DNA of 62,927 bases from Candidatus Saccharimonadota bacterium (GTDB lineage: Bacteria > Patescibacteriota > Saccharimonadia > Saccharimonadales > Saccharimonadaceae). The stretch is taken from NCBI GenBank assembly GCA_016282495.1, contig JAEEKR010000013.1:1-62927 (forward strand), given 5' to 3'. Shown one piece after another: positions 1 through 62,927 of the stretch. A model generated the notes under the pieces. That model ran no database searches. It worked only from the letters and a program-made list of their open reading frames with translations, and was not told the DNA's origin. The translations under genes and the position numbers were made by a program. The first letter of the stretch is position 1, and every line of letters begins with the position of its first letter.

Positions 1-74
1 AGCGGATCTCATAAAGTGTACAACATCTTACAGCCTGTATTATTGTTACTCTAATAAATAAAAGGCATGAAATT

Positions 75-99
75 AGCCCCGGAATTCCGGGGCTTTTTG
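75..99 (+). terminator. Rho-independent terminator of an upstream + strand gene
   Basis: A perfect GC-rich stem (AGCCCCGG / CCGGGGCT) is followed by TTTTT on the + strand. It ends a transcript that enters from the left; bases 1-60 may hold the last codons of that gene, but two frames are open to nearby stops and I cannot choose. It faces the end of the minus-strand gene at 118 and could also stop that transcript weakly. Confidence 0.8.
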
Positions 100-117
100 T
101 GGTCTTGGACGGAGACC

Positions 118-672
118 TTAGTCGTAAACGTCAATGATAGCTTTGATGAGTTTTTCCGCAATAGGACGAAAAGACTTCTCACTGGTTACAGGTATTTGGC
201 GACGAAGATATGTATATAAGGTGTTTTCGGATACATGTTCTTCTGCTTCTCTGTACCAGAGCTCTTCGTAGAGTGTTCTGGCGAGGTTTAGAGCTTCCGG
301 GCGGCTTGAGTCGTTGGCTATATTCAGCAGGTCAATAAGCACCTTTTCTGAAAGACCAGTCCAGTCTGGGTCATCCCAGTCTGAGTCTTCTTCTTCGCTC
401 TCGGCGCTCTCGGCAAGCATTGAAGTTAACTTGTTGGCCAGCTCAACTTGCTGGGCTTGAAGTTTCTTGTTGCCGTTAGGGCTAACGGGGAGCAGGCTGT
501 AGAGCACATCGTGCAACGTGCTGTCACACATAGCGCTTTCTTTGCCGCGGGAAAAAAGCTCTTTTAAAAGGAGACACTTTTCCTCCTTTGTAATTGAATG
601 CTCGACGCGGCGGCGCGTTCTAATGAAGTCGATAATTTCGCCGGTGGTTAAAGTTTTAATGTCCATCTCCAT
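118..672 (-). CDS. Hypothetical protein with internal tandem duplication
   Basis: I do not recognise this 184-residue soluble protein; it has no signal peptide or membrane segment. Its two halves look like copies of one helical module: LTTGEIIDFI (8-17) matches LSEKVLIDLL (107-116), and DSTLHDVLYSLLPV (50-63) matches ENTLYTYLRRQIPV (149-162). A very acidic linker rich in E, S, D and W (about 88-104) joins them. The ATG at 672 follows a strong AAGGAGAG ribosome-binding site, which fixes the start. The gene has its own near-consensus promoter inside the end of tyrS and a roughly 100-nt leader that can fold into a three-way junction, so its expression may be regulated at RNA level. The function is unknown. 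Confidence 0.75.
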   Translation of the reverse strand: MEMDIKTLTTGEIIDFIRTRRRVEHSITKEEKCLLLKELFSRGKESAMCDSTLHDVLYSLLPVSPNGNKKLQAQQVELANKLTSMLAESAESEEEDSDWDDPDWTGLSEKVLIDLLNIANDSSRPEALNLARTLYEELWYREAEEHVSENTLYTYLRRQIPVTSEKSFRPIAEKLIKAIIDVYD

Positions 673-683
673 GTTCTCTCCTT

Positions 684-740
684 AATCAACGTACAAATGT
701 TCGGCCCCGTCCGGCCTTAGCGGATTCCCGCACGTTGATT
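684..740 (-). promoter_or_regulatory. Structured 5' leader (three-way junction) before the 184-aa gene
   Basis: Nine-base arms at 684-692 and 732-740 (AATCAACGT / ACGTTGATT on the minus strand) pair perfectly. They enclose two smaller hairpins, GCGG-N4-CCGC (720-731) and GGCC-N6-GGCC (703-716). The closing arm runs straight into the AAGGAGAG ribosome-binding site, so folding could control translation. It matches no riboswitch class I can name. Confidence 0.5.
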
Positions 741-751
741 TCATAATGGAA

Positions 752-778
752 AAGCACACCCTTTAAAAGGGAGTGCTT
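752..778 (-). other. Hairpin between tyrS and the 184-aa gene
   Basis: AAGCACTCCC pairs with GGGTGTGCTT (one mismatch) around a 7-nt loop and is followed by TTTTCC on the minus strand. It may end tyrS transcripts. Because the downstream promoter should start near 774, it could also cap the 5' end of the next mRNA. Confidence 0.45.
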
Positions 779-780
779 CT

Positions 781-809
781 ATTGTATCACGTTTTTGGTT
801 ATTTGTCAA
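781..809 (-). promoter_or_regulatory. Sigma-70-type promoter of the 184-aa gene
   Basis: TTGACA (809-804), a 17-nt spacer and TACAAT (786-781), with TG one base before the -10. The -35 box lies inside the last codons of tyrS. Confidence 0.7.
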
Positions 810-2130
810 TGACGGCGAACTTGTTTTTGCCTTTTTTGATGATGGCTGGATAGTCTATCGTGGTAGTTTCGTCGATGATTTTAACGCCGTTTGCGGAGAT
901 GGCGCCTGCGACAACGGCTTTCTTTGCTTCGGTTTTAGAGGTGCAGAGGCCAGTTTCGACGAGAATATCAATGATGTTTTTGCCCACAGTGGTGGATGGG
1001 AAGAATTCAGCAAAAGATTTGAAATCTTCTGGGGTGAGAGTGGAGAAATCGGCATCTTTGCTAAAGAGTAAGTTAGTGAGTTTTTCGACGGCTTTGGCGT
1101 TTTTCTCGCCGTGTACAACAGCGGTAGCACCAAAGGCTAGCTTGCGCTGGGCAAGGCGTTTTTCTGGGGCCTTGGCGTGGTCTTCTAGGATTTGATCGAT
1201 TTCTGGTTTGTCTAGTGTGGTGTAAATCTTGAGGAGATATTCAACAGAAGAGTCTGGTTGGTTGAGCCAGAATTGGTAGAAGTCGAAAACAGAGGTGAAA
1301 TTGCCGGAACCGTTATCTTTACTTGCAAGCCAGACGGCGTTACCTTCGGACTTTCCGAATTTGCGGCCGGTAACTGGATCAATCACGAGTGGGGTAGACC
1401 AGACGTCGGCGGTGGCGTTTTCTAGACGTTTAATCATGTGGATGCCGGAGGTGCAGTTACCGTATTGGTCGGCGCCACAAAGCTGGAGATCAATGCCATA
1501 CGTGCGATAGAGGTGGAGAAAATCGTAGCCTTGAATCAAAGTATAAGAGAACTCGGCATAAGAGATTCCGGAGCCACCTTCGCCAATGCGATTTTGGACA
1601 AATTGGCGATCGAGGAGCTGAGTCATGGAGAAAGTTTTGCCGACTTCGCGAAGGAAGGCGAGGTAGTTCATGTCTTTGAACCAGTCGTAATTATCAACCA
1701 TACTGATATTGATGGTCTCGGAATCTTCTTCCTCGGACACGCTCGAGGCCGCTCGGCAAAGCTTATGGTCCTCGGAAGAAATTCCTGAACCATCAGCTAT
1801 GGCGTTGGTTAGGACGTTTTCTATCTGGGTTTTGAGGCAGGATTTATTGTGGTTGACCTCGTCGAGAGATTTTAAGTCTCTTTCGCCGTTTTCTTTTGGA
1901 TCGCCGATTTGGCCGGTGGCGCCGCCAACTAAGAGGTATGGTTTGTAGCCGTGGCGGATAAAAGTAGCGCACATCATCAGAGCGGCGAGGTTGCCGATGG
2001 TAAGGGAATCAGCCGAAGGGTCTGCACCCCAATAGAACTGCTTGTTTTCACGAGTATCGAGATCTTCAGGGTTTTTGATGGTGGTTTCGGCGGTAAATCC
2101 ACGCCATAATAATTCTTCAGATAGTTTCAT
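799..2130 (-). CDS. tyrS: Tyrosyl-tRNA synthetase with an in-frame palindromic insertion
   Basis: This cytoplasmic class I synthetase charges tRNA-Tyr. The Rossmann core carries the HIGH-like signature LTIGNL (43-48), the tyrosine-binding region YTLIQGYDF (196-204), GADQYGN (219-225) and the KMSKS-like KFGKS (257-261); the last ~60 residues are an S4 RNA-binding domain. The 443 residues are about 20 more than usual. The excess is residues 116-137, which a palindromic repeat encodes exactly (1720-1785) and which lies in a surface loop before VDNYDW. The ATG at 2130 has no Shine-Dalgarno site but lies six bases after TATAAT (2142-2137), so the mRNA is probably leaderless. Catalytic motifs are intact. 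Confidence 0.97.
   Translation of the reverse strand: MKLSEELLWRGFTAETTIKNPEDLDTRENKQFYWGADPSADSLTIGNLAALMMCATFIRHGYKPYLLVGGATGQIGDPKENGERDLKSLDEVNHNKSCLKTQIENVLTNAIADGSGISSEDHKLCRAASSVSEEEDSETINISMVDNYDWFKDMNYLAFLREVGKTFSMTQLLDRQFVQNRIGEGGSGISYAEFSYTLIQGYDFLHLYRTYGIDLQLCGADQYGNCTSGIHMIKRLENATADVWSTPLVIDPVTGRKFGKSEGNAVWLASKDNGSGNFTSVFDFYQFWLNQPDSSVEYLLKIYTTLDKPEIDQILEDHAKAPEKRLAQRKLAFGATAVVHGEKNAKAVEKLTNLLFSKDADFSTLTPEDFKSFAEFFPSTTVGKNIIDILVETGLCTSKTEAKKAVVAGAISANGVKIIDETTTIDYPAIIKKGKNKFAVIDK
1720..1785 (-). repeat. Palindromic element copy 1, inside tyrS
   Basis: Imperfect inverted arms at 1720-1738 and 1768-1785 surround a 29-nt core (1739-1767) that reads ACGCTCGAGG...AGCTTATG on the + strand. 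The core contains its own mini-hairpin GCC-GCTC-GGC. The element is 66 nt, so it adds exactly 22 codons; in the tyrS frame it encodes SEDHKLCRAASSVSEEE. The same core recurs at 19403-19431 and 35709-35737. Confidence 0.8.
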
Positions 2131-2159
2131 GGAATTATTATAACATCTGTGATGGGGTT

Positions 2160-2393
2160 TTAAAACTGGTCGTTTTCTTCCCTGTAGTCCTTTTTGACTT
2201 TTTCAATAATCAGAATCATCATTGTCGTACCAGAGAAGAGACATGCCATAGCAACAGAGAATAGAACGGCGGTCGAATCTTCGATCTTGGTTGCTGTTGC
2301 GCCAAGTGGGGCCGGACCTTCTAGGGCAGAAGATGGAGACTGCGTGTTATTATTGTCGTTGTTGTTGAAATTACAACGTTTCTTTGTTTTAAT
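2160..2393 (-). CDS. Possible small single-pass membrane protein without ATG start
   Basis: An open minus-strand frame ends at TAA 2162-2160 and gives a sensible small membrane protein: a basic start (KTKKR), an N-rich stretch, a P/S/A-rich linker, one membrane span (AVLFSVAMACLFSGTTMMIL) and a charged tail. No ATG, GTG or TTG lies upstream of the span in frame. The best candidate start is ATT at 2393, six bases after a weak TATAGC box, which matches the leaderless spacing seen elsewhere here; the first in-frame ATG lies inside the span. The gene sits head to head with the phosphoketolase pair. It is a tentative call and could be a decayed gene. Confidence 0.4.
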   Translation of the reverse strand: MKTKKRCNFNNNDNNNTQSPSSALEGPAPLGATATKIEDSTAVLFSVAMACLFSGTTMMILIIEKVKKDYREENDQF

Positions 2394-2401
2394 GATTATG
2401 C

Positions 2402-2407
2402 TATAAT
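2402..2407 (+). promoter_or_regulatory. -10 box for the phosphoketolase pair (leaderless)
   Basis: TATAAT ends six bases before the ATG at 2414. No ribosome-binding site fits between them, so transcription should begin at or next to the start codon. Confidence 0.6.
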
Positions 2408-2413
2408 TTTGTT

Positions 2414-3373
2414 ATGTATTCTGGGTCGGGCAATACTTTAAACCAGATTAAACGTCACATCGCTGCATGCGATTATTTAACTGTGGCACAACTGTTTTTA
2501 AAAAGTGATTTTTTGCTTGAAAATCCGCTCTCTTTTGACGATATTAAACCAAGGCTACTGGGTCACTGGGGAACCTGTCACGGGATCAATTTGGCTTACG
2601 CAAATTTGAAATATTTTTACGAGAAGAATCCAGGATATTCGTTTGTACTTGGACCAGGGCACGGATTTCCAGCCTTACAGGCCAATTTATTTATTGACGG
2701 GGAACTAGAAAAAGTTGACAAAAATGCTACAAGAAATCTACACGGCATTGAGTATCTCTGCAAATATTTTTCTTGGCCGGGTGGATTTCCGTCACATGCT
2801 AGCCCAATAACGCCAAACGTGATTTGCGAAGGCGGGGAACTAGGCTACGCGCTCGCTACGGCATTTGGAGCGGCACTTGGACATCCAGAAAAAACTATCG
2901 CTGTCTTGATTGGTGACGGGGAACTAGAAACCGCTACAGCTCTTTCTTCTCTTAATATGGTGAAGTTAGCTGGTGGTAAAGCAAATGGAAAAGTTTTGCC
3001 GATTTTGCATCTTAATGGGTATAAGATTTCAGCGCCGACCATATATGGACGTAAATCTGAGCGGGAATTGAATGAGCTTGTGCGCGGTTTTGGATACACG
3101 CCGCTTGTCGTAACAGAGAATAACGAAGATTTTCAAATAAAACTCGCCGCTGCAAATCGATTAGATCATCCTTTCTTAATCATGAAAACAGAGAAGGGGG
3201 CAAGTGGGCCTAGCGCGGTGAATGACCAAAAGGTAGCAGGAAATTATCTTGCCCACCAAATTCCATTACCGAACGCAAAAACCGATGAATCTCAGTTAAA
3301 ACTCCTAGAAGAGTGGTTAAAGTCTTATAATTTTGAAGATTTTTATTCGATGGAGGAGGGGATCTTGATATGA
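2414..3373 (+). CDS. Phosphoketolase, N-terminal (TPP-binding) half
   Basis: Xylulose-5-phosphate/fructose-6-phosphate phosphoketolase cleaves ketose phosphates with thiamine diphosphate to give acetyl phosphate. This 319-residue protein covers the first domain of the ~800-residue enzyme: GHWGT (50-54), GPGHG (80-84), PGGFPSH (122-128), EGGELGYAL (139-147), GDGELET (167-173, cofactor/Mg site) and HLNGYKI (199-205). It ends at the natural domain boundary, and the second half follows in a separate frame through an ATGA overlap at 3370-3373. Both halves keep their active-site motifs, so a two-subunit enzyme is more likely than a pseudogene. Acetate kinase at 50977 could use the product. Confidence 0.9.
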   Translation: MYSGSGNTLNQIKRHIAACDYLTVAQLFLKSDFLLENPLSFDDIKPRLLGHWGTCHGINLAYANLKYFYEKNPGYSFVLGPGHGFPALQANLFIDGELEKVDKNATRNLHGIEYLCKYFSWPGGFPSHASPITPNVICEGGELGYALATAFGAALGHPEKTIAVLIGDGELETATALSSLNMVKLAGGKANGKVLPILHLNGYKISAPTIYGRKSERELNELVRGFGYTPLVVTENNEDFQIKLAAANRLDHPFLIMKTEKGASGPSAVNDQKVAGNYLAHQIPLPNAKTDESQLKLLEEWLKSYNFEDFYSMEEGILI

Positions 3374-4545
3374 TCGAACGTGTAGATAATCCTGGAACAG
3401 AAGCTTTTTCGCCGGCTAAAAAGTTTGGGGAACTACTAAGAAAGCGCCTTGAGAAAGATCCGACCTTTTATGTTTTTTCACCAGACGAAACAACGAGTAA
3501 TAGGCTAGATGAAGTTTTTCAAGCATCGCCTAGACTTTGGAATTTGCCTAGGGAAGATTGGGATTTGCCAGAGGCAGAGAATGGTCGCATAGTAGAATTA
3601 CTATCGGAAAACACTTTGTTTGCTGCAATGGTGGGGCACATTCTCAACAACGAGCCGGCTATGATGACGAGTTATGAATCGTTCTTCTCTGTTATAACTT
3701 CGCAAATTTTGCAGCAAATTAAATTCTTTGAGCAATCTGATAGCGTAGAATGGAGACCAAAGTATCCGAGCGTGAATCTGCTCTCTACAAGTACTTGCTG
3801 GAGACAGGACCATAACGGCTTTTCGCACCAATCGCCAGCTCTGATATCAACGCTATTATCTTTGCCGAGCAACCGCGTAAATTGTCTTTTCCCTGTGGAT
3901 GACGTGGCAGTGGAACCGACCTTCGACTATATGTTAAGTTCTAAAAATGTTGTAAATTTGACAACATTTGATAAAAATCTTGAGCCAAGATGGATTGATT
4001 CTTATCATGCTGATTTCCAATTTAAAAATGGTGGTGCAAGTATTTTTAAGTTTACTTCTGACGAGAGCCCTGATTTTATCTTTACCGCAGCTGGGGATAT
4101 TGCTACTCGCGAAGCAATTTTTGCAATCAGAATTTTGAAAGAAGATGTTTCAGGCGTAAATATCCGCTTTATTGGAATTAATTCCCTCAGTTATAATGCA
4201 ATCGGGACCTATGACAATAAGCTGCCTCAAGATGCTTTTGATGATTATTTCACTACTGATAGGCCAATTATTGCGAACTTCCACGGTTATCCAGAGACTC
4301 TAAGGAATATTTTGACGCATTATGCGAATGAGGATAGGTTGTCTGTACATGGTTTTATGGATAAAGGTAGCACTACAACGCCGTTTGAGATGCTGTCTTG
4401 GAATGGGACGTCTCGTTATAATCTTGCAATTGATGTAGCAGAGAGGCTAGATCGCACAGATTTGGTAGAAAAGTATCAGAAAATTTTAGCCGAAAACTCT
4501 GAATACGCTAAGTTATTCGGTGTAGACAAGATAGATTTGATGTAA
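3370..4545 (+). CDS. Phosphoketolase, C-terminal half
   Basis: This 391-residue protein carries the rest of phosphoketolase: SPDETTSNRL (37-46), SYESF (101-105), WRQDHNGFSHQ (144-154) and KGSTTTPF (332-339), all hallmarks of the pyrimidine-binding and C-terminal domains. Its ATG overlaps the stop of the first half (ATGA) and a GGAGGGG site lies 9 bases upstream, so the halves are translationally coupled and should be made 1:1. Together they total 710 residues against about 800 for the bifidobacterial enzyme, with trimmed loops and C-terminus. I infer a heteromeric enzyme like the two-subunit transketolases. A frameshift in an ancestral fused gene is the alternative origin. Confidence 0.9.
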   Translation: MIERVDNPGTEAFSPAKKFGELLRKRLEKDPTFYVFSPDETTSNRLDEVFQASPRLWNLPREDWDLPEAENGRIVELLSENTLFAAMVGHILNNEPAMMTSYESFFSVITSQILQQIKFFEQSDSVEWRPKYPSVNLLSTSTCWRQDHNGFSHQSPALISTLLSLPSNRVNCLFPVDDVAVEPTFDYMLSSKNVVNLTTFDKNLEPRWIDSYHADFQFKNGGASIFKFTSDESPDFIFTAAGDIATREAIFAIRILKEDVSGVNIRFIGINSLSYNAIGTYDNKLPQDAFDDYFTTDRPIIANFHGYPETLRNILTHYANEDRLSVHGFMDKGSTTTPFEMLSWNGTSRYNLAIDVAERLDRTDLVEKYQKILAENSEYAKLFGVDKIDLM

Positions 4546-4571
4546 AAAATACAACATGTTAAAATCTAGCT

Positions 4572-5315
4572 ATGGAATTATTTATTTTATTGTTGGTGGC
4601 AGCTATTTTTATTGAGACCACCGTTATTTTAATCAAAACTTTTTATAAGAATACTAATAAAGGTGGCAAGCGTAAAATCTATGTCGACACTTCCGCCCTA
4701 ATGGATAGAAGAATTCTAGCAGTGGCACAGACAGGGTTTATTGGCGATGATGTGATTATCCCAAGAAGCGTAATTAGAGAGTTACAGCTGCTAGCTGACG
4801 GACACGATAGCGAAAAACGTGCCCGTGCCAGAATGGGGTTAGATGTGGTGAACGAGCTCGAGCGTGTAGTGTTTTTTGAGACCACGATTTTGCAGGACGA
4901 GCTTGATCGCACTCCTGTAGATGAACGTTTAATTGAACTTGCCAAAAAGAATCACGGAGTCATTTTAACCTGTGACTTTAATCTTGGAAAAGTAGCAAAA
5001 ACTGAGAAAATTGATGTTCTCAACGTGAATGATCTTGCACTCGTGCTTAGGGGTGAGTATTTGCCAGGTGAAAAACTACAGGTAAAAATCACAGCAGCTG
5101 GCAGTAACCCAAAACAAGGTGTGGGTTACTTACCAGATGGTGTGATGGTGGTAGTTGATAATGCGAGCAAGAAAATTGGCGAGACGCTAGATGTGGAATT
5201 TGTGAAGTTTTTGCAAACTTCAGCCGGAAGAATGGCTTTCGCAAAGATTTGCCCGAAAAAGCCGGTGACTAGAAAGAATCTTGGTCGGAGCCAGACTCGC
5301 CGTAAACGTCAGTAG
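4572..5315 (+). CDS. Membrane-anchored PIN-TRAM domain protein (YacL-like)
   Basis: One N-terminal membrane helix (about 2-22) is followed by a PIN nuclease fold (about 37-160) with acidic motifs YVDTSALMD, IPRSVIREL and TCDFNLGKVA, then a TRAM RNA-binding domain (about 175-235, GEKLQVKI...VGYLPDGVMVVV). This order matches the YacL family. It probably acts on RNA at the membrane; the substrate is unknown. The ATG at 4572 lies six bases after TAAAAT (4560-4565) without a Shine-Dalgarno site, so it is probably leaderless. Its last 47 bases overlap the end of the convergent PBP gene, and the basic tail (RRKRQ) is encoded there. Confidence 0.85.
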   Translation: MELFILLLVAAIFIETTVILIKTFYKNTNKGGKRKIYVDTSALMDRRILAVAQTGFIGDDVIIPRSVIRELQLLADGHDSEKRARARMGLDVVNELERVVFFETTILQDELDRTPVDERLIELAKKNHGVILTCDFNLGKVAKTEKIDVLNVNDLALVLRGEYLPGEKLQVKITAAGSNPKQGVGYLPDGVMVVVDNASKKIGETLDVEFVKFLQTSAGRMAFAKICPKKPVTRKNLGRSQTRRKRQ

Positions 5316-7968
5316 CAACTACTTTGATTTCGCTGGCGTCTTCTGGAAGCGCGTATTCTAGTGTTGTAGAATCAACAATCTGTTGCGTTTCACGAACTGT
5401 ACCGTCAACGTAGATAGTATAGGATGCGAGCGCTTCGGTTCCCTTGTAAATATTGATGTAAGCGGTGTAGTCAGTAACGGCGATCTCTACTGTTGGGGCA
5501 CGATAGGTGTAGCTATAAGGGCAAGAATCTTGTTCTTCCCTAGTATATGGCTCTGGAACTTCCCAAACTTCTTCTTTAGTCATTGGGTCAACACTTTTAC
5601 TAACTTCTACAGAAATGATATGAGAGTCTGGGGTACAGGCAGAAGCTAGCTTATGAGTAAACTTGTTAAAGTTGAGAGCAGTTTTTGTACTGCCAGAGGT
5701 TTTTGCATTATACCAGCTTGGCCAAATATCACCCTTAATATCCTGGATGCCAGCAGGGCGCGCTGGGCCATTATTAGGCGCCCATTTTCCCTGCTCTTGA
5801 TAGAGGGCGTGAACGTTTTGCATATAGTCGTTGGTAACTCTACGAACAAGATTGTTCGTACTATTTCTCAAACCGGCACCATCGTGATTACCGTTCCATA
5901 CTGCTGTAGCGATAGCGGTTGAATAACTTAGCACCCAAGAGTCTTTAGCGATAGCGCTGTTAGAGGTGGTGGTGGTACCAGTTTTAGTAGCGGTCCAGAC
6001 GCCTGGAACAACGAAACCAAATGATGTACCTTGCGATCCGAAGACCATAGAACGTGCTCCGGCATCGCTTAGTATACTGGACATCATATAGGCAACTTGT
6101 TCATCAACCACACGTTCGCCTTGATTGTCAACCCACGATTCTAGGACATCACCAGAAGAGTTCTTAATTTCTAGAACGTAGCTGAGTTCTTTATAAACGC
6201 CACCCCTAGCGAGCGATGCATAAGTGTTGGCGTGTTCAACTGGTGTCACATTACAACCAGAACCGATTGCGATCGAAAGACCAGAAGAGGTACCGCTATC
6301 AGCACAGTAGGTTTTGTCTCCTAATCTATGCAAAACGTCAAGACTGTTTTCTACGCCGTTAATGTATAAGGCCTTAACGGCTGGAATATTCAAGGAGTTA
6401 GCAAGGGATTTCCTGATTGAAACATTGCCGTACCATCTACCGGTATAATTACGTAAGGCACAGCCCCTGGAGTTACCGCCGCAATAGATTTTATCAATGT
6501 TTTCATCCTTTAAGATTGAGCCTGGACCAAAGTTTTGGCCATCACGTTGGACAAATAACGGCGTATAGTCTAGCACTGGCTTGATACTAGAGCCAGGTTC
6601 TAGTTCTGACGTTGCAGCGTTTACCTCGCCATAAGAACCGTTGTAAAAGTCTACAGAGCCAACCATAGCAATGACTTGGCCGGTTTCTACGTCGACAGAA
6701 GCAAGTGCTATATTATCACTACCATTCTGAGACATCATAGTTGCGCCAGTGGCAACTGCTTGCTCGGCGATTTGTTGAGCACGATAGTCTAACGTGGTTT
6801 TAATTGTGAAACCACCTGAACGCATGGTTTGAATGCCGTATTTTTCTTCTAGCAAATCCCTTACTTCTAGCACAAAATGCGGAGCTTTCATATTGGCGTA
6901 TTGGCTGGATTCTGGCTGGATTTGATCAAGAATAGGGACAGCCTTAGCTTCTTCGGCCTCCTCTTTTGTGGCGTAGCCGATTTCAACCATGCTATCGAGC
7001 ACTTTATGCTGGCGCTTAATCAATGCTTCATTACCGTAAGTGTTGTATGGGTTAAGCACGCCAGGGTTATTAGGAATAGCGGCAAGAAGTGCGGATTCTG
7101 CCAGGTTCAAGTCGGCAGCAGATTTGTTAAAGTATGTTCTGGCGGCGCTTTCTACACCGTTACGACGACCTCCGTATGGCGATTCATTGAGATACATCGT
7201 AATGATTTGCTCTTTTTCGTAGGTTTTTTCAAGCTCCATTGCTAGAATTAACTCTTTGATTTTACGAGATATACCACCACGGTCATCAGATGAGGCTTCG
7301 TTGGAGAAATAAAGCTGTTTGATAAGTTGCTGAGTAAGTGTAGAACCGCCCTGTACGCCTTGACCTGACAAGGTTGCGAACGCAGCGCGAATAACAGCAC
7401 CAAAATCTACGCCTGGGTGAGTGTAAAAGTTCTTATCCTCGATAGCTACCGTTGCTCTACGCATATAGGTAGAGATTTCTGAACCGTCTACGGCGATACG
7501 ATAATCTTCATCGCCAGTATCTTCCCACAAAATCTCACCGTTGCGATCTAGATAGGTGTTTACGGTGTCTTGAATATTGATACTAGATAGTTGAGACTCT
7601 AGATCTTTGATTTCTCTCTTATAATAGAGAAATAAGCCACCAACTGCGATGATCATAAGTAAAATACAAGCGGCAAAGAATTTTAATATCTTCTTAAAGC
7701 CATACCAGGAAAACCAATAATGAAATACGCGTTTTGGATGAAAATGCGCGAAAAATCGTTTGACTGGCTCTTTTGGCAGACTCGCTAAAGATTCGGCACG
7801 CTTTCTAGCCTGTTTATCTTTGCGCATTTGGCGCTTATAACGCATTTTTTGGAAGAAACCCATATTGTCTAGTTTGGGTTTTTTATTCGATGCTGTTTTA
7901 TTAGTTTTAGGCAAAATAATTTCACTCTTAGATTTGGCCTTTTTGGCCTTTCCCGCAGTTTTTTTCAT
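5269..7968 (-). CDS. Class A penicillin-binding protein (PBP1-like)
   Basis: A bifunctional peptidoglycan synthase of 899 residues. A long basic cytoplasmic tail (1-90) precedes one membrane helix (about 93-116). The glycosyltransferase-51 domain follows with EDKNFYTHPG (177-186), QGGSTLTQQL (206-215) and KTYEKEQIITMYLN (248-261). The transpeptidase domain has SxxK (SSIK, in PGSSIKPV), SxN (SLANSLN) and KTG (TKTGTTT). The C-terminus ends in an Ig-like domain. The ATG at 7968 is seven bases after TATAAT (7981-7976), which overlaps the end of grpE, so it has its own leaderless promoter. Its 3' end overlaps the PIN-TRAM gene tail to tail. Confidence 0.95.
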   Translation of the reverse strand: MKKTAGKAKKAKSKSEIILPKTNKTASNKKPKLDNMGFFQKMRYKRQMRKDKQARKRAESLASLPKEPVKRFFAHFHPKRVFHYWFSWYGFKKILKFFAACILLMIIAVGGLFLYYKREIKDLESQLSSINIQDTVNTYLDRNGEILWEDTGDEDYRIAVDGSEISTYMRRATVAIEDKNFYTHPGVDFGAVIRAAFATLSGQGVQGGSTLTQQLIKQLYFSNEASSDDRGGISRKIKELILAMELEKTYEKEQIITMYLNESPYGGRRNGVESAARTYFNKSAADLNLAESALLAAIPNNPGVLNPYNTYGNEALIKRQHKVLDSMVEIGYATKEEAEEAKAVPILDQIQPESSQYANMKAPHFVLEVRDLLEEKYGIQTMRSGGFTIKTTLDYRAQQIAEQAVATGATMMSQNGSDNIALASVDVETGQVIAMVGSVDFYNGSYGEVNAATSELEPGSSIKPVLDYTPLFVQRDGQNFGPGSILKDENIDKIYCGGNSRGCALRNYTGRWYGNVSIRKSLANSLNIPAVKALYINGVENSLDVLHRLGDKTYCADSGTSSGLSIAIGSGCNVTPVEHANTYASLARGGVYKELSYVLEIKNSSGDVLESWVDNQGERVVDEQVAYMMSSILSDAGARSMVFGSQGTSFGFVVPGVWTATKTGTTTTSNSAIAKDSWVLSYSTAIATAVWNGNHDGAGLRNSTNNLVRRVTNDYMQNVHALYQEQGKWAPNNGPARPAGIQDIKGDIWPSWYNAKTSGSTKTALNFNKFTHKLASACTPDSHIISVEVSKSVDPMTKEEVWEVPEPYTREEQDSCPYSYTYRAPTVEIAVTDYTAYINIYKGTEALASYTIYVDGTVRETQQIVDSTTLEYALPEDASEIKVVATDVYGESGSDQDSF

Positions 7969-7981
7969 AAGCTAAATTATA

Positions 7982-8503
7982 TCAAACTCGTTTGACTTTG
8001 ACCATAGCTGGACGCAAAATTTGGCCCGCATAAGTGTATCCTGGACGGAGGGTTTCTGCGATCACTTCTTTTTCGCCCTCACCATCTTCAACGAGGACGG
8101 CCTCATGAAGATCAGGGTTAAATTCTACCCCTTCTTTGGTATCAATTTTGACAATTTTGAGCTCTTTTAGGGTTTTCTCGAATGATTTAGCAAGCGGAGA
8201 AAGCTCTGGATTTGAAGTGATTCCTCTTTCGATATCGTCTAACAGAGGCAAAAGCTTTAGAAGCGTGCCCTCAGTGGCTGTTTCCATAGCCTGAAGGCGC
8301 TGATTTTCTACCTGTTTGCGGAAATTTTCAAAATCGGCACGTGTACGTTGTAAATCATTGACGAGTTCAGTGATTTTTGCGGCATTTTCATCTTGAGCCG
8401 TGTCTAATGGCTCTTTTGGGGCTACGTTTGCCTCAGGGGCTTCTACGGGCGTTTCTGGGCAATTTTCTTCATTTTCTTCTGGTTTTTTGTAATTTTTTAT
8501 CAT
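7982..8503 (-). CDS. grpE: Nucleotide exchange factor GrpE
   Basis: GrpE releases ADP from DnaK. The 173-residue protein has an acidic disordered start, a long coiled coil (about 45-110, LVNDLQRTRADFENFRKQVE) and the C-terminal beta domain (GVEFNPDLHEAV, GYTYAGQILRPAMVKV). The start ATG overlaps the hrcA stop (TTATGA), with GGAG just upstream inside hrcA, so translation is coupled to hrcA. It belongs to the CIRCE-controlled hrcA-grpE operon; its partner dnaK is 44 kb away. Confidence 0.95.
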   Translation of the reverse strand: MIKNYKKPEENEENCPETPVEAPEANVAPKEPLDTAQDENAAKITELVNDLQRTRADFENFRKQVENQRLQAMETATEGTLLKLLPLLDDIERGITSNPELSPLAKSFEKTLKELKIVKIDTKEGVEFNPDLHEAVLVEDGEGEKEVIAETLRPGYTYAGQILRPAMVKVKRV

Positions 8504-9225
8504 AATATCTCCTCTAACATGTTACCGGCGTGGCGAACAAGCGACATCACGCGACTATAATTTTGACGGGTTGGACCAAGCACACCAATGTAGCTCTTAT
8601 CTGAGAATGGTGAGCGGAATTTGCTGATAATTAGAGAAACACCAGAGGTTTTGCCGATTGGATTTTCCTGACCGATAAAAATATTGAGTGGTTTGCCTGG
8701 TGCGGCCTCTCTGAGCCATGGTTCGAGGTTGTCAAGCAATTTAGCCACAGCTTGCACTCTCGAATTATCCATGAATTCTGGTTGGGTAAAGAGACGGGAG
8801 ATACCGGCAAGATAAAGCTGATCGCCGATGGTAGCAAGGCCTAGATTCCCTGTTAATTCTACCAGGGAGTCTACGGCGCCACGAATTGCAAAATCAGCGC
8901 GAGATTGGGAATTTACCCTTACTTCTAGAGCGTGGGTGCCGCGATCGATGATTTTGTCGTCGATGGCGTTAATTTGGTCGTTTCCCTGCTCGGCGAGAGA
9001 GTTGACATAGAGACGGTAACCAGCATCGGTAGGGATGCGGCCGGCAGAAGTATGAGGCTGAGCCACAAGGCCCATCTCCTCTAATCTACCCATTTCAGCA
9101 CGAATAGTAGCGGATGAAACGTTGAAAAGTTTAGCAAGAGTGACACTCCCAACAGGGGCGGCCATTTCGGCATATTCTTCTATGATGGCGAATAATATAG
9201 CCTTTTGACGCTCGGTGATTTTCAT
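8500..9225 (-). CDS. hrcA: Heat-inducible transcription repressor HrcA (short form)
   Basis: HrcA binds CIRCE operators and represses chaperone genes. The N-terminal winged helix is clear (MKITERQKAILFAIIEEYAE, SVTLAKLFNVSSATIRAEM, HTSAGRIPTDAGYRLYVNSL). At 241 residues it is about 100 shorter than the Bacillus protein, with a reduced GAF-like/dimerisation region; the family-typical ending YSRVMSLVRHAGNMLEEIL is kept. The ATG at 9225 is six bases after TATAAT with a good -35, and the promoter overlaps a CIRCE-like operator, which suggests autoregulation. It is followed by grpE with a 4-nt overlap. Confidence 0.95.
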   Translation of the reverse strand: MKITERQKAILFAIIEEYAEMAAPVGSVTLAKLFNVSSATIRAEMGRLEEMGLVAQPHTSAGRIPTDAGYRLYVNSLAEQGNDQINAIDDKIIDRGTHALEVRVNSQSRADFAIRGAVDSLVELTGNLGLATIGDQLYLAGISRLFTQPEFMDNSRVQAVAKLLDNLEPWLREAAPGKPLNIFIGQENPIGKTSGVSLIISKFRSPFSDKSYIGVLGPTRQNYSRVMSLVRHAGNMLEEIL

Positions 9226-9231
9226 ACTTTT

Positions 9232-9260
9232 ATTATAGTTAATTAGCAGAGTGAGGTCAA
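9232..9260 (-). promoter_or_regulatory. hrcA promoter
   Basis: TTGACC (9260-9255), a 17-nt spacer and TATAAT (9237-9232), then six bases to the ATG. The mRNA should be leaderless. Confidence 0.75.
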
Positions 9261-9269
9261 GAGTGCTAT
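9243..9269. promoter_or_regulatory. CIRCE operator (degenerate) at hrcA
   Basis: TTAGCAGAG-N9-GAGTGCTAT fits the CIRCE consensus TTAGCACTC-N9-GAGTGCTAA, with the left half degenerate at its inner end. The -35 box lies in the spacer, so bound HrcA would block RNA polymerase. Confidence 0.75.
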
Positions 9270-9281
9270 TTTTAAGATAGC

Positions 9282-10190
9282 TTAGGCGCCGATGCGATCT
9301 TTACTATTCTTGCGAGTAGCATTGTGCTCAATGTATTCAATAATCTTTTCAGCGACATTGCGACCGGTAACTTTTTCGATACCGAAGCCAGGAGAGGCGT
9401 TCACCTCTAGCACGAGTGGCCCACGTTCGCTGCGCATTAGGTCAACACCAGCGATATGGAGGCCCATAGCTTTGGCAGCACGAACGGCGAGTTTTTTCTC
9501 TTCATCAGTAAGTTTAATAGGTGTGCCAAGACCACCTTTGTGGAGATTAGAACGAAAATCATCGTCGAGAGATTGACGTTGCATTGAGGCAACAACACGA
9601 GAGCCTACTACGAAGGCACGGATGTCGGTCCCAGCTGATTCTTTAACATATTCTTGAAGCAAAATATTGGTGCCGTCTTCATTATAGAGATAAAAGGCTT
9701 GAAGAGCGGATTTTGCGGCTTTCTTGGTATCGGCGAGAACTACACCGTTGCCGTGAGTACCAGTAGCGAGCTTAATAATTACCGGAAGGCCAATTTGCTC
9801 GAGAAGGTCGTCGATATCGGCAGTGTTACGAGAAACGAGGGTTTTTGGCGTGTCTACACCAGCTTTGGTAAGGATTTGCTGAGAACGTAGCTTGTCGCGG
9901 GCACGAGTAATAGCGATAGAGCTAGAGGCGGTCCAAATGCCTTGCATCTCGAATTGGCGAACGATAGCACAGCCATAACGTGTCATGCTGTTAGAGATAC
10001 GCGGTAAAATTGCATCAAACTTGCCAACTTTTTCTCCCTTATAGAAGACTACCGGATGTTTTTCGTCTAGCGAAATGTAGCAATTCTTATATTTAATGAC
10101 CTTTACTTTGTGTCCACGTTTTTCAGCCTCTTCTACAAGGCGTTTAGTGGAGTAGTTGGCATTACCATTTGACATAATTGCGATTTTCAT
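9282..10190 (-). CDS. RimK-family ATP-grasp ligase
   Basis: A 302-residue ATP-grasp enzyme. The RimK fold is seen in the N-terminal domain (MKIAIMSNGNANYSTKRLVE), the ATP-binding core (RARDKLRSQQILTKAGVDTP, LPVIIKLATGTHGNGV, LLQEYVKESAGTDIRAFVVG) and the metal-binding end (MGLHIAGVDLMRSERGPLVL, EVNASPGFGIEKVTG). Family members ligate glutamate or related amino acids to peptide or protein ends, as in ribosomal protein S6 modification. The start overlaps the stop of the upstream protease-like gene (ATGA) after AAAGGAG, so the two form one operon. The true substrate cannot be read from the sequence. Confidence 0.9.
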   Translation of the reverse strand: MKIAIMSNGNANYSTKRLVEEAEKRGHKVKVIKYKNCYISLDEKHPVVFYKGEKVGKFDAILPRISNSMTRYGCAIVRQFEMQGIWTASSSIAITRARDKLRSQQILTKAGVDTPKTLVSRNTADIDDLLEQIGLPVIIKLATGTHGNGVVLADTKKAAKSALQAFYLYNEDGTNILLQEYVKESAGTDIRAFVVGSRVVASMQRQSLDDDFRSNLHKGGLGTPIKLTDEEKKLAVRAAKAMGLHIAGVDLMRSERGPLVLEVNASPGFGIEKVTGRNVAEKIIEYIEHNATRKNSKDRIGA

Positions 10191-10699
10191 TTGGTAGCTC
10201 CTTTCTTATTAGATCTTAGGTATTTTTGATGAAATTTATAAGGGTTTTCGTGAAGCTCTTTGTTTAGCCTATTGGATTTTAGTTTTTTAGTTGGTTTTAC
10301 AGCCTTCTGGCTGACATCAACAATAAACTTGCCCCTAATAGTGCGTTTACCAATTAAAACTGGAAAATGGTTTTTGCTACGATCTGCTAAATTAAAAAGG
10401 ACCTTTATCTTACGGCCGTTAATAACTGTCGGCAAAGTCGTACGGTAGCGAATCTGCTCATCACCGTGAGAACTACGAACAATAAGGGCTTTAAAACGTT
10501 TGCTTGTCAATAATTCCCCGGTGTAAAATGGGCTATTCTTATCAAAGAGTTTAAATTCTAGGATATTATCTTTAGTAATATTGATGTCTGTTGCCCAGAT
10601 AGCAGAAGAATCAGCCCCGGTATCAACCTTGGCTGGTATGTTTTTGTAGTTGGCAACATCAATCAAAATATTGGAGCCAATGACTTCTTTGACATGCAT
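10187..10699 (-). CDS. Retropepsin-like protein (RimB/ATP-dependent zinc protease family)
   Basis: A 170-residue protein with the aspartyl-protease signature DTGADSSAIWA near residue 28 and the PF05618-like sequence KVDTGAD...YRTTLPTVINGRKIKVLFNLADRSKNHFPV (given here in parts). Such proteins are usually encoded next to RimK-type ligases and are thought to trim their products. The C-terminus is very basic (lysine- and asparagine-rich, about 140-170). The ATG at 10699 is six bases after an extended TGATATAAT box (10711-10706), so the operon is probably read as a leaderless mRNA. It overlaps the ligase by 4 nt. Confidence 0.8.
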   Translation of the reverse strand: MHVKEVIGSNILIDVANYKNIPAKVDTGADSSAIWATDINITKDNILEFKLFDKNSPFYTGELLTSKRFKALIVRSSHGDEQIRYRTTLPTVINGRKIKVLFNLADRSKNHFPVLIGKRTIRGKFIVDVSQKAVKPTKKLKSNRLNKELHENPYKFHQKYLRSNKKGATK

Positions 10700-10747
10700 T
10701 CTTTAATTATATCACACAGAAGTATTTTTGTCAATTTGGCTTACGTT

Positions 10748-10981
10748 TTAATAGTTGTAAATGTTAGCTTTGATGCGGGTTTCGACGAGGCCAGTGCTCA
10801 TGTTGCGGACGATAATATCGGCACCATTTGAAGAACGCTCGATGCGGTGAGTAACCCAGCCGGAAGAATTACGAACTACCATCGTATTCGTAACAAGGCT
10901 GCCCTCGATACGAGAAACAGACCCGTCTGGTTGACGCAAAATCAACCCGTTTCTAACAAGCATATCTTCAATAATGCCCAT
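10748..10981 (-). CDS. Small repetitive beta-rich protein, unknown
   Basis: I do not recognise this 77-residue protein. It consists of about three 21-residue repeats of alternating beta character: GLILRQPDGSVSRIEGSLV, TMVVRNSSGWVTHRIERS and DIIVRNMSTGLVETRIKA. Each pairs a hydrophobic-RN strand with a [SW]VxxRI strand. The ATG at 10981 follows GGGGAG, so unlike many neighbours it has a normal ribosome-binding site. It lies between dnaJ and the RimK operon on the same strand; there is no clear function. Confidence 0.65.
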   Translation of the reverse strand: MGIIEDMLVRNGLILRQPDGSVSRIEGSLVTNTMVVRNSSGWVTHRIERSSNGADIIVRNMSTGLVETRIKANIYNY

Positions 10982-11052
10982 AAACTCCCCTGATAAATTG
11001 TACTTAGAAGAAATTGTACAGACTTTTTTCTAAATGTAAAGCATGAGTATGT

Positions 11053-11952
11053 TTAATTCCAAAAACCACGCTTTTTACTCTTGTAACCACGAAATTCTTC
11101 GAGCAATTCTTTTTGGTGACGAGTAAGATTTTTTGGAGTTTCAACGAGTACGGTGACGATGTGTGGACCACGATCATTGTTGGCATTCATAAGTGGAACA
11201 CCATGGCCAGATAGTTTGAATGGAGTGCCAGATTGAGTGCCGGCTGGGATTTTCATACGAACAATACCGTCCACAGTTTCGACTTCGATTTCGGTGCCAA
11301 GTGCGGCATCAACCATAGAGATTGACGTTTCAGATAAAATAATACTGCCTTCACGAGTAAGGTGTTTGTGCGGACGAACGTGAATTTGGATGTAAAGATC
11401 GCCTCTGCTGCCGCCGTTTGGAGCTTCACCACCTTTACCGGCTAATCGAATAGACATACCGTCATCGATACCAGCAGGAATCTTGATTTTGAGACTTTTC
11501 CCGTTGTGGTTTACTTCCCTAGTGGTGCCAAAAATAGCTTCCTCAAAACTAATGGTGACACTAGTTTGAAGATCAGCCCCACGAGATGGGCGGCGACCAC
11601 GAGCACCAAAACCAAAAATAGACCCGAGAATATCTTCAAATCCGCCACCTCCAAAGTCAAAATTGAAAGATTGACCATTGAAGTTGAAATTACCGTTTTG
11701 GAATGGATTACCTCCGCCAGCACCACCACCAACACCGGCATGACCGAATTGATCGTAGCGAGCACGTTTTTGTTTGTCGGACAAAACTTCGTGCGCCTCG
11801 GAAACTTCTTTAAATTTTTCTTCGGCCTCTTTATTCCCAGGATTTTTGTCGGGATGGTATTTAATAGCAAGCTTGCGATAGGCTTTTTTTATCTCATCAT
11901 CAGAGGCATTCTTAGGAACGCCCAAAACTTCATAGTAATCTCGTTTAGACAT
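11053..11952 (-). CDS. dnaJ: DnaJ-type co-chaperone lacking the zinc finger
   Basis: A 299-residue J-protein: J domain (1-70) with the HPD motif (YHPDKNPG), a G/F-rich linker (about 72-125) and two C-terminal substrate-binding domains ending in a dimerisation segment. There are no CxxCxGxG repeats at all, so it is a type II (CbpA-like) protein although it stands where DnaJ should. It stimulates DnaK ATPase. The ATG at 11952 is seven bases after an extended TGATATAAT box (11965-11960); I see no CIRCE operator here, unlike hrcA and dnaK. The promoter is divergent from that of the 69-aa gene. Confidence 0.93.
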
Positions 11953-11996
11953 GGCCTATATTATATCATTTTTGTGACAAAAATAAAACTTGAGGG

Positions 11997-12025
11997 TTGA
12001 TTTTTATGTTTTGATTGTCTATAAT
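11997..12025 (+). promoter_or_regulatory. Promoter of the 69-aa gene
   Basis: TTGATT (11997-12002), a 17-nt spacer and TATAAT (12020-12025). The ~60-nt leader holds a small CGCC-GCG-GGCG hairpin and an AAGGAG site. Confidence 0.65.
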
Positions 12026-12089
12026 TGATACACTCTCTTTTTCGCCGCGGGCGATTTAGAGAAGAACATTACAAGGAGTGAATTAACCA

Positions 12090-12299
12090 ATGAACAAAAA
12101 GTCAAAAGAAATTTACAGGGAGGGATGCTGGAGTGTAGAACTTCGCGAACGTAACAACCATCCTGGGCAAAAGCCTTGGATCCTGTTCCAGGGCAACGAA
12201 ATGTTCAGTTGGGATGGAAAAACCTTGAGACAACGTGGATGTTTAAGTGAGCTCATGATACCGCCAGAGGTACTCAGTGCGGTTAAAAAAGCTTTCTAA
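12090..12299 (+). CDS. Small hypothetical protein
   Basis: A 69-residue protein with no recognised domain. It is polar, with two cysteines, three tryptophans and a beta-like centre (PWILFQGNEMFSWDGKTLRQ). An AAGGAG site 11 bases before the ATG, a clear upstream promoter and a terminator 47 bases downstream make it a self-contained transcription unit, which supports a real gene. Confidence 0.65.
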   Translation: MNKKSKEIYREGCWSVELRERNNHPGQKPWILFQGNEMFSWDGKTLRQRGCLSELMIPPEVLSAVKKAF

Positions 12300-12345
12300 T
12301 ATAAGTAGTCCAACGAGTTTTCCAATAATTATTTCATTCTTTTAC

Positions 12346-12373
12346 GCCCCGCAGTTTCGGCTGTGGGGCTTTC
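12346..12373 (+). terminator. Terminator of the 69-aa gene
   Basis: GCCCCGCAG pairs with CTGTGGGGC (one G-T pair) around TTTCGG and is followed by TTTCTATTT. Confidence 0.8.
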
Positions 12374-12394
12374 TATTTATGGTATGATATTTAT

Positions 12395-13024
12395 ATGGAC
12401 GAAAAAATAGAAACTATCAAATATTGGCTAAGGACTGGATCGATTAATATTTTTGGTTTACCGATGAGTGGCAAAGATACGGTTGGAGTTCGACTGGCAG
12501 AAGTGCTAGGTGGGAAATTTTTGTCGTCTGGCATGATCATTCGCGCTATGGAACAAGAAACCAAGCAGAATTTAACTAGCGAAGGTAAACTCATTGAAAC
12601 AAATATGTTTTATGACTGGGTTTTACCATATTTTGAAAGGCGTGATTTAGAAGAATTTCCTCTTATTCTATCGTCAGTTGGACGTTGGAGTGGCGAAGAA
12701 AACCAGGTGCTGAGCGTGGCGGAATCGGCCGGCCATCCAATTAAAGCTGTAATTTTACTCAATATTTCTGAAGGCGACGTGATGTCGCGTTGGGAAGCAG
12801 CACAGATACTAAACGATAGAGGCGATCGTTTAGACGACAAAGAATCGGCTGTGTTCAAAACTAGAATAAATGAATTTGTTGAAAAAACTATTCCGGTGCT
12901 GAAACACTACCGTGAAATGGGACTTTTAGTAGAAGTTAAAGCTGATATGGATAGAGAGTCGGTATTTAATGAGACGATTGAACAATTATATCAATTTGCT
13001 GAAAATTCACGCGTAGTGGTTTAA
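12395..13024 (+). CDS. Adenylate kinase-like NMP kinase
   Basis: A 209-residue P-loop kinase: Walker A GLPMSGKDT (about 21-29), NMP-binding region FLSSGMIIRAM, and LID/arginine region DRGDRLDD followed by KTRINEFVEKTIPVLKHYRE, as in adenylate kinases. It lacks the zinc-binding LID cysteines. It probably interconverts nucleoside mono-, di- and triphosphates, although the substrate is not certain because the NMP motifs are diverged. The ATG at 12395 is six bases after TATGAT (12383-12388), preceded by the TATGG extended element, so it is probably leaderless. It converges on the lepA C-terminal gene with a 2-nt gap. Confidence 0.8.
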   Translation: MDEKIETIKYWLRTGSINIFGLPMSGKDTVGVRLAEVLGGKFLSSGMIIRAMEQETKQNLTSEGKLIETNMFYDWVLPYFERRDLEEFPLILSSVGRWSGEENQVLSVAESAGHPIKAVILLNISEGDVMSRWEAAQILNDRGDRLDDKESAVFKTRINEFVEKTIPVLKHYREMGLLVEVKADMDRESVFNETIEQLYQFAENSRVVV

Positions 13025-13026
13025 TT

Positions 13027-14250
13027 TTAGTCGCGTTTTAGCATGACGGTAAAGGCATCGGATGGGATGTCGATTTTGCCAAAGCGTTTCATGCGGGCTT
13101 TGCCACGTTTTTGCTTTTCTAGAAGTTTGGCTTTGCGGTCGCGATCGCCAGTGTGGATTTTGACGGTGACGTCTTTTCTATAAGCACCGATGGTTTCACG
13201 CGCAATAATACGAGCGCCAATAGCGGCCTGAAGAGCGACTTCAAAGTTTTGGCGCGGAATAATCTCTTTTAGCTTTTTGGTTATTTCCCTGCCGATTCTA
13301 TCCGCTTCGCTACGGTGACACATAATAGATAGGGCGTCGTTTTTATTTCCGGCGATGAGAAAATCTACACGTACGAGATCTTCAGCGCGGTAGTCGGCAA
13401 GTTCGTAATTAAATGAAGCGTAGCCGGAAGTGAGGGATTTTAGTTGATCATAAAAATCAGTAAGAAGATTGGCCATTGGAGCTTCAAAATCGATAATGGC
13501 GCGGTCTTCTAGATAGCTTAGATTTTTTTGGATGCCGCGTTTTTCGACGATGAGGTTTAGAACATTTCCGATCATGGATTTTGGCAAAATAATTTCGCCT
13601 TTTACCCATGGCTCGCGGATTTCTTTAACTTCCGAAATATCAGGAAGATCTGAAGCGGATTTGATTTCAATTTCTTCGCCGGAATTTAGGACAACTTCGT
13701 AGTTGGTAGAAGGGTTGGTGACAACAAGATCAAGATCAAATTCACGCTCTAGACGCTCGCGAATAATGTCCATGTGGAGAAGCCCGAGAAAACCAATACG
13801 AAGACCAAAACCAAGGATGGGCGAATTTTCGGGCTCAAATTTTAAGGCAGAATCGGAAAGCGACAACTTTTCTACAGCTTCTTTTAGAGTTTTATAATCT
13901 TCGTTTGAAACTGGGAAAAAGCCGGCGTAAACAAATGGAAGAACGTTTTTATAGCCTGGAAGTGGAGTTTTTGCTGGGTTTTTAGCTAGCGTGACAGTAT
14001 CGCCAACTTTAGCATCGCTGGTGGTTTTGAGGTTGGTAACGATATAACCAATTTCGCCTTCTGTTAACTCTGCTTTTGGCGACATGTTTGGGTTTAATAT
14101 TCCAACTTCTAGAGCGATGCCGGTTTTGTCTGCGGCCATCATTTTGATTTCGGAATTTTTAGAAAGCGTGCCTTCAAAAATACGAACGTAGAGGATTACT
14201 CCGCGATAATCATCAAAGTAAGAATCGAAAATGAGGGCCTTTAATTGCAT
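13027..14250 (-). CDS. lepA: LepA (EF4) C-terminal half, domains II-V and CTD
   Basis: LepA/EF4 is a ribosome-associated GTPase that back-translocates or aids ribosome assembly. This 407-residue protein starts at domain II (LKALIFDSYFDDYRGVILYV) and runs through the whole remaining EF4 sequence, including IGFLGLLHMDIIRERLEREF, GYASFNYELADY and the C-terminal domain (IGAYRKDVTVKIHTGDRDRK, KRGKARMKRFGKI). There is no G domain. Its own leaderless promoter, TATAAT (14262-14257) six bases before the ATG, and an intact frame point to a separately expressed half. The G domain is a separate gene at 17068-17622, with a surface-protein gene between them. Confidence 0.93.
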   Translation of the reverse strand: MQLKALIFDSYFDDYRGVILYVRIFEGTLSKNSEIKMMAADKTGIALEVGILNPNMSPKAELTEGEIGYIVTNLKTTSDAKVGDTVTLAKNPAKTPLPGYKNVLPFVYAGFFPVSNEDYKTLKEAVEKLSLSDSALKFEPENSPILGFGLRIGFLGLLHMDIIRERLEREFDLDLVVTNPSTNYEVVLNSGEEIEIKSASDLPDISEVKEIREPWVKGEIILPKSMIGNVLNLIVEKRGIQKNLSYLEDRAIIDFEAPMANLLTDFYDQLKSLTSGYASFNYELADYRAEDLVRVDFLIAGNKNDALSIMCHRSEADRIGREITKKLKEIIPRQNFEVALQAAIGARIIARETIGAYRKDVTVKIHTGDRDRKAKLLEKQKRGKARMKRFGKIDIPSDAFTVMLKRD

Positions 14251-14286
14251 AAATATATTATAACATTTTTTCTGGAAAATTAAATG

Positions 14287-16983
14287 TTAGAACTTCATAG
14301 TCTTGCTACGTCTGTAGAGGCGGTAGAAGATGGCGGAAGTGATGGCAACAACAGTGCTAGCTATGATGAATGGAAGAGCAATAGAAGTGTTTTTGGTAGC
14401 ACCACCAAGGATGGTCTTGTCGTTACCACCAGTATTTGGAACTTCGGTACAACTAACTTTGGCATAGGTAGCTTTATAGGTAGCTTCTCCTGTAACGGTT
14501 TCAATTTCTGGATCCCAGCCGGCAAATTTATAGGTACAGTTTTCAACTACTTTTTCTATAGGAACATCTGGGGCATCTGGAGTTTCGCCGTATTCCACTT
14601 CTTGTTCTTCAATGATTTTCTCGTCATCAATAAATTTAATTGGATATTTTCTAGTTTCTTCGACGTAGGTAGCACGATATTCGGCGTCTCTAGTAACGGT
14701 ACTGTGGGCGGTAAGTTCTGGGCTATCACCTATAGATTCATAGCCAGAGAAAGTGTATTGATATTGCGCGGTAGAAGGTTTGGTAGGGGCTGGTGATGGA
14801 GTAATAATCTCGTCGTTATAGTGATAATCGGATTTAGTGAGCAATATGGTTTCTTCGTCTTCATCATAGAAAGTGATGGTGTAATTGATGAACTTCGGCT
14901 CATATTGAGCTTTATAGGTAGCGGCTCCGGTAACTGGTACGATTTGTTTATCCCAGCCAGTAAAGTTATAGGTGCAGGTATCATCGGCGGGCCTGGTTGG
15001 AGTGCCGTTATAGGATGGCGTAGTGCCATAATTATAATTAGTGGACTGGAGCACAGAATCGTTCCAGTTCACGAATGTAATTGGATATTGCTGTATTGTT
15101 GCTGTATAGGTGGCGGTGTAAGTGGCGCTATCAGTAACGGTGCGAGGGCTAGGAAGGGCTGGGCTCCAACTATTAAAGGTGTAGTCATACCCTGGCTCGG
15201 AGGTAGATGATGGTTTGGTAGGGTTGGCCGGAACGGTGATAGTATCGCCATAATGGTAGTCTGTTTTCTTCGAAATTTCTGAATCATCATCATTCTTGAA
15301 GGTGATGGTGTAGTCGATGAGCGTAAAGTGGGCAGTGAAAATATAGTCATCTTCGATTGAAATATTTTTAATTTGGTTGATCGCTCCTGGATCTGCTGGA
15401 TCTTCTTGAATTAAAGGAACATCCTCATAAGTGATCTCTCCTGTTTCGTCTTCTGGATAGATAATCTTTTTGCCTGTCCAGTGTGAAAACTCATATTTTG
15501 CATTTTCTTCTAATGTTGGCAAGCTGGTTATGTTTTCTCCTACATAGATGCTGTCCTTGGTTTTTGTTAAACTGACATCTGCGATTTCGTTATCCTGTTC
15601 ATCGACGGCTTTATAGGTCATATCGTAAGCTTCTGAATAAAAATTCCAAGTGGAGGCAGCATTTTGGTGAAAACCAAAGGTGACATCAAAAGTGTTTGAT
15701 TCAGCTGAAGATTGATTGTTCTGTGCGTTCTTCAGCTTTGCAAAAACTGTAGCGTGACCCCATGTACTATAGTTTTTATTAAACTTATCACTAGAAACAT
15801 AATATGATTTAGAGTTGTTGTACGAATAAGAAGAAAAGATTGAGGTAAAGCCATTCGAATCGGTATAGAGATAGTTTTGTTCATTATTATCAGATGTAGC
15901 TCCTGTATTTTCTTGCGGGTGCGCATATCTACCTATATAGTTTCCAGAACTATCATATTTTTCTATAGGCTTTCGCGCGTTAGTACTAAAACTATTGATT
16001 TGTGGAACTCCGTTTTCGTCATACACGATGACCGGATTATTTGGGTCTGTTCGGTCGACTATTTCTTCACATTCTGTACCATATTTTGCGGTTGTTCCAT
16101 TACCTAAATCTTCTTCTTTGTCTAGAACGCATTTTTTTGCATAAAGTTCTGATTCTCCAGTTTGCTGGTTGTATATGTCTGTTTTGTGAATACGAATAGA
16201 TTGTGCGCCGTCAATGTCGGCAATTTCTAGATAAGTAGTGGAGGGGATATTATAATCAACTTCTTCGTTCTTTAAAATTTCGAATCTCAGTTTGACAAAT
16301 AGGCCAGTGCCGTCTCGAACCCTGGGAATGTCAACATTATTATATATATCTAGAATTGAAGTATATTGAGTGCATTCTCCGTGCTGGTCTTTTTCGGTGC
16401 ATTCATTAATATCGTATCTTGTTTCGACGAATGTGGACGTGGTTGACACTACAAATGGTACATTTTTAGACGGATTTGTATTATTTGTTTCTAGAACTGT
16501 AGCTTTAATTCTATACCCGTCACTGCTAGTATAGACCCAAGAGGTTTCCTTGATTGTAGCGCTTTCATTTGTGGGGAGCCAATAGTCCTCACCGTTAAAA
16601 CCAGGCGGAACAAGGACAAAGCCTACTGCTAGATTATTCTCTCGTGGTTTTATCCCAAAGTGCCAGGATCTATAAAAATTTGTATCTTCATTGGCAGAAT
16701 CGTATTCGGAGGAAAACTCAGCTGTCCCGCTTTGATTCCACGATGTGAGACGTGACGCTGTCTCGTTGTCGAATAGCTGAATTGGGCTTCCGTCTTTACC
16801 AGGGGTACCGAGCGGAGTGGCGTTGTCTGTATCATAACTAATGGTGATATCGTCTACGCTTCTAATGTCTTCGGCGTGGGTTTGATTGTCGAAAGATTTA
16901 CGGATTACAAAGCCTAAGCAGATACAAAAAACAAGGGCAGATAGAGCTAGGAATAATTTTTTTTTGGTCTGTTTTAGTTTCAT
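14287..16983 (-). CDS. Surface protein with InlB-type repeats and PNTG-like anchor
   Basis: An 898-residue exported protein. A lysine-rich start and hydrophobic segment (about 10-27) form a signal peptide. The N-terminal ~500 residues are an unrecognised beta-rich region. At least four Listeria-Bacteroides/InlB B-type repeats follow (about 560-840), each with a YTITF or YPIKF strand, a YHYGD-like turn and an F-x-GW motif. The end has VPNTGG (848-853), a membrane helix (about 871-890) and a basic tail RRSK, which is the layout of a sortase signal with a variant motif. It is probably an adhesin. It has its own promoter and sits exactly between the two lepA halves, which suggests insertion. Confidence 0.8.
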   Translation of the reverse strand: MKLKQTKKKLFLALSALVFCICLGFVIRKSFDNQTHAEDIRSVDDITISYDTDNATPLGTPGKDGSPIQLFDNETASRLTSWNQSGTAEFSSEYDSANEDTNFYRSWHFGIKPRENNLAVGFVLVPPGFNGEDYWLPTNESATIKETSWVYTSSDGYRIKATVLETNNTNPSKNVPFVVSTTSTFVETRYDINECTEKDQHGECTQYTSILDIYNNVDIPRVRDGTGLFVKLRFEILKNEEVDYNIPSTTYLEIADIDGAQSIRIHKTDIYNQQTGESELYAKKCVLDKEEDLGNGTTAKYGTECEEIVDRTDPNNPVIVYDENGVPQINSFSTNARKPIEKYDSSGNYIGRYAHPQENTGATSDNNEQNYLYTDSNGFTSIFSSYSYNNSKSYYVSSDKFNKNYSTWGHATVFAKLKNAQNNQSSAESNTFDVTFGFHQNAASTWNFYSEAYDMTYKAVDEQDNEIADVSLTKTKDSIYVGENITSLPTLEENAKYEFSHWTGKKIIYPEDETGEITYEDVPLIQEDPADPGAINQIKNISIEDDYIFTAHFTLIDYTITFKNDDDSEISKKTDYHYGDTITVPANPTKPSSTSEPGYDYTFNSWSPALPSPRTVTDSATYTATYTATIQQYPITFVNWNDSVLQSTNYNYGTTPSYNGTPTRPADDTCTYNFTGWDKQIVPVTGAATYKAQYEPKFINYTITFYDEDEETILLTKSDYHYNDEIITPSPAPTKPSTAQYQYTFSGYESIGDSPELTAHSTVTRDAEYRATYVEETRKYPIKFIDDEKIIEEQEVEYGETPDAPDVPIEKVVENCTYKFAGWDPEIETVTGEATYKATYAKVSCTEVPNTGGNDKTILGGATKNTSIALPFIIASTVVAITSAIFYRLYRRSKTMKF

Positions 16984-17033
16984 GTGTTTATTTTTTTCGT
17001 ACCCAAATAGGGCAAAATGACCTTTATGGTTCT

Positions 17034-17062
17034 ATAATATGCTAATGTTTTTAATTTGTCAA
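17034..17062 (-). promoter_or_regulatory. Promoter of the 898-aa surface protein
   Basis: TTGACA (17062-17057), a 17-nt spacer and TATTAT (17039-17034). It lies directly behind the stop of the lepA N-terminal half. Confidence 0.75.
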
Positions 17063-17067
17063 GGGTT

Positions 17068-17622
17068 TTAGGAGATTTTTCTAGGGGCGGGAGCACGTTC
17101 GATGATGGCATCTAGAACTTGTTCAACATTTAAACCGGTTTTGGCGGAAACACCGATGATCTCATCTTCTTTGCAACCAAGAAGGTTTATAATTTCCTTT
17201 TTGACTTTTTCGACATCAGCGGCGGGGAGATCTATCTTGTTGATAACTGGGATAATGTAGAGATTTTGTTCGAGCGCAAGATAGACGTTGGCAAGAGTTT
17301 GGGCTTGAATGCCCTGCGTGGCATCAACAACTAAGACGGCGGTTTCAACGGCCTGGAGAGAACGAGAGACTTCATAAGAAAAATCGACGTGACCGGGAGT
17401 GTCGATAAGATTTAGCTCGTAGCCTTTATAGTGCATCTGAACTGGGGTGAGTTTAATCGTGATCCCCTTTTCACGCTCGAGTTCCATGGAATCCAAAAGT
17501 TGCGCTTTCATTTCGCGTTTTTCGACAGTGCCAGTGATTTCCATCATACGATCGGCAAGAGTGGATTTGCCGTGATCAATATGGGCGATGATACAAAAAT
17601 TACGAATTTTATCGGTGTTCAT
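17068..17622 (-). CDS. lepA: LepA (EF4) GTPase-domain half
   Basis: A 184-residue protein equal to the complete G domain of EF4: G1 HIDHGKS (14-20), switch I region with REKGITIK, G3 DTPGHVDF (74-81), G4 NKID (128-131) and G5 SAKTG (159-163). It stops at RAPAPRKIS, the natural linker before domain II, where the second half (13027-14250) resumes without loss. An upstream ATG in the same frame lies inside tilS on the other strand and is unlikely; MNTDK at 17622 matches the family start. The promoter is divergent from tilS and shares its -10 palindrome. I infer a split but possibly functional EF4. Confidence 0.92.
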
Positions 17623-17627
17623 TGTGG

Positions 17628-17637
17628 TATAATTATA
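17628..17637. promoter_or_regulatory. Overlapping divergent -10 boxes of lepA-N and tilS
   Basis: The sequence TATAATTATA holds TATAAT on the + strand (17628-17633, 8 bases before the tilS ATG) and TATAAT on the minus strand (17637-17632, 9 bases before the lepA ATG). Only one polymerase can bind at a time. Confidence 0.65.
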
Positions 17638-17641
17638 AAAC

Positions 17642-18496
17642 ATGAAGCGCGTTTTGGCAATTTCTGGCGGGGTGGACTCAATGGTGCTGCTTGATTTTTG
17701 TGTGAAAAAATACCCATTAGATGAGCTTCTCGTGGCGCATTTTGACCATGGCACTAGACCGTCTGCTGGCGATGATTATCTTTTTGTGGAGAAAAAGTGC
17801 CAGGAACTAGGAGTAAAGTTTGCGGGAAAGCACGCCAAGCTTGGCGCAGGTGTTTCGGAAGAAAAAGCTAGGAATGCTAGGTATGAGTTTTTTTATAGTT
17901 TGCTTGGTGACGATGATGTGTTGATGGTGGCACACCATTTGGATGATTTAGTGGAGTCGGTAGTGATTAATTTCTTGCGCGGAACTGGTTGGCGCGGGCT
18001 AGCAGTAATGGATTCACCCAAAATTGAACGTCCATTTTTGTCTTGGACAAAGAATGATATTTTGAAATATGCTTTTGAGCATAACGTTGTTTTTCGAGAA
18101 GACCCAACAAATTCTTCGGACGAGTATTTAAGAAACCGCGTAAGATTCGCAGCCCGAAGTCTAGATCGTAAAACGAAGGAAAGTATTTTAGATTTAAGAA
18201 ATCGCCAAATTGAAATAAAAAATAAAATTGAAAAGACCAGTGGTGAATTTGTTTTAGACAATAAAGTTGAAGTAGGCAAAAACAAGTTTGTTTTTCCGCG
18301 CGAGTTGTTTTTTGATCTTGATGAAAACTTAGCAATGGAATTATTGAAGATTATTTTAAATGAAAAGGACATCGCTTGCACGCGCCCACAACTTTTGAAT
18401 TTTCTTGATGCAATTTTAAATTATCAACCTGGAAAATATTTTAATTTGCCAGGTGGGAGACTCGCCAGAATTGATAAAAAAACGTTTATGGTATAA
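17642..18496 (+). CDS. tilS: tRNA(Ile)-lysidine synthase
   Basis: TilS converts C34 of the CAU-anticodon tRNA-Ile to lysidine so that it reads AUA. The 284-residue protein has the N-type PP-loop SGGVDSM (8-14), the HFDHG motif, [20 protein letters not shown] and [13 protein letters not shown] with [16 protein letters not shown]. The C-terminal TilS domain found in longer enzymes is missing, as in compact genomes. The start is 8 bases after TATAAT and has no ribosome-binding site. It is followed after 7 bases by the PRC-barrel gene, which has its own -10 box. Confidence 0.95.
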
Positions 18497-18503
18497 TTAA
18501 GGT

Positions 18504-19118
18504 ATGCTAATTAATGGGTCAAAGCTGAACAATCTCAAAATATTAAGCCTTCATGTTGGTGGACCAATCGCCTCGATAAAAAGGGCTATCGTTGACCCAA
18601 ATAATCTCAAAATCATTGCCTTTGACGTAGGCGGTCCAATTATTCGTAATGGAGAAGCCGGAAATGTTTTAGACGTTGCAGACATACGCGAAGTGGCAAA
18701 CATTGGTCTGATAATTGATTCGACCGACGATTTAGTTGAACAAGAAGACGTTATAAGAATTGATAATATTATGAAGCTGAACTTTAATCTTGTAGGATTA
18801 AAAGTTAGGACGAAAAAAGGTGATAAGCTCGGAAAAGTGGAAGATTATGTGCTTGATACAGAAACTTTTACAATTCATCAGCTTATAGTGCATCGCCCAG
18901 CTGCAAAAGCATTCTTAGACCCAGAACTTATTATTCCTAGAAGTGAAATTGTTGAAATCAACGACTACGAAGTAATCGTGAAGGACGAAAAAAAGACCGC
19001 GAAAAAGAAAGCTACAGCGCCGAAAAAAGATTTTGTGCCTAATTTTGTGAATCCGTTTCGAGAACCAACGTTCTCGACAATGCGTAGTCGAAACCCTGGC
19101 GAACGAGATACTGAATAA
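18504..19118 (+). CDS. PRC-barrel domain protein
   Basis: A 204-residue protein with two PRC-barrel-like modules: residues ~1-75 (MLINGSKLNNLKILSLHVGG, INxPNNLKIIAFDVGG-like strands) and ~90-155 (LVGLKVRTKKGDKLGKVEDY, VLDTETFTIHQLIVHRP). A lysine- and alanine-rich tail follows. PRC barrels occur in RimM and in photosynthetic or RNA-linked adaptors; the role here is unknown. The ATG is six bases after TATAAT (18492-18497, in a TATGGTATAAT context), so it is probably leaderless. Its last 80 bases overlap the end of recX on the other strand; the overlapping tail is low in conservation signals. Confidence 0.75.
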   Translation: MLINGSKLNNLKILSLHVGGPIASIKRAIVDPNNLKIIAFDVGGPIIRNGEAGNVLDVADIREVANIGLIIDSTDDLVEQEDVIRIDNIMKLNFNLVGLKVRTKKGDKLGKVEDYVLDTETFTIHQLIVHRPAAKAFLDPELIIPRSEIVEINDYEVIVKDEKKTAKKKATAPKKDFVPNFVNPFREPTFSTMRSRNPGERDTE

Positions 19119-19767
19119 GTTTGTCATCGTCATATCTAGTACGTTTTTTGGCGATGATTTTTTTGATTTCGTCTTCGTCGTTTCTGGCTGTATTTTCTAG
19201 AACTTGGTCGATGATTTGTTTGTCGATGCCTTTTTTCATGAGCTCAAGTTGTAGGCGTTTTTTGCTGATGCCCTTTTTAACGAAACGGTTTTCTACATAA
19301 TACTCAGCGAATTTTTGGTCGTCTAAATAGCCCTTTTCTATTAGTCTCGAAATAATATCATTGGTTTCATACTCGCCAAAGCCGTAAGGTTCTTCCTCGG
19401 ACACGCTCGAGGGCGCTCGCCCAGGCTTATGGTCCGAGGAAGAACTTACGTTTTTGGCGAAATAATTCCTGGCTTTTTTCCTATTCAAATAGTCTTTAGT
19501 TTCGCGGATGGAATGCGGGCGAGTAAGGACCCATTCTAGAGTCCGTTGATAGAGTTTGCCAAAAGTAGAGGCCTTTTGGTATTCTTCTAATTGTTCCTTG
19601 GTGAGGCTTTGGCCTTTTTTTAGTTTAAAATCTACAATTTGAGCAATATCTAAGGAAAAACTGTATTTGTTGTTTATAAAAATGTTAGCCCTGTTAGGAT
19701 TTTTAACGCCTTGTTTGATATCGGTAACTAAGAAAGAATTGGCTGCGCTACTAGCACTTTCGTTCAT
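19039..19767 (-). CDS. recX: Regulatory protein RecX with a palindromic in-frame insertion
   Basis: RecX binds RecA filaments and limits recombination. The 242-residue protein has the three-helix repeats: TLEWVLTRPHSIRETKDYLN, DIISRLIEKGYLDDQKFAEY, VENRFVKKGISKKRLQLELM and RTRYDDDKLIQYLVRQGFDY. Between the first and second repeats, residues about 106-128 come from a palindromic element (19383-19450). I chose ATG 19767 (MNESASS); longer starts lie inside the NUDIX gene. A TTGACA at 19794-19789 is present, but the -10 region overlaps the start, so the promoter is unclear. recA is two genes upstream on the same strand, as is common for recX. The 3' end overlaps the PRC-barrel gene by 80 bases. 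Confidence 0.9.
   Translation of the reverse strand: MNESASSAANSFLVTDIKQGVKNPNRANIFINNKYSFSLDIAQIVDFKLKKGQSLTKEQLEEYQKASTFGKLYQRTLEWVLTRPHSIRETKDYLNRKKARNYFAKNVSSSSDHKPGRAPSSVSEEEPYGFGEYETNDIISRLIEKGYLDDQKFAEYYVENRFVKKGISKKRLQLELMKKGIDKQIIDQVLENTARNDEDEIKKIIAKKRTRYDDDKLIQYLVRQGFDYALSRTLVLETDSQN
19383..19450 (-). repeat. Palindromic element copy 2, inside recX
   Basis: The best-preserved copy. Arms at 19383-19402 and 19432-19450 match over 19 bases apart from one extra G, and hold CGTAAG plus TTCTTCCTCGGAC. The 29-nt core (19403-19431) has the mini-hairpin GGGC-GCTC-GCCC; the tyrS copy has GCC-GCTC-GGC, so both strands of that stem changed together. In the recX frame it encodes SSDHKPGRAPSSVSEEE, the same frame as in tyrS. 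Confidence 0.85.
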
Positions 19768-19783
19768 ATTATCATACTTATGG

Positions 19784-20350
19784 TTATTTGTCAAGATTTC
19801 CATGAGCTTTGAGCTTTTTCTGGAAGTATTTTGTAAAGATGCCAGAAGTAATATCGTCTTTAGCGAGCGGCTCTTTGCCGTAAGTTTTGCGAAACTCTTC
19901 ATAGTCTTTTAATGGTACCCATTTGACCGTTTCGACTTCGCCGTCATCAAATGAAAAATTTTCTTCGTGGTTAGTATAATCTGCGGCGAACATATTATAA
20001 AATGCAATGTCTCCTTTAAAGGCCAAGATGAGTTCTAAATCGTCTTTATTTAAATCACGAACGCCAAGTTCTTCGCTGAGTTCGCGCTCGCCAGCTTCGG
20101 CAAAAGTTTCGCCATAGTTAACGTGACCGCCTACGGAAGCGTCCCATTTTCCAGGAAAACGATCTACGCCCATGCTTCTTTTTTGGAAAAGGAATTCTAC
20201 ACTATCTTCCGTAAAACGATATAGCCAGATAATCGCGCCGCCATAAGGGGCTCGGCCTTCGGCATGATTTCCAAGTTCGGAAGGACGGCCACCGTTCATA
20301 AGTGGCTCGCCATTTTTATTATATTCTTGCCAAAGCTCTCCGGTATGCAT
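19784..20350 (-). CDS. NUDIX hydrolase
   Basis: A 188-residue NUDIX protein with the full box GGHVNYGETFAEAGERELSE followed by ELGV. NUDIX enzymes hydrolyse nucleoside diphosphates linked to another group. The FQKRSMGVDRFPGKWDASVG lead-in and overall length resemble the IDI-like/MutT group; the substrate is unknown. The N-terminal 55 residues (GRPSELGNHAEGRAPYGG) look like an added low-complexity stretch. Start ATG overlaps the recA stop (TAATG) and uses the GAAGAGG within the end of recA, so it is expressed from the recA operon. Confidence 0.88.
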   Translation of the reverse strand: MHTGELWQEYNKNGEPLMNGGRPSELGNHAEGRAPYGGAIIWLYRFTEDSVEFLFQKRSMGVDRFPGKWDASVGGHVNYGETFAEAGERELSEELGVRDLNKDDLELILAFKGDIAFYNMFAADYTNHEENFSFDDGEVETVKWVPLKDYEEFRKTYGKEPLAKDDITSGIFTKYFQKKLKAHGNLDK

Positions 20351-21381
20351 TAGGCCTCTTCTGATTGTTTTGCTTTTTCGCGAACTTGTTTTTCGATTTT
20401 AGCCATAAAGTCTGGTTTTTCTTTGAATAACTTTTTGACGGCTTCGCGGCCTTGGCCGATGGTTTCGCCATCGTATTTGAAGAAGGCGCCGGATTTTTCG
20501 ATAACGCCATATTGAACGCCGAGGTCGAGGATGTCGCCAGTTTTGGAAATGCCTTCGTTATACATGATGTCAAATTCGGCAGTGCGGAATGGTGCAGCGA
20601 TTTTGTTTTTGACGACTTTGATCTTGGTGCGGTTGCCGGAAATATTGTCGCCATCTTTGATTTGGCCAATACGACGAATGTCGATACGAACGGAAGCATA
20701 AAACTTGAGAGCGTTGCCGCCAGTAGTGGTTTCTGGGTTACCAAACATGACACCGATTTTCATGCGGATTTGGTTAATAAAGATAACTGTAGCTTTGGAT
20801 TTGCTAATGATACCAGTGAGTTTGCGCATGGCTTGGCTCATTAAGCGGGCTTGGAGGCCCATTTGAGCATCGCCCATGTCGCCGTCGATTTCGGCTTGTG
20901 GAACGAGAGCAGCGACGGAATCGACTACGATAAGATCGACTGCATTGGAGCGAACTAAAGTTTCACAAATTTCGAGAGCTTGCTCACCATTGTCTGGTTG
21001 AGAAATGAGCAAGTTGCTGGTGTCTACACCGATGCGCTTGGCATAGGCCGGGTCTAAGGCGTGCTCGGCATCGATAAAGGCAGCTTGGCCGCCTTGCTTT
21101 TGGATTTCGGCGATTGCATGAAGCGCAAGAGTGGTTTTGCCGGATGATTCTGGGCCGTAGATTTCGATGATGCGGCCTTTTGGATAGCCACCACCAAGTG
21201 CGAGATCAAGTGAGAGCGAGCCAGATGGCAAAAGCTCAACGTCGATTTTTTGCGTGTCGCCGAGTTTCATGATTGACCCATCACCAAATTGTTTGGTGAT
21301 TTGGGCGATTGCGAGGTCTAGAGCCTGGGATTTGCCGTCAGATTTTTTTGCTGGTTCCACCGATGCTGATTTTTTAGTCAT
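20350..21381 (-). CDS. recA: Recombinase RecA
   Basis: RecA forms filaments on single-stranded DNA for homologous recombination and, with ComEC and the pilus genes, for integrating imported DNA. The 343 residues carry Walker [10 protein letters not shown], the Walker B region [10 protein letters not shown], the L1/L2 loops ([37 protein letters not shown]) and a short acidic end EEA. The start has GGAAGG upstream. A TGGTATAAT box near 21405-21410 gives a leader of about 25 nt, so it is not leaderless. No LexA-type box is evident. It is followed by NUDIX and recX. Confidence 0.98.
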
Positions 21382-21445
21382 TGTATTACCTTCCTGTTAG
21401 TTGTTAATATTATACCACATGGGTTGGCACGAGCTTAGCAAGACA

Positions 21446-21485
21446 AAAACACCGTCGCAAACATAAGCATGACGACGGTGTTTTA
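21446..21485 (-). terminator. Terminator of the LRR gene
   Basis: AAACACCGTCG pairs with CGACGGTGTTT around a 13-nt loop, followed on the minus strand by TTGTCTTG. Confidence 0.75.
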
Positions 21486-21493
21486 TTTATATC

Positions 21494-22825
21494 TTAGCGA
21501 GAGAATCTAACTCTCTTGCTCTTGGCTTTTGCAGCGTTTTTGGCAATTCCTGCAAACAGTAGGATGGTTGGAAGAACCACGATGGCACCATATTGAGCCA
21601 TTTCTGAAATACCAAAACCGGTGTTTGGAGCCTTGAGTGGACCAAACTGGATAATAACGTCTTTTTGGTTCTCATCTAGACCGAGGCGCTCACGAATTTG
21701 ATCTTCTGTATACTTGCCTTCCCAAGATTTTGGCACTGCAACAATTTTAAGGCTTTTATTATCAGAGAGATGAGCCCAAAGCTGGTCTTCGTCGGCTTGA
21801 GATAGGTCAACGTATACGAGCTCAGTATTTCTTGCATTTAAATAGTATAGTTCCGCTTTATTGTCTCCAAAATTAACACTTTTGATTTTGTTTTTGCTGA
21901 TATCCAAACTTTTAAGCTTAGGGTTTTTAGAGACGTCAAGTTCCTCAAGATTGTTTTCTGATAGCATCAGATATTCAAGATTTGGAAAAACAGAAGTATC
22001 TATTTTTGAAAGTCCACTTTTTTCGATTCTAATATCGATAAGTTTATCATTTTTAGACATGTCCAATTTGGAAAACGTATTGTCTAATAGTTCGAATATT
22101 GTCAGTTTCGGGTTGTGGGAAAGATCTATTTCTGATATTTTAGTGCCAGTAATGGTTAGCGTGTCTAGTTCGGCATTTTGTGACAAATCTAAACTATTGA
22201 TGTCGCCTCCCGAAATAAAGAGATATACGAGGTTTGGATTTTTAGAAACATCTAGGTTTGATGCGCCTGTGATAAAAATACTATTGAGGCTGTTACTTTC
22301 TGGAAGATTAACTACGCTAGCATCGATGACGAGCCTCTTTAATTTGCTAAAACTAGAAAGATTAAGGTTGGTCATAGCGGTGTCATCTAATGAGAGCTCT
22401 TCGATATTAGGGTTGGACGGAAAAGTGACAGAAGTGAGTTTTGGCGCACCATAAATTTCTACCGTTTTTAAATTAGTATTGGAAGATAAGTCTATACTTT
22501 CATTATCGACCCCACTCAAGCTGAGCGTCTCTAGGCTAGTTAGTCCACTCGATTCTACGAGCGTAATATTACTGTCATCATAACAATAAAGTGTTTTTAA
22601 TGACGCTTTTTGCTCTGCTGTTAATGTTGTGAGCTCGGTGCTGTTTTCGTAATTATATGAGTCTACTATACACTGAATAAATTTGTCTACGCCTGGCCCA
22701 CCAACCATCCCGCCACTAGACGGATCTTCGGCGAAAGTTGGGGAAGCAACTAGCCCAGCGCAAAATGCAGAAATAAGACCCAGCGCAAGCAGTGCTTTAG
22801 TAGGAGATACTTTTGTTTTTATCAT
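21494..22825 (-). CDS. Leucine-rich-repeat surface protein with PNTG-like anchor
   Basis: A 443-residue exported protein. The signal peptide (MIKTKVSPTKALLALGLISA, about 1-32) precedes a short helical region and about twelve LRRs (about 75-345) of the form LxLSxNxxLxxLDISxN, for example KLKSLDISKNKIKSVNFGD. The end has APNTGFG (about 398-404), a membrane helix and a basic tail (KSKRVRFSR), matching a sortase-type signal with PNTG in place of LPxTG. The LRR and anchor layout suggests an adhesin that touches a host cell or protein. It has a strong promoter, an AAGGA site and its own terminator. Confidence 0.85.
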   Translation of the reverse strand: MIKTKVSPTKALLALGLISAFCAGLVASPTFAEDPSSGGMVGGPGVDKFIQCIVDSYNYENSTELTTLTAEQKASLKTLYCYDDSNITLVESSGLTSLETLSLSGVDNESIDLSSNTNLKTVEIYGAPKLTSVTFPSNPNIEELSLDDTAMTNLNLSSFSKLKRLVIDASVVNLPESNSLNSIFITGASNLDVSKNPNLVYLFISGGDINSLDLSQNAELDTLTITGTKISEIDLSHNPKLTIFELLDNTFSKLDMSKNDKLIDIRIEKSGLSKIDTSVFPNLEYLMLSENNLEELDVSKNPKLKSLDISKNKIKSVNFGDNKAELYYLNARNTELVYVDLSQADEDQLWAHLSDNKSLKIVAVPKSWEGKYTEDQIRERLGLDENQKDVIIQFGPLKAPNTGFGISEMAQYGAIVVLPTILLFAGIAKNAAKAKSKRVRFSR

Positions 22826-22878
22826 ATTTTTCCTTTTTTGTTTTTTATTTTTTGTTTGCCAAAAATTTTTATGTTTAT

Positions 22879-22907
22879 ATTGTACTTTTTACTCCATAAT
22901 TTGTCAA
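22879..22907 (-). promoter_or_regulatory. Promoter of the LRR surface protein
   Basis: TTGACA (22907-22902), a 17-nt spacer and TACAAT (22884-22879). The start TTGACAAATT is shared with the promoter of the 898-aa surface protein. Confidence 0.75.
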
Positions 22908-22923
22908 GTGTTTTAAGGGTGTC

Positions 22924-22952
22924 TTGCAAAAAACTTATTTTTTTGGTAAAAT
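22924..22952 (+). promoter_or_regulatory. tRNA-Glu promoter
   Basis: TTGCAA (22924-22929), a 17-nt spacer and TAAAAT (22947-22952), 8 bases before the tRNA. Confidence 0.7.
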
Positions 22953-22960
22953 AATAGTGC

Positions 22961-23035
22961 GGTCTCGTAGTATAACGGTTAGTACAACGGGTTTTCATCC
23001 CGTCAATAGGAGTTCGACTCTCCTCGAGATCACCA
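22961..23035 (+). tRNA. tRNA-Glu (anticodon TTC)
   Basis: A full cloverleaf: acceptor GGTCTCG/CGAGATC, anticodon stem ACGGG/CCCGT with loop TTTTCAT, T arm GGAG-TTCGACT-CTCC, and encoded CCA. Confidence 0.95.
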
Positions 23036-23045
23036 GATTTAAAAA

Positions 23046-23073
23046 CAAGCTCTTTCGAGCTTGATTTTTGTTT
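23046..23073 (+). terminator. Terminator of tRNA-Glu
   Basis: CAAGCTC-TTTC-GAGCTTG followed by ATTTTTGTTT. Confidence 0.85.
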
Positions 23074-23087
23074 GAAAACACGATAGT

Positions 23088-23303
23088 TTAATCCACGAAA
23101 GTGTCGTTTTTGCCGTCTGGGTCGTCCATATAGATAATGCGGCGGCTTCTGAGCTCCGAAAACTTAACCGTGCGGTTTAAAACTTTGTCATATCCGGTGA
23201 GCGCAGCAAAAGGTGAAAATTGCGCAGCTCTAGCTTCTTTAGACATCCTGGCATGATGCTTTGGCTCATAATGTGGGTGGTTAATTATCTCGTCATATTT
23301 CAT
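23088..23303 (-). CDS. YolD-like protein
   Basis: A 71-residue protein with the YolD-like signature RMSKEARAAQFSPFAALTGY (about 19-38). In Firmicutes such proteins are commonly encoded behind Y-family polymerase genes. The ATG overlaps the dinB stop (ATGA), with GGAGGACATAAAGG upstream. The pair looks transferred as a unit from a Firmicutes-like donor; that is inference from family distribution. Confidence 0.75.
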   Translation of the reverse strand: MKYDEIINHPHYEPKHHARMSKEARAAQFSPFAALTGYDKVLNRTVKFSELRSRRIIYMDDPDGKNDTFVD

Positions 23304-24667
23304 CCTTTATGTCCTCCGATTTGCATATTTCTTTCCTTGCCGGTAGCGCCTTCTTCAAAATTTATCCCTTTTAATATCGCGTTCTTGCCATACCTTCTTT
23401 TGATATCAATCATAGCCTCACTCACGCGCTTTTCTTTGTCTAATTTGGCGTCTTCTTTTTCGTAATTTGTAAACAAATCCATTTGACTTAGTTCGGGCGT
23501 GTTTGGCTCAGCCATAACGTGATTTACATCAATGGTGATTCTTCTGATTAATAATTTTTTATTCACATTTTTATCAAAAAGCGATAAAACCGCATTAAGA
23601 ATTAATCTCGATGAAGAGGTTTGCTTTTTCAGATTAAAGGAACCGTGGGCTGGCTTTGGCACTGTTCGTCCGTAGAAATCTTTTGTGATTTCGCCCTTAT
23701 GATTCTTTAGACTGACTTTGTCGTAATTAATTGTTAATACGACTTGGTCAGTGGTAAGTTTCTTTCGCAGAAGTGACAAGGCAATCTCTTCGGCCATCTC
23801 GCTTGCAACTACTCTGGCTTTTTTAAATTCGTACGGTTCTTTTAAAACCTGTCCGGACGAGAAAGAATTATTTTTAGGACGATAGGCTTTGACGTCGCGC
23901 ATTTCACATGGTTCGTATCCCCAGGCGTGATCAATTAAAAGTTCTGCGCTGACGCCAAACATTTTGTAAAGAAAATCTTCGTCGCGTTCTGAGCATAGAG
24001 CGATATCCCCCATAGTACGAAGGCCGGCAGATTCGAGCCTTTTGGCATAGCCTCTACCGACTCGCCAAAAATCCGTGATTGGCGTGTGGCTCCAGAGTTT
24101 TTCGCGATAAGATTTTTCGTTTAGTTCGGCGATGCGAGCGCCATTTTCGTCTGGCTCTACGTGCTTTGCAACGATGTCCATGGCGACTTTGGCAAGATAC
24201 ATATTAGTGCCGATGCCGGCAGTTGCGGTAATGCCAGTTTCTTCGAGCACTGTGCTTAATATTTTTTGTGCTAATTCCCTAGCGGATGTTTTGTACATTT
24301 TTAGATATGAAGTTGCATCGATAAACACTTCATCGATTGAATAAGCAAAGATATCCTCTGAGGCGACAAAACGCAGATATATATTATATATCTGTGCGCT
24401 ATATCTCATGTAGTAGGCCATGCGTGGCGGAGCAATAATAAAATCCTGTTTTATTTCTTTGGCTTTTTGGATTATTTCAAAGAGCCTGGCGCGGCCGGGG
24501 ATGCCATAAGCTTTGAGTGCTGGGGACACCGCAAGACAAATGGTTTTTTCGGTGCGTGATTTATCAGCAACAGCTAGCTTGGCTGTAAGCGGATCTAGGC
24601 CACGTTCAACACATTCTACGGATGCGTAGAATGATTTTAAGTCGATCGCGATGTAGGCCTTCTCCAT
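23300..24667 (-). CDS. Y-family DNA polymerase (DinB/UmuC-like)
   Basis: An error-prone translesion polymerase of 455 residues. Catalytic motifs are DLKSFYASVE (about 9-18) and YSIDEVFID (about 107-115), followed by the thumb region TAGIGTNMYLAKVAMDI and the little-finger domain. A beta-clamp motif QMDLF sits near the C-terminus. The protein resembles the UmuC/UvrX branch from Firmicutes and their mobile elements more than chromosomal DinB; this is from the YolD partner and motif style and needs a tree. The ATG at 24667 is six bases after TATAAT (24679-24674), so it is probably leaderless. No LexA-type operator is apparent. Confidence 0.9.
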   Translation of the reverse strand: MEKAYIAIDLKSFYASVECVERGLDPLTAKLAVADKSRTEKTICLAVSPALKAYGIPGRARLFEIIQKAKEIKQDFIIAPPRMAYYMRYSAQIYNIYLRFVASEDIFAYSIDEVFIDATSYLKMYKTSARELAQKILSTVLEETGITATAGIGTNMYLAKVAMDIVAKHVEPDENGARIAELNEKSYREKLWSHTPITDFWRVGRGYAKRLESAGLRTMGDIALCSERDEDFLYKMFGVSAELLIDHAWGYEPCEMRDVKAYRPKNNSFSSGQVLKEPYEFKKARVVASEMAEEIALSLLRKKLTTDQVVLTINYDKVSLKNHKGEITKDFYGRTVPKPAHGSFNLKKQTSSSRLILNAVLSLFDKNVNKKLLIRRITIDVNHVMAEPNTPELSQMDLFTNYEKEDAKLDKEKRVSEAMIDIKRRYGKNAILKGINFEEGATGKERNMQIGGHKG

Positions 24668-24777
24668 AAGGTAATTATACTATTAAAGCCGTTGGGTATA
24701 TTTGTCTGTTTTTGTTGCGTTTTTGAAAATGTTTATGGTATAATTTTACTCATAAAAGTCATATATAAAGAGAAAGC

Positions 24778-27700
24778 ATGCCACTTATGAAAAAAGTTCG
24801 AAAAATGCTCCTAGCGATTTTGCTTCTAGGAGGAAGTTTATTAGTAGGTTTAATATCGTTTAGCAATGCCGACGCAGTTACACTTGACACCCAGCCAACG
24901 ATGCAAAAAAAGTGGCGCGACGAATATGAGCAAAACGCAACCAGTTCTAATATGATTTCGGTCAATCTTACTAGTGACGGAGGATATATTATTGCAGGTC
25001 TAACTAGAGGACAACAGTGGCAGGACCAAGATGGTATTATTATTAAATACAACGCGAATGATCAGATAATGTGGCAATTAAGTTGGGGCGGGAGCGGCTT
25101 TGATAATTTTAATGACGTTGTCGAAATTGAAGAAAACGGCACCGTATATTACTTGGCGGTAGGTACTTTTTCGAATTCTGTTACTGCCGGTGGAACTACC
25201 ATCACGAGCGCAGGCGGCACGGATATTGCTATTGTTAAAATAGATTCGCAAGGCGAAGTAGTATGGCAAAAGAGCTGGGGTGGAACGAGTAACGAAAGTG
25301 CCAGTTCTGTAGTCGTGAACAATGATGGTAGTTTTGTTGTGGGTGGTGATTCTTGGTCAAATGATATTCCAGCATCAGGAGCTGGAGCAGCGATCTCTGG
25401 ATATGCTCCACATGTAATTGCCGTGAAATACGACAGCACCGGTACGGTCATCTGGCAAAAAGCTTTTAGTGGTACATATCCGTCAGTGTCCTCAATAGAC
25501 GCAAACCCTCATGGAGGTTATATTATCTCTGGCGGAACGGAACCAGGAAAAGCTTTCTTACTTCTGATAGATGAAAATGGTGATCAAATCCGATGGATAG
25601 GAAGAGGTCCAAATGAAAGCTATTTTCTTGATGTATATGCTACCGATACCGAAATTATAGCTACCATAGTAGAAAGCCGAGGTGGCACTTATGAATGGAA
25701 TATGGAAGAACACCATATCTTAGAGTATACCCAAGACGGGACGATAATCAAAGAAATAGAAACTCCTGTTCAATATGATTCTATCCAACCAATCCTTGAT
25801 TCTTCTGACGGCGTAACCGTGACTGGATATTTGGTGGCCGGTGATCATAAAGTAGCAAAATATGATGTTAATGGCAACGTAGTTTTTGAACACTCTTATG
25901 ATGCTTCCTTTGTGGATGCTTTCCCGCTAGATGATGGTTCGTATTTGGCCTTTGGCACATTTTCTGGGACTATCCCGGCATCTGGGACTGCAGAAGAAAT
26001 AAGCACTTCCTTGTCACAGGATTCAGCTATCGCAAGGTTCGCACCAGAAACTGCACTTTATTCAGTTGAAGTTAAAACAGTAGACCCTCGTTCTGGATCA
26101 ATAATTTCAACCGCACAAGATATGGTTGCTGAAAATGGCTCAATTAGCAGGCCGGCAAATCCGTCCGATTATACTGGATATCGTTTTGTCGATTGGTATG
26201 AAAAAGACGAACATGGAGATTTTTTGGCTGAAGCTTTTGATTTTTCTGCGCCAATATCTGACGACGTAGTTATATATTCTAAGTACGAAAAGATCAATTA
26301 CACAATCCCGTTCTATGTTGTGCAATATACGGGCAATGAGACAACGGACGTAGCTGAAAATTCTTCACAAACGGTGCAAATTGATGACACAGTAACCTTA
26401 CCACAACTGAGTTTGCCAGAAGGCTATGATTTTATTAATTGGTATGCCGGCAATATTACAGATGGAGAGATGGTATTCAATACAAGCAAGCCTTTCTCGA
26501 ATAGTTTTGTTTACGATACCAGTGAAATAAACGCTGCGTATGATTTTATCTATGCCAAATTGGCACAAAGATCGTATTCTGTAAATTATAACTTTATTAA
26601 TAACTGTGGCTGGGAGTATGATAGCTATGCTAGGTCTGGCTCACAGACGGTTTTCCATGGTGACATATTTGAAGTTGGTAATTCTGTTTCTTCAGATAAT
26701 AGGTGTGTTCTTACTAATATCCGCGCTTCAACCACACAGGATGGGCAGTACAACGGTTTTGAACCGACTACGCCAATTACTGGTGATTTGTACATTATGG
26801 GCGAATGGGAAAGTCAATATTTAGTGGTTAGAAACAACCAATTGACTTATTCTAACGGAGCTGCTTTTAACCCGGCAGATGCAAATAATGCAATTGTATG
26901 GGACGAAACAACGAATACTTTATTCATGAACGATTATGATGAGGAAGACTTTTTGCCGGTTAGAATTGAGAACGGTGACGAGCCTGTAACAATAACTCCT
27001 CATGGAAATAACAGTGTAAGAGTTGACGCTACTTCCCCACTCATTTTGGACGGTGATGGAGTAATTGATAGGCACATTTATTCAAGTTCTAGCATCGTAA
27101 TTGAAAATGGAATTTATGATGATGATATCGTTGCTACCGACAATCTCGTAATGAATAACGGAAAAGCTTATAAATTGCAAGTGAATCAATCTTCTTCAGA
27201 AATGATTAATATGGTAATAAACGGTGGTAAAGTACGTAAAGTGCAAGTTGGAAGTGGGGCTTCTTATGGTCATGGCACTTTGACTGTTAACGATGGTGAA
27301 ATCATCGGTGGTATCAAAATGATAGCAGAGATTGAAAACAATGTTATCGTCAATAACGGAAAGATTAACACCCTTGTTATAGAAAGCGGCGGTCCCGTAT
27401 TAAATGCAAATACTTTCATAATGAATGGTGGAAATGTAAGAGTTGGCGGAATCGTAAATGTAAATCATTTTGAAATGAACAACGGAACACTAGAAATAAT
27501 TAGATCAGAATTTGGCAACGATGATGCTGCTTTAGAAATCGATGAAGGGTTTGCGGTGTTTAACGGTGGAAAAGTTTTAATCTCTGGCGGTTATGTCCCT
27601 ATGGTAGCTATGCCTCCAGAAGAATTTGCGGAATACGAAGCAATGATAGCCAGTGTAGGAAACCTTGGACAAGAAGAAATTATACAAATGTGTAATAGTG

Positions 27701-28683
27701 AGCCTATAGACACCATCAATATGTATATAGCTAGTAGTGGATACAGCTTCACGGACGTAGAAGATTGCGTAGCGCGTCTTAAAGAGATTTATCCTGACAT
27801 TATGAAAAGTCAGTTCAGGGATTATTTTGGATACTATCCAGAAAACGGTGAGATTGTAGTGTTTAATGGCGGAGATATTACTTTTGAAATAGCCAATACT
27901 GATACTTTAAAGGATCATTATTTACGAAGCATTATCGAAGGTATACAAGCCGATTTGGAAGACTATAAAGAACAGCTTATAAGAGAAGTTATGTCCTTAA
28001 CTCCTGAGGAAATAGCGACGGGGTGTGAAAGTAGCCTCGATTATATTAATAACGAACTTAGCCAGTTTAACATTGCGCAATTTACAAGCGTAGAGGACTG
28101 TAAGCAGAATATTAAAGAGAGATATTCGACTTTACAAATTAAGCAAATGGAAATGGAATACGAAAACTATGTGCAGCAAATCGAAGAAGAATTTGAAACT
28201 GAGGGCCGCGCAGAGATTGAAGAATCCGTGAGCAAGTCTATGCCTGTACCTATTCTCGTGGCTATCAACGACAATTGGGACTATGTAGAGGCATCTTCGG
28301 CTATATATGTCGCTGATGACATGAAGAAAGATCCGACAAATCTGGTTCCTGTGACAGTTGCGGTAAGTGTTGCTGGGAATACAACTTATGCTGCTACGTT
28401 TGGAGATGGTGAAGGCGAAGCTGAACTAGAGGTACAGCTTGACGATGATGGAGATCCTGTGGGATGGTCTTCAAAGCATATTCCGAAAGTTGCGAGACTA
28501 TATGAGGATAAGCCACCAGTACCAGACACTGATGGAGGCGATGAAAATACTCCTGGTGCTGGTAATCAAGGATTCCTTTCTATAGGGAAGTCTGCTGCCG
28601 TGTCTAGTTCTATCTCAGCGGCGTTCATTATATGCATATCCGGAATAGCTTTCGTACTGTATAAAAGACTCAGCAAAAAATAA
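24778..28683 (+). CDS. Giant surface protein (propeller, InlB and beta-helix domains)
   Basis: A 1301-residue exported protein. A signal peptide (about 1-35) is followed by ~8 propeller-like repeats (about 45-430) of the type DGGYIIAGLT...IIKYNANDQIMWQLSWGG, then InlB-like segments (about 440-640, YRFVDWYEKD, FINWYAG). Next comes a beta-helix of MNNGK/INGGK/VNDGE turns (about 770-950), helical stretches with paired cysteines at CNSEPID...VEDCVARL and CESSLDY...VEDCKQNI, and a C-terminal membrane helix with tail KRLSKK. No clean LPxTG is seen; VPDTDGG is the nearest. It is a paralogue of the 1774-aa protein at 38025 and probably an adhesin. A second ATG nine bases downstream could be the start. 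Confidence 0.8.
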   Translation: MPLMKKVRKMLLAILLLGGSLLVGLISFSNADAVTLDTQPTMQKKWRDEYEQNATSSNMISVNLTSDGGYIIAGLTRGQQWQDQDGIIIKYNANDQIMWQLSWGGSGFDNFNDVVEIEENGTVYYLAVGTFSNSVTAGGTTITSAGGTDIAIVKIDSQGEVVWQKSWGGTSNESASSVVVNNDGSFVVGGDSWSNDIPASGAGAAISGYAPHVIAVKYDSTGTVIWQKAFSGTYPSVSSIDANPHGGYIISGGTEPGKAFLLLIDENGDQIRWIGRGPNESYFLDVYATDTEIIATIVESRGGTYEWNMEEHHILEYTQDGTIIKEIETPVQYDSIQPILDSSDGVTVTGYLVAGDHKVAKYDVNGNVVFEHSYDASFVDAFPLDDGSYLAFGTFSGTIPASGTAEEISTSLSQDSAIARFAPETALYSVEVKTVDPRSGSIISTAQDMVAENGSISRPANPSDYTGYRFVDWYEKDEHGDFLAEAFDFSAPISDDVVIYSKYEKINYTIPFYVVQYTGNETTDVAENSSQTVQIDDTVTLPQLSLPEGYDFINWYAGNITDGEMVFNTSKPFSNSFVYDTSEINAAYDFIYAKLAQRSYSVNYNFINNCGWEYDSYARSGSQTVFHGDIFEVGNSVSSDNRCVLTNIRASTTQDGQYNGFEPTTPITGDLYIMGEWESQYLVVRNNQLTYSNGAAFNPADANNAIVWDETTNTLFMNDYDEEDFLPVRIENGDEPVTITPHGNNSVRVDATSPLILDGDGVIDRHIYSSSSIVIENGIYDDDIVATDNLVMNNGKAYKLQVNQSSSEMINMVINGGKVRKVQVGSGASYGHGTLTVNDGEIIGGIKMIAEIENNVIVNNGKINTLVIESGGPVLNANTFIMNGGNVRVGGIVNVNHFEMNNGTLEIIRSEFGNDDAALEIDEGFAVFNGGKVLISGGYVPMVAMPPEEFAEYEAMIASVGNLGQEEIIQMCNSEPIDTINMYIASSGYSFTDVEDCVARLKEIYPDIMKSQFRDYFGYYPENGEIVVFNGGDITFEIANTDTLKDHYLRSIIEGIQADLEDYKEQLIREVMSLTPEEIATGCESSLDYINNELSQFNIAQFTSVEDCKQNIKERYSTLQIKQMEMEYENYVQQIEEEFETEGRAEIEESVSKSMPVPILVAINDNWDYVEASSAIYVADDMKKDPTNLVPVTVAVSVAGNTTYAATFGDGEGEAELEVQLDDDGDPVGWSSKHIPKVARLYEDKPPVPDTDGGDENTPGAGNQGFLSIGKSAAVSSSISAAFIICISGIAFVLYKRLSKK

Positions 28684-28788
28684 ATAAGCTTGCTATTTAA
28701 AGTAAATTGTGTAACAATGTTCTGACAGGCTGGTAGGAGCTTTGTACTTTGGCGTTTGTTTGTGACGTTGTAGAGGGAGGTTTTTTGT

Positions 28789-29124
28789 ATGACAAGAAGA
28801 CATTTTATTGTAGCGAAGGTTGGCAGTGGTTTTATAGTAGTCGACGTTGATGAACACAGAAAAAACGTATCCTTTAAGACTTTTGGCAATGATATCACGG
28901 TAAGAGACTTGATGGAAAATGACCGTGTTTATAGGGCATTTATCAAATACTGTTATGGATATACAGATCCCGATATGGTCAAAACTATCCAGTTAGACTC
29001 TTATGTAACGGATCATAGGAATCTCACTGTGCCGGTGGTTTCGGCTTTAGTCCAAGAGTACTACGACGAAAAAATCATCGATGAACAAAAAGCTAGATAT
29101 TCCGATAATACGGATACAATCTAA
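28789..29124 (+). CDS. Hypothetical protein
   Basis: A 111-residue soluble protein I do not recognise. The N-terminal half is beta-rich (HFIVAKVGSGFIVVDVDEHR), the C-terminal half helical (VVSALVQEYYDEKIIDEQKA). The ATG follows GGGAGG at 8 bases, and a terminator sits five bases behind the stop, so it is a single-gene unit between the giant surface protein and tRNA-Arg. Confidence 0.7.
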   Translation: MTRRHFIVAKVGSGFIVVDVDEHRKNVSFKTFGNDITVRDLMENDRVYRAFIKYCYGYTDPDMVKTIQLDSYVTDHRNLTVPVVSALVQEYYDEKIIDEQKARYSDNTDTI

Positions 29125-29128
29125 CTCT

Positions 29129-29156
29129 GAGCGACTCCTACCAAGTCGCTCTTTTT
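29129..29156 (+). terminator. Terminator of the 111-aa gene
   Basis: GAGCGAC pairs with GTCGCTC around a 9-nt loop, followed by TTTTT. Confidence 0.85.
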
Positions 29157-29180
29157 CATGATATAATATATATACATTAT

Positions 29181-29255
29181 GGGTTCGTCGTTCAACGAAT
29201 AGGACATATCCCCTCTAAGGATACAATGCTGGTTCGATTCCAGCCGGACCTACCA
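29181..29255 (+). tRNA. tRNA-Arg (anticodon TCT), atypical
   Basis: Acceptor GGGTTCG/CGGACCT with two G-T pairs, D stem GTTC/GGAC, anticodon stem TATCC/GGATA, T arm GCTGG-TTCGATT-CCAGC and encoded CCA give a full cloverleaf. The anticodon loop reads CCTCTAA, so position 33 is C instead of the near-universal T. The D loop AACGAATA has A where G19 is expected. It stands 12 bases before murI and appears cotranscribed with it. Confidence 0.8.
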
Positions 29256-29267
29256 ATTTTTATTTGT

Positions 29268-29918
29268 ATGATTATAGGTATTTTAGACTCAGGAATCGGT
29301 GGGAAAACCGTCCTTAAAGAAATTAAAAAGCTTCTTCCGAACGAAGAATATGTGTATTTTGCTGATTCAAAGAATTGTCCGTATGGCACAAAGACATTGC
29401 CAGAGCTTGAACAAATCGTTTCTGATGGCGTCGAATATTTGTTAGATAAAGGAGCTGAAATTGTTGTGTTAGCATGCAATACGGCTACTACGCAAACAAT
29501 TGATTATTTAAGAAAAAAATACCCTTTGGTTCCCTTTGTTGGAACGGAGCCAGCCATAAAAAAAGCCTGCGACGAGAGTAGCGATGGCGCTAAAATATTG
29601 TTACTTGCAACTGAGGGTACGGCTCACGCCGAAAGAACACGCGAGCTGGTTGATTTAAACAAAAAACCTAAGCAAATAATCGAAATTGATGCATGCCCGG
29701 GATTAGCAAGGGCGATAGAAGATGATAATGAAGCTGCCATCGATAAGATTTTGGCTGAACTTAATAATACCGAAAAATACGAGACGGTGATTCTTGGGTG
29801 TACACATTATCCAATTATCAAGGAAAAAATCGCGCAAAGATTCCCTGGTGCAAAGTTGATTGACGGTAGTGTTGGCGTAGCAAAAGAAGTTTTGCGCGTT
29901 TATAATGAGTTGAATTAG
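29268..29918 (+). CDS. murI: Glutamate racemase
   Basis: MurI makes D-glutamate for peptidoglycan. The 216-residue protein has GILDSGIGG (with the catalytic-site Asp), ADSKNCPYGTK, the first catalytic cysteine in VLACNTATT and the second in LGCTHYPII. A longer frame starts inside the tRNA, but ATG 29268 matches the family start. There is no Shine-Dalgarno site: only 12 bases separate it from the tRNA CCA end, so maturation of the tRNA would leave an almost leaderless murI mRNA. It supplies the PBP and MurJ pathway. Confidence 0.95.
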   Translation: MIIGILDSGIGGKTVLKEIKKLLPNEEYVYFADSKNCPYGTKTLPELEQIVSDGVEYLLDKGAEIVVLACNTATTQTIDYLRKKYPLVPFVGTEPAIKKACDESSDGAKILLLATEGTAHAERTRELVDLNKKPKQIIEIDACPGLARAIEDDNEAAIDKILAELNNTEKYETVILGCTHYPIIKEKIAQRFPGAKLIDGSVGVAKEVLRVYNELN

Positions 29919-29965
29919 TTGTTTTGAATAACTAGAAAGACTGGCCTCGCGGAGGCTATACCTTT

Positions 29966-29994
29966 ATATTAGCATAAACTCTTTATTTTGTCAA
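29966..29994 (-). promoter_or_regulatory. Orphan promoter antisense to the murI end
   Basis: TTGACA (29994-29989), a 17-nt spacer ending TATGC and TAATAT (29971-29966) point toward murI on the opposite strand. A GCCTC-CGC-GAGGC hairpin (29944-29956) follows at once. No minus-strand ORF lies ahead. Confidence 0.5.
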
Positions 29995-29996
29995 GT

Positions 29997-30773
29997 CTAG
30001 TTTTGTGGTTTTTCTAGTTTGTAATAAATTGATGGGGCAAAACGAATTGGCGCTAAGGCTTTTTGGGCGCCTTTTTCTAATTTAACAAGGGCTTTAGTGC
30101 CGAAAATCTTTTTAAGCTTTGCACTGCGAAAATTAGAAACTGAACGAACTTTTTTGATCTTAAAACCAGATTTTTTGAAGATATCTTCGATGTATTTTGG
30201 ATGATAATTATAGAAGCCGGCTTTATCTATATCTTTAAGATGTGACGGTTTGCGATCGAATGGATTAACGTCTGATTTTTTAAACCAATACCTAAACATT
30301 TTTGGTAAAGTCTTTTTGTTTGCGACTTCAATGACAGCAATACCACCAGGTGCTAACACGCGATATAGTTCGTTTGAGACTTTTTGCATTTCTTTGAAAT
30401 GATGGGTGGCGCGGACCATAAGGAGCGAGTCGAACTCTCCGTCTTTAAATGGAAGGTTGTAGATGTCGCCCGCCTTGGTGTTAATTTTGTCACCGTATTT
30501 ATCTTTGGCTTGTTTTAATTCGGTTTTTGAATAATCAAAAATGGTGGATTTTTTTGCGCGGTGAATATACTCATCTGCAAGACGTCCATAGCCACCAGCG
30601 ATGTCGACAAAATTTTCCATTTTTTCTGGAAGAAGTTTGCGGATAGCGATGCGGTCGGCCATGTCCTCATATTTACGATCGGCATCTTCCCAAAAAATCT
30701 TTTTATAATCGTAGCCATTGTAATCAGAAATAACTTTTTCTGATTTTTGTTTAGTTTCTTTTGCAGTTGTCAT
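29997..30773 (-). CDS. Class I SAM-dependent methyltransferase
   Basis: A 258-residue enzyme with the SAM-binding fold: motif I FVDIAGGYGRLADEY, acidic loop IFDYSKTELKQAKD, post-I DIYNLPFKDGEFDSLLMV, and RVLAPGGIAVIEVANK, all as in Methyltransf_11 proteins. The substrate cannot be told; small-molecule, lipid or quinone-type substrates are possible. The C-terminus is basic. The ATG at 30773 is seven bases after an extended TGATATAAT box (30786-30781) lying at the end of pilB, so it is probably leaderless and independent of pilB. Confidence 0.85.
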   Translation of the reverse strand: MTTAKETKQKSEKVISDYNGYDYKKIFWEDADRKYEDMADRIAIRKLLPEKMENFVDIAGGYGRLADEYIHRAKKSTIFDYSKTELKQAKDKYGDKINTKAGDIYNLPFKDGEFDSLLMVRATHHFKEMQKVSNELYRVLAPGGIAVIEVANKKTLPKMFRYWFKKSDVNPFDRKPSHLKDIDKAGFYNYHPKYIEDIFKKSGFKIKKVRSVSNFRSAKLKKIFGTKALVKLEKGAQKALAPIRFAPSIYYKLEKPQN

Positions 30774-30781
30774 GAAATATA

Positions 30782-32389
30782 TTATATCACGCGGGAGACT
30801 TCTTCGAGAGAGGTTTCACCACTAATTGCAGCAAGTAAGCCTTTTTGAGTAAGGGTAAGCATGCCATTTTTCTTAGCGGCCTCTTCAATGGCTTCAGTAT
30901 GAATATCTTTAATGTCGCCGCGAATGAAAGCCTGAATGTTTTCTGTAACAACAAGCTGTTCCATAATAACGGTTCGACCTTTATAGCCAAATGGGTTGTC
31001 TTCGGTTGGAACTGGGCGATAGAGTACTAGATTATCCCAGTCGATTCCCTCTACCCCGTCAAGTTCTTTTCTGAGATAGTTCATAGTGGCCTCGTCTGGA
31101 GCGTAGGCCTCTTTAGAATCAGAAAGTTTTCGTACTAGGCGCTGGGCAATGATGAGACGAATAGAGCTTGAGAAGATTGGATTAGTGCCAATGAGATCAA
31201 TCATGCGTGAAAAAGCGGCGGAGGTGGAGTTGGCGTGGAAAGAACTTAGCACTAAGTGACCTGTGATAGAAGCTTGGATAGCAGTTTTGGCAGTGTCGGC
31301 GTCACGAATCTCACCTACCATTACAACGTCTGGGTCGAGGCGAAGCACAGACCTTAGGCCTTCAGCAAAGGACCCGCCGCTATTGGTGTTGATTGGAATC
31401 TGCGAAATACCTGTGATGCCATATTCGATTGGGTCCTCGAGCGTAATGATTTTTCTTTCAGTAGTATTAAGTGCGTTAATGATAGAGTAGAGCGTGGTAG
31501 ATTTACCAGAACCAGTAGGGCCAACCATCAACACGAGGCCGCGCGGATGTGAAATTATTTCGGAGATTTCAGCCATTTCTTTTTCTTTGAGGCCAAGGAG
31601 ATCAAGCTTGAGCAAACTTTCATCAAAGTTGAAAAGGCGAAGAACAGCATCTTGGCCATACATAGTAGGGATGGTTTCGACACGGATATTCAAAAGGTGA
31701 GTGGCACCATCGCGGTGAATTTCGGTTTGCATGTGGCCAGACTGTGGTTTATTTGAAGCCATGGAAACATTAGCACGAGAAGAAAGCTCACCCATAAAAA
31801 CGCGGTAGTGATTTTTGTCGATATTAGCGACTGGGTGCAAAATGCCATCAACACGCATGCGAATGCGGATATCGTTCCTGAGGTTTTCAATATGAATATC
31901 TGAGGCACCAAGTTTGTCGGCTTGGTCCAAAAGAAAGTCGAATACTTTATCTGTAGAAACAGAGTTTAGGGTGCTACTAACTGACGCAATAGTCTCGGAA
32001 TCGCCTTCATCGCTGATTTTTATATCGTCATAGTGTACGGTTTTTGGCGGATCGTAACGAAGCATAAAAACTTGATAGGCGGAATGTGAGATGAGGAAGA
32101 AATCAGTGCGTTCGCCTTTGTCAGAATATTCTTGTTGGATGCGAGAAATGACTGAGCGTGGAGTTTGGCTGGTGACCATAAATTGGTAGTGCTCTTCTCC
32201 GCCGCCATTTTGCAATGGGATAATATAATCAGAATGCATTTCAGAAATATCGAGTAGCCCCCTGGTGAGTTCAATCGTGTTCTCAAATTCACGAGTATCT
32301 AGATACGGGAAGCCTAAAATTCTGGCCCGTTTTTCGGTGGCCTCTTCTTCATTTTGCCTACGCTTGCGCTGGACTTCTTGTTCATCCAT
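30782..32389 (-). CDS. pilB: Type IV pilus assembly ATPase PilB
   Basis: PilB powers pilus extension at the inner face of the membrane. The 535-residue protein has an N-terminal N1/N2 region, a linker with DIHIENLRNDIRIRMRVDG, Walker A GPTGSGKST, the Asp box ITLEDPIEY, and the His/Walker B region MVGEIRDADTAKTAIQASIT. The zinc-binding CxxC pairs usual in PilB/GspE are gone: RLVRKLSDSKEAY and NPFGYKGR stand where they belong. The ATG at 32389 is six bases after TATAAT (32401-32396), so it is probably leaderless. The minor-pilin cluster is at 58-63 kb. Confidence 0.93.
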   Translation of the reverse strand: MDEQEVQRKRRQNEEEATEKRARILGFPYLDTREFENTIELTRGLLDISEMHSDYIIPLQNGGGEEHYQFMVTSQTPRSVISRIQQEYSDKGERTDFFLISHSAYQVFMLRYDPPKTVHYDDIKISDEGDSETIASVSSTLNSVSTDKVFDFLLDQADKLGASDIHIENLRNDIRIRMRVDGILHPVANIDKNHYRVFMGELSSRANVSMASNKPQSGHMQTEIHRDGATHLLNIRVETIPTMYGQDAVLRLFNFDESLLKLDLLGLKEKEMAEISEIISHPRGLVLMVGPTGSGKSTTLYSIINALNTTERKIITLEDPIEYGITGISQIPINTNSGGSFAEGLRSVLRLDPDVVMVGEIRDADTAKTAIQASITGHLVLSSFHANSTSAAFSRMIDLIGTNPIFSSSIRLIIAQRLVRKLSDSKEAYAPDEATMNYLRKELDGVEGIDWDNLVLYRPVPTEDNPFGYKGRTVIMEQLVVTENIQAFIRGDIKDIHTEAIEEAAKKNGMLTLTQKGLLAAISGETSLEEVSRVI

Positions 32390-32426
32390 AAGCTTATTAT
32401 AACACTATAAAGCTTATGTTTATAGG

Positions 32427-33125
32427 CTATTCAGCTAGTTTCTCGTCGATCTTTTTGCGCATGAATTCCATAAAACCAGTTTGAGAGCTATTTTCGTACC
32501 AATCTAGCATCTCGCCATCCATATAAAAGGCCGGGGTGGCGGATATTTTGACTTTTTCGGCTAGCCCTATATCGAAGCTTACTTTAGCGGCAACTTCTTT
32601 GCTTGCCATGTCGGTTTTATATTTTTCTATATCGCCTTTGCCTTCAGTGACTTCACTAAAGTATCTAACAAAATAACCGCCTCTTTCTGACGCACTTGCA
32701 TATTCCCATTCTGATTGATTAGCAAAAAGGAAGTCTGCATATTCTTTCCAATACCCTTGTAAACCGGCAGCTTCAGCTGCTGCAGCAGCGGCATGGGCGT
32801 TGTTGTGATAGCTCAAAAGATAACTTCGATACACAATACCGATTTTGTCGCCATATTCGTCTAGCAGTTTGTTTACCCATGGATTGACTGAAGCACAACC
32901 TGGGCACTGATAATCTGCATATTCATAGATAATGACTTTTGCATCTTTATTGCCTTTGACGTGATCGGCGATACCGCCATTGTCATCATTGGCTTCCATG
33001 ATTGAATATTCATTATATTTAGTATAATCAACGGTTTGTTCGTTTTTTTTGGCCGTAGTCCAAATTGCAAAACCAGCGAAGGCAGCAACAACTACGCCAA
33101 TGATAATCCCTGTAACTTTATTCAT
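32427..33125 (-). CDS. Membrane-anchored DsbA-like thiol oxidoreductase
   Basis: A 232-residue protein: one N-terminal membrane helix (about 5-23) and an exported thioredoxin-like domain with CPGC (74-77), an alpha-helical insert and the cis-Pro region KISATPAFYMDG. It belongs to the DSBA/BdbD-like group that forms disulfides in exported proteins; the cysteine-paired surface proteins and pilins encoded nearby are plausible clients. Longer starts run into the divergent gene; ATG 33125 is six bases after TATAAT (33137-33132), within a perfect palindrome shared with the CBS gene. Confidence 0.88.
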   Translation of the reverse strand: MNKVTGIIIGVVVAAFAGFAIWTTAKKNEQTVDYTKYNEYSIMEANDDNGGIADHVKGNKDAKVIIYEYADYQCPGCASVNPWVNKLLDEYGDKIGIVYRSYLLSYHNNAHAAAAAAEAAGLQGYWKEYADFLFANQSEWEYASASERGGYFVRYFSEVTEGKGDIEKYKTDMASKEVAAKVSFDIGLAEKVKISATPAFYMDGEMLDWYENSSQTGFMEFMRKKIDEKLAE

Positions 33126-33144
33126 GCTATAATTATAGCATGAA
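33121..33144. promoter_or_regulatory. Perfectly palindromic divergent promoter
   Basis: A 24-bp perfect palindrome contains both start codons (CAT 33123-33125 and ATG 33140-33142) and two overlapping TATAAT boxes (33128-33133 on +, 33137-33132 on -), each six bases from its start codon. Confidence 0.75.
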
Positions 33145-33772
33145 ACCGAAGTTGAACAAGTTGATGAAAAAATTTGTGAAGTGGGTTGATCCGAAGTTAG
33201 AGAAATACCGTAAAAAGGAAGAAAGCAAGCCATATACTCCAAAAGATTTGGAGGATTTACTTGGGATTTTAAAAAGAACTCCAAAAGATGTATTAAACTC
33301 TCGCCAAAAAAAAGTTATTGCAAATGCGATGTCTTTTGATTCTAGAAAAGTCAAAAGCATCATGCTAAAAAAAGAAGATATCGTTTTTGTGCATGACCAC
33401 GATATGCTGGGGCCATTAATGCTCGACCGACTTTATCGTTCTGGTTATTCTCACTTTCCAGTGCTTGATAAAACTAAAGATGTGGTGGGGGTTTTGCACA
33501 CTGATACTTTTAATAGCCTACAAAACAAAAACACGGATCGCGTGGAGAAATATTTGGACCCAGAAGTATACTATATTAATGAGAACTATTCACTAGAACA
33601 AGCTTTGGCAGCATTTGTGAGAACAAATTGTTATTTCTTTATTGTGATCAACAAGTTCGAAGAGATTACTGGGCTTTTGCTATTTGAGGATTTGATATAC
33701 TACCTACTTGGGTATATGCCAGAAGATAGTTTTTCGCAAGATGCGGATAAACGCATGGTTGCAAAACGATAA
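33140..33772 (+). CDS. CBS-pair protein (CorC-like, no membrane domain)
   Basis: A 210-residue soluble protein. A basic N-terminus (about 1-30) is followed by a short helical region and two CBS motifs (about 72-195: VKSIMLKKEDIVFVHDHDML, YSHFPVLDKTKDVVGVLHTD, YFFIVINKFEEITGLLLFED). This resembles the cytoplasmic part of CorC/HlyC-type transporters without the DUF21 membrane domain. CBS pairs usually bind adenine nucleotides. It shares a symmetric promoter with the DsbA-like gene and should be leaderless. Confidence 0.8.
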   Translation: MKPKLNKLMKKFVKWVDPKLEKYRKKEESKPYTPKDLEDLLGILKRTPKDVLNSRQKKVIANAMSFDSRKVKSIMLKKEDIVFVHDHDMLGPLMLDRLYRSGYSHFPVLDKTKDVVGVLHTDTFNSLQNKNTDRVEKYLDPEVYYINENYSLEQALAAFVRTNCYFFIVINKFEEITGLLLFEDLIYYLLGYMPEDSFSQDADKRMVAKR

Positions 33773-33784
33773 TATATATATGAA

Positions 33785-33808
33785 AAGAATCCCCTTGCAG
33801 GGATTCTT
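33785..33808 (-). terminator. Hairpin terminator behind the 27-aa ORF
   Basis: AAGAATCCC-TGCAAG-GGGATTCTT followed by TTC on the minus strand, making a TTTTC run. It also lies 12 bases behind the CBS gene on the other strand and may serve both. Confidence 0.65.
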
Positions 33809-33826
33809 ACGCATTTTTACCATCTT

Positions 33827-33910
33827 CTAGATTTCGATGAACTCTTGCCAGGCGGCAGGAGGAATTTGCGACTTTTTGCGCGTGTGAGTACGCTTAAGTC
33901 TGATACGCAT
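33827..33910 (-). CDS. Very small basic protein (27 aa)
   Basis: A 27-codon frame starts at ATG 33910 after AAAGGAG (10-base spacing) and ends at TAG 33829-33827. The product begins MRIRLKRTHTRKKSQ and ends AAWQEFIEI: a strongly basic first half and an acidic amphipathic end. A terminator lies 19 bases downstream and TTGAAA/GATAAA promoter-like boxes lie upstream. The unit looks complete, but such a short ORF could be chance. I do not recognise it. Confidence 0.5.
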   Translation of the reverse strand: MRIRLKRTHTRKKSQIPPAAWQEFIEI

Positions 33911-34025
33911 TAAATTGCGACTCCTTTAATGTTTATCGCCTAACGACCGTATTTCTTTCAAAAAATTATTATTAGAAAAGGCGACGATGTCTATTCTAAC
34001 AAATAATTATGAAGTTGGCAAATAT

Positions 34026-35654
34026 TTATTTGAGATTGCGAAAAACAATCTTTTTAACTTTATCAACTATTGGACGAACTTCTGAGAGTTTTAATAAATA
34101 ACTAAAAATCAAATACGATATCATGCTGGCGATGGCGATAATACAAAATTTAGGGAAAGTGGATAGGAACGAATTATCTGTAGCACGAAGTGGTAAAAGT
34201 TTTGTCATGAAATATGCAACAAAACCGGTAGCCACAGTAGTAATGAGCATGCGGAAGAAACCGCTCCAAAAGGCCTTATCTAAGATTTTGCCTTTTGACT
34301 GAATTTGCAAAATCGTCAGTAAAATAATAATTTCTGCTAATGCACCAATTGATTGAGCCCAGCCTAGGCCAGTTACGCCAAGATCCATTTTATAAAATAG
34401 TACCGACAAGGCAATCGTTGCGCCAATTGAAAAAATAGAAACTATAAATGGAGTTTTGGTGTTTTGCTTAGCATAAAAGCCGCGTGAAGCAATATGGAAA
34501 ATTGAATGAGCAAATATTGCAATTATGAGCGTGCTGAGCACGTCGGCAATAGTGCGATCGCCACCATTTTTAATAAAGTTTACTACATAACCGCGGCTGA
34601 AATATGTAATCGCAGCAACTGGCAGCGTAATCCAAGTAATGGTTCTGAGTGCCGTACGAAAAGTCTCGTAAAATTTTTCATCCTTGCCATCACCGGTTTC
34701 TTCGGTCATTTTAGGAAAGAAAGCGGTAGATATGGCTACACCAATAAGATTTACAGGCATCTGATGCAAACTAGATGCTTGTTGGAACGACCTAAGTGAA
34801 CCGGCACCCATTCTGGAGGAAAGGTTAGTACTTACTATGGAATTTGCATAATCAATTCCCTGGTCTAAGGAGCGGGCTGGCAAAAGTTTCAGGATGGTTC
34901 TAAAGCCCTGGTTCTTCCAATTTATTTTAAAATTATAATCAAATCCTAAACCAAAAAGGCCGATTAGGCTGACAATGACCTGTAATACAGCTCCAAACAC
35001 TACGCCAAGTGCAACACCCATAATACCACCTTCAAATATTTGCCAACCGAATATATTAATGCCGCCAGTAAATACGGTAATACCCACTAAGATGCCCACA
35101 TTGTAGAGTGCTGGGGCGAGTGCATAAAAAACGAAACGGCCAACAGCCTGCTGGATGGAACATAAAATAGTAGAGATGGAAAAAAGGAATGGGTTAATAG
35201 CTATTACACGCATCATGTTTATAGCGAGAATTGTGCCGGATTCATCTAGCCCTGGCCCGACCACATAACGCACTAGTGGATCGGCAAAAATCATAATTAG
35301 AATTGATGCCACTAAAGTGACTAACGCCATTAGATTCAAAATTCCAGAGGAAAGCTCCCAAGCGGATTTTTTATTGCCAGTGATGAGCCGTTGATTAAAA
35401 ACTGGGATAAACGAAACTGCTAAAGCACCAGATGTAAGAATAAAAAACATAAAATCCGGAATGGTAAAAGCAGCGGTATAAGCATCAATGCCAGTTTTAT
35501 AAGTGTCTAGATAATATGAATTTAGTAAACGATCACGAAAAATGCCAAGAAGTGCTGAAGCAAGTGTTGAGCTGGCAAGGATAATTGTTGCGGACTTGAT
35601 GGAAAGCTTGGAATTAACAAGAGTTACAACCGATTTAAACTTAAAATGCTTCAT
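34026..35654 (-). CDS. murJ: Lipid II flippase MurJ
   Basis: MurJ moves lipid II across the membrane for cell-wall synthesis. The 542-residue polytopic protein has about 14 membrane helices and family signatures SALLGIFRDRLLNSYYL near the N-terminus, ALAVSFIPVFNQRL, and LSSRMGAGSLRSFQQASSLH in the centre. The ATG at 35654 is six bases after TATAAT (35666-35661), so it is probably leaderless. It lies behind ftsH on the same strand, separated by a palindromic element that may end the ftsH transcript. Confidence 0.93.
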   Translation of the reverse strand: MKHFKFKSVVTLVNSKLSIKSATIILASSTLASALLGIFRDRLLNSYYLDTYKTGIDAYTAAFTIPDFMFFILTSGALAVSFIPVFNQRLITGNKKSAWELSSGILNLMALVTLVASILIMIFADPLVRYVVGPGLDESGTILAINMMRVIAINPFLFSISTILCSIQQAVGRFVFYALAPALYNVGILVGITVFTGGINIFGWQIFEGGIMGVALGVVFGAVLQVIVSLIGLFGLGFDYNFKINWKNQGFRTILKLLPARSLDQGIDYANSIVSTNLSSRMGAGSLRSFQQASSLHQMPVNLIGVAISTAFFPKMTEETGDGKDEKFYETFRTALRTITWITLPVAAITYFSRGYVVNFIKNGGDRTIADVLSTLIIAIFAHSIFHIASRGFYAKQNTKTPFIVSIFSIGATIALSVLFYKMDLGVTGLGWAQSIGALAEIIILLTILQIQSKGKILDKAFWSGFFRMLITTVATGFVAYFMTKLLPLRATDNSFLSTFPKFCIIAIASMISYLIFSYLLKLSEVRPIVDKVKKIVFRNLK

Positions 35655-35691
35655 TCTTTAATTATACCATAAGCCATCCCATAAAGTAGCC

Positions 35692-35755
35692 AGAAAACTA
35701 TCCGGGACACGCTCAAAGCCGCTCGGCCAAGCTTATGGTCCCGGATAGTATTTCT
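35692..35755 (-). repeat. Palindromic element copy 3, between ftsH and murJ
   Basis: Arms 35692-35708 and 35738-35755 match over 17 bases except one extra T, but their sequence (ACTATCCGGGAC) differs from the other copies outside the inner GAC. The 29-nt core 35709-35737 with mini-hairpin GCC-GCTC-GGC matches the tyrS and recX cores. Orientation relative to transcription is the same as in both genes. The hairpin starts 10 bases behind the ftsH stop and is followed by AGTTTTC, so it could serve as its terminator. Confidence 0.8.
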
Positions 35756-35765
35756 TGACTACTTT

Positions 35766-37676
35766 TTAGTGCAATTTGGCAGCTGCTGGTAATGTAGCAT
35801 CTTTTAGGAGTGGCTCTAGCTCTTTTTCTTCCAAAGTTTCGTGATCTAGAAGAGCTTGAGCAAGCCTATCTAGAACTTTTGTATTGGCTTTTAGAATCGC
35901 TTCGGCACGTGCAGCAGCTTCGTCGGTAAGAGTTTTGATTTCTTGATCAATAACTTCGGCAGTTTTTTCGGAATATGGTTTGCCCGTGCTGATCGTATAG
36001 TAACCCATATCTTGGTCTGGGAAGACACGGTTCCTTGTGGTTTTACCCATACCTTCTTCGATGACCATACCTTTTGAAAGCTCAGCAACATGTTTAAGAT
36101 CTGAACTTGCGCCGGTGGTAATATTATCTACGCCAAAAGTGAGTTTTTCGGCAACACGTCCGCCCATAGCGCGAGCAAGGACATCTTTAAGTTCAAAGAC
36201 GCTTTTATAACTGCGGTCCTCTGGCGGAATGAACCAAGTGACGCCACCGGTTTGTCCGCGCGGGATAATCGTGACTTTGTGAACTGGATCAGAATCTGGC
36301 AGAACGTGGCCAACAATGGCATGTCCAGCTTCGTGATAAGCTGTGATTTTACGTTCTTCGTCGTTCATAACTTTGGATTTGCGTTCTGGGCCAATAGCAA
36401 CACGTTCGAAAGCTTCGGTAACATCAGCATTCGAGATCTCTTTGTGACCTTCACGAGCGGCAGTGATGGCAGCTTCGTTAGCGATATTGGCAAGATCAGC
36501 TCCAGAACTACCAGCAGTTTTTGCAGCAAGTGATTCAAGATTTACGTCTTTTGCAACTGGTTTGTTTTTGAAATGAACTTTCAGAATTGCAAGGCGGTCT
36601 TTTCGCTCTGGTAAGGTGACGTTGATATGACGATCGAAACGTCCTGGACGAAGAAGAGCTTTATCAAGCATGTCAACACGGTTAGTAGCTGCAATAACAA
36701 TAACGCCGGATTCGTTGTCAAAACCGTCCATCTCAACCAAGATTTGGTTTAACGTCTGTTCATCTTCGCGACCAGCACCACCTCTAGCGTCACGTTTATG
36801 AGCCACAGCGTCAATCTCATCGATGAAAATAATACTTGGAGCGTTCTTCTTGGCTTTGTTAAATAGATCACGTACACGAGAAGCGCCAACGCCTACGAAC
36901 ATTTCAGCAAATTCGGAACCTGAAATCGAGAAAAATGGAACGTTTGCTTCGCCAGCAACAGCGCGAGCCATTAAGGTCTTGCCCGTGCCTGGATCACCTG
37001 CCAGTAAAACGCCGCGAGGAATCTTTGCACCAAGGGTTTCGTACTTTTTTGGTTTCTTTAAAAAGTCTACGATTTCAGCAAGGTCTTGCTTGGCGGATTC
37101 ATTGCCTGCGACGTCGTCAAAAACTACTTTCTTTTTGTCTGGGCCATAAAGTTTAGCCTTGGCTTTGCCAAAACCGATGGATTGATTATTGATGTTTTGA
37201 GCTTGTTTCATCATGCGGCCAAAGAAAAAGACAATAATTATAATTGGTACAGCAATAAGAGCTACATCGAATACGATTCCCCAAACATCAGTCTCTTCTA
37301 TATATTCGATTTTAGGATACTTCTCTTGACACGCCTCTAGAATTTCGCCGCTGTAACCAGCGCACTGATCGATTAAACCTTGGTCATATAGAGTGCCGTG
37401 AGGATCTTTGCGGGAGGATTCGGTTGGATGGTCTTGTCCTTTTAGTGTGATTTCCAGGCTACTACCGATAACGGTGATTTTTTCGATGTTGCCATTTTCG
37501 TCGTTAGCTCTGGAGATAACATCAGATATTGGTTTTTCTTCTAATTTGATATTGGTGCTAAATGATCCTAATAGCGCAAAGCAGCAAAGGACAACAAGCA
37601 AGACGAAAAGTACGCTGCGAATAGCGTTGCTGGTATTTTTATTTGCATTTTTCTTAACTGGTTGAGATGTTGGCAC
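35766..37676 (-). CDS. ftsH: ATP-dependent zinc metalloprotease FtsH
   Basis: A membrane AAA+ protease that degrades misfolded or regulatory proteins. The 636 residues have two membrane helices (about 17-38 and 135-155) around a short external domain, Walker A GDPGTGKT, Walker [11 protein letters not shown], the SRH region [20 protein letters not shown], and the zinc site HEAGHAIVG. The start codon is GTG at 37676 behind AAGGAG, which is unlike the leaderless ATG genes around it. The downstream murJ is separated by palindromic element copy 3. Confidence 0.97.
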
Positions 37677-37710
37677 GGTAAAACTCCTTAAATAGTATAT
37701 CTATTGTAGC

Positions 37711-37742
37711 ATAAAAACAAAAAACTTGCCTGGCGGGCAAGT
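37711..37742 (-). terminator. Terminator of the tRNA-Pro(TGG) transcript
   Basis: ACTTGCC-CGCCA-GGCAAGT followed by TTTTTGTTTTT on the minus strand. Confidence 0.85.
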
Positions 37743-37763
37743 GATAAATAGTGGTAAGTTTGC

Positions 37764-37890
37764 CTCGCGCGCATTCGCGCACGAGTTTGCCTTTCCATAA
37801 ACAATCCACAGGATTGTTTATGGTAGAGCTTCCTTGCTCGCTAAGCTCGCAAGACTGCTCTTCCAAAATAATCCGCAGGGATTGTTTTGG
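37764..37890 (-). repeat. Cluster of four hairpins behind tRNA-Pro(TGG)
   Basis: In order from the tRNA: CCAAAACAATCCC/GGATTATTTTGG (37890-37863, beginning with the tRNA CCA); nested AGAGC/GCTCT and CTTGC/GCAAG (37861-37825); the 13-bp perfect CCATAAACAATCC/GGATTGTTTATGG (37823-37795); and CTCGTGCGC/GCGCGCGAG (37785-37764). The first and third hairpins are related to each other. The cluster ends at the terminator. It has no ORF and may be a structured trailer, a small RNA or mobile palindromes. Confidence 0.65.
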
Positions 37891-37963
37891 TCGGGGTGAC
37901 AGGACTCGAACCTGCGACCTCAACTTCCCAAAAGTTGCGCGCTACCAACTGTGCTACACCCCG
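37888..37963 (-). tRNA. tRNA-Pro (anticodon TGG)
   Basis: Acceptor CGGGGTG/CACCCCG, anticodon stem CAACT/AGTTG with loop TTTGGGA, standard T arm, encoded CCA. Confidence 0.95.
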
Positions 37964-38024
37964 TGTGCTTTTATTATATCACAAGCACGCACTTTTTACA
38001 ATTTTGGGAAGCTGAGTATGCAGA

Positions 38025-41000
38025 CTATTTACGTTTTCGACAACGAATTATTACGCCTGATGCTATAAAAACAGCGACAATAAATCCAATAATAATGGTA
38101 GACTTAGCTGCAGATGGGAGTATTTCTTTGAAACCAAGATTCCCTACACTTGGGCCTTCGTTAGAATCTTCGCCGTCTGTGTTTGGCACATTTGGGCCAT
38201 CTGGATTGTCTGGTGATCTTTCCCTAACTATAAAGTTGGTCATGACAATAACAGGGTCATCGAGCGCTGGCTCATCAAAGTAGACATCAATGGAGTGTTC
38301 ACCTAATTTTAATCCGTCTAGATAATCCTTTTGTAGGTTTACGACTGTGCTGCCTTCTGTGATGACATAGTCGACATTCTCCTCAATCTCTTCGCCATCA
38401 ACTTTGACAGTATGAGAAAAGTACTTTTTGGCGACGTCGATACTCAAAATAGATTTCTCATCAATGTCGATATCGAAAGTTTGGTTTTCTAACCATTCGT
38501 ATTCAATTTCGTAAGGTTCGGCATTATAGGTAGCAACATACACTGTGTCACCAGTGACGGCTGTTTCTATTTCTTTATCCCAACCCGCAAAAGTGTACTT
38601 GTAGGCTGGACTATTTTCGCGCGTTGGGTTTGATGGAGGCGTAACACGATCGCCTGGATGATAACCTTCTTCTTCGAAAATTATTGTGTCGTCAAAATCT
38701 TTAAAAGTGATGACAGCGTCTTCGTAAATTCGTGCACGATCGATGGTGTTCTCAAAACTAATTGGTATCACTGAATCATTTTGATATCCGATCGTTATAG
38801 TCGGTGTTCCTTCGCCATTACCAAAAGTTACGAACTGATGCGTCTCCGATTCATCTCCATCAGACATAGTCATATTGCCAACTGCAACTTCTAAGTTTTT
38901 TGGATTTTTAAATAGGGCCTCATTAATATAGACGGCAGATTCGTCAATAGAAGCAGATTCGCCTTCTTTAGCGATCATAAGCGATACTGGCCACGGAGTG
39001 ACTTCGTCGAATTCCCCCATCATTTCTTGCCTCATATAGTCACGATGATACTTACGCATCAGATCGAGGTAAACGGTTAATAGGTTCTCCGCACAATCGT
39101 TTTCATCGCTAAAGCCTGCTTTATAGTAGAAAGTATTTCCTTCTTCATCTATTCCTTGAGCGACTTTGCTATTAATAATATTTCCTTCTTCATCAATTAC
39201 ATTATATAGTGTGATAAATATAGGGTTTCCATCTTCATCTACGGCTATATCCATTGTACTCATATCGATTTCAGGAAGCATAACAGGATTGCCTTCTTCA
39301 TCGGTCATTGGAGCAAGAGTTCCATTATCTATGTCTATCCTCCAGGTTTTATAGGCGGCAAACATCATATCTGCTTCAGACATATCTTCACTAGAACAGA
39401 TTTCTGCAACTTCTTCTGGAGTACTTGGCATTTCTGATGCGATTTCTTCTTCGAAATTAGCCATGTAGTAATCTACTGTTTCATCTATAAGAGCTTCTTT
39501 TTCAATTACGTTAAATGATACGTCTCCGCCATTAATTTCTATAGCCGCACCACGTGAGGGCAGAGGCCCTCCAAGCGTATTTTCCATTTTTGCACGCAAT
39601 AATTCTGGTAGTCTTTCTGCGAGGTTTGTGTTACAATCTGCTTCGTCTACGAATGCTCCATACCCAAGCTGAGAGCTAAGCGCGCTTAGCTCTTCAAAAT
39701 CACTGACATTGGCGCATGTTTCAGCTATATTAATATTCGTAATTCCGTTGGAAATTATTTCGTCGATTGTCCCTGGATATAATATTGTGGACGGGGTTAC
39801 GCCGGCAATATTAGCCTTACCACCATTAAAAATAGCGTACCCATTCTCAACAATAAGCGGGCCATGGTCAAGAGCGGGATTAATTGATGTAACGTTTAAT
39901 TCTCCATCGTTAAGCAAGAAATAGCGCATAATCTCAAGCCCGTCGGTGACTATCGCATTTATACTGCCGCCGTTCATAATAAAAGAACCTGCGTTTATCT
40001 CATCGATTATCCCAGATATTTCGCCACCATTAATGATAATTTTGTCACTAGCCTCAAGATCGTCGCTCTCCATAATTAGCTTACCACCTTGGATTATTAA
40101 ATTGCCGCCATAGGCTTCGACACCGCCTTTGATAGTAGCGCCGTCGTAAATGATAATATCACCTTCGTATGAATAAACGTCATCATTAATCTCTCCTCCG
40201 TTTATAACAATCTGGCAGGATGATCGATAATTAGGGCACATCTTAATCTCACTTTCAATGGTTCCGCCGTTTACGATCATGTTGTCTGCCTGGATATTGC
40301 CGCTTACTATATGACCGCTTTCGATTATCAAGCTAGCCGCATCGGTAGCTTTAATAGAGTAATAAGGGTTTGCATAGGTGTCGTTGTTCCCCAATGTTCC
40401 TTCGCCAGATACTATGATTGGCGTGGTTGAGCTTGTTATTTGAGTATCATTCTCGCCGTTGATAACTAGATTAATTGGATCTGCGCCATTGTCGAATGTT
40501 ATGTTTGGCCCATTATAATTTTCTAGGGTGAGAGTATTAGAATTTTGGTCCCAAGAAATCGTTTCGTCGCCATCCACATCATATTCTTCGCCCGTAGCAT
40601 AGTAGACTTTATCGTCTTTAACGACCAGGTAGTTTTGGATGTATTTCCCATATATATAAGCCCTCCCATAGCTGGATCGGTCTATCGGCATATCTGGGGT
40701 AAAATCGATTTCATTACCAGACCCTTCGTACGAATACGAGGATAGCCTCAAACTGTCTAGTATACAGGAGTTGTCTGGGCTAGACGTTTTGATCTCAGTG
40801 GTGATTGTGGTCCCAAATGGTATCGTTTCGTCTGGATAATTAGTCATTTCGTCGCTATAATCGCCGCAATAGTGGGCGGTTACATGATAACCTTGTTCGC
40901 TGTCATAATACTGATAACTATCACTCATGTCGAAATGGACAGTTACTGGCTTACGAGTTACTCTCTTATAGATAAAATCATATTGCCCAACGGAACTTTG

Positions 41001-43349
41001 AGTGTATCGATAGCTGCGATAATCATAGAATGTAGGGCTACCATTATAGCTTTTCTCACCGTCTACGATTGTGCCGCCGTACCAATAGGAATCGGTATAG
41101 TTGTAACGGCTTGAATCTATATAAAAATTCAAATAGTCATTGATGTGGAGATTTTGAGAATAGAGCTCTACGACGTCTATAATATTAGTGTAAGAATCAT
41201 CATATACTACGGCATAATATGGGATAGTGTAGACTGGGAGCTTAACTATTCTGGCATAAATAAAATCAAATTGCCCAACTTCGGTTTCAGTATAAGTAAA
41301 ATTGTTAGAGAATAATCTGTCGGTGCCATATACTGGTTCGCCATTGGCCAAGGTACCAGCATACCAACCCTTGAACTCGTAATCGGAAGAAATGCTCGGC
41401 TGACCCGGAAGAACTACAGTGTCTCCTACGTAGCCACTCTGGATGGAATCAAGATTAGCGATTGCAGTTCCGCCTTCTTCTTCGTATGTCACTACATAAA
41501 ACGGAATTTCAAAAGTTTTTTTACGAATTAGCTTTGCCCAAAGGAAATCAAAATACTCACTGGAAGTCGTGCTTATGTTTGTTGGGCTATAGGTGAAATC
41601 GTTAGCGAATCTAACGTTCGTGCTAAATACTCTTTCGCCGTCTACGATTGTGCCGCCATACCAACCTTCAAACTTGTAGCCTTCTGGTATTTCAATTTCT
41701 GGTAAGTCAACTGTATCATACGCCGAAACAGTTTGAACAGAATTTTCTACGACCGTTGGTTCAGTGCCATCATCTTCGTCGGTCATAACAAGTAATGGGA
41801 TGTTGTATTCTAATTTTTCGTATGAACCATAAAGGTCAATGTTTCTATTAGCGGTTAGGTCCATATCTCCAAGTTCAATAGTCATTTCTGGGTTTTGATA
41901 CCAGCCACTAAACTCAAAACCGTCGTAAAAATTTGTATCACCCAACGAGCAACCGTCAGAATACACACTGTCAATAGTGAATGTTTCTCCTTTTTTGGCG
42001 CTTGTTCTGCCGGATCTTGTGCATATAGACCAATATGAATCGGTTACTTTTATATAATTAGGGTCGGTTTCGGACATAATATTATATCTCAGCCATTGAT
42101 ATTCTGTCTTATCTTTGTATTTTTTTATTACATTTTGATCGCTAATAACCACGTATGTTCCGTCGCTATAAGAATCTCCTGAAATCCAATAGCTATCATA
42201 GCCTGTCTCACCTGATGAGATTTGCCAGAGAATCTTACCGTTACTATCAATTTTGAAAAGATATGCTGTGACATTGGAATATCCTGAAACCTGACCGCCT
42301 AGAGCAAGATATTGATTGTCAATTGTTGGAATGGTCCTAGTCGCTAGATTGTAAGATCCTGATGTCAACGTATATGGTGCTAGGCCGCTAGGGATAATTG
42401 TTGTTGCTCCGTCAATAGTTTTCTCAATATATGATTCTCGAAAGTTTCTGTTGTTTATATTATTTGTAGTAATAAAGAACTCTTTGTCGAGAGTAGAGCT
42501 GGCGTGCCAAGCATTGATCGTGTCTTCTGACCATATTTCTGAAACGGAATCGCCAGCTGTAGATTCTTTAATCTTTTTGAGGTAGCCATTGTCTCCGGTT
42601 GTAAAAACAAATTCTCCGTCGCCAGTTTTAATGATCTTGTTTGTATAATTTAGCATGTCGTTGTTAGTGTTGGCGTTGTCATAACTAATTAGCCAAGCTA
42701 AATCTTCTGTGCAAATAGTCTTCGCGTTCACAGAACAATCGTGAGAACTTTTTAGCTTTGCGACAAATACATTGTTTTGTTCCCCACTAAGACCAGAGAT
42801 AACATAATTATTGTCGGAATCTAACAAAATTCCAGTGAGCGTCGTATGCGATGAATCCTCGGTCGAATTATGTACAAATTCCCAGTATTCTGTTTCGGTG
42901 ACAGTATCGCCATCGACATGGAATTTTGATACTTTACCAACTCTGTCTGGGTTATTAAATTCTGCGTTACCATAACCTACTGCGATATATTCGTCGGCTG
43001 AGAGTTGCAATACGGAAGTATAAAAACTATACGGACCACCACCTTTCGCATGCCATTCTAAATTCCCATCAACATCATATTTAAAGAGGCTAGCATAATA
43101 ACCGACTCCTTGCTGAACGTCTGGGAAATAATTTACGAATCCTTGCCCAGCAACAATGAATCCGTTATCATTTGTGGCTTTTAGGTCATATGCTGTGATT
43201 ATCGGATCCGTAGTTGATTTCGGAATTGACCAAACTTCTTCTACGTCGTTAGAGTCGGCGCTGGCGCTGAGTTTTGGTAATAAACAAGCCAGGGTCATAA
43301 AAACCCCTAAGGCTACTGAGGTTGCTAGCACCTTCAAAAATTTTTTCAT
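38025..43349 (-). CDS. Giant surface protein (propeller, InlB and beta-helix domains)
   Basis: At 1774 residues the largest product here. A signal peptide (about 1-31) precedes a propeller-like region (about 35-420, SAANDNGFIVAGQG-type repeats), five InlB/Listeria-Bacteroides-like segments with FxGWYxGT motifs (about 450-800), a beta-helix of NGGEI/NGGTI turns (about 970-1200) and helical parts with paired cysteines (TCANVSD...EADCNTN; ICSSED...ENDCAEN). One more InlB repeat (YKYTFAGWDKEIE), an Ig-like domain, VPNTDGE, a membrane helix and RCRKRK close it. Its layout matches the 1301-aa protein. It is probably a host-contact adhesin. RBS is GGAG, with its own promoter. Confidence 0.82.
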   Translation of the reverse strand: MKKFLKVLATSVALGVFMTLACLLPKLSASADSNDVEEVWSIPKSTTDPIITAYDLKATNDNGFIVAGQGFVNYFPDVQQGVGYYASLFKYDVDGNLEWHAKGGGPYSFYTSVLQLSADEYIAVGYGNAEFNNPDRVGKVSKFHVDGDTVTETEYWEFVHNSTEDSSHTTLTGILLDSDNNYVISGLSGEQNNVFVAKLKSSHDCSVNAKTICTEDLAWLISYDNANTNNDMLNYTNKIIKTGDGEFVFTTGDNGYLKKIKESTAGDSVSEIWSEDTINAWHASSTLDKEFFITTNNINNRNFRESYIEKTIDGATTIIPSGLAPYTLTSGSYNLATRTIPTIDNQYLALGGQVSGYSNVTAYLFKIDSNGKILWQISSGETGYDSYWISGDSYSDGTYVVISDQNVIKKYKDKTEYQWLRYNIMSETDPNYIKVTDSYWSICTRSGRTSAKKGETFTIDSVYSDGCSLGDTNFYDGFEFSGWYQNPEMTIELGDMDLTANRNIDLYGSYEKLEYNIPLLVMTDEDDGTEPTVVENSVQTVSAYDTVDLPEIEIPEGYKFEGWYGGTIVDGERVFSTNVRFANDFTYSPTNISTTSSEYFDFLWAKLIRKKTFEIPFYVVTYEEEGGTAIANLDSIQSGYVGDTVVLPGQPSISSDYEFKGWYAGTLANGEPVYGTDRLFSNNFTYTETEVGQFDFIYARIVKLPVYTIPYYAVVYDDSYTNIIDVVELYSQNLHINDYLNFYIDSSRYNYTDSYWYGGTIVDGEKSYNGSPTFYDYRSYRYTQSSVGQYDFIYKRVTRKPVTVHFDMSDSYQYYDSEQGYHVTAHYCGDYSDEMTNYPDETIPFGTTITTEIKTSSPDNSCILDSLRLSSYSYEGSGNEIDFTPDMPIDRSSYGRAYIYGKYIQNYLVVKDDKVYYATGEEYDVDGDETISWDQNSNTLTLENYNGPNITFDNGADPINLVINGENDTQITSSTTPIIVSGEGTLGNNDTYANPYYSIKATDAASLIIESGHIVSGNIQADNMIVNGGTIESEIKMCPNYRSSCQIVINGGEINDDVYSYEGDIIIYDGATIKGGVEAYGGNLIIQGGKLIMESDDLEASDKIIINGGEISGIIDEINAGSFIMNGGSINAIVTDGLEIMRYFLLNDGELNVTSINPALDHGPLIVENGYAIFNGGKANIAGVTPSTILYPGTIDEIISNGITNINIAETCANVSDFEELSALSSQLGYGAFVDEADCNTNLAERLPELLRAKMENTLGGPLPSRGAAIEINGGDVSFNVIEKEALIDETVDYYMANFEEEIASEMPSTPEEVAEICSSEDMSEADMMFAAYKTWRIDIDNGTLAPMTDEEGNPVMLPEIDMSTMDIAVDEDGNPIFITLYNVIDEEGNIINSKVAQGIDEEGNTFYYKAGFSDENDCAENLLTVYLDLMRKYHRDYMRQEMMGEFDEVTPWPVSLMIAKEGESASIDESAVYINEALFKNPKNLEVAVGNMTMSDGDESETHQFVTFGNGEGTPTITIGYQNDSVIPISFENTIDRARIYEDAVITFKDFDDTIIFEEEGYHPGDRVTPPSNPTRENSPAYKYTFAGWDKEIETAVTGDTVYVATYNAEPYEIEYEWLENQTFDIDIDEKSILSIDVAKKYFSHTVKVDGEEIEENVDYVITEGSTVVNLQKDYLDGLKLGEHSIDVYFDEPALDDPVIVMTNFIVRERSPDNPDGPNVPNTDGEDSNEGPSVGNLGFKEILPSAAKSTIIIGFIVAVFIASGVIIRCRKRK

Positions 43350-43385
43350 ATGATCTCCGCTTTAAATATATGACTCTTTTCTGAA

Positions 43386-43414
43386 ATATTAGCATAATCT
43401 TTTTTCAATAGCAA
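43386..43414 (-). promoter_or_regulatory. Promoter of the 1774-aa surface protein
   Basis: TTGCTA (43414-43409), a 17-nt spacer ending TTATGC and TAATAT (43391-43386). The TTATGCTAATAT part is shared with the orphan promoter at 29966. Confidence 0.6.
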
Positions 43415-43473
43415 CTATTGTGACTTTTTTCTGGTGTTTTGAAGGGATTTTTGATAAAATTAATTCGTTATTT

Positions 43474-43549
43474 CTGGGTGTGGCGCAGTTGGTAGCGCGC
43501 AGCGTTCGGGACGCTGAGGTCGCCCGTTCAAATCGGGTCACCCAGACCA
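43474..43549 (+). tRNA. tRNA-Pro (anticodon CGG)
   Basis: Acceptor CTGGGTG/CACCCAG, anticodon stem CAGCG/CGCTG with loop TTCGGGA, encoded CCA. A TAAAAT box lies 13 bases upstream. Confidence 0.95.
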
Positions 43550-43571
43550 TTTTTTATGCTTAATTAGTTCT

Positions 43572-44231
43572 TTATTTTCTTAGACCTGGGAATGAGTTTT
43601 TGAAATCCTCTATGAAAGAGGGGCTATCCGTATCGTCTGATGAATCGCCCTGATCTTCTGCTGGCGTATCATTTTGGTTATCGGAAGGCGTGCTCTCGGT
43701 CTTGTTGTAAAGGGTGTTTATTGGATTGTCTTCTGCGCCTTTTCTTTTGTATGTTTGGTTGTTTCCGAGCTGGTCTTTGATGATTAATTTGTCTTCTTCA
43801 AAATGGTATTCAAAATTGACTTGATTACCCTTTTTGTCGTATGTCACTTCAATATGATCACCTTTGTCTTTATAATGGAATGCCATTGGAGTGCCAAAAC
43901 CAAGCCCGTATGAGCCAGAGCCGTCTTCCTTAAATTCGTAGGTCCAAACATCGTTTTCTCTTACCCAAGTACCTATTAAATCACTTTTTTTAGTAAAGAC
44001 TATAATTGCAAAAATCAACCCGCCGATAATCCCAACAATAGCCGCAACTGTGAGAATAAAGCCGATTGGAGTTTTGCGACGGCGACGACGCGTTGTGGTT
44101 TTTTGTTCTGGGATTTCTTTTGCTTCTGACTTTTCTTCGGGTTTTTCTTCTGGTTTTGGTGGATCTGGTATTTCACTGTTTGGCTCTTTAATGTTTTTGC
44201 CAGTGTACTTATCCTTAACTTCAATTTTCAT
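43572..44231 (-). CDS. Membrane-anchored protein with a lipocalin-like outer domain
   Basis: A 219-residue protein I cannot name. The cytoplasmic part (1-55) is rich in K, E and P and ends in RRRRRK; one membrane helix follows (about 56-79); the outer domain (about 83-165) has GTWVRENDVWTYEFKEDGSG and alternating strands as in small lipocalin-like (DUF5640-type) domains; the end is acidic and disordered (PSDNQNDTPAEDQGDSSDD). The start has GGAGG. A TATAAT box some 35 bases upstream gives it a normal leader. Role unknown; binding of a ligand or stress sensing at the surface is possible. Confidence 0.7.
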   Translation of the reverse strand: MKIEVKDKYTGKNIKEPNSEIPDPPKPEEKPEEKSEAKEIPEQKTTTRRRRRKTPIGFILTVAAIVGIIGGLIFAIIVFTKKSDLIGTWVRENDVWTYEFKEDGSGSYGLGFGTPMAFHYKDKGDHIEVTYDKKGNQVNFEYHFEEDKLIIKDQLGNNQTYKRKGAEDNPINTLYNKTESTPSDNQNDTPAEDQGDSSDDTDSPSFIEDFKNSFPGLRK

Positions 44232-44281
44232 CTAAAATAACCTCCGTGCATAGGAAATATTATAACATAAGAAAATTCAAA

Positions 44282-45022
44282 TTATTTACTTTTTTGTGTT
44301 GGTTTAGTTGAGTTTTCTGATTTTGACTGAAGATAATTAACGATTTTTTCACGGTAAATCCAGGCCGCAATAAAGATGGCGACCATGGCGACGCTGGCTA
44401 TAACTACTGGAATAAGATTCTCGTTGCCGAGGCCACTGCCTACATAGTTTGTCGCAATGATTGATGGAAGGCGTCCAACTAAAATTAGTATCATGAGTTT
44501 TTTAAGTGGAATTGATGTGAGGCCAGCAAGGTAGCAAACCATATCGTCTGGAAGTCCTGGCAAAAGGAATACCATGAATAAAGCGAATGAGGCATGTTTG
44601 CTAGTGGTGAGAAAATCAAATCTTTTTAGAGCTTCTTTTTTGAAGAATTTCTCAAGCAATGGACGGCCAAAGCGACGTGCTAAGAATAGGACAATGATAT
44701 AGCCGATAGCACTGCCAATGAGGGTCCAAAGAATTCCCCACCAACCAAATATGTAGCCACCTACCGTGCCGGTGACTTGTCCTGGGATTGGTGCAAAAAC
44801 TGTTTGTAAGGTCTGAATAAGAATAAAGACGAGTGGCGCAAAAACACCGAGAGAATTGACGGTATTAATTATTTCTTCGCGGTTACTGAGAAATGAAGTA
44901 ATTGGTCCTTTGAGGGCAATATCTAAAACTATGTACAAAAATAGCAACGCTATTAAAGCCACAAAGATAGCTGCTTTGACTTTAGTTTTGGTTGCTACTT
45001 TTTGCTTGAATAGTTTGCTCAT
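44282..45022 (-). CDS. TVP38/TMEM64-family (SNARE-associated) membrane protein
   Basis: A 246-residue polytopic protein with the VTT/SNARE-associated domain: ILIQTLQTVFAPIPGQVTGT, VGGYIFGWWGILWTLIGSAI, then GYIIVLFLARRFGR and LPGLPDDMVCYLAGLTSIPL. Family members (DedA-like) are linked to membrane lipid flipping or homeostasis. Its ATG overlaps the rny stop (TAATG), so the two are co-expressed. The end is basic and lysine-rich. Confidence 0.87.
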   Translation of the reverse strand: MSKLFKQKVATKTKVKAAIFVALIALLFLYIVLDIALKGPITSFLSNREEIINTVNSLGVFAPLVFILIQTLQTVFAPIPGQVTGTVGGYIFGWWGILWTLIGSAIGYIIVLFLARRFGRPLLEKFFKKEALKRFDFLTTSKHASFALFMVFLLPGLPDDMVCYLAGLTSIPLKKLMILILVGRLPSIIATNYVGSGLGNENLIPVVIASVAMVAIFIAAWIYREKIVNYLQSKSENSTKPTQKSK

Positions 45023-46539
45023 TATTTAGCGTACTCAACGGCCCTAGTTTCGCGAATGACATTAACTTTGATGACACCTGGATAGCTCATGGTGGCTTCA
45101 ATCTTATTGGCAATATCACGGGCAAGTTTTAGAGCGGTGAGATCGTCGACTTGTTTTGGCTCGACGATGACGCGAATTTCACGACCAGCAGAAATGGCAT
45201 AGGCTTTATCGATACCTGGGAATGAAGTGGCAATATTTTCGAGATCTTTCATACGTTCGGCAAAGTTTTCGGCGGAAATATTGCGAGCACCTGGACGGGC
45301 AGCTGAAATCGCATCAACAATTTTGACGATGATAGCCTCTGGAGTTGTTGGTTCAATATCATCGTGGTGGGCAGCAATAGCATGAACGATTTCGTCTGGA
45401 AGACCATACTTGCGAGCAAGTTCAGCGCCAATATCGGCGTGCTTGCCTTCGATTTTATGAGTGACGGCTTTACCCATATCGTGAAGAAGCGTGGCGGTCT
45501 TGGTGATGCGTTTATCGGCACCGATTTCTTCGGCAATCATGCCAGCCATGTGGGCCATCTCGATAGAATGTAGAAGAACGTTTTGGCCATATGAAGTACG
45601 GAATTTGAGTTCGCCAAGAAGATGCAAAATTTCGCGTGGGATACCAATAACACCAACTTCGCGAGCGGCGTCTTCACCAGCACGCACAACTTCTTTCTCG
45701 ATTTCCTTTTCGGCTTTAGCGACAGCTTCTTCAATGGAAGATGGATTGATGCGGCCATCTTTCATTAAACGTTCCATAGCATAGCGAGCAACTTGACGGC
45801 GGATAGGATCAAACGAAGACAAAACAACCATGCCTGGAGTATCGTCAACCATGATATCTACGCCAGTTGCACGTTGCAAAGCCTGGATGTTTCTACCTTC
45901 TTTACCAATAATGCGACCTTTCATTTCGTCATCCGGAAGTTTAAGCGCAGTGATGGTACGATCGGCTGTAACTTCTGAAGACATACGCTCCATAGCGGTG
46001 AGGAGCATTGCCTGGGCAGTTTCGTCGACGTCGTGTTTGATCTCTTTTTGTTCTTTGTTAATCAAAGCAACGAGATCTTGTTTGATGTCGTTTTCGGTCA
46101 TTTGCATGAGTTTTTCACGAGCTTGTTGTTTAGAAAGTCCAGCGATTTTCTCGAGCTTTTCGTGTTGCTTAGTGCGGATGTCACGAATCTCGGTTTTTAA
46201 TTCTTCAATTTCTTTTTCTTGTTTGGTAAGACGCTCGGTCTTTTTCTCGAGCTGATCGAGCTTACCGTCTAGAGCGGTTTCGCGTTCGGCGAGACGATTC
46301 TCGGTGCGTTTCCATTCTTTGCGACGGTCGCTTTCTTCTTGTTTGCTTTTTTCGGCTACACGAGTTGCTTCTTTTTTGGCTTCTAGCACGATGTCTGATG
46401 CTTCGTGTTTGGCCTTTCTGATAAGATCATCAGCTTTATTTTTACCACCGTTTTCGCGCTTTTTATTGTACGCAAAAATACCTCCGGCACCCGCGCCAAC
46501 GCCTAAAACTGCGGCGATAATGATTGCGGCTATTTCCAT
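45022..46539 (-). CDS. rny: Ribonuclease Y
   Basis: The main membrane-bound endoribonuclease for mRNA turnover in bacteria without RNase E. The 505 residues have one membrane helix (about 2-22), a long coiled coil (about 30-195), a KH domain (about 200-265, MKGRIIGKEGRNIQALQRAT) and an HD domain (about 330-420, LLHDMGKAVTHKIEGKHADI). The start has AAAGAGG. Its 5' leader of about 80 nt contains an 8-bp hairpin, a possible site of autoregulation. It overlaps the TVP38-like gene by one base. Confidence 0.96.
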   Translation of the reverse strand: MEIAAIIIAAVLGVGAGAGGIFAYNKKRENGGKNKADDLIRKAKHEASDIVLEAKKEATRVAEKSKQEESDRRKEWKRTENRLAERETALDGKLDQLEKKTERLTKQEKEIEELKTEIRDIRTKQHEKLEKIAGLSKQQAREKLMQMTENDIKQDLVALINKEQKEIKHDVDETAQAMLLTAMERMSSEVTADRTITALKLPDDEMKGRIIGKEGRNIQALQRATGVDIMVDDTPGMVVLSSFDPIRRQVARYAMERLMKDGRINPSSIEEAVAKAEKEIEKEVVRAGEDAAREVGVIGIPREILHLLGELKFRTSYGQNVLLHSIEMAHMAGMIAEEIGADKRITKTATLLHDMGKAVTHKIEGKHADIGAELARKYGLPDEIVHAIAAHHDDIEPTTPEAIIVKIVDAISAARPGARNISAENFAERMKDLENIATSFPGIDKAYAISAGREIRVIVEPKQVDDLTALKLARDIANKIEATMSYPGVIKVNVIRETRAVEYAK

Positions 46540-46563
46540 ATACCTCTTTTCCTAATTGTTGTT

Positions 46564-46587
46564 GCTGATATTTTTCTCTATATCAGC
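46564..46587 (-). promoter_or_regulatory. Hairpin in the rny leader
   Basis: GCTGATAT pairs with ATATCAGC around an 8-nt A/G-rich loop, 25 bases before the rny start and behind an extended TGATATAAT promoter (46633-46628). Confidence 0.55.
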
Positions 46588-46641
46588 GGGTTAACAAAAA
46601 ATATAAATTAATAATATTCCAATACTAATTATATCATAGAA

Positions 46642-46974
46642 TTATTTTTTGGGCGGAGTAATGTTAGCTGGGCGGCCGTAATCTGGGATGATGACTTTGT
46701 GTTTGGTGCCGTGATGGTCATACAAAGGAATATTTAATTGATCGGATAAAGTGTTAACGACGGTAGCGCCAATACGAAGACCAGTGAATGAGCCTGGGCC
46801 GGAGAAAAAAGTAATTTCTTCTAGGTCTTGCCAGGTTTTGTGGTTTTCTTTTAGTTTGTCGAAAATAAATTGATGGAGTTTTTCGGCTAGTTCGTAACCG
46901 GATTCCCAAGTGTATGCTTTATCATCTAACTTCAGTTTGCAAACTGGAGTGGAAGTATCTAAGTATAATTTCAT
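46642..46974 (-). CDS. tsaB: TsaB-like protein (short form)
   Basis: TsaB belongs to the complex that makes threonylcarbamoyladenosine at position 37 of tRNAs. This 110-residue version keeps only the first ASKHA lobe (MKLYLDTSTPVCKLKL and the signature GPGSFTGLRIGATVVNTLS, about 59-77), half the usual ~220. Its ATG overlaps the tsaE stop (ATGA), but TATAAT (46986-46981) also sits exactly six bases upstream inside tsaE, so it can be made from its own leaderless mRNA. No TsaD is present in the window. Confidence 0.88.
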   Translation of the reverse strand: MKLYLDTSTPVCKLKLDDKAYTWESGYELAEKLHQFIFDKLKENHKTWQDLEEITFFSGPGSFTGLRIGATVVNTLSDQLNIPLYDHHGTKHKVIIPDYGRPANITPPKK

Positions 46975-47405
46975 GAGACGATTATATCACGGGTGTTATC
47001 AGGGTTGATATTGATAGTAATTTGATAATGATTTTCAGGGAGGAGATTTGAGACACTTTCGCCCCATTCAACTACAGTGATGGAATTGTCGTCGGCGATG
47101 GATTCGGCGATATCCTCGTACATAATGCCAGGGTCTTTTAGGCGATAGAAATCGTAGTGTGTGAGCGTGCATTGTTTATTATCTTTAGTAAAAGCGTAGC
47201 GTTTGGAGATGGTAAAACTTGGGGAAGTGACAGGCTCTTTGAAATTTAGACCTTTGGCGAGACCGCGAGTAAAAGTAGTTTTGCCAGCGCCAACGTCACC
47301 GATAAGTTCAATAACGGCTGGAGTTTCTAGAGTTTTGGCGAAGTTTTCACCAAAATCAATCAGTGCTTGTTCGGAATTAATTTTGATAGTTTGTTTTTGT
47401 GACAT
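46971..47405 (-). CDS. tsaE: tRNA threonylcarbamoyladenosine ATPase TsaE
   Basis: A 144-residue P-loop ATPase with Walker A GDVGAGKTTFTRGLAKGL (about 37-54), Walker B-like LTHYDFYRL and VVEWGESV, as in TsaE. It drives turnover of the TsaB-TsaD complex in t6A synthesis. It has a consensus promoter and a 17-nt leader, and is followed by tsaB with a 4-nt overlap. Length is normal. Confidence 0.94.
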   Translation of the reverse strand: MSQKQTIKINSEQALIDFGENFAKTLETPAVIELIGDVGAGKTTFTRGLAKGLNFKEPVTSPSFTISKRYAFTKDNKQCTLTHYDFYRLKDPGIMYEDIAESIADDNSITVVEWGESVSNLLPENHYQITININPDNTRDIIVS

Positions 47406-47422
47406 AATGGGCCTATATTTCC

Positions 47423-47451
47423 ATTATAGCACAGATTATGATTTTTGTCAA
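47423..47451 (-). promoter_or_regulatory. tsaE promoter
   Basis: TTGACA (47451-47446), a 17-nt spacer ending TGTGC and TATAAT (47428-47423). Confidence 0.8.
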
Positions 47452-47495
47452 TAGCGGTTATGGTTGATGGTGAATTCTGTATGGGGTAAGTTGGG

Positions 47496-49154
47496 GTGAT
47501 GCTGCTCAAGAAAATACATCCTTCTTATATTATGGTGGGGTTTTTGTGTGGCATAGTTTTGGGGTGCGTTGTGGCGGTGGTTCTTAGGCTAGGATTTTTT
47601 AGTTCGCCGCTATTTATGATTGTTTCTGGGTTACTTTTAATTGTAGCTTTTATGCATCCGAGTATTTTGTTTGTAGGTTTTGGGATTGTGGCGGGGCTTA
47701 TTTTGGCGTTTTTTCGAGTTTCAGTAGAGGTGAGTGGACAGAGCATTTTGTATAATCTTGTTGGAAAAAATGTGGAGATTAGTGGCACGGTGCAAGGTGA
47801 CCCGGATCAAGATGGACGCAACTTTAGTTTTAAGCTTAGTGATCTTTGTGTGAATGATAGCTGTTTTGAAGGGTCGATTTATGCGAGTTTATATTCTGTT
47901 CACGACATTGTGCGATCTGACACGATAAAAGTGACTGGGAAAATGTCTGGTGGCTTTGGGGTTTATGGCGGGACGATGTACCGCGCAAAGCTGACCGGCC
48001 TTTCTCACAGTGATTCGAAAGATTTGTTGCTTAGCGCCCGGAATTGGTTTTCTGAGAAGGTGAAGGAGAATTTGCCAGAAGAAGAAAGTCGATTGGGGCT
48101 GGCGTATCTTTTAGGTATGAAAAATGGACTGTCTGATGAGATGGCGGAGGTGCTTAGGGTGGTTGGGCTTTCTCATCTTGTGGTGGCGTCGGGAACTCAT
48201 CTTTCGATTATTGTGGAGTTTGTGAGAAAATTTTTTGGAAAACTGTCACGGTTTTCGGGGCTATTCTTTTCCACATTATTTGTGCTAGGTTTTGCGGGAA
48301 TGATTGGTTGGACGGCGTCGATTACAAGAGCGGCGCTAGTGACTTTGTTTTCCCTTGTTGCTTGGTATGTGGGAAGAAAGTTTACGGCGGGAAGGCTGCT
48401 TGTTTTAGTGATGGCAATTACACTCATGATCGACCCAATGTTTATTTTTAATGTGGGTTGGCTTTTGTCTTTTGGGGCGTATGCAGGGATTACAATTCTT
48501 AGGCCACGCATCGTGCAACTACTATATGGAAAGAAAAAACCGCCGGGAGTGTCAGAAATAATTTTAGTGACGGTGGCGGCAACCATTGCTTGCGCGCCAA
48601 TTTTGCTATATTTTTTCGGATCAATTTCAATTATTTCCCTACTTGCTAATCTATTGATTTTGCCAACGATGCCGATTGTGATGGGTTTAACATTCTTGAC
48701 AGGTTTATTCTCTTTTTGGCCTTTTTTTGCTGAACTAGTTGGGAAAGTTACAGGACTTTTACTAGATTTTCACCTTTTTGTGATGAAATTTTTGGGGCAA
48801 CAAAAAATGTTTTTAATTACGATCGAGAAAAATCAACCATGGGTGTTTTTGCTATATGTTCCGATTGCACTTTTTTTAATAACGTTCGCGATAAGCAAGA
48901 ATGTCCACGTACGCAGAAATTACGCCGACAAGGATAATTGGACCTTCGATGGATTTGATGAACCCGTAGATTTCTGTCGAGAAGTTATCAAACGAGAAGA
49001 AATAAGCGAGCGGACCGGCAATAAGCGAGGCCAAAATAGCCGCAAAAATTACAGCCTCTACAACACGCAAGATGCCAAAAAGCCCACCGCGAGAAGATTT
49101 AAAATAAAGAAGCAAAGGAAAGACCAAGACCAACAGAAGGTTGATACAAGCTGA
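47496..49154 (+). CDS. comEC: ComEC/Rec2 competence channel (no hydrolase domain)
   Basis: The inner-membrane channel for single-stranded DNA in natural transformation. The 552 residues have several N-terminal membrane helices, an OB-like part (about 85-160) and the competence domain with GMKNGLSDEMAEVLRVVGLS and HLVVASGTHLSI. The C-terminal metallo-hydrolase domain is missing. The start is GTG 47496 or ATG 47499. From about residue 468 on, the sequence turns hydrophilic and is simply the opposite strand of the 151-aa gene, so the natural stop seems to have been lost and ~85 residues added. Confidence 0.87.
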   Translation: MMLLKKIHPSYIMVGFLCGIVLGCVVAVVLRLGFFSSPLFMIVSGLLLIVAFMHPSILFVGFGIVAGLILAFFRVSVEVSGQSILYNLVGKNVEISGTVQGDPDQDGRNFSFKLSDLCVNDSCFEGSIYASLYSVHDIVRSDTIKVTGKMSGGFGVYGGTMYRAKLTGLSHSDSKDLLLSARNWFSEKVKENLPEEESRLGLAYLLGMKNGLSDEMAEVLRVVGLSHLVVASGTHLSIIVEFVRKFFGKLSRFSGLFFSTLFVLGFAGMIGWTASITRAALVTLFSLVAWYVGRKFTAGRLLVLVMAITLMIDPMFIFNVGWLLSFGAYAGITILRPRIVQLLYGKKKPPGVSEIILVTVAATIACAPILLYFFGSISIISLLANLLILPTMPIVMGLTFLTGLFSFWPFFAELVGKVTGLLLDFHLFVMKFLGQQKMFLITIEKNQPWVFLLYVPIALFLITFAISKNVHVRRNYADKDNWTFDGFDEPVDFCREVIKREEISERTGNKRGQNSRKNYSLYNTQDAKKPTARRFKIKKQRKDQDQQKVDTS

Positions 49155-49331
49155 AATGAGTTTTAAGTCCAAGCTGGTTAGAATGTTGTTGTGAAGAAAC
49201 TCCGATAGTTGCAAGCCAAAAGTATTATAAACGCTGACGCCGGCGATAACAGCAAGATGAGCTGGACCGGTATGTTTGCGAATAAAATAGAATAGCAGGG
49301 TTAGTGCAGCTAAAACAACTATAAAAGCCAT
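48876..49331 (-). CDS. Polytopic membrane protein overlapping comEC
   Basis: A 151-residue protein with about four or five membrane helices (FIVVLAALTLLFYFI, LLVLVFPLLLYF, VIFAAILASLIAGPLAYFF, IILVGVISAYVDILA). I do not recognise a family, although the layout is CvpA-like. The hydrophobic pattern and a leaderless promoter (TATAAT 49343-49338, six bases from the ATG) support a true gene. Its last 279 bases overlap the comEC frame on the other strand. It may be a normal membrane protein whose partner read into it. Confidence 0.75.
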   Translation of the reverse strand: MAFIVVLAALTLLFYFIRKHTGPAHLAVIAGVSVYNTFGLQLSEFLHNNILTSLDLKLISACINLLLVLVFPLLLYFKSSRGGLFGILRVVEAVIFAAILASLIAGPLAYFFSFDNFSTEIYGFIKSIEGPIILVGVISAYVDILAYRERY

Positions 49332-49349
49332 AAGCTCATTATAACATAA

Positions 49350-50852
49350 TTAATAATCTTCAACGAGGGTGAACTCTTTGCCGGCGATTTCGATAATGGA
49401 GTCTGGTTCGGCGCCCTGAGTGGTGAGTTCGGCACGAATACCGAGTTTTTTCATGATGTCACGGAGGCGGTTGACAGAGGCATAATTGTTAAGATCGGTG
49501 CGACGAGCAAATTTTTCGATTTTTTCGCCAGTAACAATAAACTTGCCGGATTCTTCGTCTTTTTTGACTTGCCAAGTATCTTTGTAGGCTTTGGGATTCA
49601 GAGATATTGTTGGAATATCTGTATCAGAAACGCTCGAAGATAGTTTCTTCGACCTCGTTCGCTCACGCCCGCCGTCGCGGGGCTCGCTCTCTTCGCTCGC
49701 CTCGTAAGGCTCGCGGGACATGGTCTCAGAAACTACTTCTGAGCTTTTCAGAGAAGATAATTCTATTGTTTCTTTTAGGGCACGGAGGAGTTCTTGGAGG
49801 CCTTGGTGGGCGGAGGAGGAGATAATGAAGATTTTGGCATCTTTGTTTTCTCTTAAAATGGCGTTTTTTTGCATTTCGATTAGTTCGCCGTCTAGACCTT
49901 CGCATTTAGTAAGAGCGACAATTTCTGGGCGGTCTTTGAGGTCGGAGTATTTATCTAGCTCGTTTCTAATGGTTTTGTAGGCTTCACCGGCGTCGTCGTT
50001 ATAAACATCAATAAGGTGCAGCAGAACAGCGGTGCGGTCGACGTGACGGAGGAAGGCGTGGCCGAGACCTTTGCCCTCAGAGGCACCCTCGATTAAGCCT
50101 GGGATATCAGCAATCAAAATATCTTTATCATCGATGGTTGCGACGCCGAGATTTGGCGTGATGGTTGTAAATGGATAATCGGCAATTTCTGGTTTGGCGT
50201 TTGATACAACAGAGAGAAAAGTGGATTTGCCGGCATTTGGCAGACCTACTAAACCAACATCGGCAAGGAGTTTAAGCTCGAGCTCGGCCGTGAAGGCTTC
50301 GCCTGGTTCGCCGACTTCGGCAATGATTGGAGCTTGGCGTGTGGAAGATTTAAAGTGGGCGTTGCCGAAACCACCGTCGCCGCCTTTGGCGATCACAGCT
50401 TCTTGACCATCTTCAATGAGGTCAGCAATTAGAATTCTTTCTCGAGGCGCGTCCAAAACCCCTGTCGCCACAGGGGTTTTGGCGCTAATTCTCGCCTTGC
50501 CAGGCTCCGAACCCTCTTCGAAAGAATCTAATTGCTTAACGTCGTTTTTTGAACTAGAAACTTTGTAGACACAAGTGCCGATGGGGACTTCGACGATGAG
50601 ATCTTTGCCGGAACGGCCGGCAGAACGTTGGCCAGAGCCATTTTTGCCATCTTCGGCAGTAAGAATAGGATTATAACGAAAATCTAACAGTGTATTAGTA
50701 TCTTTATCAGCTTTAAATATGATTGAACCGCCCTTGCCGCCGTCGCCACCATCTGGCCCGCCTTTTGGAATATATATTTCATGGCGAAAAGAGACGGCAC
50801 CATCGCCGCCTTTACCGGCTTTTAATTCAACTTTTGCGGTATCGACAAACAT
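49350..50852 (-). CDS. obg: GTPase Obg/CgtA with two palindromic insertions
   Basis: Obg is an essential GTPase for ribosome assembly and stress control. The 500-residue protein has the glycine-rich Obg fold (KAGKGGDGAVSFRHEIYIPK), the G domain with GLVGLPNAGKST, DIPGLIEGASEG and TKCE, and the C-terminal OCT domain (RRTDLNNYASVNRLRDIMKK). Two extra stretches stand out: residues ~108-141 within the Obg fold and ~375-410 between the G and OCT domains. Both are encoded by palindromic DNA. I chose ATG 50852 (MFVDTAKVEL), which starts the family sequence and is six bases after GATAAT. Confidence 0.95.
   Translation of the reverse strand: MFVDTAKVELKAGKGGDGAVSFRHEIYIPKGGPDGGDGGKGGSIIFKADKDTNTLLDFRYNPILTAEDGKNGSGQRSAGRSGKDLIVEVPIGTCVYKVSSSKNDVKQLDSFEEGSEPGKARISAKTPVATGVLDAPRERILIADLIEDGQEAVIAKGGDGGFGNAHFKSSTRQAPIIAEVGEPGEAFTAELELKLLADVGLVGLPNAGKSTFLSVVSNAKPEIADYPFTTITPNLGVATIDDKDILIADIPGLIEGASEGKGLGHAFLRHVDRTAVLLHLIDVYNDDAGEAYKTIRNELDKYSDLKDRPEIVALTKCEGLDGELIEMQKNAILRENKDAKIFIISSSAHQGLQELLRALKETIELSSLKSSEVVSETMSREPYEASEESEPRDGGRERTRSKKLSSSVSDTDIPTISLNPKAYKDTWQVKKDEESGKFIVTGEKIEKFARRTDLNNYASVNRLRDIMKKLGIRAELTTQGAEPDSIIEIAGKEFTLVEDY
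49624..49730 (-). repeat. Palindromic insertion in obg (G-OCT linker)
   Basis: Ends TCTGAGAC and GTTTCTGA pair apart from one mismatch. The left end holds GACCAT and the right end TCGAGCGT, matching the ends of the tyrS/recX core in the same orientation and frame (SSSVSD against SSVSEE). The interior is a longer GC-rich set of short palindromes, including CGAAGA/TCTTCG. It could be a core element with another palindrome inserted into it. Confidence 0.55.
50431..50529 (-). repeat. Palindromic insertion in obg (Obg fold)
   Basis: Outer arms 50431-50447 and 50513-50529 are near inverted repeats (AGAATTCTTTCTCGAGG / AGATTCTTTCGAAGAGG). Inside is a perfect 13-bp hairpin CCAAAACCCCTGT/ACAGGGGTTTTGG and a GCCT-TGCC-AGGC hairpin. 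It is 99 nt, so it adds exactly 33 codons to a region where Obg proteins normally have a short loop. Confidence 0.7.
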
Positions 50853-50976
50853 ATCTATATTATCCCATAAAATGTGAAAAAATACAATAAGCTCTAGCAA
50901 CAAAAATGAAATCTTCGTTTTATGATGCATTCTCTGTTTTTTATGGTATAATAGGTGGCGATATAAGGAGAAAATA

Positions 50977-52185
50977 ATGGCAAATCCACGCTTAATTTTG
51001 ATTACTAACCCTGGTAGTAGCTCACGTAAGTATGCGCTTTACCGCGAAGACGAACTGCTTTGTTCCCTACATTTTGAGTTTGAAAACAAGAAAGTTATTT
51101 GTACGCTAAAGAGCTCTGATGGTAGCAAGAAAAAGCTAAAACAAGATTTTAAGAGTCTTTCCAACACCGTTTCACATCTTAACGAAATCTTGACCGAGGA
51201 AGGCTATCTTGGTGGCGTGTCTAAGATTGATGCTATTCTTGCACGCATCGTGGCTACTGGTGACTACTTTACCGAGGACCACTTGGTGGATGACGAATGC
51301 TTGAAGATGCTCGAGATTGCCAAAAAACGCACTCCGCTTCATGTGCCAGTGGTAGCAAATGAGATTGAGAGTTTTGTGAAAGTATTTAAAGGTACCCCTG
51401 TGATTGCCATTTCGGATTCTTCTTTCCATGCTGACCGTCCAGATTTGATGAAATATTATGCTATCGATACAGAGCTTGCTGATAAGGCCGAGATTAAACG
51501 CTATGGTGCGCACGGTTTGTCTGTGGGTTCAATCGTGAACTACATGAAAGAGCAAGACATTTTGCCAGGCAAATTGGTTGTTTGTCACCTTGGTTCTGGT
51601 AGCTCGGTTACAGCAGTGTTTGAAGGTAAATCTCTTGATACTACCATGGGTTATACTCCGCTTGAAGGCGTGATGATGTCAACTCGCTCTGGTAGCATCG
51701 ATCCAGCGGCAGCACTCGCAATTAAACGCGCAATGAAATTTACAGATGACGAAGACCTTGAGCAATACCTCAATAAAAAGTGCGGTCTGCTTGGCGTTTC
51801 TGGACAAACTGATGATATGCGTGAAATTATCCGCCTCCGTGATGAGGGCGACGATCGTGGCACTTTTGCACACGCGATGTTTGTTTATCGCATTCAGATG
51901 GCAATTGGCCAAATGGCAGCATCTCTTGGTGGTGTTGACGCAATTGTCTTTACCGCAACTATCGGTGAACGCAGTGACGAAATTCGCCGTATGATTTCCC
52001 AAAAATTATCTTATCTTGGTTTTGCACTTGATGACGGCAAAAATGTAGACGAAATGCCAGAGAGACACACTGATATTTCTGCCGAAGGTTCCAAACCAAT
52101 TTGGGTGATTCGCACCGATGAATTTGAAGAGATGATTCGCCGCGCGAAGTTAATTCTCGACCAAAATGAAGAAAAATCCGAATAA
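50977..52185 (+). CDS. ackA: Acetate kinase
   Basis: Converts acetyl phosphate and ADP to acetate and ATP. The 402-residue ASKHA enzyme has NPGSSSRKYALY (about 10-21), CHLGSGSSVTAV, DTTMGYTPLEGVMMSTRSGS and IVFTATIGERSDEIRRM. With the phosphoketolase pair it makes a short ATP-yielding route from pentose or fructose phosphates; no phosphotransacetylase is seen here. A TGGTATAAT promoter and AAGGAG site give a conventional leader. The last 20 bases overlap the methyltransferase gene. Confidence 0.96.
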   Translation: MANPRLILITNPGSSSRKYALYREDELLCSLHFEFENKKVICTLKSSDGSKKKLKQDFKSLSNTVSHLNEILTEEGYLGGVSKIDAILARIVATGDYFTEDHLVDDECLKMLEIAKKRTPLHVPVVANEIESFVKVFKGTPVIAISDSSFHADRPDLMKYYAIDTELADKAEIKRYGAHGLSVGSIVNYMKEQDILPGKLVVCHLGSGSSVTAVFEGKSLDTTMGYTPLEGVMMSTRSGSIDPAAALAIKRAMKFTDDEDLEQYLNKKCGLLGVSGQTDDMREIIRLRDEGDDRGTFAHAMFVYRIQMAIGQMAASLGGVDAIVFTATIGERSDEIRRMISQKLSYLGFALDDGKNVDEMPERHTDISAEGSKPIWVIRTDEFEEMIRRAKLILDQNEEKSE

Positions 52186-52768
52186 AAACCAACCACAAGT
52201 TAACAGAGAGGAGACAGGCGAGATTTTGCGTCTGGCTTCTTTATCGCTTGATTTTGAGGGCGATTTAGTTGAACTAGGGTGCTACGAAGGTGACACCTCA
52301 CTTTTGCTTGCAGAGCTTTTAAAAGGCGTTAAAAGTAAAAAGCGTCTTTTTATTTACGATTCTTTTGAAGGTTTGCCAGATAAGACAGAGGCTGACTTCT
52401 CTGTTGCGGGGGCCGCTTTTAAGAAAGGTGAACTTTATGTCACGAAAAAAGAAGTAAAAGCGAGGTTTCTTCGAGCAAACTTGCCGGTGCCGGTAATTAA
52501 AAAGGGGTGGTTTGACGAACTAGATAAAGAGGTGGATCTACCGGAGAAGGTTTGTTTTGCGTTTTTGGATGGTGACCTTTATGAATCTATCAAAACATCT
52601 TTACGGTTAGTAGAAGATAAGATGACGCCAGGTGGTGTGATTATCGTGCATGATTATAATAATCCAGAGCTTCCAGGGGTAGCTAAGGCAGTGGATGAGT
52701 GGTTTGACTCCAAGAATTATAAATTTGTGAAAAAATATTCATTAGCAGTCTTGACACGTGAGTGCTAA
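52166..52768 (+). CDS. TylF/MycF-like methyltransferase
   Basis: A 200-residue SAM enzyme: GDLVELGCYEGDTSLLLAEL (motif I), IYDSFEGLPD, FLDGDLYESIKTSL (metal-site region) and GGVIIVHDYNNPELPGVAKA, all typical of TylF-type O-methyltransferases that act on sugars or secondary metabolites. It starts inside the end of ackA (20-nt overlap) and is probably read with it. Its final codons (E, C, stop) are part of the first CIRCE operator of dnaK, so its 3' end is constrained by regulation. The substrate is unknown. Confidence 0.82.
   Translation: MKKNPNKNQPQVNREETGEILRLASLSLDFEGDLVELGCYEGDTSLLLAELLKGVKSKKRLFIYDSFEGLPDKTEADFSVAGAAFKKGELYVTKKEVKARFLRANLPVPVIKKGWFDELDKEVDLPEKVCFAFLDGDLYESIKTSLRLVEDKMTPGGVIIVHDYNNPELPGVAKAVDEWFDSKNYKFVKKYSLAVLTREC
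52742..52768. promoter_or_regulatory. CIRCE operator 1 of dnaK
   Basis: TTAGCAGTC-TTGACACGT-GAGTGCTAA matches CIRCE in all but one base. The spacer contains the dnaK -35 box and the right half ends in the TAA stop of the upstream gene. Confidence 0.92.
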
Positions 52769-52779
52769 TTTGCTAGAAT
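52751..52779 (+). promoter_or_regulatory. dnaK promoter
   Basis: TTGACA (52751-52756), a 17-nt spacer and TAGAAT (52774-52779). It lies between and within two CIRCE sites. Confidence 0.85.
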
Positions 52780-52788
52780 AGAGGTAGA

Positions 52789-52815
52789 TTAGCAGTCGGA
52801 AAGGACGAGTGCTAA
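52789..52815. promoter_or_regulatory. CIRCE operator 2 of dnaK
   Basis: TTAGCAGTC-GGAAAGGAC-GAGTGCTAA, in the transcribed leader just before the ribosome-binding site region. The half-sites are identical to those of operator 1. Confidence 0.92.
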
Positions 52816-52840
52816 ATAATATTAAAAATGGAGGAAAGAA

Positions 52841-54727
52841 ATGTCCAAAATTATCGGTATTGACCTCGGAACCACCAACTCAGCTTTTGCCTATATGGTG
52901 GCTGGTAAACCAGAGGTAATTACAAATGCTGAAGGTGATCGTACTACGCCAAGCGTAGTTGCTGTAACGAAAAAAGGCGACCGCCTTGTAGGTAAAGTTG
53001 CCCAACGTCAACGCGTGACTAACCCTAAAAACACGATTTATGGCATCAAGAGATTGATTGGTCGTAAGTTCGAAGATAAAGAAGTTCAACGCGATCTTGA
53101 TATCATGCCTTATAAAATTGTAAAGAAAAAAGATGGTGTTGCCGTAGAGATGGATGGCAAGGAATATACGCCAGAAGAAATCTCTGCAATGACTCTTTCT
53201 AAGATTAAGGCTGACGCCGAGGCTTTTCTTGGTGAAAAAGTTACAGAAGCTATCATCACTGTGCCAGCTTACTTTGACGATTCACAGCGTCAAGCAACCA
53301 AGGATGCTGGTAAAATTGCTGGTCTTGAAGTGAAACGTATTATCAACGAGCCAACTGCTGCAGCACTTGCCTATGGTCTTGAAAGTAAAAAAGATGAACA
53401 AATCGCCGTGTTCGACCTTGGTGGTGGTACTTTCGATGTTTCGATTTTGGAACTTGGTGATGGCGTCTTTGAAGTAAAGTCTACTAACGGTGATACACAC
53501 CTTGGTGGTGAAGACTTCGATAACTTGATCGTTAATTACCTGCTCGATGAATTTAAGAAAGAGTCTGGTGTTGATATTCGTAATGACGCCGCCGCGATGC
53601 AACGTGTGAAAGATGAGGCTGAAAAGGCTAAAAAGGAACTTTCTTCTGCAACTTCAGTTGAAATTAATCTTCCATTCCTTACTGCCGATGCAGATGGTCC
53701 AAAACACTTTGAGCATACTTTGACTCGTGCAAAACTCGAAGATCTCGTTGCACCTTTGATTGATCGTCTCGCTGGTCCAGTAGAAAAAGCTTTGAAAGAT
53801 GCCAAACTTTCTGCTAAAGATATTGACGAAGTCGTGATGGTTGGTGGTATGACTCGTATGCCAGCCGTGGTTGCTAAAGTTAAAGAAATCTTTGGCAAAG
53901 ATCCGATGCAAGGTGTAAACCCAGACGAAGTTGTGGCCGTTGGTGCTGCAATTCAAGGTGGTGTGTTGCAAGGCGATGTTAAGGATGTTCTCCTTCTTGA
54001 TGTTACTCCACTTTCACTTGGTATCGAAACTATGGGCGGCGTATCAACAAAATTGATCGACAGAAACACGACTATTCCTACTTCTAAATCTGAGATTTTC
54101 TCAACTGCTTCGGATAACCAACCACAAGTGGAAATTCATGTTCTTCAAGGTGAGCGTGAAATGGCTGCTGACAATAAATCACTTGGTCGTTTCATTCTTG
54201 ACGGCATTGCTCCTGCTCCACGCGGAATCCCACAAATTGAAGTTACCTTTAATCTTGATGCAAATGGTATTTTGAATGTAACCGCTAAAGATAAAGGTAC
54301 TGGCAAAGAGCAGTCTATCACTATTCAAAACTCTGGCAACATGAGTAAGGATGATATTGAGAAAGCCCAAAAGGAAGCCGAGCTTCACGCTGAAGAAGAT
54401 AAGAAAAAACGTGATGCAATTGATGCCAAAAACCGCCTAGAAAATGCAGTCTATCAAGCCGAAAAAATGCCAGATGAATATAAAGACAAGATTTCGGACG
54501 ACGATAAAGAAACAATCAAGAAAGCCGTAGAGGAAGCTAAAAAAGTTCTTGAAGACGAATCTTCTGATAAGGATAAATTAGAAGCTGCTGCAAAAGAACT
54601 TAGCGATAAGATCATGCCTATTGGTGCGAAAATGTATCAACAAGCTTCTAATGACAATAAAGGCTCTTCTGATAATGGATTATCTTCGGATGATGATGCT
54701 GTTGAAGGCGAGGTAGTAGACAAATAG
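52841..54727 (+). CDS. dnaK: Chaperone DnaK (Hsp70)
   Basis: The main Hsp70 chaperone, working with DnaJ and GrpE. The 628-residue protein has the ATPase domain ([59 protein letters not shown]), the linker [13 protein letters not shown], the substrate-binding domain and an acidic tail. An AATGGAGG site lies 6 bases upstream. The gene stands alone with its own promoter, two CIRCE operators and a terminator, apart from hrcA-grpE and dnaJ. Confidence 0.98.
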
Positions 54728-54737
54728 CCTACTGAAT

Positions 54738-54775
54738 AAAAAAAGAACCCGGATCTTTCTGGGTTCTTTTTTTGA
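54738..54775. terminator. Bidirectional terminator between dnaK and the flavoprotein gene
   Basis: AAGAACCC pairs with GGGTTCTT around a 10-nt loop and is flanked by A-rich and T-rich runs, so it gives a T tract on both strands. Confidence 0.9.
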
Positions 54776-54779
54776 TGTT

Positions 54780-56153
54780 TTAGAATGAGAGGCGGTTAGC
54801 AGCTAGGCGCACCGCATCGTTCCAGCCGGAAGCTGGGTGTGGCGCGCTGGCAAGATCTTCGACGGAAAGATGATGACGAATGGCAAGAACTACTTCTTCG
54901 GCGACGAGCTCGGCTTCTGGACAAATGATGGTTGCGCCGATGACTTTCCCTTGTTTGTCGGCAATCATTTTAACAAAACCGATATAATAATCATTTGTGT
55001 TGGCAGCAGTAATGGAAGAAAGTGGAACAATAGCTTTTTTAATCTTCTTGTCGCGCTTCAAACAATCATCTTCCGTGACGCCGACCGTGGCGATTTGAGG
55101 ATACGTGTCTATAATACGCATAAATCCGCTGTAATTTGCCATGTCTTTATTACGGTTAAATAGATTGGAGGTAGCAAGAGCACCTTCGTATATTGCACGT
55201 TCGGTGGAACTTTTGGCGTCGATAGCATCGCCGGCAGCATAAATATGCTTGACGGAAGTTTGAAGCGTCCTGTTGACTTTGATTCCCTGTTTGGTAGCTT
55301 TAACTCCAGCATTTTCTAAGCCAAGATCCTCTACGGCTGGCCTGGAGCCAGTGGCTACTATGATGGTGTCTGCATGAAGCGTGCGCTCGATACCACCACG
55401 CATAAAGACCACTCGTTTATTTATTCTGTCTTGTTCGATTGAAATGGCTCGTGATTCGGCAAGAACTTTAATATGATGATTTTCTTCAAAATGCTGTGTC
55501 ATAAGCTGACCAACTTCTAAATCTTCATGCGGAAGGAGGCGGTCGGTGAGCTCTAATATAACGACTTTACTACCAAGCTCGGCATAGTACTGAGCGATTT
55601 CACAACCAGTTGGGCCACCACCAATAATTATTAAAGTCTTTGGTGGACGATTAATACTGAGAGCATTTTTTGGAGTGTAGTGCTCGATATGGTCCAATCC
55701 AGAAATACTATTTTCTGCTAGAACCGCTCCAGAAGCAATCAAAATTTTGCTTGCAGAAATACGCTTTTCGCCGACAACGACTTCGTAAGGACTTAGGAAA
55801 TGAGCGCTGCCGCGAATACATTCAATCCCGGAGTCTTCAAAGTTTTTCTTAATGTTTCTGCCAGAACGACGAGTGGCAAAACCTTGCCAATTTTGTGCGG
55901 TTGGATAATTATAACGTAGATTAGCGCTGGAAATTCCAAAACGAATACCGCGAAGGGCTTTAGTGTATAGATGAGCAAAATTAAATGCGGCTCTATACGG
56001 AACATCCCTGTAGTTTACGCTCGGGCCTCCCCATTTGTCCGATTCGATAAGTGCGACTTTTAAACCTGCCTTAGCCGCCATAAGCGCAGCAGTACCGCCG
56101 GCTGGACCGCTGCCGATAACGAGATAATCAAAATCAAATTTTGTCTTTCCCAT
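54780..56153 (-). CDS. FAD/NAD(P)-dependent oxidoreductase without the redox disulfide
   Basis: A 457-residue member of the pyridine nucleotide-disulfide oxidoreductase family: FAD site YLVIGSGPAGGTAALMAAKA, NAD(P) site IIIGGGPTGCEIAQYYAELG, IIVATGSRP, the second FAD motif YAAGDAID, and a dimerisation domain. The usual redox motif GGTCxNxGCxPSK is GGPSVNYRDVPYR here, with both cysteines gone, and the C-terminal HPT..SE is HPASGWND. It therefore cannot act as a dihydrolipoamide dehydrogenase or mercuric reductase; transhydrogenase- or oxidase-like use is possible. It follows the ATP-cone gene with one base between stop and start. Confidence 0.85.
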   Translation of the reverse strand: MGKTKFDFDYLVIGSGPAGGTAALMAAKAGLKVALIESDKWGGPSVNYRDVPYRAAFNFAHLYTKALRGIRFGISSANLRYNYPTAQNWQGFATRRSGRNIKKNFEDSGIECIRGSAHFLSPYEVVVGEKRISASKILIASGAVLAENSISGLDHIEHYTPKNALSINRPPKTLIIIGGGPTGCEIAQYYAELGSKVVILELTDRLLPHEDLEVGQLMTQHFEENHHIKVLAESRAISIEQDRINKRVVFMRGGIERTLHADTIIVATGSRPAVEDLGLENAGVKATKQGIKVNRTLQTSVKHIYAAGDAIDAKSSTERAIYEGALATSNLFNRNKDMANYSGFMRIIDTYPQIATVGVTEDDCLKRDKKIKKAIVPLSSITAANTNDYYIGFVKMIADKQGKVIGATIICPEAELVAEEVVLAIRHHLSVEDLASAPHPASGWNDAVRLAANRLSF

Positions 56154-56154
56154 T

Positions 56155-56400
56155 TTAGATTATTTTATCACGATTGTGGTAGATATAGGCCAAATCGGCA
56201 CTATATTTTTTTAGTTCGGCCGTGACAATCCTTTCTAAATCGTTATTTGTTATAGTTGATAGCTTATTGACTTTATGCTCTACGGCGTTTGAAACCTTTT
56301 TACTAATAGTTGCAGCAAATCCAGGGGCTAAGTTAATAGATTTTGCATCCTTAAGGATTTCTTTTTCGAGATTGTCTTTGGAAAAAACTACTTCTTTCAT
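56155..56400 (-). CDS. ATP-cone-like small protein
   Basis: An 81-residue protein resembling a free-standing ATP-cone: VVFSKDNLEKEILKDA at the N-terminus, a helical centre, ITNNDLERIVTAELKKYSAD and LAYIYHNRDK at the end, which is the order seen in the ATP-cones of ribonucleotide reductases and NrdR. ATP-cones sense dATP/ATP. No reductase is encoded nearby; the neighbours are a flavoprotein and a membrane protein. The ATG overlaps the membrane protein's stop (ATGA). The assignment rests on pattern only. Confidence 0.6.
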   Translation of the reverse strand: MKEVVFSKDNLEKEILKDAKSINLAPGFAATISKKVSNAVEHKVNKLSTITNNDLERIVTAELKKYSADLAYIYHNRDKII

Positions 56401-57101
56401 AGTGGGATTCCAATTAGTCGATACGCAATGAGAAAAGTGCCAAGGACTAAGAATAGAATTCCAGAGATAATCCTAAGGAATGTTTTGTTTTTTTCGCGCC
56501 AACGTTGAATATCAACAACAGTTTTTCCTCTTCTGATACAAAACCTTGCAATAACCAATGGCAAAATCGTGATAAGAATGTAGCCCACTAGAGCAATGTT
56601 TCGTTCTACAATATTTAGCTCTAGAATACTATTTGCCGCAATAACAACTAGCGCAAAAGACAGAGGGAACTCAGCAAAACAGGCAAGGAGCCCTAACGAA
56701 AAAGCCTCGGTATTGCTATTCGTGACTCTAGCGCGCGAAGAGATAAACCTGGCGATAGTTTTTGGAATCCAGAGCTCTGTGGTTTTACCGCGACGATAGT
56801 AAAATGCCCACATAATGATGGCTACGGCGAAAATAATACCAATAAGTGCAGATAAAAGCTCAACTGGCAAAGAATGGCCGTCAAAAACTGAATAAATAAT
56901 AAAACAAGAAGCAGCGACCGCGAGTAGGACGATCATACCAAAGCCAGAAATGAAGCTACTGACCAAGGTCTTGGTTTTTTCTTGAACATGTTTGCCTAGG
57001 CTTGCGTGATATAAAAGCAATAAAGAACCCAGCCCAAGCTGCAAAAAAGCGTGGGTAAGAGCGGCAAGGAAGATGATTCCGATAGAGATGATATCGCTCA
57101 T
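56397..57101 (-). CDS. Six-helix membrane protein, unknown
   Basis: A 234-residue protein with about six membrane helices (IGIIFLAALTHAFLQLGLGS, IVLLAVAASCFIIYSVF, LLSALIGIIFAVAIIMWAFY, a central ALVVIAANS segment, LVGYILITILPLVIARFC, ISGILFLVLGTFLIAYRLI). The arrangement with a basic middle loop recalls LysE- or CcdA-like transporters, but I cannot place it. It is first in a three-gene operon with the ATP-cone and flavoprotein genes. The ATG at 57101 is six bases after an extended TGATATAAT box (57113-57108), so it is probably leaderless. Confidence 0.75.
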   Translation of the reverse strand: MSDIISIGIIFLAALTHAFLQLGLGSLLLLYHASLGKHVQEKTKTLVSSFISGFGMIVLLAVAASCFIIYSVFDGHSLPVELLSALIGIIFAVAIIMWAFYYRRGKTTELWIPKTIARFISSRARVTNSNTEAFSLGLLACFAEFPLSFALVVIAANSILELNIVERNIALVGYILITILPLVIARFCIRRGKTVVDIQRWREKNKTFLRIISGILFLVLGTFLIAYRLIGIPL

Positions 57102-57161
57102 ACTTAAATTATATCACACTAATGCTTGTTCTTTGAAACAGCCCTGTGTTAATCTCCGGTC

Positions 57162-58574
57162 ATGAAAAAATTTTTAATCACTATTTTGAGTTTTCTGGCC
57201 TGTTTGATATTTAATAACAGTGCACTTGCGGTTGACGCCGAAGATATACAGCCGCCAAAAATTATAATAAATGCGATAAACCCTGGGTATACCATAGATG
57301 GTAAATCTAACGTGGGAGAGTTTATAGAGCTGAGGAAACTTGGCAATGATGATTTTTTGCTCACCGGTTTTTCTATAACATATACTAATTCGAGCGGAAC
57401 AAAAAATACAATTTTTGAATTCCCTGAAGATTCACGAATGGCCGGTGAGACTCTCCTCTTGAGGCTGGCTAGTGCACCAGAATCCGAATTGTCTGACGCC
57501 GTATACTCCAAGACTCTTGCATTTGCAGCTGGACCATTAGAGATTGTCGATGACAAAGGGGCCGTAATGGATAGTTTGTGCTGGACCGGAAAAAGCGAAT
57601 GTTACGAGAAGTTCACTAGCGCTAATCCAACAAGTTTAGTTAGAAACTTGGACGACAGTTTCTTTTATCATGATCTGAATTATGAACCAATATTTATCAA
57701 CCATGGTTCCCTGGTTTTAAAAGATACAAACGATGAACTAATTATCCCGCAGTGTAGAGACTTGCAATTCTCGGAAATATTATCATTCTATGAAACCAGC
57801 AAATCTGAGCAATTTGTTGAAATCTATAATCATGGTGACGAACAAGTCTTACTTGATGGATGCAGTTTGAGGTATAAAAATAAGACCTATAGTTTATCAG
57901 GAATAATAAAATCTGGTGGATATTTAGCTCGATTTGCGACGGACTTCACTTTGACAAAGAACCCTACATCGGAAAACAAACTGGAAATTATAGATACGGA
58001 TGGCACGGTAGTAGACACTTTGATTTTTTATAATGGGCAGAAAAGAGGAGTGTCATTCGCGCAGTTTGGATATAGTGGAGATGGAAGAGAGCAGTGGCGC
58101 CAGACTTATACGCCTACCCCAGGAGAAGCGAATGATTATCAGGAATTTCAAAGTTGCCCAGAAGGCAAAGTGCTTAACAAGGACACTGGAAACTGTGTAA
58201 AAGCCACGACACTTTCTACACAAAAGGCATGCCCAGCTGGACAATATCGTAACCCGCTGACTGGACGTTGTAAGTCCTATAGTTCTTCTGGCTCATCTTC
58301 TTCTAAACCATGTCCGGAAGGTTATGAGAGAAACCCCGAAACAAATCGTTGCCGTAAAATCGTAAAAAATGAAGGTGCAGATTATGCACTTGAGGTGGAT
58401 AACTATGAAGAAAGTTCCTCTTTTATAGCGCTCTGGGCAATAATTGGAGTAGCGGTTCTTGGAGTTTTATATATCGTCTTTCAATTTAGAGATGAGATTA
58501 GGAAGGCGTTTCTAAAAATAAAAAGTAAGGCTACAAATAGGTTCTCTTGTTTATTAAAAAAGAATAAAAAATGA
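57162..58574 (+). CDS. Lamin-tail-domain surface protein with cysteine repeats
   Basis: A 470-residue exported protein. Signal peptide (about 1-22); two lamin-tail (LTD) beta domains (about 30-155: IIINAINPGYTIDGKSNVGE, FIELRKLGN; about 195-325: FVEIYNHGDEQVLLDGCSLR); then three cysteine-bracketed repeats CPEGKVLNKDTGNCVK, CPAGQYRNPLTGRCKS and CPEGYERNPETNRCRK; a serine linker; a membrane helix (about 423-442) and a lysine-rich tail. The DsbA-like protein could form the disulfides. No ribosome-binding site is visible; a TTGTTC/TTAATC promoter-like pair lies just upstream. Confidence 0.85.
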   Translation: MKKFLITILSFLACLIFNNSALAVDAEDIQPPKIIINAINPGYTIDGKSNVGEFIELRKLGNDDFLLTGFSITYTNSSGTKNTIFEFPEDSRMAGETLLLRLASAPESELSDAVYSKTLAFAAGPLEIVDDKGAVMDSLCWTGKSECYEKFTSANPTSLVRNLDDSFFYHDLNYEPIFINHGSLVLKDTNDELIIPQCRDLQFSEILSFYETSKSEQFVEIYNHGDEQVLLDGCSLRYKNKTYSLSGIIKSGGYLARFATDFTLTKNPTSENKLEIIDTDGTVVDTLIFYNGQKRGVSFAQFGYSGDGREQWRQTYTPTPGEANDYQEFQSCPEGKVLNKDTGNCVKATTLSTQKACPAGQYRNPLTGRCKSYSSSGSSSSKPCPEGYERNPETNRCRKIVKNEGADYALEVDNYEESSSFIALWAIIGVAVLGVLYIVFQFRDEIRKAFLKIKSKATNRFSCLLKKNKK

Positions 58575-58609
58575 CGGTAGAATTGGGGGGGCAATTCTGC
58601 CGTCATTTT
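58571..58609. terminator. Bidirectional terminator, LTD gene and tRNA-fMet
   Basis: A 15-bp stem (ATGACGGTAGAATTG / CAATTCTGCCGTCAT, one G-T pair) begins inside the LTD stop codon. Downstream T runs are short on + (TTTT) and long on - (TTTTTTATTCTTTTTT), so it mainly ends the tRNA transcript. Confidence 0.85.
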
Positions 58610-58685
58610 GGTGGCGGGGGCTGGATTTGAACCAGCGACCTTTTGGTTATGAGCCAAACGAGCTACCAGGCTGCTCTACCCCGCG
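58609..58685 (-). tRNA. Initiator tRNA-fMet (anticodon CAT)
   Basis: Acceptor CGCGGGG against CCCCGCC leaves position 1-72 unpaired (C-C), the hallmark of initiators, and D loop AGCCTGGTAGCTC fits. The anticodon stem is TTTGG/CCAAA, with only two of the usual three G-C pairs. CCA is encoded. Confidence 0.9.
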
Positions 58686-58717
58686 ATGTATACGATATTA
58701 TACATCGCAAGGGGTAG
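58676..58717. repeat. Inverted repeat spanning tRNA-fMet start and promoter
   Basis: Arms CTACCCC+GCGATGTATA (58676-58692) and TATACATCGC+AA+GGGGTAG (58699-58717) surround CGATAT. One arm contains the first ten bases of the tRNA, the other lies in the promoter spacer. Confidence 0.75.
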
Positions 58718-58726
58718 AATTGTCAA
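58697..58726 (-). promoter_or_regulatory. tRNA-fMet promoter
   Basis: TTGACA (58726-58721), an 18-nt spacer and TATAAT (58702-58697), 11 bases before the mature 5' end. Confidence 0.85.
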
Positions 58727-58729
58727 GGT

Positions 58730-59938
58730 TTAGAGATTGCCAGAATCATCACATCGTGCTGCTTCCCCTGTGCCATCGCCAAGGTAATTTACCGTATAGC
58801 AGTTATTTGTGACCCAGAAGTGCTTTTCTATGCCACCTTCGCTTTGAAGCGCGAATTGAGGGTATGGAAATTCTGGATTGACACTATTAAGCCTGACTTC
58901 AAGGCGAGTGTAAAGGTCATTAGCACGGCCGGTGGAATCAACTACGTATTGGACGCCAAAGAAATTGACTGTGTTGCCTGATGCATCAGCCATGCTGACT
59001 CTAAAATCCGTAGCTCCAGTTTGATATGGTAGGCTAATTACTAGATACTGGCTAGCGCTAGTATCTGGGATACTAAATCGCGCTGCGCACATGTATCCAT
59101 CGTTGTTTGCTCCCGAAGTAGCTCCAAGAGTTTCGTAACAGTTTACTTTTGTAGGATTATTATCGCTATCATCTCTTTTCTTGATGATATCGCCAACATT
59201 TGTAGCACCACTTGCGTGAAAGGCTGGGGTTAAGAATAGAAGACCTGTGCTGGCTGGATTAGCCGTGTAAGCATATTTGCCTATAGGATCCATGGCTGTT
59301 TCTGATTGCACGTATTGGAGTGAGATTACTGGTGGAACGACTTTATTTGTTTCTGTTGTAGATTGCTCTCCTTTCTTTTTATAGTAATCTTTATTCACAA
59401 GTTTTGGCTCTTCACTTCCTGATATTTTTTGCCAGCTGAATGTCACGAATTTTGGTTTATTCTTGGTCGGATCATATTGTAGAGGAATAACAATGACAGA
59501 ATTAGCATTGTCTAAAGTACCTTTATAGTCAGGAGAGTACGGATCAACAGTGACACAAGTATATGCTTGTTGTGTTTCTCCTTCAGTAGTACTTTGTGTG
59601 GAAATAACAGTTTCCTTTTCGGTTTCAGTACTGCTAGTTAACATCTGTCTGACAAAATCACAATTAAGCGTCGTCCCGTCTGCCTTATAAAAACTCGCCT
59701 TTGGACCTGTGGTCTTGAGATATTGATCAACAGCCCTTTTAGCATCCTCCACGCCAGCTAAAGCGGCGTCACGCGATGAGCTAGATAGCTCACTGTTGAT
59801 AGTACTAGTAGATTCACGCAGTATTAATCTAACGAAGCTGACAGCTATAATGCCTAAAAGAAGCGTGATAAAGACAACTGCATAAATTGATGCGGCGCCT
59901 TTTTTGGTTTTGCTCTTTGTCATTTTTTTATCCTCCAT
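58730..59938 (-). CDS. PilX-like pilus assembly protein
   Basis: A 402-residue protein with a lysine-rich start, one membrane helix (about 17-36, IYAVVFITLLLGIIAVSFV) and the SSSSRDAALAGVEDAKRAVDQ helix typical of PilX N-terminal regions. No prepilin GFTLxE site is present. The long outer domain (about 60-402) has four or so cysteines and no recognised fold. It is the last gene of the minor-pilin cluster and overlaps the preceding prepilin gene by 11 bases. Confidence 0.75.
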   Translation of the reverse strand: MEDKKMTKSKTKKGAASIYAVVFITLLLGIIAVSFVRLILRESTSTINSELSSSSRDAALAGVEDAKRAVDQYLKTTGPKASFYKADGTTLNCDFVRQMLTSSTETEKETVISTQSTTEGETQQAYTCVTVDPYSPDYKGTLDNANSVIVIPLQYDPTKNKPKFVTFSWQKISGSEEPKLVNKDYYKKKGEQSTTETNKVVPPVISLQYVQSETAMDPIGKYAYTANPASTGLLFLTPAFHASGATNVGDIIKKRDDSDNNPTKVNCYETLGATSGANNDGYMCAARFSIPDTSASQYLVISLPYQTGATDFRVSMADASGNTVNFFGVQYVVDSTGRANDLYTRLEVRLNSVNPEFPYPQFALQSEGGIEKHFWVTNNCYTVNYLGDGTGEAARCDDSGNL

Positions 59939-60734
59939 TGCCTTGTACGGCGAAATTAAATTTATTTATTGCACAATAGTTGAAATTCTCTTCACCCGTA
60001 GTACCTCCTGGCGGTTTACAATAATCTCCAGTTGACATTATATTGACTCCTCCTTCTTTAGTAGCTAGGATGAATGAGCCAGAATAGAATACATTGCTTG
60101 TTTCTTCACTGATTGCAAGCGGAGCAACGTAGACATGATACACCCATAGAGTGTTATCGCTTTGGGATATGAGTTCGTTCAGCTCCCAACCATTTTTAAG
60201 ATCTGTTGTTGGGTTTGTTGAATAACTCTTTGAACTTGTATTTAGTAATGTTGCACAAATTCTTCTGTCTTCATCATGTATTTTGTAGAGTCTAAAGTCT
60301 AATTTGCCATTTACTTTAAATTTTTTTGAATTGTCGTTTGCATATGGTGTATTCCAAACATAGGAATATGAGCCCGTGCAAAATACACCACGGTAAGGTT
60401 TATGAGATGGGTCTGTAAATTCTTGGTAAATAAGTTTCATAGCTCTATCGTTGACACAATGAGTGTAGCCAGAGGTTGATTTATCATAATATCTTCCACA
60501 TATACTCTCTGGACTCTGACTTCTATCCGTAGCGGCAATCGAGTTTTGAAAATCCTCAATAATACTTCGGCCAACAGTGTTAACTGAATCGATTGTAATA
60601 CCTTTACGATAGATCGCTATAAGACTAATGGTAAGAGCTGCCATAATTAGGAGTATGAGAGAGATAAACGCAACCGCAAGAGATAGCTCTACTAGAGTAA
60701 AACCATTCTTTGTTTTTAGAGCATTTTTTTTCAT
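59928..60734 (-). CDS. Prepilin (type IV pilin-like, minor)
   Basis: A 268-residue prepilin. The leader MKKNALKTKNG is followed by the cleavage site G-FTLVELSLAV and the hydrophobic helix of pilins. The ATG at 60734 overlaps the stop of the upstream prepilin gene (ATGA) with GGAGAG before it; a longer frame exists but lies inside that gene. The outer domain has cysteines (CGRYYDKS, GYTHCVND, GVFCTGSY) that may pair. Role: minor pilin (PilW/PilV-like position). Confidence 0.85.
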   Translation of the reverse strand: MKKNALKTKNGFTLVELSLAVAFISLILLIMAALTISLIAIYRKGITIDSVNTVGRSIIEDFQNSIAATDRSQSPESICGRYYDKSTSGYTHCVNDRAMKLIYQEFTDPSHKPYRGVFCTGSYSYVWNTPYANDNSKKFKVNGKLDFRLYKIHDEDRRICATLLNTSSKSYSTNPTTDLKNGWELNELISQSDNTLWVYHVYVAPLAISEETSNVFYSGSFILATKEGGVNIMSTGDYCKPPGGTTGEENFNYCAINKFNFAVQGNGG

Positions 60735-61480
60735 GCTTTCTCTCCAAATGATGACCATAGTGGTGCTACTGGCACCATATAAGAAACTGTTGGGTTGCGA
60801 AGACGAATAATAGTGTTGATAGTGGTCGGGACTGAGCTGTTTACCCCGCTCCAACAAGTTTGAATATAGAAATCGTAATGCTCGGCATGCGCGGCATCTG
60901 CTCCGTCCCTAACAGCTATGACCCAGATGCCTTCGGCTTTTTGTGATCCTACAGTTTGATCAAAATTCTTGGAAATATCATCCCCGTACGATGATGTGGT
61001 GTGAAATACTCTAGGGAAGGTGCTAGTGGTAGCAATTGTCGTTTGAAAAATTCTATTCGCCGTTGCGGTCGGCGCTCCAGGAACTACATTCCCAAATTCA
61101 AAAGTGTCAATATAGAATGCATGATGGAGTATTGTGCTGTTTGCGGCAAACTCGTCACATGAGCTGACATTCTTAAGCAAAAAATCATTTACATCATAGT
61201 GGAATGTATCCTTACTATTAAGTGCTCTACTATCAATTTTTTTCCAAACCGCGTCCATGATGGCGTTCTTTTTAGAACTATGGATAAAACGTATAGCCTC
61301 GGCTTGGTCATCTATTTCGCTACGAGCCATGACTATTTCGATAGAAGATTGCGACTTACCAAGCATGCTATTCATGAGCGTAGTCACACTAATAGCAACC
61401 ATGGCAAAAATAGCAACAGCAAACAGTACTTCTATTAAAGTATCGCCACGAAGAACCTGTTTTTTGTTCTTTACTAGCAT
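60731..61480 (-). CDS. Prepilin-like protein
   Basis: A 249-residue protein with a basic leader ending G-DTLIEVLFAVAIFAMVAIS, an unusual D at +1 but the conserved E at +5. The outer domain is beta-rich, with two cysteines (SSCDEF, QTCWSG). It overlaps the next prepilin by 4 nt and the previous one by 7, so the cluster is one operon. PilV-like by order and size. Confidence 0.82.
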   Translation of the reverse strand: MLVKNKKQVLRGDTLIEVLFAVAIFAMVAISVTTLMNSMLGKSQSSIEIVMARSEIDDQAEAIRFIHSSKKNAIMDAVWKKIDSRALNSKDTFHYDVNDFLLKNVSSCDEFAANSTILHHAFYIDTFEFGNVVPGAPTATANRIFQTTIATTSTFPRVFHTTSSYGDDISKNFDQTVGSQKAEGIWVIAVRDGADAAHAEHYDFYIQTCWSGVNSSVPTTINTIIRLRNPTVSYMVPVAPLWSSFGEKA

Positions 61481-62232
61481 CTATTTTCTCCTGCATCGTC
61501 TAACGGAATAAGGTTGATTGAATTAATACCATTTGCGTTCATAATGCGGATGTTGCGTCGTTTGCCACCATAGACATTGTCTTCGGTAGCAACACAAATA
61601 TCAGTTTCTAGGCCTGCTTTAAAACTGGTAGTAAAGGTGCCAGCTGTGAAAAAGTCTTTTTCGTCAGATGCGCTACAACTGCCTGGCGTCATTCGCACCC
61701 CTTCATTTTTGAAGGTGATTATTGTACCGTTTTTTGGCGAGCGGAGAATAGCTATTGAAACACTTAGTTTTTTGTGATCGGATGCTGTAGTTTCTATCTT
61801 GTTTCCCCATTGTATAGAGTATGAGGCTCTTTCATCACATCTGACTTTTAAATTTAAACTTCCAAAATCTTTGTCGATGTCGGCTTTTTTAACAATGTCT
61901 CCAACCACCGTCCAAGAGTTGATCACAGAGCCTCCAGAACCGGACACTTCATCCTTATCAATGACTATCAGTTTTCCGTATATCGCTCTGTCGCTAAAAC
62001 CAGGATTCGTAGATAGGTCACTAGTATTCTGTGGGCTAATGACGCTAGAGTATTGACTTTGGAGAAAACTGTAGATGTCCTGAACGGTATCATTATAACG
62101 TTGTTGAGCAAGCGAATTGGATGTGCCAGAAAGGATAAACATGAGTATAGCACCAGAAATCGCTAGAAATAAAGCTACCTCAATTAAAGTAAACCCTGTT
62201 TTTCCCTTTTTCTTTGTACTTTGTATACCCAT
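61474..62232 (-). CDS. Prepilin (minor pilin, FimT/PilE-like)
   Basis: A 252-residue prepilin with leader MGIQSTKKKGKTG and the site G-FTLIEVALFLAISGAILMF. The outer domain has cysteines (VRCDER, GSCSASDE, TDICVATE, ENRC). A GGGA site lies upstream of the ATG at 62232. It is processed by a prepilin peptidase not encoded here. The position in the cluster fits a minor pilin that primes pilus assembly. Confidence 0.85.
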   Translation of the reverse strand: MGIQSTKKKGKTGFTLIEVALFLAISGAILMFILSGTSNSLAQQRYNDTVQDIYSFLQSQYSSVISPQNTSDLSTNPGFSDRAIYGKLIVIDKDEVSGSGGSVINSWTVVGDIVKKADIDKDFGSLNLKVRCDERASYSIQWGNKIETTASDHKKLSVSIAILRSPKNGTIITFKNEGVRMTPGSCSASDEKDFFTAGTFTTSFKAGLETDICVATEDNVYGGKRRNIRIMNANGINSINLIPLDDAGENRC

Positions 62233-62244
62233 ATTATTCCCTTT

Positions 62245-62927
62245 TTAATACCTTGGCGGAAGCTCCATCACATAAGCTTGATAATAGCCAGAAGAATTCT
62301 TTTTGGCTGCATTATATGCCCAAATATAAGTGGAAGCTGGCAAGTTGAAGGTTTCAGCTGGATCGGCGGATAAACCACCAACGCCAGACCCACCAGTACG
62401 GTAATTTATATTATTTGAACTTCCGTTTTCAGTGATAACTGGCCCATTGATGGTGAGGGGAGTAGCGCAGGCATTGGCCGTAAACGTAGATTGGCTTGGA
62501 ACTCCTATATTAGAGCAGGTGTTTACACGCCCTTTTTCAGCTACCAGCCATGCGTCTATTCGAGAAACGCCATTTGTAATATTAATACTACCATTTTCTG
62601 AAATAATTATTACCTGTGGCAACTCAGTCTCGAAGGCAGGAGCAGCATAGGTGATATTGCTTGTGATATTGATATCTCCTGAAGCATAGATGATATGTGT
62701 GCCAGTGACATTAGCTAAGCCAGTGATAGAACCACTAATGTTGTAATAACAACCGGCTGGATCGGCACAGTTAGGGCTGAGTGCGCTTATACTACTGTTT
62801 TTTGCTTTTTCCTTGAAATAACTACTAATGCGTTTTAGTAACTTTTCATTACTATCGACATCAGAGCTACCTAGATTATTTTTGTCATTATTAGCGATAG
62901 TGAGAGGGTTGTGAAGACGAGGGTCGG
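62245..62927 (-). CDS. Partial pilus/surface-associated protein, runs off the window
   Basis: The frame is open from the right edge to the TAA at 62247-62245, giving the last ~226 residues. The sequence is a repetitive beta structure of NITY, NISG, INITNG and VITENGS turns, as in right-handed beta-helices, with cysteine pairs (PNCADPAGCYYN; VNTCSNIG...NACATP). There is no membrane tail. Position upstream of and in line with three prepilins suggests a large pilus-associated or tip protein, or PilX/PilC-like component. A TTG at 62622 would make a shorter ORF but is not needed. Confidence 0.65.
   Translation of the reverse strand, partial: DPRLHNPLTIANNDKNNLGSSDVDSNEKLLKRISSYFKEKAKNSSISALSPNCADPAGCYYNISGSITGLANVTGTHIIYASGDINITSNITYAAPAFETELPQVIIISENGSINITNGVSRIDAWLVAEKGRVNTCSNIGVPSQSTFTANACATPLTINGPVITENGSSNNINYRTGGSGVGGLSADPAETFNLPASTYIWAYNAAKKNSSGYYQAYVMELPPRY

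Follow-up and report, generated by a model that had tools for sequence, protein, structure and literature searches.

The perfect palindrome that separates two divergent genes in the window (the whole stretch of 62,927 nt that we analysed) is very probably a compact bidirectional promoter, in which two overlapping leaderless extended -10 promoters would be bound by polymerase in either orientation, the palindrome being a product of their geometry. Sequence statistics and comparative evidence give good support to the view that the two genes share one symmetric promoter, which works in both directions and contains their start codons. Its features are:

32427..33125, minus strand: DsbA-like thioredoxin-fold protein, 232 aa, with an N-terminal hydrophobic segment (Pfam Thioredoxin_4 4e-23, DSBA 2.7e-7)
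33121..33144, no strand: perfect 24-bp palindrome TTCATGCTATAATTATAGCATGAA, holding two overlapping promoters, predicted to be leaderless, and the first bases of both genes
33123..33125, minus strand: ATG of the DsbA-like gene, its A (33125) the predicted transcription start (from the sequence and the enrichment of TATAAT-N6-ATG)
33125..33133, plus strand: extended -10 TGC-TATAAT of the CBS gene, hexamer 33128-33133 (from the sequence and the genome's leaderless consensus, T-15/G-14 plus TATAAT)
33132..33140, minus strand: extended -10 TGC-TATAAT of the DsbA-like gene, hexamer 33132-33137 (from the sequence and the same leaderless consensus)
33140..33142, plus strand: ATG of the CBS gene, its A the predicted transcription start (from the enrichment of TATAAT-N6-ATG)
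33140..33772, plus strand: CBS-domain protein, 210 aa (Pfam CBS 1.3e-10)

A preliminary description of this DNA had reported a perfect 24-bp palindrome holding both starts of a divergent pair, each gene having TATAAT, six bases and ATG, with overlapping -10 boxes. Both observations are confirmed on the two strands at 33121-33144. The palindrome is the longest in the window, and either strand of it reads TGC-TATAAT-TATAGC-ATG. The two -10 hexamers face outwards on opposite strands and overlap by 2 bp (TATAATTATA), the arrangement by which a bidirectional promoter is recognised. On the plus strand, the CA at 33139-33140 is the complement of the TG in the opposite extended -10, and the predicted starts of the CBS and DsbA-like mRNAs would lie 15 bp apart. 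Beyond the palindrome's ATGs, the second codons are AAA and AAT. The further long perfect palindromes of the window, AGAGCTAAGCGCGCTTAGCTCT at 39672-39693 and AGCCCCGGAATTCCGGGGCT at 75-94, are GC-rich and differ from this promoter type.

The proposed identities of the two genes, DsbA-like on the minus strand and CBS on the plus strand, hold on the Pfam matches given above. The best NCBIfam matches of the CBS protein fall in GldE/CorC-type CBS regions, every one of them below cut-off, and its homologues are found in Candidatus Saccharibacteria genomes, many of ruminant gut origin.

Each half of the site follows the usage of the genome as a whole. The counts come from a 730,187-bp assembly of 42 contigs (89.6% complete), of which the window is contig 17, with genes taken as simple ORF calls. 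A TATAAT-like box stands 6-7 nt 5' of the ATG in about 20 of the window's 51 long ORFs, and genome-wide TATAAT-N6-ATG occurs 92 times, against 6 occurrences of the reversed control. Leaderless genes are marked in this way, by a -10 box that keeps a constant distance of 6-7 nt ahead of the start codon and is more frequent than in controls. Alignment of 37 TATAAT-N6-ATG promoters of this genome gives T-15 in 92%, G-14 in 89% and a pyrimidine at -1 in 92%, with no -35 element. We predict that TGN-TATAAT-N6-ATG is the organism's standard extended -10 promoter, starting at the A of the ATG of a leaderless gene. As both strands of the palindrome carry an extended -10 with the ATG six bases on, both mRNAs are predicted to be leaderless, and the site is two ordinary promoters of the organism, packed back to back.

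The symmetry follows from that packing. An outward pair of TGN-TATAAT-N6-ATG elements whose hexamers overlap by two bases must read CATGNTATAATTATANCATG, which leaves just the N/N' pairing and the palindrome's outer TT/AA free of functional constraint. Among offsets 0 to 5, checked by hand, a start-to-start offset of 4 is the smallest outward-facing one to allow two conflict-free TATAAT hexamers, and the dsbA/CBS site thus looks like the tightest outward start possible with two consensus -10 boxes. The packing works because the initiator CA (-1/+1) of each promoter complements the extended -10 TG (-14/-15) of the other. Consistent with this complementarity, the genus-wide set described below has C at -1 in 120 of its 150 half-sites, as against 46% of this genome's leaderless promoters generally. 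It is the geometry of two overlapping extended -10 leaderless promoters that accounts for the 24-bp palindrome.

This genome has three double-leaderless divergent sites, at dsbA/CBS, galE/exopolysaccharide sugar transferase and relA-spoT/rnhA. The galE site is the genome's second perfect 24-bp palindrome (TTCATGTTATAATTATAACATGAA), CATGCTATAATTATCTCATG is a near-identical further site, and 19-nt variants occur at a murC-like gene and at lepA/tilS. Among 33 divergent pairs in 264 kb, as defined by crude gene calls, three have 14 nt lying between the A's of the two ATGs and two have 19 (lepA/tilS being counted with the ATG nearest the site), and none of the 33 has an interval of 20-50 nt. At the last of these loci, lepA (elongation factor 4; window 17071-17622, minus strand) appears to be truncated, matching positions 2-183 of a 595-position model before its stop, with the next gene close behind. 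The truncated lepA and tilS have a common TATAATTATA promoter site at 17628-17637, and an 898-aa ORF without an NCBIfam match (14287-16983, minus strand) adjoins the truncated gene.

The arrangement recurs throughout the genus, by which we mean the grouping given by the genome database. Of 147 congeneric genomes, 49 contain CATNNTATAATTATANNATG, at 82 sites in all; in the same 147 genomes its reversed control has no match, nor has a register-shift control widened by one base per side. Among 237 Patescibacteria genomes from outside the genus, 2 contain it. The gene pairs at these sites are mutually unrelated: tsaE/murC-like (4 genomes), ung/tdk (3), glyS/ABC transporter (2), glutaredoxin/SpoU-type methyltransferase, glycosyltransferase/O-antigen-ligase-like and dnaG/unknown, most of these names having been read off translations without a family search. 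In four genomes, including this one, prfA and tRNA-Val(cac) stand head to head over a TATAATTATA-type site, with the reverse hexamer 12-14 nt upstream of the mature tRNA:

G000:C18:3352-3361 (L116), and also L147, L159 and L163: tRNA-Val(cac)/prfA sites

Among the matches listed for two-sided extended -10 pairs in 21 genomes, at least 58 have offset 4 and at least 15 have offset 7, and the remaining offsets between 6 and 22 have at most one pair each; judged by coordinates, many of the offset-7 pairs are the dsbA/CBS locus itself. Offset 6, at which the hexamers abut (TATAATATTATA), is nearly absent, in contrast to the common offsets 4 and 7, although the two hexamers would not clash in sequence there.

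We also followed the dsbA/CBS locus itself across relatives. Homologues of the CBS protein are present in 82 of 99 congeners, a divergent DsbA-like gene at 72 of 80 related loci, and back-to-back -10s between the two genes at 69 of those 80 (allowing one mismatch in a hexamer). The offset between the -10s is 4 at 21 loci, 7 at 26, 8 at 7 and 10 at 8, with a few others. The CBS gene is usually leaderless at offset 4, with a 3-nt leader predicted at offset 7, and the DsbA-like gene has in most relatives a leader of 20-30 nt with a Shine-Dalgarno box; locus L074 is apparently leaderless on both sides, and L045 nearly so. Mapping the offset-4 class onto the CBS tree takes 12 changes, and supported branches force no fewer than 8 of them. 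Conservation of the palindrome in related genomes, which the preliminary description had named as a check, thus holds for the back-to-back -10s and fails for the exact palindrome, given the repeated shifts of offset and the Shine-Dalgarno leader on the dsbA side in most relatives. That leader also makes leaderless translation of dsbA a local feature. Judged from these sequences, it is the putative two-way close packing that is kept at the locus, with the exact palindrome as one state among several.

Its presence at unrelated gene pairs makes the layout look like a space-saving promoter design of general use rather than a special toggle. It is possible, if doubtful, that the genus-wide sharing of leaderless promoters is itself a selected regulatory layout, with two strong, exclusive orientations that compete for polymerase and in this way set the ratio of the paired genes, or anticorrelate their bursts, without any regulator protein.

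The preliminary description had proposed a minimal toggle, in which polymerase can bind in one direction at a time and the DsbA-like and CBS genes would be expressed alternately or randomly. In its fuller form, this reading has the random expression differ between cells and the site selected for that behaviour. The overlapping hexamers do make simultaneous binding implausible, and consensus extended -10s on both sides could suffice for competition. At bidirectional bacterial promoters, polymerase binds one way at a time under steric constraints, as stated in PMC12825309. However, in the same work none of the five E. coli bidirectional promoters tested was active enough at its basal level for polymerases to compete, and interference reduced noise when one side was activated. 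Nor does either product look like a regulator: neither the DsbA-like nor the CBS protein matches a DNA-binding family in Pfam or NCBIfam (an undescribed activity is possible), and there is thus no sign of each product repressing the other's promoter, by which a toggle is defined. Furthermore, the identical layout serves many unrelated pairs, among them the housekeeping pairs ung/tdk, glyS/ABC transporter and tRNA-Val/prfA, the -10 offset at the dsbA/CBS locus shifts repeatedly, and competition alone does not confer memory. On these grounds we consider a toggle, or alternating expression of the pair, very unlikely.

It is highly improbable that only one direction is real, the reverse match coming from the near-self-complementarity of TATAAT and an AT-rich discriminator while dsbA is transcribed from elsewhere. 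A discriminator TATANC before the ATG does give a reverse TGN-TATAAT with few changes. However, full TGN-TATAAT-like elements persist on both strands in relatives while the offset changes, and two-sided sites are far above controls. The prfA sites lend indirect support to the reverse direction, because tRNA-Val needs a promoter there, and would make a useful control pair for two-way activity.

The perfect 24-bp symmetry, centred on both promoters, is of a kind frequent in operators, and the palindrome might be read as one, at which a dimeric transcription factor would repress the two genes. We give this reading scarcely any credence. In such an operator, symmetry and half-site spacing would be conserved beyond the promoter elements. 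Perfect 20-bp palindromes occur at 14 of the 75 listed sites (of 82 in the genus), against 13.96 expected when half-sites are re-paired at random, and on these pairing statistics the dimeric-regulator operator is rejected. The offset also varies from 4 to 10 bp among relatives, with repeated changes, and the same core stands at unrelated pairs. Symmetry beyond the promoter elements being at chance level, none of it has been selected, and the palindromy is a by-product. Chance origin of the 24-bp palindrome is likewise rejected, since none of 60 window-sized first-order Markov sequences reached that length and the genus holds 82 sites against 0 for the reversed motif.

The shared bidirectional promoter that we favour would operate as follows. 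Two TGN-TATAAT-N6-ATG promoters overlap at what appears to be the closest outward offset that keeps both hexamers perfect (TATAATTATA), and RNA polymerase, presumably with the housekeeping sigma factor, would bind in one of the two orientations. Transcription would start at the A of one ATG or the other, yielding a leaderless mRNA for either the DsbA-like or the CBS protein. As the hexamers overlap by 2 bp, and given the constraints described in PMC12825309, the orientations probably exclude each other sterically in each binding event. Over time both genes would be expressed, with competition arising only where one side is nearly saturated. The palindrome would then be an outcome of geometry, neither a repressor operator nor a bistable switch.

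A genetic toggle switch consists of two mutually repressing genes. The dsbA/CBS site resembles one in having a divergent pair whose promoters are probably not occupied at once, but has no repressor product, no extra operator and no feedback loop, and there is thus no reason to expect two stable states. Leaderless genes, in those parts of the Deinococcus-Thermus study (PMC12340547) and the bacterial survey (PMC3160421) on which we draw, likewise lack both a Shine-Dalgarno sequence and a -35, and have their -10 a few bases 5' of the start codon; differing from what those parts describe, the extended -10 (TGN) is near universal here, and two starts are fused head to head. A literature search found nothing on point for leaderless genes in Saccharibacteria or Patescibacteria, and the promoter type described here offers start-codon annotation rules for this group.

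The closest known systems are the bidirectional promoters described by Warman, Grainger and co-workers (PMC12825309, PMC10268837), which share with our site divergent transcription, symmetric or overlapping -10s, exclusive polymerase orientations and a spacing set by reciprocal base pairs. The start-site spacings common in mapped bacteria are 18, 10 and 23 bp, with variation allowed and the spacing not strictly defining (PMC12825309), whereas 15 bp is predicted here from the ATG positions. The reciprocal pair also differs, being extended -10 TG with initiator CA in place of -7T with -11A, and, unlike the mapped examples, our site has perfect hexamers, both start codons inside it and predicted leaderless mRNAs. 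The literature search returned nothing on point for leaderless bidirectional promoters in bacteria. The suggestion that no example this compact had been described therefore stands for the inclusion of both start codons, of which the search found no instance, and falls for the general kind, which is known. What the site combines are two known elements, leaderless starts and bidirectional promoters, so that 20 bp hold the two promoters together with their start codons. The bidirectional geometry that it predicts is a distinct one, with 15-bp spacing and CA/TG reciprocity, and the sites of this genus form a natural set of paired promoters in which polymerase competition can be studied without regulators.
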